Below, piece after piece: positions 1 to 11,929 of a stretch of DNA of 11,929 nucleotides (positions within the stretch are counted from its first letter, which is position 1; each line of letters begins with the position of its first letter). The notes under the pieces are model-generated. The model had not been told where the DNA came from. It saw only the letters and a list, made by a program, of their open reading frames with translations, and ran no database searches. The DNA lies in contig JAUXDE010000053.1 in the NCBI GenBank assembly GCA_030618495.1, positions 1 to 11,929 on the forward strand, read 5' to 3'. The translations under genes and the position numbers were made by a program. Source of the stretch: Clostridia bacterium. Lineage in GTDB: Bacteria > UBA6262 > WVXT01 > JAUXBS01.

Positions 1-1
1 G

Positions 2-1780
2 TCGTTTGTCGTGTACTCCAACTCCTTCAGGAACTCATTTGTATATGATGACGTGTCTTTTATTTCGGATAATCACTATATAAAGAGCATAAAGAACATC
101 CCGCTCCTGTTTACCCGCAAGTACTTTGATTTAAGCAAAGAAAGGACGTACAGGCCCGTATGCACCCTGTCCTTTTTGGTTGACCACGCGTTATGGAAAC
201 TAAACCCGTTTGGCTGGCACCTTACGAACGTTGTCCTGCACGCCGCCAATGCCGTTATGGTTTTCCTGCTCCTGCTTGTTCTCTCAAAAAACAGGATAGC
301 CTCTGCCGCGGCGGGTTTTCTCTTTGCCGTTCACCCCGTCCAGACGGAAGCGGTGCTGGGCATAAGTTTCAGGGAAGACCTGTTATGTTTGTTCTTTTAC
401 CTGCTGACTTTCTGCCTGTACATTATGCTTACGGGCTACGTTAAAATAGCATGGAAGAAAAAGTTTACCCCGGTTGCGCTGTACATAGCTTCTATTTTCA
501 GTTTTACAATGGCGGTATATTCAAAGGAAATGGCGCTCACACTGCCCCTTGTTCTTCTTATATGCGATTTGTGCAACAGGCGCGAATTGAAAAAAAATGA
601 TATTATCTTAAGAGCAGGAAAATACTGGCTCGTTTACTTCATGGTAGCTGTTTCTTTCATGGTATTGAAGTTCACAGCGCTGAGTAACGAAACGATTCCT
701 GCCCTGTACCCTGGCGGGAACCTGTTTACGGCTATGCTGACCATGACGAGGGTGGTTGTTTATTATATAAGGCTCCTGCTCTACCCCATGGTGTTGAACG
801 TCGATTACGTGTTTGGCGCTTCCACTTCAGCGTTTGAGCCGGCGGTACTGTTTTCAACAGCGGTTATTGCCGGGATATTGCTTATTACCTTAAAACTGTA
901 CAATGGTTTAAGAATAGCCTTCTTTGCGGTGATGTTTTTCTTCATTAACCTCGTTCCCGTTTCAAACATAATACCTTTCGGCGCGACAATTGCCGAGCGC
1001 TACCTGTACTTTGCCTCCGTAGGGTACTTCATGCTGGCGGGGCTGGTCATAACGAGAATATACGATTTTGTAAGCGGCAGGCGCGGGAAAAGGCTCGTAA
1101 CGGCGTTTTTCCTGTCCATTCTTGTACTGTATTCAACAAGGACTTTAAGGAGAAACCTTGACTGGAAGGACGGGTTTACCCTGTGGGGAAAAACCCTCAA
1201 AACAAGTCACGAAAGCTACACGGTGCATAACAATCTTGGAGTGGCGTACAAGAAAAAGGGGATGTTAGATGAAGCCATAAAAGAATACAGGAAGACGATT
1301 GAACTCAATCCCTCTTTCGTGAGGGCTATCAACAATATGGGTTATATCTATTACGAGAGGAAGCAGTACGACATGGCAATAGAGGAATACAAGAAAGCGG
1401 TGAAGATAGACCCGGAGTTCGCGGAAGGGTACCTGAACATGGGACTTGTTTATTACGACTTGAAAATGTATGATGATGCCATAGAGGCGTACAATAAAGC
1501 AATAGACGTTAATTATACGAAGTACCAGGCGTACAGCAACCTCATAGCGGCGTACGCACAAAAAGGCATGTTCAAAGAGTCATTGGATGCATTCAATAAA
1601 GGTGTAAAGGTATACCCCGGTTTTGCCGACCTGTATAAGAACGCAGGGCTCGTTCACAGAATGATGAATGATGATGCTCAGGCGCTGGTGTACTGGAATA
1701 AGTACTTAAGGTTATCCCCCGACGCCCCTGATGCTAAAATAATAGGAAATGAAATCAGAAAAATAATCGGGAATAAATAG
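2..1780 (+). CDS. Integral-membrane O-mannosyltransferase-like (TMTC type) protein with C-terminal TPRs, 5' end outside window
   Basis: About the first 370 residues are strongly hydrophobic with many membrane helices. They carry signatures of the GT-C/TMTC-like family: an early Asp-Asp pair in FVYDD, then YRPVCTLSF, the HLTNVVLHAANA stretch, HPVQTEAVLGISFREDLL, YSKEMALTLP and AERYLYFASVGY. From about residue 404 there are five 34-residue tetratricopeptide repeats (for example NNLGVAYKKKGMLDEAI) up to the C terminus. Members are thought to transfer mannose from a lipid-linked donor to proteins at the membrane, with the TPRs holding a partner. Here that is inference from family resemblance. The reading frame is open to the window edge and the first visible residues (SFVVYSNSF) look internal, so the GTG at 11 is probably not the true start and an N-terminal helix is missing. 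It lies 15 bp upstream of trxB on the same strand and may be co-transcribed. Confidence 0.85.
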   Translation, partial: SFVVYSNSFRNSFVYDDVSFISDNHYIKSIKNIPLLFTRKYFDLSKERTYRPVCTLSFLVDHALWKLNPFGWHLTNVVLHAANAVMVFLLLLVLSKNRIASAAAGFLFAVHPVQTEAVLGISFREDLLCLFFYLLTFCLYIMLTGYVKIAWKKKFTPVALYIASIFSFTMAVYSKEMALTLPLVLLICDLCNRRELKKNDIILRAGKYWLVYFMVAVSFMVLKFTALSNETIPALYPGGNLFTAMLTMTRVVVYYIRLLLYPMVLNVDYVFGASTSAFEPAVLFSTAVIAGILLITLKLYNGLRIAFFAVMFFFINLVPVSNIIPFGATIAERYLYFASVGYFMLAGLVITRIYDFVSGRRGKRLVTAFFLSILVLYSTRTLRRNLDWKDGFTLWGKTLKTSHESYTVHNNLGVAYKKKGMLDEAIKEYRKTIELNPSFVRAINNMGYIYYERKQYDMAIEEYKKAVKIDPEFAEGYLNMGLVYYDLKMYDDAIEAYNKAIDVNYTKYQAYSNLIAAYAQKGMFKESLDAFNKGVKVYPGFADLYKNAGLVHRMMNDDAQALVYWNKYLRLSPDAPDAKIIGNEIRKIIGNK

Positions 1781-1782
1781 GA

Positions 1783-1789
1783 AAGGGAG
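1783..1789 (+). promoter_or_regulatory. Ribosome binding site of trxB
   Basis: AAGGGAG lies 6 bases before the ATG at 1796, in the short gap after the TPR gene. It fixes the trxB start. Confidence 0.7.
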
Positions 1790-1795
1790 AAAACA

Positions 1796-2746
1796 ATGGA
1801 AACATACGATGTAATAATAATCGGAGGAGGGCCCGCGGGGCTAACCGCGGGGATGTATTCTTCAAGGGCAAGAATGAAGACACTTCTTCTTGAGAAGTCC
1901 GCTCCCGGGGGACAGCTGTCGCTTACGGACAAGATAGAGAACTACCCGGGATTCCCCGGGGGGATATCGGGCATGGAACTCGTTGAGAATATGAAGAAAC
2001 AGGCGGTAGGGTTCGGCCTTGAGATTGCCTCCGGCGATGTAAGGGAAGTCAGGGAATCGGAGACGGAAAAAGGCAAAGACTGCTGGGAAGTGATAACAAC
2101 CGGCAGCCAGTATACGGCGTTGACGTTGATTGCCGCCTCGGGCGGCAGCGCCCGCAAACTGGACGTGCCGGGTGAAAAGGAATTAACCGGCAGGGGGGTT
2201 TCCTACTGCGCAACCTGCGACGGCGCGTTCTTCAAGGGAAAGGACATAGTGGTTGTGGGCGGCGGTGACGCGGCAGTGGAGGAAGCCCTGTTCCTGACGA
2301 AGTTCGGCAGGCAGGTTACACTGGTTCACCGCCGGGACCGGCTGAGGGCGTCAAAGATACTCCAGGAGAGAGCGGAGGCGAACGAGAAACTCAGGTTCAC
2401 ATGGGACTCGGTGGTTACCGCAATATCCGGGGACAAGAAGGTTCAATCGGTAAAGCTGAAAAACCTCAAGACCCACAAGGAAACGGATTTATCCTGTGAC
2501 GGCGTGTTTATCTTCATCGGGTTCGTACCCGTTACGCATTACCTTAAGGAACTGGTAAACCTTGATGATAAGGGATACATAAAAACCGACAATAACATGA
2601 GCGCCTCCCGCAAGGGTGTATTCGCCTGCGGCGACTGCAGGAGCAAACTGCTTCAGCAGGTGGTCAATGCCTGCGGCGAGGGAGCCCTTGCGTCGTACTC
2701 AGCCGGACAGTACGTTGATGAACTAAAAGGCGTGGCGTATAAATGA
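1796..2746 (+). CDS. trxB: Thioredoxin reductase (NADPH)
   Basis: A 316-residue FAD/NADPH flavoenzyme of normal length for low-Mr bacterial thioredoxin reductase, which passes electrons from NADPH through FAD and a redox disulfide to thioredoxin in the cytoplasm. Visible motifs: the N-terminal FAD dinucleotide-binding loop GGGPAG (residues 10-15), GGQL near 38-41, the redox-active CATC (Cys138 and Cys141), the NADPH loop GGGDAA (155-160), the HRRDRLRAS phosphate-binding segment (178-186) and the second FAD motif GVFACGDC (274-281). Nothing is missing. The start is backed by a good ribosome binding site. The stop codon overlaps the start of the next gene (ATGA), so translation is probably coupled to the NusG-II protein. 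A close relative such as ferredoxin-NADP reductase is unlikely because the CATC motif is intact. Confidence 0.96.
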   Translation: METYDVIIIGGGPAGLTAGMYSSRARMKTLLLEKSAPGGQLSLTDKIENYPGFPGGISGMELVENMKKQAVGFGLEIASGDVREVRESETEKGKDCWEVITTGSQYTALTLIAASGGSARKLDVPGEKELTGRGVSYCATCDGAFFKGKDIVVVGGGDAAVEEALFLTKFGRQVTLVHRRDRLRASKILQERAEANEKLRFTWDSVVTAISGDKKVQSVKLKNLKTHKETDLSCDGVFIFIGFVPVTHYLKELVNLDDKGYIKTDNNMSASRKGVFACGDCRSKLLQQVVNACGEGALASYSAGQYVDELKGVAYK

Positions 2747-3135
2747 GTTTTGACGCGGACTACAAACTTCTAAAAATCTCACTCTACGATAAGGTTCTTA
2801 TCGCAGTAATACTTATCTTTTCAGTCCTGTCGCTGGTGTCGTTTAAAAACAATGCAGAAAGGCAGAGGAAGGCTCTGGTATACCTTAACGGTGATTTCCT
2901 CCAGGAAATTACCCTTGAAAAGAACGCTATCGTTGACTTGCATCTATATGACGGAAGCATGAAACTTGAGGTGACAGGAGGCGGCATAAAGGTCATTGAA
3001 TCGTCATGCCCGCATAAACTGTGCATCAATAAAGGAGCAATAGGGAAGAGAGGGCAGGCAATAGTATGCGCGCCCAACAGGGTTCTTATAAAAATCAAGG
3101 GAGTAGATTCCAAACACGATGCCATCAGCTATTAA
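2743..3135 (+). CDS. Membrane-anchored NusG domain II-containing protein
   Basis: A 130-residue protein with one N-terminal membrane helix (about residues 17-34, LIAVILIFSVLSLVSF) and an outward-facing domain of the NusG_II type. The diagnostic stretch is SSCPHKLCINKG followed by GQAIVCAPNRVLIKI. Three cysteines (89, 94, 109) sit at family-typical places. The function of this family is not established. It is not the transcription factor NusG, which is longer and has an NGN domain. The gene overlaps trxB by 4 bp and the downstream Gx-type gene by 17 bp. A NusG-II gene next to a Gx transporter gene is a recurrent bacterial pairing. The link to trxB and the paired cysteines make redox sensitivity conceivable, but that is inference. 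Confidence 0.85.
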   Translation: MSFDADYKLLKISLYDKVLIAVILIFSVLSLVSFKNNAERQRKALVYLNGDFLQEITLEKNAIVDLHLYDGSMKLEVTGGGIKVIESSCPHKLCINKGAIGKRGQAIVCAPNRVLIKIKGVDSKHDAISY

Positions 3136-4312
3136 TATCAATCCTTTACATGAAGAAGAAATAAAAAGAATCTCGCGGTGGATTGCCATTGCGGTAATAC
3201 TTCAGGTTTCAGAGTCGCTCATACCGCACCCCTTTCCCGGTATAAGACTGGGACTGGCAAACATGGTCGCATTGATAGTGCTTGCAAACCACGGGTTTTC
3301 TAAGGCGCTTTGCGTTAACCTTATAAGAACCGTACTCAGTTCCTTCATCCTCGGCACGTTCATGTCGCCGGCATTTTTCATGAGTTTTTCAAGCGCCCTG
3401 GCAAGCATGCTTGTCATGGGCCTGCTTTATGCCGCCTCAACAGGAAAAAGCAAGGTTTATTTCAGCCTGACAGGCATAAGCGTGGCGGGAGCTTTCGTTC
3501 ACAACCTAACCCAGCTCGTATTCGCCTATATACTACTTATAAGACATCCCGGTATTTTTGTCCTTCTGCCCTGGCTTTCAATCGGCGGGGTTGTCATGGG
3601 GGTTATTACAGGAATCATTGCCCTTGATGTCACCAGAAAACTCAGGGATCCCATCGGAGGACGGTCGTATGTGTACTACAGCGACGGTACTGAACTGCCC
3701 TTTGAAATGAGAAGTTATTTGCCCGGCAATTCCTTTATTCACAGGTTAAAACCCGAAATAAAGATATTTGCGATTATGCTGATAGCGCTGGCGGTGCTTA
3801 TTGTCAATGACCCGCTGTTCTGCGTGATAATGCTGGCGGTAATAGTCACGGCTATAACTTTAAGCGGAATATCCCTCCTGGAAATACTTTCCGGGTTAAA
3901 GAAGGTGGTATTTCTTATACTTATCTCTTTCTTACTGCCGGTGTTATTTAACAGCGGGGGCGAAACCGTTATAAAGGCAGGTTCAATGGTTATCACGCGG
4001 GAAGGATTGTCCGCGGGAACCCTGTTCGGACTCAGGATAATCGTAATGATGATCTCCGCGTCGCTTATGATGCGGACTTCTTCGTCAATAGAACTCACCC
4101 TAGGGTTTGAAAAGGCGCTGGCTCCCCTCAGGGTTTTTGGCGTAGACCATTACAGGATATCAAGGATTATCTCCATGTCATGGCAGTGGATACCCGAACT
4201 CTGGAGGGAAACAAGGGGAATGATGAAGTTCATGCTCTCCGGCAGGGAAAAGGGAATCAAAAAACGCATCTCTGCCATGAGCGACTTCATAGTCTACTTA
4301 TTCAGGAAATAA
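3119..4312 (+). CDS. Gx transporter family S-component fused to EcfT/CbiQ-like transmembrane component
   Basis: A 397-residue membrane protein made of two parts. Residues about 20-172 match the Gx transporter family, historically named heptaprenyl diphosphate synthase component I, with SESLIPHPFPGIRLGLANMV and FVHNLTQLVFAY. Residues about 205-397 resemble the EcfT/CbiQ transmembrane subunit of energy-coupling factor transporters: the HRLKPEIKIF entry, four or so helices, and a C-terminal amphipathic stretch WRETRGMMKFMLSGREKG where coupling helices normally sit. The coupling region lacks a clean Ala-Arg-Gly motif. No EcfA ATPase lies in the window, so energising subunits would have to come from elsewhere. 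The substrate is unknown. The ATG at 3119 overlaps the NusG-II gene by 17 bp, with AAGGGAG 15 bases upstream, a rather long spacing. The last 44 bp of the gene are duplicated at 6095-6138. Confidence 0.82.
   Translation: MPSAININPLHEEEIKRISRWIAIAVILQVSESLIPHPFPGIRLGLANMVALIVLANHGFSKALCVNLIRTVLSSFILGTFMSPAFFMSFSSALASMLVMGLLYAASTGKSKVYFSLTGISVAGAFVHNLTQLVFAYILLIRHPGIFVLLPWLSIGGVVMGVITGIIALDVTRKLRDPIGGRSYVYYSDGTELPFEMRSYLPGNSFIHRLKPEIKIFAIMLIALAVLIVNDPLFCVIMLAVIVTAITLSGISLLEILSGLKKVVFLILISFLLPVLFNSGGETVIKAGSMVITREGLSAGTLFGLRIIVMMISASLMMRTSSSIELTLGFEKALAPLRVFGVDHYRISRIISMSWQWIPELWRETRGMMKFMLSGREKGIKKRISAMSDFIVYLFRK
4269..4312 (+). repeat. Direct repeat copy 1: 3' end of the Gx-EcfT gene
   Basis: These 44 bases, ending exactly at the TAA stop, match 6095-6138 at 39 of 44 positions, including CGACTTCATAGTCTAC and TTCAGGAAATAA. 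The two copies bracket the nucleotidyltransferase/wHTH unit. Similarity stops right after the stop codon. Upstream, a short second match (4235-4245 against 6065-6075, 9 of 11) hints that the homology once ran further. This is an attL-like arrangement, but no integrase is seen. Confidence 0.85.
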
Positions 4313-4381
4313 AATCCACTCTTAACTTTTCCTCCTATCTCGCATATTTTACCTGATAAATAAATATTTTAAATAAAAACC

Positions 4382-4409
4382 TTGACAAACAAGTTATTTA
4401 GGGTATAAT
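4382..4409 (+). promoter_or_regulatory. Strong sigma-70-type promoter of the nucleotidyltransferase/wHTH operon
   Basis: Consensus -35 TTGACA (4382-4387), 16-bp spacer and consensus -10 TATAAT (4404-4409). Expected transcription start is near 4416, which leaves a leader of about 34 bases. This promoter makes the cassette independent of the operon upstream. Confidence 0.85.
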
Positions 4410-4431
4410 ATAAGTTATAGCACTTATATTA
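4406..4431. promoter_or_regulatory. 26-bp palindromic operator candidate over the -10 box and start site
   Basis: Perfect 10-bp inverted repeat TAATATAAGT (4406-4415) and ACTTATATTA (4422-4431) around a 6-base centre. It covers the last four bases of the -10 box and the expected start site, a position where a bound repressor would block polymerase. The winged-HTH protein encoded by the second gene is the obvious candidate to bind it; that link is inference. Confidence 0.7.
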
Positions 4432-4436
4432 AGGGG
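4431..4436 (+). promoter_or_regulatory. Ribosome binding site candidate of the nucleotidyltransferase gene
   Basis: AAGGGG sits 13 bases before the ATG at 4450, longer than ideal. An out-of-frame ATG at 4440 opens a 5-codon ORF (stop ending at 4457) that overlaps the true start, but it lies only 3 bases from this site, too close for good initiation. Confidence 0.5.
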
Positions 4437-4449
4437 TATATGTTATATT

Positions 4450-5052
4450 ATGCTTAATAATAGAGATATAGAAAAATCGCTTATTCTCTTAGGAAAACGT
4501 CTTGAAATAGAAGGAAATGAAATATTTAATATCGTTGTCTGCGGTGGTTCTGCGCTTATAATTACGGGGCTTATTACCGGAAGGATGTTTACAAAGGATG
4601 TGGATCTTGTAGGGCTCGGTTATAAAGATTTAACAGGGAAACTTCAGGTAAGGGAATGTAGAGAATTGCCAAAAACTCTTGAGAAAGCAGTCAGGCAGGT
4701 TGCCAGGGATTTGGGGCTTGAAGACAACTGGTTAAATACGGATCCAACGAGCCTTGTAAGATTTGGTTTGCCAGATGGCTTCACGGAAAGATTGCAGCTA
4801 AAAACATATGGTAAGTTATTGAACGTGTATTTTACAGGCAGGACTGACCAAATATTTTTTAAGTTATATGCGGCCGTTGACCAGGGGCCAGGTAAACATG
4901 TTGATGACTTAAGGGAATTAAGTCCCGCTGATGAAGAGATAGAGAGTGCGGCAAAGTGGGCAATGAAGCATGATGTCAGTGAAAACTTTCGTAATATTTT
5001 AAAGGATATGTTAAGGAAATTAGGATATGACCAAGTCGCTGAAAGAATTTAA
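4450..5052 (+). CDS. DUF6036-like nucleotidyltransferase, probable effector or toxin of a two-gene module
   Basis: A 200-residue soluble protein with the nucleotidyltransferase-fold signature: GGSAL (residues 32-36) after a hydrophobic strand, then the Asp pair KDVDLV (Asp50, Asp52) that normally binds catalytic metal. The tail, with GPGKHVDDLREL and DEEIESAAKWAMKHD, has the layout of DUF6036 proteins. The family is related to the AbiEii/MenT-type nucleotidyltransferases, several of which modify tRNA or nucleotides as toxins. The substrate here is unknown. The coding sequence is AT-rich compared with the transporter gene upstream. It has its own promoter and palindromic operator, and its 3' end overlaps the wHTH gene by 26 bp, indicating coupled expression. 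The ATG at 4450 is the first in-frame start after the promoter. A housekeeping role in nucleotide transfer cannot be excluded. Confidence 0.78.
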   Translation: MLNNRDIEKSLILLGKRLEIEGNEIFNIVVCGGSALIITGLITGRMFTKDVDLVGLGYKDLTGKLQVRECRELPKTLEKAVRQVARDLGLEDNWLNTDPTSLVRFGLPDGFTERLQLKTYGKLLNVYFTGRTDQIFFKLYAAVDQGPGKHVDDLRELSPADEEIESAAKWAMKHDVSENFRNILKDMLRKLGYDQVAERI

Positions 5053-6061
5053 AGATTCTTATTTGGAACTATTAATAGGTTTACTCTGGAGGCAATGGTC
5101 TTCATTGGGAGTGGCGGGATATACAGACACCGGGGATAGTTGGATTATTGACCCGGAAGCGCTTTTTCTGTTTACTTGCAGTATAGGGCGTTATGATGCG
5201 CGGCTATTTGACGAAGCGCTTGACTGGATTAGCGCAAACGGGAATTTCATGAATATTCAGCGGCTGAGAAACATTCTGAAAAAAGAAGAATTTTCAGGAA
5301 GCAGGGTTTTATCAGCGATATCCGGGATTATGGAAAAAAGGACCAGGTCGTATAAATGGAAAATATTATCCGGGTTCAGTCAAAATAAAACCATTGATAA
5401 TGAAGAACCTCTTTTTTTCTACAAAGATGGAAAGCACATTGAAAGCTATGGGGAGCAAGATGATGATTTTAAGGCATATGGATTTATCCGGGGGCAAAAA
5501 GAATTCTCCCGCAAGACGCAATCCGTAAACATGGCAAAGAATTCAGGGTTGCTCTTTAAACTGCGTACTTTGTTTGGCGTGAATGCCAGAAGTGAGATTA
5601 TCCTTTACCTGCTTACACATGGAAGGGCTCATCCGAGTTTAGTAGCCAGGGAAATGTATTATTCTCAAAAGGCGGTTCAGGATACACTTGTTGAAATGGC
5701 AAAATCAGGATTGGTTCTTGTCAGTTCCGTGGGCAAAGAAAAACAATATATACTGCCCAGGGATAAATGGTTTGAATTTCTGGAATGTCATGATGAACAA
5801 CCAAAATGGTTGAATTGGGCGCTGATATTAAGAACTCTTGAAAAAATATGGATGAAACTTAATGACAATAAGATACTTGGATATGATCCATTACTGCAAT
5901 CATCGGAACTAAGAGTTTTAATGCAGGAAGTAAGACCGAAGATAGAGAATGCGGGTTTTTCGGAAGTACTCACTGATGACAGGTTGCATCCTGGGGAGAA
6001 TTATTCTGTGATATTTTTCCGGGATGTAAAAAGGTTACTAGAGGCCATTTCAAACAATTAG
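5027..6061 (+). CDS. Winged helix-turn-helix protein, partner of the upstream nucleotidyltransferase
   Basis: A 344-residue soluble protein. The N-terminal 110 residues are mostly helical, with LLIGLLWRQWSSLGV, an EALFLFTCSIGRYDARLFDEALDWI-type stretch split over residues 44-68, and NIQRLRNIL. A linker follows. Residues about 183-245 form a winged helix: NARSEIILYLL, then HPSLVAREMYYSQKAVQDTL as helix-turn-helix and GLVLVSSVGKEKQYILP as the wing. The C-terminal 90 residues are helical and of unknown role. By context it is probably the regulator and antitoxin of the nucleotidyltransferase, acting at the palindrome at 4406-4431. It is not recognisably AbiEi, and the gene order (nucleotidyltransferase first) differs from AbiE. 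The ATG at 5027 has AAGGA at 5013-5017 inside the upstream gene. Base composition is AT-rich like its partner. Confidence 0.75.
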   Translation: MTKSLKEFKDSYLELLIGLLWRQWSSLGVAGYTDTGDSWIIDPEALFLFTCSIGRYDARLFDEALDWISANGNFMNIQRLRNILKKEEFSGSRVLSAISGIMEKRTRSYKWKILSGFSQNKTIDNEEPLFFYKDGKHIESYGEQDDDFKAYGFIRGQKEFSRKTQSVNMAKNSGLLFKLRTLFGVNARSEIILYLLTHGRAHPSLVAREMYYSQKAVQDTLVEMAKSGLVLVSSVGKEKQYILPRDKWFEFLECHDEQPKWLNWALILRTLEKIWMKLNDNKILGYDPLLQSSELRVLMQEVRPKIENAGFSEVLTDDRLHPGENYSVIFFRDVKRLLEAISNN

Positions 6062-6094
6062 TTCCTGTCCTGCAGCTTTTTATTATAATACCCC

Positions 6095-6138
6095 TCTCTG
6101 TCCTGACCGACTTCATAGTCTACCTCTTCAGGAAATAA
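6095..6138 (+). repeat. Direct repeat copy 2: displaced transporter-gene 3' end
   Basis: 39 of 44 bases equal 4269-4312. In the same frame it still reads LTDFIVYLFRK and a TAA stop, against MSDFIVYLFRK in the intact gene. The five differences include two synonymous changes in one Leu codon (TTA against CTC), which look like divergence between homologous genes rather than random decay. No start or open frame leads into it, so it is not an expressed gene. It marks the right edge of the inserted unit. Confidence 0.85.
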
Positions 6139-6169
6139 CAGGGTTGTGTTATTTTAATATAATAGATGC

Positions 6170-6247
6170 ATGAAAACAACATACATTAAACGAATAATTG
6201 AACACCACTTGGATTTCAAGAATGTCCTGGATGTGTTAGGGTATTAA
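6170..6247 (+). pseudogene. 25-codon ORF, possible gene-start remnant
   Basis: Starts ATG and begins MKTTYIKRIIEHH, ends DVLGY and TAA. The opening vaguely resembles the first residues of some DUF4143-type ATPases, so it may be the relic of a displaced 5' end. There is no ribosome binding site. A chance ORF is equally possible. Confidence 0.2.
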
Positions 6248-6300
6248 AAGGCATATCCTGCTAAACAGCGGGTTATAATGTTTATCAGAACATAAACCTG

Positions 6301-6428
6301 TAATAATTCACATTTGTGGTACGAATAAGTAATATTATTTCACGTATATGGCACGTATAATTAATAATATTTCACATAATTAGCAGAAATATCTTGACTT
6401 TTTTCACATTTTATGGTAGTATAGAAAG
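6301..6428. repeat. Four degenerate 32-bp tandem repeats upstream of the ATPase gene
   Basis: A TTCAC core recurs with CAC starting at 6309, 6341, 6373 and 6405, exactly 32 bp apart. Units 6301-6332 and 6333-6364 agree at 24 of 32 bases. The third and fourth units are weaker, although the fourth keeps CACAT and TGGTA. The last unit contains the -10 box of the ATPase promoter, so the array may be a set of operator sites spaced by about three helical turns. AT-richness inflates the similarity. There are no spacers, so this is not CRISPR. Confidence 0.5.
6394..6422 (+). promoter_or_regulatory. Promoter of the DUF4143-type ATPase gene, apparently giving a leaderless transcript
   Basis: -35 TTGACT (6394-6399), 17-bp spacer, -10 TAGTAT (6417-6422). 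The expected start site, about 7 bases after the -10 box, falls at or next to the ATG at 6430, so the mRNA would have essentially no leader. The TTG at 6394 that could extend the ORF is itself the -35 box. Confidence 0.65.
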
Positions 6429-6429
6429 T

Positions 6430-7743
6430 ATGAAACGTGATATTTATACTAATTTAGTTAAATGGAAGAATTCCAGCCGACGAAAACCACTGATCTTTCA
6501 GGGCGCAAGGCAGGTAGGGAAAACCTACATCTTGAAAGAATTCGGCAAGAATGAATACCAGAATACTGCTTATTTTAATTTTGAGGAGGATTCTACATTA
6601 AATGATTTTTTTAAAGGGAAACTTAACCCGGTAAAAATCATTAAGAAATTATCAATTTATTTAGAGAAAGAAATCTTACCTGAGAAAACCCTAATCATTT
6701 TTGACGAGATTCAAAATTCACCCGAAACCTTGACCAGTTTAAAATATTTTAACGAGAATGCCAATCAATTTCATGTTGCTACAGCGGGTTCTTTACTTGG
6801 AATAAAAGTTGGGCAATCTGCTCCATTCCCGGTAGGCAAAGTAAACTTTCTAAATCTTTATCCATTTACTTTTGGTGAATACCTTGATGGTATTAATAAA
6901 TCAAGGATTCGTCAGTTCCTGAATAGCATTACAACTCTGGAACCGATTGAAGAAGGGTTTCATAATGAACTAATTGAAGCTTTGAAAATGTATTACTTTG
7001 TTGGAGGAATGCCGGAGGCAATATTACAATACAAAAAAGACGAAAACCTTGAAGAAGTAAGAACCGTTCAAAAAGAGATACTATCAGCATATGCAATGGA
7101 TTTCTCAAAACATGCAAAAAAACCTGACGCAATAAAAAGCACAAATACCTGGAACTCCATTCCTGTACAATTGGCTAAAGAAAACAAAAAATTCATGTTT
7201 TCGGAGTTGTCAAAGAACGCAAGGAATAGAGATTATAATGAATCAATCAGGTGGCTTGTGGATGCTGGATTGGTTTATCAATGTTTTAACATTAAGACCC
7301 CGAGGTTGCCTTTAAGCGGATATAAGAAGAACAATATTTTTAAGCTTTACCTGCTTGATACGGGGCTATTAGGCGCTATGTTGGAGTTGTCATACAAAAC
7401 AGTTGTTAAAGGTAATCAACTATTTTCAGAATATAATGGCGCATTTACAGAAAACTACGTTGCCCAGGAACTAATTGCTAATAATCACGGAGAACTTTAT
7501 TACTGGTCAAGCAATAGTATTGCTGAAGTTGATTTCATAATACACTATGACGGATATGTTTATCCCCTTGAGGTAAAATCAGGAGTAAGTACCAAGAAAA
7601 AAAGCCTCAAAATATATGGTAATAAATATAATGTTCCTATCCTCGCCCGTTCAACCTTAATGAATTTTAAGCAGGATGGCAGGATTTGCAATTATCCATT
7701 ATATGCTATTTCACATTTCCCTAAAATTAGCATGATTAAATAG
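6430..7743 (+). CDS. AAA family ATPase with DUF4143-type C-terminal domain
   Basis: A 437-residue protein of typical length for this widespread, mostly uncharacterised group. The N-terminal P-loop ATPase domain has Walker A GARQVGKT (residues 25-32), Walker B LIIFDE (88-93), the ATAGSLLG segment (118-125) and the family-typical FPVGKVNFLNLYPFTFGEYL. The C-terminal DUF4143 domain carries a restriction-nuclease-like pattern: AEVDF (Asp368) followed by PLEVKSG (Glu381, Lys383), preceded by ENYVAQELI. Such genes are often scattered in accessory regions of bacteria and archaea, and a role in mobile-element or defence biology has been suggested but not shown. The ATG at 6430 is chosen over the upstream TTG because the TTG coincides with the -35 box. 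The gene is AT-rich, unlike the patatin gene that starts 4 bp after its stop. Confidence 0.9.
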   Translation: MKRDIYTNLVKWKNSSRRKPLIFQGARQVGKTYILKEFGKNEYQNTAYFNFEEDSTLNDFFKGKLNPVKIIKKLSIYLEKEILPEKTLIIFDEIQNSPETLTSLKYFNENANQFHVATAGSLLGIKVGQSAPFPVGKVNFLNLYPFTFGEYLDGINKSRIRQFLNSITTLEPIEEGFHNELIEALKMYYFVGGMPEAILQYKKDENLEEVRTVQKEILSAYAMDFSKHAKKPDAIKSTNTWNSIPVQLAKENKKFMFSELSKNARNRDYNESIRWLVDAGLVYQCFNIKTPRLPLSGYKKNNIFKLYLLDTGLLGAMLELSYKTVVKGNQLFSEYNGAFTENYVAQELIANNHGELYYWSSNSIAEVDFIIHYDGYVYPLEVKSGVSTKKKSLKIYGNKYNVPILARSTLMNFKQDGRICNYPLYAISHFPKISMIK

Positions 7744-7747
7744 AACA

Positions 7748-8620
7748 ATGAAAAAAAGAAATAATATCATACTATTCCTGGCGGTTTTAACAGCGTTTTC
7801 CTTTTGCGGGTGCGCATCTACCGGTAAAAGGAAAGGTGGTTCCGCGAAGGTAGCGTTGGTCTTTGGAGGGGGCGCCGCGCGGGGATTCGCGCACGTTGGG
7901 GTAATAAGGGTACTCGAACAGGAAGGAATCCCGGTGGACATGATAATAGGGACCAGCGTGGGCAGCCTGATAGGCGCGATGTATTCTGCCATGCCCGATA
8001 GTTTCGAACTGGAATGGAAGGCTTTTAAACTCAAAAAGAAAGATATATTCGACTTTTCCCTGCTATCCTCCAAGACAGGCCCCATAAACGGTGACAGGCT
8101 GGAAAAATTTGTAAAAAGTATTATCCCGTCAGACGATATTAAGGACCTTAAAATCCCGTTCTACGCGATTGCGGCAGACCTCAATACGGGCGAAAGAATA
8201 ATACTTGACAGGGGTCCGGTATCAAAAGCGGTGCGCGCCAGCTGTTCCATCCCCGGCGTCTTTACTCCGCTCCGCTACATGGACAGGACCATGGTGGATG
8301 GAGGGATTCTTGGGAATATAGCCCCGGAAGTGGCAAGGCTCCTGGGAGCGGACATAATAATAGCCGTCGATATAGGTAGAGATATTACTAACTACGATGT
8401 AGATAATGTCATAAAGATAACCATGCAGGCCATGAAGATAATGAACGCCAAGATAACCAGGTATAAAATGAAGGAAATAGACGTGCTGATAGAACCCGAA
8501 GTCGGGGGCGTGAAAATGATGGACTTCTCACAGAAAAAAAAGTGTATGGCCGCGGGTATAAAGGCAACGAAGGAAGCCATTCCTAAAATTAAATCCATCC
8601 TGAAAAAATACAAAAAATAA
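7748..8620 (+). CDS. Patatin-like phospholipase (RssA-like), predicted lipoprotein
   Basis: 290 residues with all patatin landmarks: the oxyanion loop GGGAARG (residues 40-46), the nucleophile elbow GTSVG with Ser70, and the dyad aspartate in VDGG (Asp184). The family hydrolyses acyl esters of phospholipids or related lipids. The N terminus is a short basic, hydrophobic signal (MKKRNNIILFLAVLTAFSF) ending in FCGC, a non-canonical lipobox with Cys22 (or Cys20) as the likely lipidated residue. This places the enzyme on the membrane rather than in the cytoplasm as for typical RssA. Codon use is richer in G/C than the ATPase gene before it. The ATG at 7748 fits the signal peptide, but no Shine-Dalgarno sequence precedes it. 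Only 4 bp separate it from the ATPase stop, so it either depends on coupling or lost its own leader at an insertion junction. Confidence 0.92.
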   Translation: MKKRNNIILFLAVLTAFSFCGCASTGKRKGGSAKVALVFGGGAARGFAHVGVIRVLEQEGIPVDMIIGTSVGSLIGAMYSAMPDSFELEWKAFKLKKKDIFDFSLLSSKTGPINGDRLEKFVKSIIPSDDIKDLKIPFYAIAADLNTGERIILDRGPVSKAVRASCSIPGVFTPLRYMDRTMVDGGILGNIAPEVARLLGADIIIAVDIGRDITNYDVDNVIKITMQAMKIMNAKITRYKMKEIDVLIEPEVGGVKMMDFSQKKKCMAAGIKATKEAIPKIKSILKKYKK

Positions 8621-8668
8621 ATAATAAGAATTTATGAATTAAAAGGCAAGAGGGGGCTGTACGTTAAC

Positions 8669-8767
8669 ATGATAAGTCATGGAAGCAGTATATGTACTCC
8701 AATAAAACCAAAATGTAATATATGTATAATAAAGAAATATTGTGAGCGCAAGGAGGCGGAACAATGA
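8669..8767 (+). pseudogene. Isolated iron-sulfur cluster loop of endonuclease III (nth remnant or small Fe-S protein)
   Basis: A 32-codon ORF beginning MISHGSSICTPIKPK, whose four cysteines have spacing C-x6-C-x2-C-x5-C (ICTPIKPKCNICIIKKYC). This is the exact [4Fe-4S] loop pattern at the C terminus of endonuclease III and related HhH-GPD glycosylases, including the preceding HG. The helix-hairpin-helix and catalytic parts are absent: the frame upstream runs straight into the patatin stop codon. Its TGA overlaps the start of the next gene (ATGA), so the pair may once have been an nth/glycosylase operon. A GAGGGGG stretch (8650-8656) 12 bases upstream of the ATG would allow weak translation. 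Most likely a truncated gene whose tail was kept because it carries the next gene's ribosome binding site. A functional mini Fe-S protein is less likely. Confidence 0.7.
8750..8756 (+). promoter_or_regulatory. Ribosome binding site of the glycosylase-like gene
   Basis: AAGGAGG, a near-perfect Shine-Dalgarno sequence, lies 7 bases before the ATG at 8764. It is embedded in the last codons of the endonuclease III remnant and fixes the start of the next gene. Confidence 0.85.
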
Positions 8768-9432
8768 GGTTGAAATCAATTAAAGATATTCTTAGTTGCA
8801 ATACTTGTAAAAGATATGCCCCCGGTTCATTACCCATAGCAGACGGTTGTCCCGAGGCAAACATCTTAATATTAACCCAAGACCCAGCTCCGAAGGTGCA
8901 GGAATACATGAATAAACAACCGGGGCCACGGTTTATATACGATCCCAATAAAAATATATTTGCGAACAGAATCAGTAATTACTTATTAAACCAAGAACAA
9001 GAAAACTATAATCCGCGCAGTGCTACATACATCGATGGATTTACGGTAAATAATTTCACATGGCTCCACACGGCAAATGTTCATGTTGGCAATAGTATAC
9101 CAAAACTAAGAAAACCGGGAATCCACCTGAGGGAAAAACACTTACCGGCAGTCACAGAAGAAATGCTGGAAAATCACAAGAAAGGAATATTACTTATTGT
9201 ATTAGGTTGCCCCGCAGCTAAAAGCGCGCAGAATGATTGGGATAAACCAATGATTGAGTTTATAAAAGACGGTATAAACATAGACTACCTGGATAAAAGA
9301 GTTGAAATTATGGTTGGTTATCATCCGGGTAAAAACGTATGGGATAAAATGAAGAAGGAAGTAAGGCCGGAAGCGCAGAAACAAGTCCGGAAAATAAGGG
9401 AAAAAGTTAAGGAATATCTGGCAGACAAATAA
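8764..9432 (+). CDS. Divergent uracil-DNA glycosylase superfamily protein
   Basis: 222 residues. The order of motifs follows the uracil-DNA glycosylase fold. An N-terminal Cys pair (Cys12, Cys15) is followed by a strand and loop ILILTQDPAP (34-43), comparable to GQDPYH of family 1 or GEAPG of family 4. Then come LHTANVHVGN (101-110), LLIVLGCPAAKSA (143-155), which resembles the conserved LG..A.K segment, and GYHPGKN (185-191) in place of the HPSP leucine loop. Family 4 enzymes bind a [4Fe-4S] cluster through four cysteines. Here Cys12, Cys15, Cys29 and Cys149 exist but are not spaced as in that family, so cluster binding is uncertain. The catalytic residues are also non-standard, so activity and substrate are unknown. 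Its start overlaps the endonuclease III remnant, placing two base-excision repair families together. AT-rich coding sequence. Confidence 0.6.
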   Translation: MRLKSIKDILSCNTCKRYAPGSLPIADGCPEANILILTQDPAPKVQEYMNKQPGPRFIYDPNKNIFANRISNYLLNQEQENYNPRSATYIDGFTVNNFTWLHTANVHVGNSIPKLRKPGIHLREKHLPAVTEEMLENHKKGILLIVLGCPAAKSAQNDWDKPMIEFIKDGINIDYLDKRVEIMVGYHPGKNVWDKMKKEVRPEAQKQVRKIREKVKEYLADK

Positions 9433-9490
9433 CCCGCCACATCTAACCCCCGCAACAAAAACAAAGGAACCGCTAAACTCTATGCAGAAA

Positions 9491-9525
9491 AAGTGGCTGA
9501 AGGGGCGGGTTTGCTAAACCCACTT
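9491..9525. terminator. Nested hairpins between convergent genes
   Basis: GGGTTT (9507-9512) pairs with AAACCC (9516-9521) over a 3-base loop. AAGTGG (9491-9496) can pair with CCACTT (9520-9525), and AACCCGCC (9431-9438) with GGCGGGTT (9504-9511), as alternatives. The position, between the + strand glycosylase gene and the - strand MATE gene, suits a two-way terminator, but neither strand has a clear T-tract after the stem. Confidence 0.35.
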
Positions 9526-9527
9526 CA

Positions 9528-10898
9528 CTAAACTTTCTTGTGTTTCCACCTGCCTATTGTGAACCATATTACTATCAGGGTTGCATGAGTGATTACCCCG
9601 ACAAGTATTGCAATCCATATGCCTGTAATCCCCAGGTTGAACTTTTTAGGGAGTACCAGGGCGAGGGGTATCAGTACCCCCCACAGGGCTATTAAGGTAG
9701 CAACCATGATTGACATGGTGTCTCCCGCTCCCATCATTGCCCTGCTTAAGGGTATTGCTATTCCCGTGAAGGCGTAACCCCAGACCATGACCTTTACGCA
9801 GCTGCCCACTATGTTTATTACCTCGGGGTCTTTGCTGAATATTCCCGTGATTTGCCTGTAGAACAGGAAGAAGATTATACTGAACACAAACATCATTGCC
9901 GCGAACATGCCTGAGGCCGCCCAGGCGCTCCTGACGGCTCTTTTTGGTTTCTTTGCCCCGAGGTTCTGGCCGACAAGGGTTGCAACTGCTGCGGCAAGGC
10001 CGAAGCCCGGCATCAGTATGAACATCTCAACCCTCATTATTATGCCGTAGGCGGCGACTGTTATCGTGCCGAAGGATGCGACTATGCTCATGAGCACCAT
10101 GTTCATGATGCTTCTTATCGCCATCATGGCGCTGCCCGGTATGCCTATCTTTACTATCCTCCATATCATACTGAAGTTATGGCTTATTTTTTTTGGATGT
10201 AACTGTATGTGTTTGTTGTGCCCGAAGATAATCCATAAGCCGGCTATTGAACCCGCTACCCTGGAAAGAGTGGTGGCGAGGGCCGCGCCGTTAACCCCCA
10301 TTTTTGGGAAGAACCCTATACCGAATATAAGGAGGGGGTCAAGTACGGCGTTAAGCACCGCCGCGCCGGCTACCAGTTTCATCGGTGTCTTTGCATCGCC
10401 CGCTCCGTTAAGTATGGCGCTTATAAGAAACATTATGACTATTACACCGGCTCCGCAAAGTATGATGCGCAGGTATCCCGTACCCAGCTTAAGAACCTCC
10501 GGCTGGGCGCCGAGGAGTTTTAGCAGGAAGGGGGCGGCGAAGTAACTTGCTGCGCCTCCCACAAGGGATACGGCAACCCCGGTTATCAGCGACTGCATGG
10601 CGGCATCATTGGCGTTTTCGTAGTCCTTTGCCCCGTAGTACCTTGAGACGATGGCTGTGGTCCCCATGGCTATGCCTATAACCAGGGTAAAGATAATCAT
10701 CATTATACTGCCGCTCATGGCAACCGCCGCTATTGCCGTAGAGCCGAGCTTGCCGATCCAGATGAGGTCAACGACTTCAAGGACGGTCATAAGGGCGTTA
10801 CTCCACATCATGGGTAAAGCAAGGTGGAAGATATTTTTTATTATGCTTCCCTCTGTAAGGTCCCTTCTTGGAGGGGTATTGGCGCCTGTTGCTGTCAT
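9528..10898 (-). CDS. MATE family multidrug/sodium efflux transporter
   Basis: 456 residues, the usual length for the family, with about twelve membrane helices in two similar halves. The N terminus (LTEGSIIKNIFHLALPMMW, then VVDLIWIGKLGSTAIAAVA) and segments such as MGTTAIVSRYYGAKD in the first half and GLAAAVATLVGQNLGAKKP in the second are typical of NorM/DinF-like MATE exporters. These expel cationic drugs or metabolites in exchange for Na+ or H+; the substrate cannot be read from the sequence. The start overlaps the end of the VOC gene by 4 bp (ATGA read on the minus strand) and has only an A-rich, weak Shine-Dalgarno region, so translation is probably coupled. The gene runs towards the glycosylase-like gene and ends about 95 bp from it. 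Confidence 0.95.
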   Translation of the reverse strand: MTATGANTPPRRDLTEGSIIKNIFHLALPMMWSNALMTVLEVVDLIWIGKLGSTAIAAVAMSGSIMMIIFTLVIGIAMGTTAIVSRYYGAKDYENANDAAMQSLITGVAVSLVGGAASYFAAPFLLKLLGAQPEVLKLGTGYLRIILCGAGVIVIMFLISAILNGAGDAKTPMKLVAGAAVLNAVLDPLLIFGIGFFPKMGVNGAALATTLSRVAGSIAGLWIIFGHNKHIQLHPKKISHNFSMIWRIVKIGIPGSAMMAIRSIMNMVLMSIVASFGTITVAAYGIIMRVEMFILMPGFGLAAAVATLVGQNLGAKKPKRAVRSAWAASGMFAAMMFVFSIIFFLFYRQITGIFSKDPEVINIVGSCVKVMVWGYAFTGIAIPLSRAMMGAGDTMSIMVATLIALWGVLIPLALVLPKKFNLGITGIWIAILVGVITHATLIVIWFTIGRWKHKKV

Positions 10899-11302
10899 TT
10901 TTTTATTTCTTTCAGTTCTATGATGTTACCGTCGGGGTCGGAGGCGAACCAGATGGTCCTGTCGCCCTTTTTAATGGGGTTAAGTTTTGCGCCTTTTATT
11001 TTAAGGCTGTTCACGTAGTCTTCTACGTTTTCAACTTCTATGGCAAAGTGGTTGATACCGCATTTACCGGGTACGTGTGTGTCCTGCGGGTTATTATCAA
11101 ACATGAATATCTCTATTGCCCCGGAGTCGCAGTTTAAGAATGCAACCTTTGCGGGGGAGTCAATACCGAATACCCGGTTCATGAGTTCACCGGGGAACTC
11201 GGCGTCATGGTGTGTTTTAAAGCCCATTACGTCCTCGTAGAACTTCCGGGAGTCTTCAAGCGACTTAACCACTATGCCTATGTGCGCCATTTTTACTTTC
11301 AT
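10895..11302 (-). CDS. VOC superfamily (glyoxalase/epimerase-like) protein
   Basis: 135 residues forming two beta-alpha-beta-beta-beta modules of the vicinal oxygen chelate fold. Module 1 runs from MAHIGIVVKSLEDSRKFYED to AIEIFMFD and module 2 from GINHFAIEVENVEDYV to WFASDPDGNIIELKE. His7, Glu64, His85 and Glu129 sit where the family binds its divalent metal. Related enzymes include glyoxalase I, methylmalonyl-CoA epimerase and fosfomycin or bleomycin resistance proteins. Nothing seen here settles the substrate. It is the first gene of a two-gene minus-strand operon with the MATE exporter, which would fit a detoxification pair (inference). A strong ribosome binding site (GGAGGTT, complement of 11307-11313) precedes the chosen ATG. 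A second in-frame ATG at codon 5 is possible but badly spaced. Confidence 0.9.
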   Translation of the reverse strand: MKVKMAHIGIVVKSLEDSRKFYEDVMGFKTHHDAEFPGELMNRVFGIDSPAKVAFLNCDSGAIEIFMFDNNPQDTHVPGKCGINHFAIEVENVEDYVNSLKIKGAKLNPIKKGDRTIWFASDPDGNIIELKEIKK

Positions 11303-11306
11303 GTGT

Positions 11307-11331
11307 AACCTCCATCTGACTTTTTATTCTA
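11307..11331 (-). promoter_or_regulatory. Leader of the VOC-MATE operon: ribosome binding site and possible -10 box
   Basis: On the minus strand GGAGGTT (11307-11313) is a clear Shine-Dalgarno sequence for the VOC gene. TAGAAT (11326-11331) is a plausible -10 box, but no good -35 element is found at the right distance. Confidence 0.45.
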
Positions 11332-11345
11332 CCTGCCTCAATATG

Positions 11346-11392
11346 CCCTTCGACTTCGCTCAGGATATATGACCCTTCAACTTCGCTCAGGA
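11346..11392. repeat. Two REP-like tandem repeats
   Basis: CCCTTCGACTTCGCTCAGGA (11346-11365) is repeated with one change (G to A) at 11373-11392, a 27-bp period. The CTTCGACTTCGCTCAGG motif is a known type of dispersed intergenic repeat in several bacterial groups. A degenerate echo of the spacer (AGGATCTATGACCTT) begins at 11404. Confidence 0.75.
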
Positions 11393-11439
11393 CCTACGGC
11401 TTAGGATCTATGACCTTCTTCCCGGAGAGGTGAAAGAAG

Positions 11440-11490
11440 ATGGGGCAGAGCGTAATTATCATAATATGGACAGCAATAATAGTCCTGTGA
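11440..11490 (+). pseudogene. 16-residue hydrophobic ORF, possible truncated gene start
   Basis: The ATG at 11440 follows GGAGAGG (11424-11430) at good spacing and encodes MGQSVIIIIWTAIIVL, a strongly hydrophobic peptide, before a TGA only 2 bases from the end of the convergent AbiEii-type gene. It could be the 5' stub of a membrane-protein gene cut off at an insertion junction, a small hydrophobic peptide gene, or chance. Confidence 0.25.
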
Positions 11491-11492
11491 AT

Positions 11493-11929
11493 CTAAAAAT
11501 TAATTCTTATAAAAGTTTGTAATTCCCCAATAAGTTTTTTATAGGGAAGGAGGTTTGGTATATTATTTTTTAATCGTATTTCCCAGGTTGTTTTATAATT
11601 AGGCTTTTCTATTGCGTTCAATAAGTTAGGTAAAGGAATGTCTATTCCATATTTTTTCCTATATAGTTTTTGAACAGAAGAAATCATTAATCCTGATTTA
11701 AATAGATAGTGCAAATCCCATAAATCACGCGGTTCATCCACTACATCCAGAATTCTTCCTATCTTTTCGGCCGCAATTGATTCCAGCTTGTATGTGTTTA
11801 TTAAAGCAGGGGTTGTTTTTCTAAAATCGGGGAAATAAAAATTAATTTCCTTCTTCCTTGAAGGTAATATTGTGTTATCTTCAATAATATCAAGTTTTAG
11901 CTTTTTTTCTCCGGGTATTTCAGGAATAA
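11493..11929 (-). CDS. AbiEii/AbiGii-type nucleotidyltransferase toxin, C-terminal part (5' end outside window)
   Basis: The minus-strand frame is open from the window edge to a TAG at 11493-11495, giving about 145 C-terminal residues. They show the late signatures of the AbiEii family: KLDIIEDN (the third acidic strand of the nucleotidyltransferase fold), a TYKLESIAAEKIGRIL helix with its conserved Lys and Glu-Lys, and DEPRDLWDLHYLF. A shorter ORF starting at the GTG at 11741 is only an internal fragment. AbiEii is the toxin of type IV AbiE-like phage-defence systems, and its AbiEi antitoxin gene normally precedes it, which here would be outside the window. The catalytic GS..D.D motif is also out of view. 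AT-rich, unlike the VOC-MATE operon next to it. Confidence 0.82.
   Translation of the reverse strand, partial: IPEIPGEKKLKLDIIEDNTILPSRKKEINFYFPDFRKTTPALINTYKLESIAAEKIGRILDVVDEPRDLWDLHYLFKSGLMISSVQKLYRKKYGIDIPLPNLLNAIEKPNYKTTWEIRLKNNIPNLLPYKKLIGELQTFIRINF

What the first reader, a model, noticed from the sequence alone, without database searches (positions are those of the whole stretch)
4269..6138. Nucleotidyltransferase/wHTH cassette bracketed by a duplicated gene 3' end
The last 44 bp of the Gx-EcfT gene, including its stop codon, recur at 6095-6138 (39 of 44 identical) just beyond the two-gene cassette. The second copy still reads LTDFIVYLFRK and a stop, with two synonymous changes in one Leu codon. 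This looks like insertion at a gene 3' end where the incoming DNA supplied a replacement end from a related allele. Elements that use tRNA or protein-gene 3' ends as attachment sites leave such traces, but no recombinase is present. It could be a minimal mobile cassette moved in trans.
Basis: partly seen in the sequence, partly recalled or inferred. Interest (0 to 1): 0.72.

Follow-up and report, generated by a model that had tools for sequence, protein, structure and literature searches.

The report
Toxin-like gene pair jumping into gene ends
A small two-gene module (a toxin-like nucleotidyltransferase and a DNA-binding partner) sits at the end of a transporter gene and leaves a second, worn copy of that gene end behind it; sister modules in other bacteria show the same scar, so this looks like a recurring way for defence-type genes to move without any transposase of their own.

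Summary
In detail: the last 57 bp of the Gx-EcfT gene (4256-4312) recur at 6082-6138 (47/57; 39/44 over the stated stretch), with only these two copies found in the genome. Between them lies a two-gene operon: a MenT-like nucleotidyltransferase (DUF6036) and a winged-helix protein.

Of 80 homologous loci, 74 keep the pair. Direct repeats close to both cassette borders occur in 9 of 64 loci against 15 of 1622 shifted controls. The clearest cases are gene ends: nadA, hypE, hsdM, a beta-helix gene. In one Planctomycete the cassette carries ~100 bp of a nadA 3' end that is 92% identical to another genome's nadA but 79% to its own, so the imported DNA did bring a foreign gene end. Same-genus genomes show an empty site, and a HigBA toxin-antitoxin pair where a relative has this cassette. 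About 30 loci carry the pair inside type I restriction operons.

Best reading: a toxin-antitoxin or defence cassette without its own recombinase, imported on short DNA and integrated at gene 3' ends by host recombination. This resembles 'insertion with long target duplication' of restriction genes. For the window no empty site exists, and its tail looks neutrally decayed.

The parts
3119..4312 (+). Gx (Hpre_diP_synt_I) - EcfT (CbiQ) fusion gene, 397 aa, the target gene whose 3' end is duplicated
   Evidence: Pfam PF07456 E 1.4e-37 and PF02361 E 3.1e-18; EcfT part ends earlier than relatives' 264-aa EcfT
4256..4312 (+). copy 1 of the gene 3' end, including stop codon TAA
   Evidence: the repeat finder family D1, blastn E 2.5e-10
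4313..4449 (+). left part of the cassette: spacer, sigma70-type promoter (TTGACA 4382-4387, TATAAT 4404-4409) and overlapping palindrome (4406-4415 / 4422-4431, 10-bp perfect arms; longer imperfect arms 4405-4426/4430-4451)
   Evidence: sequence, inverted repeat I3, palindrome scan; homology with the G001 cassette begins at 4375
4450..5052 (+). NT: 200-aa nucleotidyltransferase, DUF6036, MenT-like fold, putative toxin
   Evidence: PF19502 E 4.5e-6; AF2 model pLDDT 96; MenT4 6y56 Z 8.9 (rmsd 3.5, 168 residues), MenT1 8an4 Z 7.6; D50, D52, R131, D133, K138 invariant in 48 homologs
5027..6061 (+). WH: 344-aa winged-helix protein, overlaps NT by 26 bp, putative antitoxin/repressor
   Evidence: wHTH residues ~182-252; AF2 pLDDT 93; paired with NT in 74 of 80 homologous loci
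6082..6138 (+). copy 2: displaced, decayed gene 3' end, 20 bp after the WH stop codon
   Evidence: 47/57 identical; only two copies in the genome
4375..6043 (+). stretch homologous to the cassette at another locus in the sister genome G001 (69% DNA identity): minimal mobile unit
   Evidence: (L030)

Best explanation
The window holds a chromosomal toxin-antitoxin-like or defence cassette (own promoter and palindromic operator, MenT-like nucleotidyltransferase, winged-helix partner) that moved into the 3' end of the Gx-EcfT gene. Most likely it arrived on a short piece of DNA from a relative, carrying about 50-120 bp of the neighbouring gene's 3' end. That piece recombined with the resident gene through this short homology: either single crossover of a circularised fragment, or homologous recombination on one side and illegitimate joining on the other. 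The gene stays complete because one copy of the end remains attached to its body; the other copy is left as a tail on the far side of the cassette. Shown: the duplication, the conserved gene pair, recurrence at unrelated genes, empty sites in a sister genus, a foreign gene end carried with the cassette in one sister locus. Inferred: the crossover mechanism, that the window followed the same route, and the toxin-antitoxin function.
For: Duplication confirmed. Gene pair conserved in 74/80 loci with overlapping frames. Direct repeats (>=30 bp, E<1e-4) within 500 bp on both sides: 9 of 64 cassettes against 15 of 1622 shifted pseudo-cassettes, Fisher p 8e-8; without the window and two simple-repeat cases 6 of 63, p 8e-5. 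Right copy begins 5-31 bp after the WH stop in most cases. L149: hypE - cassette - nadA 3' fragment - hypE 3' fragment - nadA; the nadA fragment is 92% identical to L147's nadA including the cassette junction but 79% to its own nadA. Copies in L149, L147, L144 and L083 differ mostly synonymously, 36 of 61 against 28% expected, p 4e-7, so they look like different alleles. Empty site: G294 and G292 against G076. Cassette swap: G076 has HigBA where G292 has NT-WH, and G292 keeps a 32-bp remnant matching the higA start. Sister genome of the window's genus has the cassette elsewhere, and G000's carB site lacks it. No relative on phages, plasmids or viral contigs. HFIR and circularisation plus single crossover are documented routes (PMC3240628).
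Against: No empty site or relative covers the window's own junctions. The window's tail differs from copy 1 without coding constraint, so for it a plain duplication at insertion followed by decay fits as well. Most cassettes (55 of 64) show no such repeats, some being fixed in type I R-M operons; the best empty-site pair (G076) shows a clean insertion without a long duplication. HFIR is rare, usually gives insertion with deletion rather than duplication, and 50-120 bp of 80-95% identical DNA is poor substrate for RecA (general knowledge). Toxicity and antitoxin activity are untested.
Confidence: 0.6

Rival explanations
1. Insertion with long target duplication: the cassette inserted by an unknown staggered-break mechanism that duplicated ~57 bp of the resident gene end; the copy not attached to the gene then decayed neutrally. 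No foreign gene end was involved.
For: Same final structure as described for restriction-modification genes in H. pylori (cited in PMC3031569, PMC1643837). The window's differences show no coding constraint, 2 synonymous of 10.
Against: In four sister loci the copies differ mostly synonymously, and in L149 the duplicated nadA end comes from another lineage. Similarity of copies stops at or within about 3 bp of the stop codon in the window, L149, L147, L144 and L087, as expected if intergenic DNA of two alleles has diverged but not for a random duplication.
Confidence: 0.25
2. Site-specific integrative element in which an integrase acting in trans uses the gene 3' end as attachment site (as islands do at tRNA or protein-gene ends).
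For: Gene 3' end, replaced end, direct repeats of 50-120 bp.
Against: Target genes differ from case to case and share no core; copies are 79-95% rather than identical; the unit has no integrase and none was found among the window genes scanned; no phage, plasmid or viral contig carries it.
Confidence: 0.05
3. Pre-existing duplication: the gene end was duplicated first (tandem duplication or a decayed paralog), and the cassette later landed in the spare DNA between the copies.
For: Cannot be excluded without an empty site; L130 shows several copies of one ~150-bp repeat flanking different cassettes.
Against: Only 57 bp are duplicated, nothing longer, and no third copy exists; enrichment of border repeats around cassettes over shifted controls would need an independent preference for duplicated ends.
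Confidence: 0.09
4. Chance resemblance or selection on the same short peptide end.
For: None beyond the shortness of the repeat.
Against: E 2.5e-10 within 12 kb; in the last 30 bp only one codon differs although copy 2 has no gene body.
Confidence: 0.01

Closest known systems
Insertion with long target duplication of restriction-modification genes (Nobusato et al. 2000 Gene 259:99; Furuta et al. 2010), read here through PMC3031569 and PMC1643837
   Same: A small toxin-antidote-like gene complex without transposase, flanked by direct repeats of long and variable length made of target sequence
   Different: Cargo is a nucleotidyltransferase/winged-helix pair, not an R-M system; repeats are mostly gene 3' ends; in at least one locus the extra end demonstrably comes from a foreign allele. 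The original papers are not held here and were not read.
Homology-facilitated illegitimate recombination, and circularisation plus single crossover, of incoming DNA (PMC3240628); displacement of effector-immunity modules in Vibrio T6SS clusters (PMC5361080)
   Same: Short homology at a gene end anchors foreign DNA; an old gene end is left displaced downstream
   Different: T6SS modules replace an effector at one fixed locus; here one cassette family enters many unrelated genes
MenAT / AbiE nucleotidyltransferase toxin-antitoxin systems
   Same: NT model aligns best with MenT4, MenT1 and MenT3/TglT; partner has a winged helix; autoregulated-looking promoter
   Different: Gene order is NT first, then WH; WH is 344 aa with an ArsR-like wHTH in its middle and no hit to the AbiEi family; sequence similarity to MenT is below significance
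R-M guardian genes such as prrC inside the EcoprrI type I operon (PMC12707154)
   Same: About 30 of 80 NT-WH pairs lie between hsdM and hsdS of a type I R-M operon
   Different: Two genes with an NTase instead of an anticodon nuclease; function untested; the window's copy is not in such an operon

Membership tests
Insertion with long target duplication | Insert flanked by direct repeats of target sequence, tens of bp or more | tested here: met
   57 bp at 82% identity in the window; 52-120 bp in sister loci
Insertion with long target duplication | Empty allele with a single copy of the target in a related genome | tested here: inconclusive
   No relative covers the window's site; a sister cassette has an empty site but no long duplication
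Insertion with long target duplication | Second copy derives from the resident target | tested here: inconclusive
   Window tail neutral in pattern; in L149 one duplicated end is foreign
Integrase-dependent element at a gene 3' end | Encodes or is mobilised by a site-specific recombinase with a fixed core | tested here: not met
   No recombinase among window genes scanned; different target genes without common core. Action in trans not fully excluded
MenT/AbiEii nucleotidyltransferase toxin | Nucleotidyltransferase fold with catalytic acidic pair | tested here: met
   Model aligned to MenT4 Z 8.9 and MenT1 Z 7.6; D50 and D52 invariant in 48 sequences
MenT/AbiEii nucleotidyltransferase toxin | Sequence match to AbiEii (PF08843) or MenT families | tested here: not met
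   Only DUF6036 in Pfam; MenT1 by profile E 0.43; no PADLOC or NCBIfam hit for NT
Toxin-antitoxin system | Two-gene operon, conserved pairing, autoregulatory promoter | tested here: met
   74 of 80 loci, overlapping genes; promoter palindromes in several members, e.g. 20-bp perfect arms in L076; that the palindrome is an operator is inferred
Toxin-antitoxin system | Toxicity of one gene neutralised by the other | not testable with these tools
   Needs expression assay
Type I R-M guardian module | Located inside a type I R-M operon | tested here: not met
   Not in the window; about 30 of 80 homologs are so placed

The most novel reading that the evidence does not exclude
A class of recombinase-free mobile cassettes that carry a short end of whatever gene they last sat beside and use it as a ready-made homology arm: host recombination at the same gene in a relative inserts the cassette, repairs the gene with the carried end, and leaves the old end as a tail, so that conserved gene 3' ends act as a general docking system for toxin-antitoxin and restriction cassettes.
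Probability: 0.3. Interest if true: 0.75.

Novelty: new variant of a known kind. Interest (0 to 1): 0.55.

Why it matters
How small toxin-antitoxin and defence modules spread through chromosomes without transposons is a long-standing question. A recurrent scar (a duplicated gene end next to the module, sometimes from a foreign allele) gives a concrete, searchable signature of that movement and makes the homologous-recombination route testable. It also singles out an uncharacterised nucleotidyltransferase/winged-helix pair, not found in the literature searched under its Pfam name DUF6036, that occurs both as a free cassette and inside type I restriction operons.

Tried and rejected
Relatives of the window's genus: only one, 76% complete, its contig ends inside the Gx gene, so no empty site for the window. 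Right flank of the window in that relative: only the 8761-9429 gene found, on another contig. Order-level relatives carry Gx and EcfT as separate genes, so the fusion's 3' end has no ortholog there. Cassette on plasmids, phages or viral contigs: none. A longer homology of copy 2 towards the WH stop: not significant. A decayed AAA_14 start at ~6172-6249: DNA and peptide comparison with other AAA_14 genes of the genome gave nothing convincing. PADLOC for NT: nothing; for WH only a weak CARF-type hit in the wHTH region. A first codon test on L147 used the wrong frame and was redone. G001 HDAC/C4 overlap of 87 bp may be an assembly-graph overlap, so it is not counted as a duplication. L129 and oL069 repeats are simple or palindromic and were set aside; L130's repeat is a several-copy element rather than a clear gene end. 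Literature searches for a described NT/wHTH pair in type I operons or for toxin-antitoxin insertion with duplicated ends gave nothing specific.
Full report
Observation. The window carries a Gx-EcfT fusion gene (3119-4312), a two-gene operon (NT 4450-5052, WH 5027-6061) and, 20 bp after WH, a second copy of the fusion gene's end. It is far outside chance (E 2.5e-10 within the window) and is found only twice in the genome. NT is DUF6036 (PF19502), WH has no Pfam family.

The cassette family. An alignment of WH led to 80 loci in genomes of many phyla. In 74 the NT gene lies just upstream, usually overlapping WH by about 25 bp. NT's predicted fold (pLDDT 96) is closest to the MenT toxins (MenT4 Z 8.9, MenT1 Z 7.6) with the acidic pair D50/D52 invariant. 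These Z-scores are middling, and the sequence match to MenT1 is not significant. WH contains an ArsR-like winged helix at ~182-252. The promoter regions of several members carry strong palindromes between -10 and start (20-bp perfect arms in L076; 10-bp perfect arms in the window). This is the build of an autoregulated toxin-antitoxin operon; the function itself is inferred. In about 30 of the 80 loci the pair lies inside a type I restriction operon, hsdM - NT - WH - hsdS - hsdR, a placement known for restriction guardians such as PrrC (PMC12707154).

Mobility. In the only other genome of the window's genus, a 69% identical cassette lies elsewhere, between an HDAC gene end and carB; the window genome's carB has no cassette beside it. 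In a second genus, G076 carries the cassette at the 3' end of an O-antigen-ligase-like gene while G294 and G292 have the uninterrupted site; the gene's last codons were exchanged (KNIQLLGR* to KNINSLKKEP*) and no long duplication was left. Conversely, G292 carries its cassette at a place where G076 has a HigB/HigA pair, and G292 keeps a 32-bp remnant matching the start of higA. In L130 the cassette and an AbiEi/AbiEii pair sit between copies of the same repeat. No relative was found on phages, plasmids or viral contigs.

Duplicated gene ends recur. Comparing 500 bp on each side of the cassette, repeats of 30 bp or more at E<1e-4 occur in 9 of 64 loci and in 15 of 1622 positions where the cassette's outline was shifted along the same contigs (Fisher p 8e-8; leaving out the window and two simple-repeat cases 6 of 63, p 8e-5). 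The shifted positions on one contig are not independent of each other, so the p-values are indicative. The duplicated pieces include the 3' ends of hypE and nadA (L149), nadA (L147), hsdM-like genes (L144, L087), a beta-helix gene (L126) and a piece near a gene end in L083, each about 50-120 bp. The right copy usually starts 5-31 bp after the WH stop.

Where the second end comes from. L147 and L149 are two related Planctomycetes. L149 reads hypE - cassette - nadA 3' fragment - hypE 3' fragment - nadA. The nadA fragment is 92% identical to the nadA beside L147's cassette, including the junction with the cassette, and only 79% identical to L149's own nadA. So the cassette travelled with about 100 bp of a foreign gene end. 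In L147 the gene next to the cassette ends MIS*, whereas the displaced fragment ends MISIRTG*, resembling L149's native MISIKTGR*: the resident end was pushed aside and replaced. Across L149, L147, L144 and L083 the copies differ mainly at synonymous sites (36 of 61 differences, expectation 28%, p 4e-7), as expected for two alleles that both evolved as coding DNA.

Mechanism. The structure fits recombination through a short carried gene end: a single crossover of a circularised fragment duplicates the homologous stretch, keeps one complete gene and leaves the other end as a tail. Homologous recombination on one side with illegitimate joining on the other gives a similar product. Both routes are documented (PMC3240628), and a related displacement of old gene ends has been proposed for Vibrio T6SS modules (PMC5361080). 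The first-reader idea of an attachment-site element is unlikely, since the targets share no gene and no core. The general phenomenon has a close precedent in the 'insertion with long target duplication' of restriction-modification genes (cited; the primary paper was not available).

What remains open for the window. No relative covers its junctions, so it is not known which end is native. Its 10 differences are 2 synonymous and 8 not, the neutral expectation, which means the tail has decayed and would look the same after a simple duplication. The assignment of the window to the imported-end route therefore rests on its sister loci. Most cassettes show no duplication, so the scar marks only part of the insertions.

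Noticed in passing
L095, L096, L101-L103, L110, L116, L123, L124, L133 and others: NT-WH pair lies between hsdM and hsdS of complete-looking type I restriction operons, a possible guardian or regulatory module
   Followed up: partly
L188 (G076:C17) 1397-2017 against L167 (G292:C64) 1236-1267: HigBA toxin-antitoxin pair occupies the gene-end site where the sister genome has the NT-WH cassette; a 32-bp stretch matching the start of higA remains beside the cassette
   Followed up: yes
L130 303-513, 4050-4196, 6066-6227, 8232-8413: Four copies of a ~150-bp repeat; NT-WH cassette and an AbiEi/AbiEii pair lie in successive intervals
   Followed up: partly
L031 (G001:C286) 552-3687 against window 1-3136: 99.4% identity to the window although other loci of the two genomes are only 69-87% identical: contamination of the bin or a recent transfer
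   Followed up: no
L031 3689-3813: Inverted-repeat element (ggggtcaggtcttgacatgtgac ... gtcacatgtcaagacctgacccc) inserted between the NusG_II and Gx genes, absent from the window; looks like a REP/MITE
   Followed up: no
L126 / L063 (G081:C5) 1-59 and 3606-3664: Contig ends overlap by 59 bp, suggesting a 3.6-kb circle holding the cassette and a beta-helix gene, or collapsed tandem paralogs
   Followed up: no
L068 4132-4234 and 6790-6892: 103-bp, 97% identical repeat of what may be a cas6-like gene 5' end (identity by eye) on both sides of a cassette
   Followed up: partly
window 6430-7740: AAA_14/DUF4143 ATPase matching PADLOC candidate PDC-S01 (E 2.5e-168), shortly after the displaced gene end; possible second inserted defence-type gene before the patatin gene
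   Followed up: partly
L147 1480-3214 against L149 4319-6045: Cassette identity is mosaic, 61-93% in 150-bp blocks with the WH 3' part most alike, pointing to recombination between cassettes
   Followed up: no
window 11345-11415: Short dispersed repeats of the type cttcgactncgctcaggac found at several contigs of this and the sister genome
   Followed up: no

Follow-up and report, generated by a model that had tools for sequence, protein, structure and literature searches.

An endonuclease III 3' end, probably a gene remnant, ahead of a rare putative uracil-DNA-glycosylase-like gene in a Clostridia bacterium

In endonuclease III (Nth, HhH-GPD superfamily), the [4Fe-4S] cluster is held by the six-barrel/cluster domain. 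The window, i.e. the whole stretch of 11,929 nucleotides which we analysed (contig JAUXDE010000053.1 of the Clostridia bacterium assembly GCA_030618495.1), contains a fragment with the same exact C-x6-C-x2-C-x5-C loop, the same (L/M)ISHG helix end before the loop, and the same typical short C-terminus past the last cysteine. It keeps only the last 36 or so of about 210 residues: the HhH motif, the catalytic Lys/Asp and the six-helix barrel are missing, and there is no PF00730 match. The gene behind the fragment can be compared with the uracil-DNA glycosylase superfamily (PF03167). Its protein matches the profile weakly over most of the domain; its LTQDP resembles motif 1 and its GYHPGK motif 2, and like UDG families 4 and 5 it has a CxxC near the N-terminus, although only three cysteines (C12, C15, and C29), not four, are kept in both copies of the protein. 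A third parallel is given by truncated gene tails at the junctions of horizontally acquired DNA. In the window, too, a partial, apparently foreign end and an intact, apparently foreign gene lie between intact host genes, and the sister genome (G001) repeats the pattern with the tail of a different gene. In the window, the leftover is a complete, recognisable metal-binding loop which ends in a coupled stop/start. The relevant features are:

7748..8620, + strand: patatin-like phospholipase gene (PF01734, E 1.6e-34)
8650..8767, + strand: 3'-terminal part of an nth-like (HhH-GPD) gene, comprising some 36 codons and the stop (about 110 bases), assigned by PF10576, a PDB endonuclease III match and a leave-one-out profile
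8669..8767, + strand: 32-residue ORF, starting at ATG 8669
8693..8743, + strand: [4Fe-4S] loop C-x6-C-x2-C-x5-C (PF10576 profile positions 1-17)
8750..8756, + strand: AAGGAGG, Shine-Dalgarno sequence of the glycosylase-like gene, located by sequence inside the last nth codons
8764..9432, + strand: divergent, putative uracil-DNA-glycosylase-like gene (222 residues; PF03167 sub-threshold), whose start overlaps the nth stop

By its sequence, the fragment is a genuine nth 3' end. The 32-residue ORF reads MISHGSSICTPIKPKCNICIIKKYCERKEAEQ, and its cysteine pattern, which is exact and in frame, occurs once in the six frames of the window, as compared with 0.01 occurrences expected from first-order Markov windows. 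The Pfam profile EndIII_4Fe-2S (PF10576) scored 24.4 bits (E 3.5e-5) and passed its cut-off of 20.5 bits; endonuclease III chains of the PDB matched with an E-value of 1.4e-5 across 30 residues, and weaker PDB matches were E. coli Nth, MutY, and an archaeal mismatch glycosylase. These values agree with the first-pass annotation, which had noticed the exact in-frame Fe-S loop pattern of endonuclease III. By means of leave-one-out profiles, the fragment was also compared with 33 intact enzymes of other genomes. The loop by itself outscored 30 of these 33; it has no decay at all, and its frame is without stop. The last 30 residues of the fragment reached 58.8 bits (median of intact nth: 59.2), whereas the 24 residues before the loop gave 8.9 bits (median 37), which is near the bottom of the intact enzymes. 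Because of this difference, the nth-derived part is taken to begin at about 8650.

The nth-like 3' end consists of residues closing with GLYVNMISHGSS, followed by the [4Fe-4S] loop and the natural C-terminus CERKEAEQ before the stop. Upstream of about 8650, some 30 nt past the patatin stop, similarity to nth is no longer clearly recognisable; this 5' limit is approximate, and the side of the cut was located only roughly. The patatin stop codon (TAA, 8618-8620) shares the reading frame of the loop and constitutes the upstream limit of the loop's open frame, which comprises only 48 codons after this stop; the HhH-GPD domain with the catalytic Asp (and Lys) is absent there. The earlier statement was that only 32 codons are left and that the DNA upstream ends at the patatin stop; the frame is open back to the TAA. 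Owing to the shared frame, readthrough of the patatin stop would yield patatin with the Fe-S loop attached; the agreement in frame is probably a coincidence (1 in 3). GAGGGGG (8650-8656), upstream of ATG 8669, is a weak ribosome-binding-site candidate. At the downstream junction, the stop of the loop ORF (TGA, 8765-8767) overlaps the next start (ATG, 8764-8766) in the form ATGA, and AAGGAGG is a perfect ribosome-binding site 7 nt ahead of ATG 8764. Both had been pointed out before as an ORF which overlaps the glycosylase-like start and holds its ribosome binding site, and both are present. At the ends, neither direct repeats nor target duplications were detected.

The genome to which the window belongs is a metagenome-assembled genome of 179 contigs, which is 98.1% complete. 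A search of it with the profile PF00730 gave no match, i.e. neither nth nor mutY was found, whereas 14 of 14 control genomes matched; as the genome is 98% complete, this absence is not absolute. Looking for an intact nth elsewhere in this genome, as the first-pass annotation had suggested, therefore yielded none, and the loop of the window is the sole PF10576 match. A split enzyme, with the HhH-GPD core encoded elsewhere, was considered and rejected on the same search. The sister genome (76% complete) has no PF00730 match either; both genomes are metagenome-assembled and incomplete, and loci absent from the sister may simply be missing. One intact nth each was found in the remaining genomes of the phylum that were compared (G002-G005), which belong to the same order and another family. 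In none of the relatives did we find a full nth ahead of the same glycosylase-like gene, the other arrangement that had been proposed for a search. There is no second copy of the nth fragment, and its 44-residue tail had no matches in phages and plasmids. A search of the phylum of genome G344 for a closer nth donor gave, at best, a sequence of 47% identity, which belonged to a full-length nth at a locus of its own. The loop matches listed from 386 genomes include just one further loop in a frame of less than 170 residues, that of the G036 nth (locus 888-1690), where a frame change splits the gene into frames of 201 and 64 codons.

The assignment of the 222-residue protein as UDG-like is putative and is based on a sub-threshold profile match together with the motifs: PF03167 scored 14.5 bits for the copy in the window and 19.4 bits for the sister copy, both under the cut-off of 24.3. 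NCBIfam and PHROG had no match to the protein, and an AlphaFold2 model built from the two sequences reached a mean pLDDT of 32.6, which is too low for a structure search. The gene represents a rare family, which so far comprises two genomes; the only other copy is that of the sister, which is 83% identical. A match in a Bacteroides plasmid (E 0.06) was discarded as chance-level and is annotated as a peptidase. The dN/dS value of the gene between both genomes is about 0.2, which indicates that the protein itself is maintained. Behind the gene, an inverted repeat (9430-9512) is formed by AACCCGCC and GGCGGGTT, which are about 65 nt apart and fold at -19.8 kcal/mol. An integron cassette with an attC-like site at this position was rejected, as the 3' inverted repeat is not common to the sister copy.

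In the sister genome, the glycosylase-like gene (locus 3819-4514) lies between larC and nikR. These two genes are adjacent without an insert in the genome of the window, and the sister locus is thus an insertion. The order is larC, the tail of a winged helix-turn-helix (wHTH) gene, the glycosylase-like gene, decayed gene fragments, and nikR. The tail starts 1-2 nt past the larC stop and encodes the C-terminal wHTH of an ATP-binding protein, which is itself cut (HTH_24, E 2.6e-8); it matches the final residues, at the very end, of a plasmid CDS of 1344 nt. The DNA separating the UDG-like gene from nikR (2960-3818) looks like decayed pieces of short genes, one of which resembles by eye a BrnT-type toxin-antitoxin fragment. 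DNA similarity between the two genomes is confined to the gene, from ACAATGA at its start to its last codons. Upstream of the gene nothing is shared: the sister copy lacks the loop, and no clear Shine-Dalgarno sequence precedes it.

Divergence and composition agree in that the glycosylase-like gene is best read as horizontally acquired. Its dS value between the two genomes is 0.44, with 24% differences at 4-fold sites, as opposed to dS values of 1.1-2.0 and 44-58% differences for larB, larC, larE, and nikR. The GC3 content of the glycosylase-like gene is 0.37-0.38, a foreign codon bias as opposed to about 0.5-0.6, and that of the loop ORF is 0.25; patatin, MATE, and trxB of the window have 0.55-0.67. 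The foreign-looking composition runs continuously through the fragment and the gene.

The nth tail is, in all likelihood, a gene remnant lying on foreign DNA that was joined, together with the glycosylase-like gene, between host genes. According to this reading, the foreign stretch would consist of the glycosylase-like gene and, ahead of it, the last 36 or so codons of the donor's nth-like gene, and would have entered the interval that separates the patatin gene from a MATE transporter gene. In the donor, nth and the glycosylase-like gene probably formed a translationally coupled operon, given the ATGA overlap and the AAGGAGG inside the nth tail. Such a donor operon, of which only the last nth codons would have arrived or survived, is inferred from the ATGA overlap alone; a search for a donor with a full nth plus the glycosylase-like gene, covering genome contigs, viral contigs, phages, plasmids and up to 386 genomes, returned just the sister copy. 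The glycosylase-like gene is mobile and foreign; in both genomes it would have arrived next to a truncated 3' end, each time that of an unrelated gene. The lack of decay in the loop, of a stop in its frame, and of repeats or target duplications speaks against a remnant; on the present reading, the intact loop would reflect a recent arrival and not selection for a peptide. Presumably, no functional Fe-S protein is produced from the fragment, which may now serve solely as the source of the ribosome-binding site for the glycosylase-like gene.

Alternatively, the short ORF could be a regulatory leader, kept since its translation couples to the glycosylase-like gene and sets the expression of the latter, whatever the amino acids of the ORF. 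The ATGA overlap and the Shine-Dalgarno sequence within the ORF fit this proposal, which is also compatible with an origin as a remnant. Yet the sister copy does without such an ORF and without a clear Shine-Dalgarno sequence, and the folding of the leader RNA is not unusual (z -1.36); we regard such a role as possible, if unlikely.

A quite improbable alternative is that a deletion truncated the native, vertically inherited nth of the organism where it stood and fused its last codons to the patatin region, with the glycosylase-like gene being already adjacent. Some loss did occur, as the genus has lost nth and the related family keeps it, and the loop residues resemble those of the relatives (CxxxKPKCxxCIxxKxC). 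However, the nth genes of these relatives sit beside the ligD-phosphoesterase and pyruvate kinase genes and not at patatin or the glycosylase-like gene; the GC3 of the fragment deviates from that of the local host genes (0.25 versus 0.55-0.67); and the identity of the fragment to the nth of the relatives (41-47%) does not exceed that to unrelated phyla (up to 58%). The first-pass annotation had offered, as one of two readings, that an nth-like gene was cut precisely here. What stands of this claim is the true nth 3' end, along with the lack of any other HhH-GPD in the genome and the intact genes of relatives in the order; a native gene cut in place does not agree with the GC3 of 0.25, the position of nth in the relatives and the different locus of the sister gene.

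The other reading offered at that stage, a stand-alone Fe-S peptide, fares worse. The ORF would be translated from ATG 8669, bind a cluster and act in trans, with the glycosylase-like protein as a possible target. In its favour, the ORF possesses an ATG of its own, is coupled to the gene that follows, and retains all four cysteines along with the HG...KPKC context; the loop scores above 30 of the 33 intact enzymes. The first helix and the core of the six-barrel/cluster domain of endonuclease III are missing in the window, however, and the sister lacks the peptide although purifying selection acts on its glycosylase-like gene (dN/dS about 0.2). Nor does it recur: among the listed matches of the 386 genomes, the other short frame is the frame-split nth. 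A literature search for a stand-alone endonuclease III loop found nothing. We consider this peptide very improbable, and the specific version in which a translated, cluster-binding peptide was recruited from the nth tail and is co-produced with the glycosylase-like protein is extremely so. An assembly artefact, i.e. unrelated contigs misjoined at the fragment, can hardly be credited: although the genome is fragmented (179 contigs) and the window is one of its contigs, the stop/start overlap with its well-placed Shine-Dalgarno sequence is a natural junction, the foreign composition is continuous over fragment and gene, and for other genes of the contig, the same genus provides homologues (98% over 48 residues at a contig end).

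The window contains further low-GC genes. Directly upstream of patatin (6394-7743), an AAA_14/DUF4143 ATPase is encoded, which matches the PADLOC candidate single-gene defence family PDC-S01 with an E-value of 1e-168. At 4450-6061, an overlapping pair encodes a DUF6036 nucleotidyltransferase-like protein and a MarR/HTH-containing protein; it looks like another acquired accessory module and is possibly toxin-antitoxin-like.

With the nth tail read as a remnant, the locus illustrates that an ORF can carry a metal-binding motif in perfect conservation and still be no gene; therefore, motif matches in very short ORFs need to be checked against intact relatives. The genus of the window appears to lack nth and mutY, and a rare glycosylase-like gene appears to have been gained independently in two sister species, in each case behind the tail of another gene.
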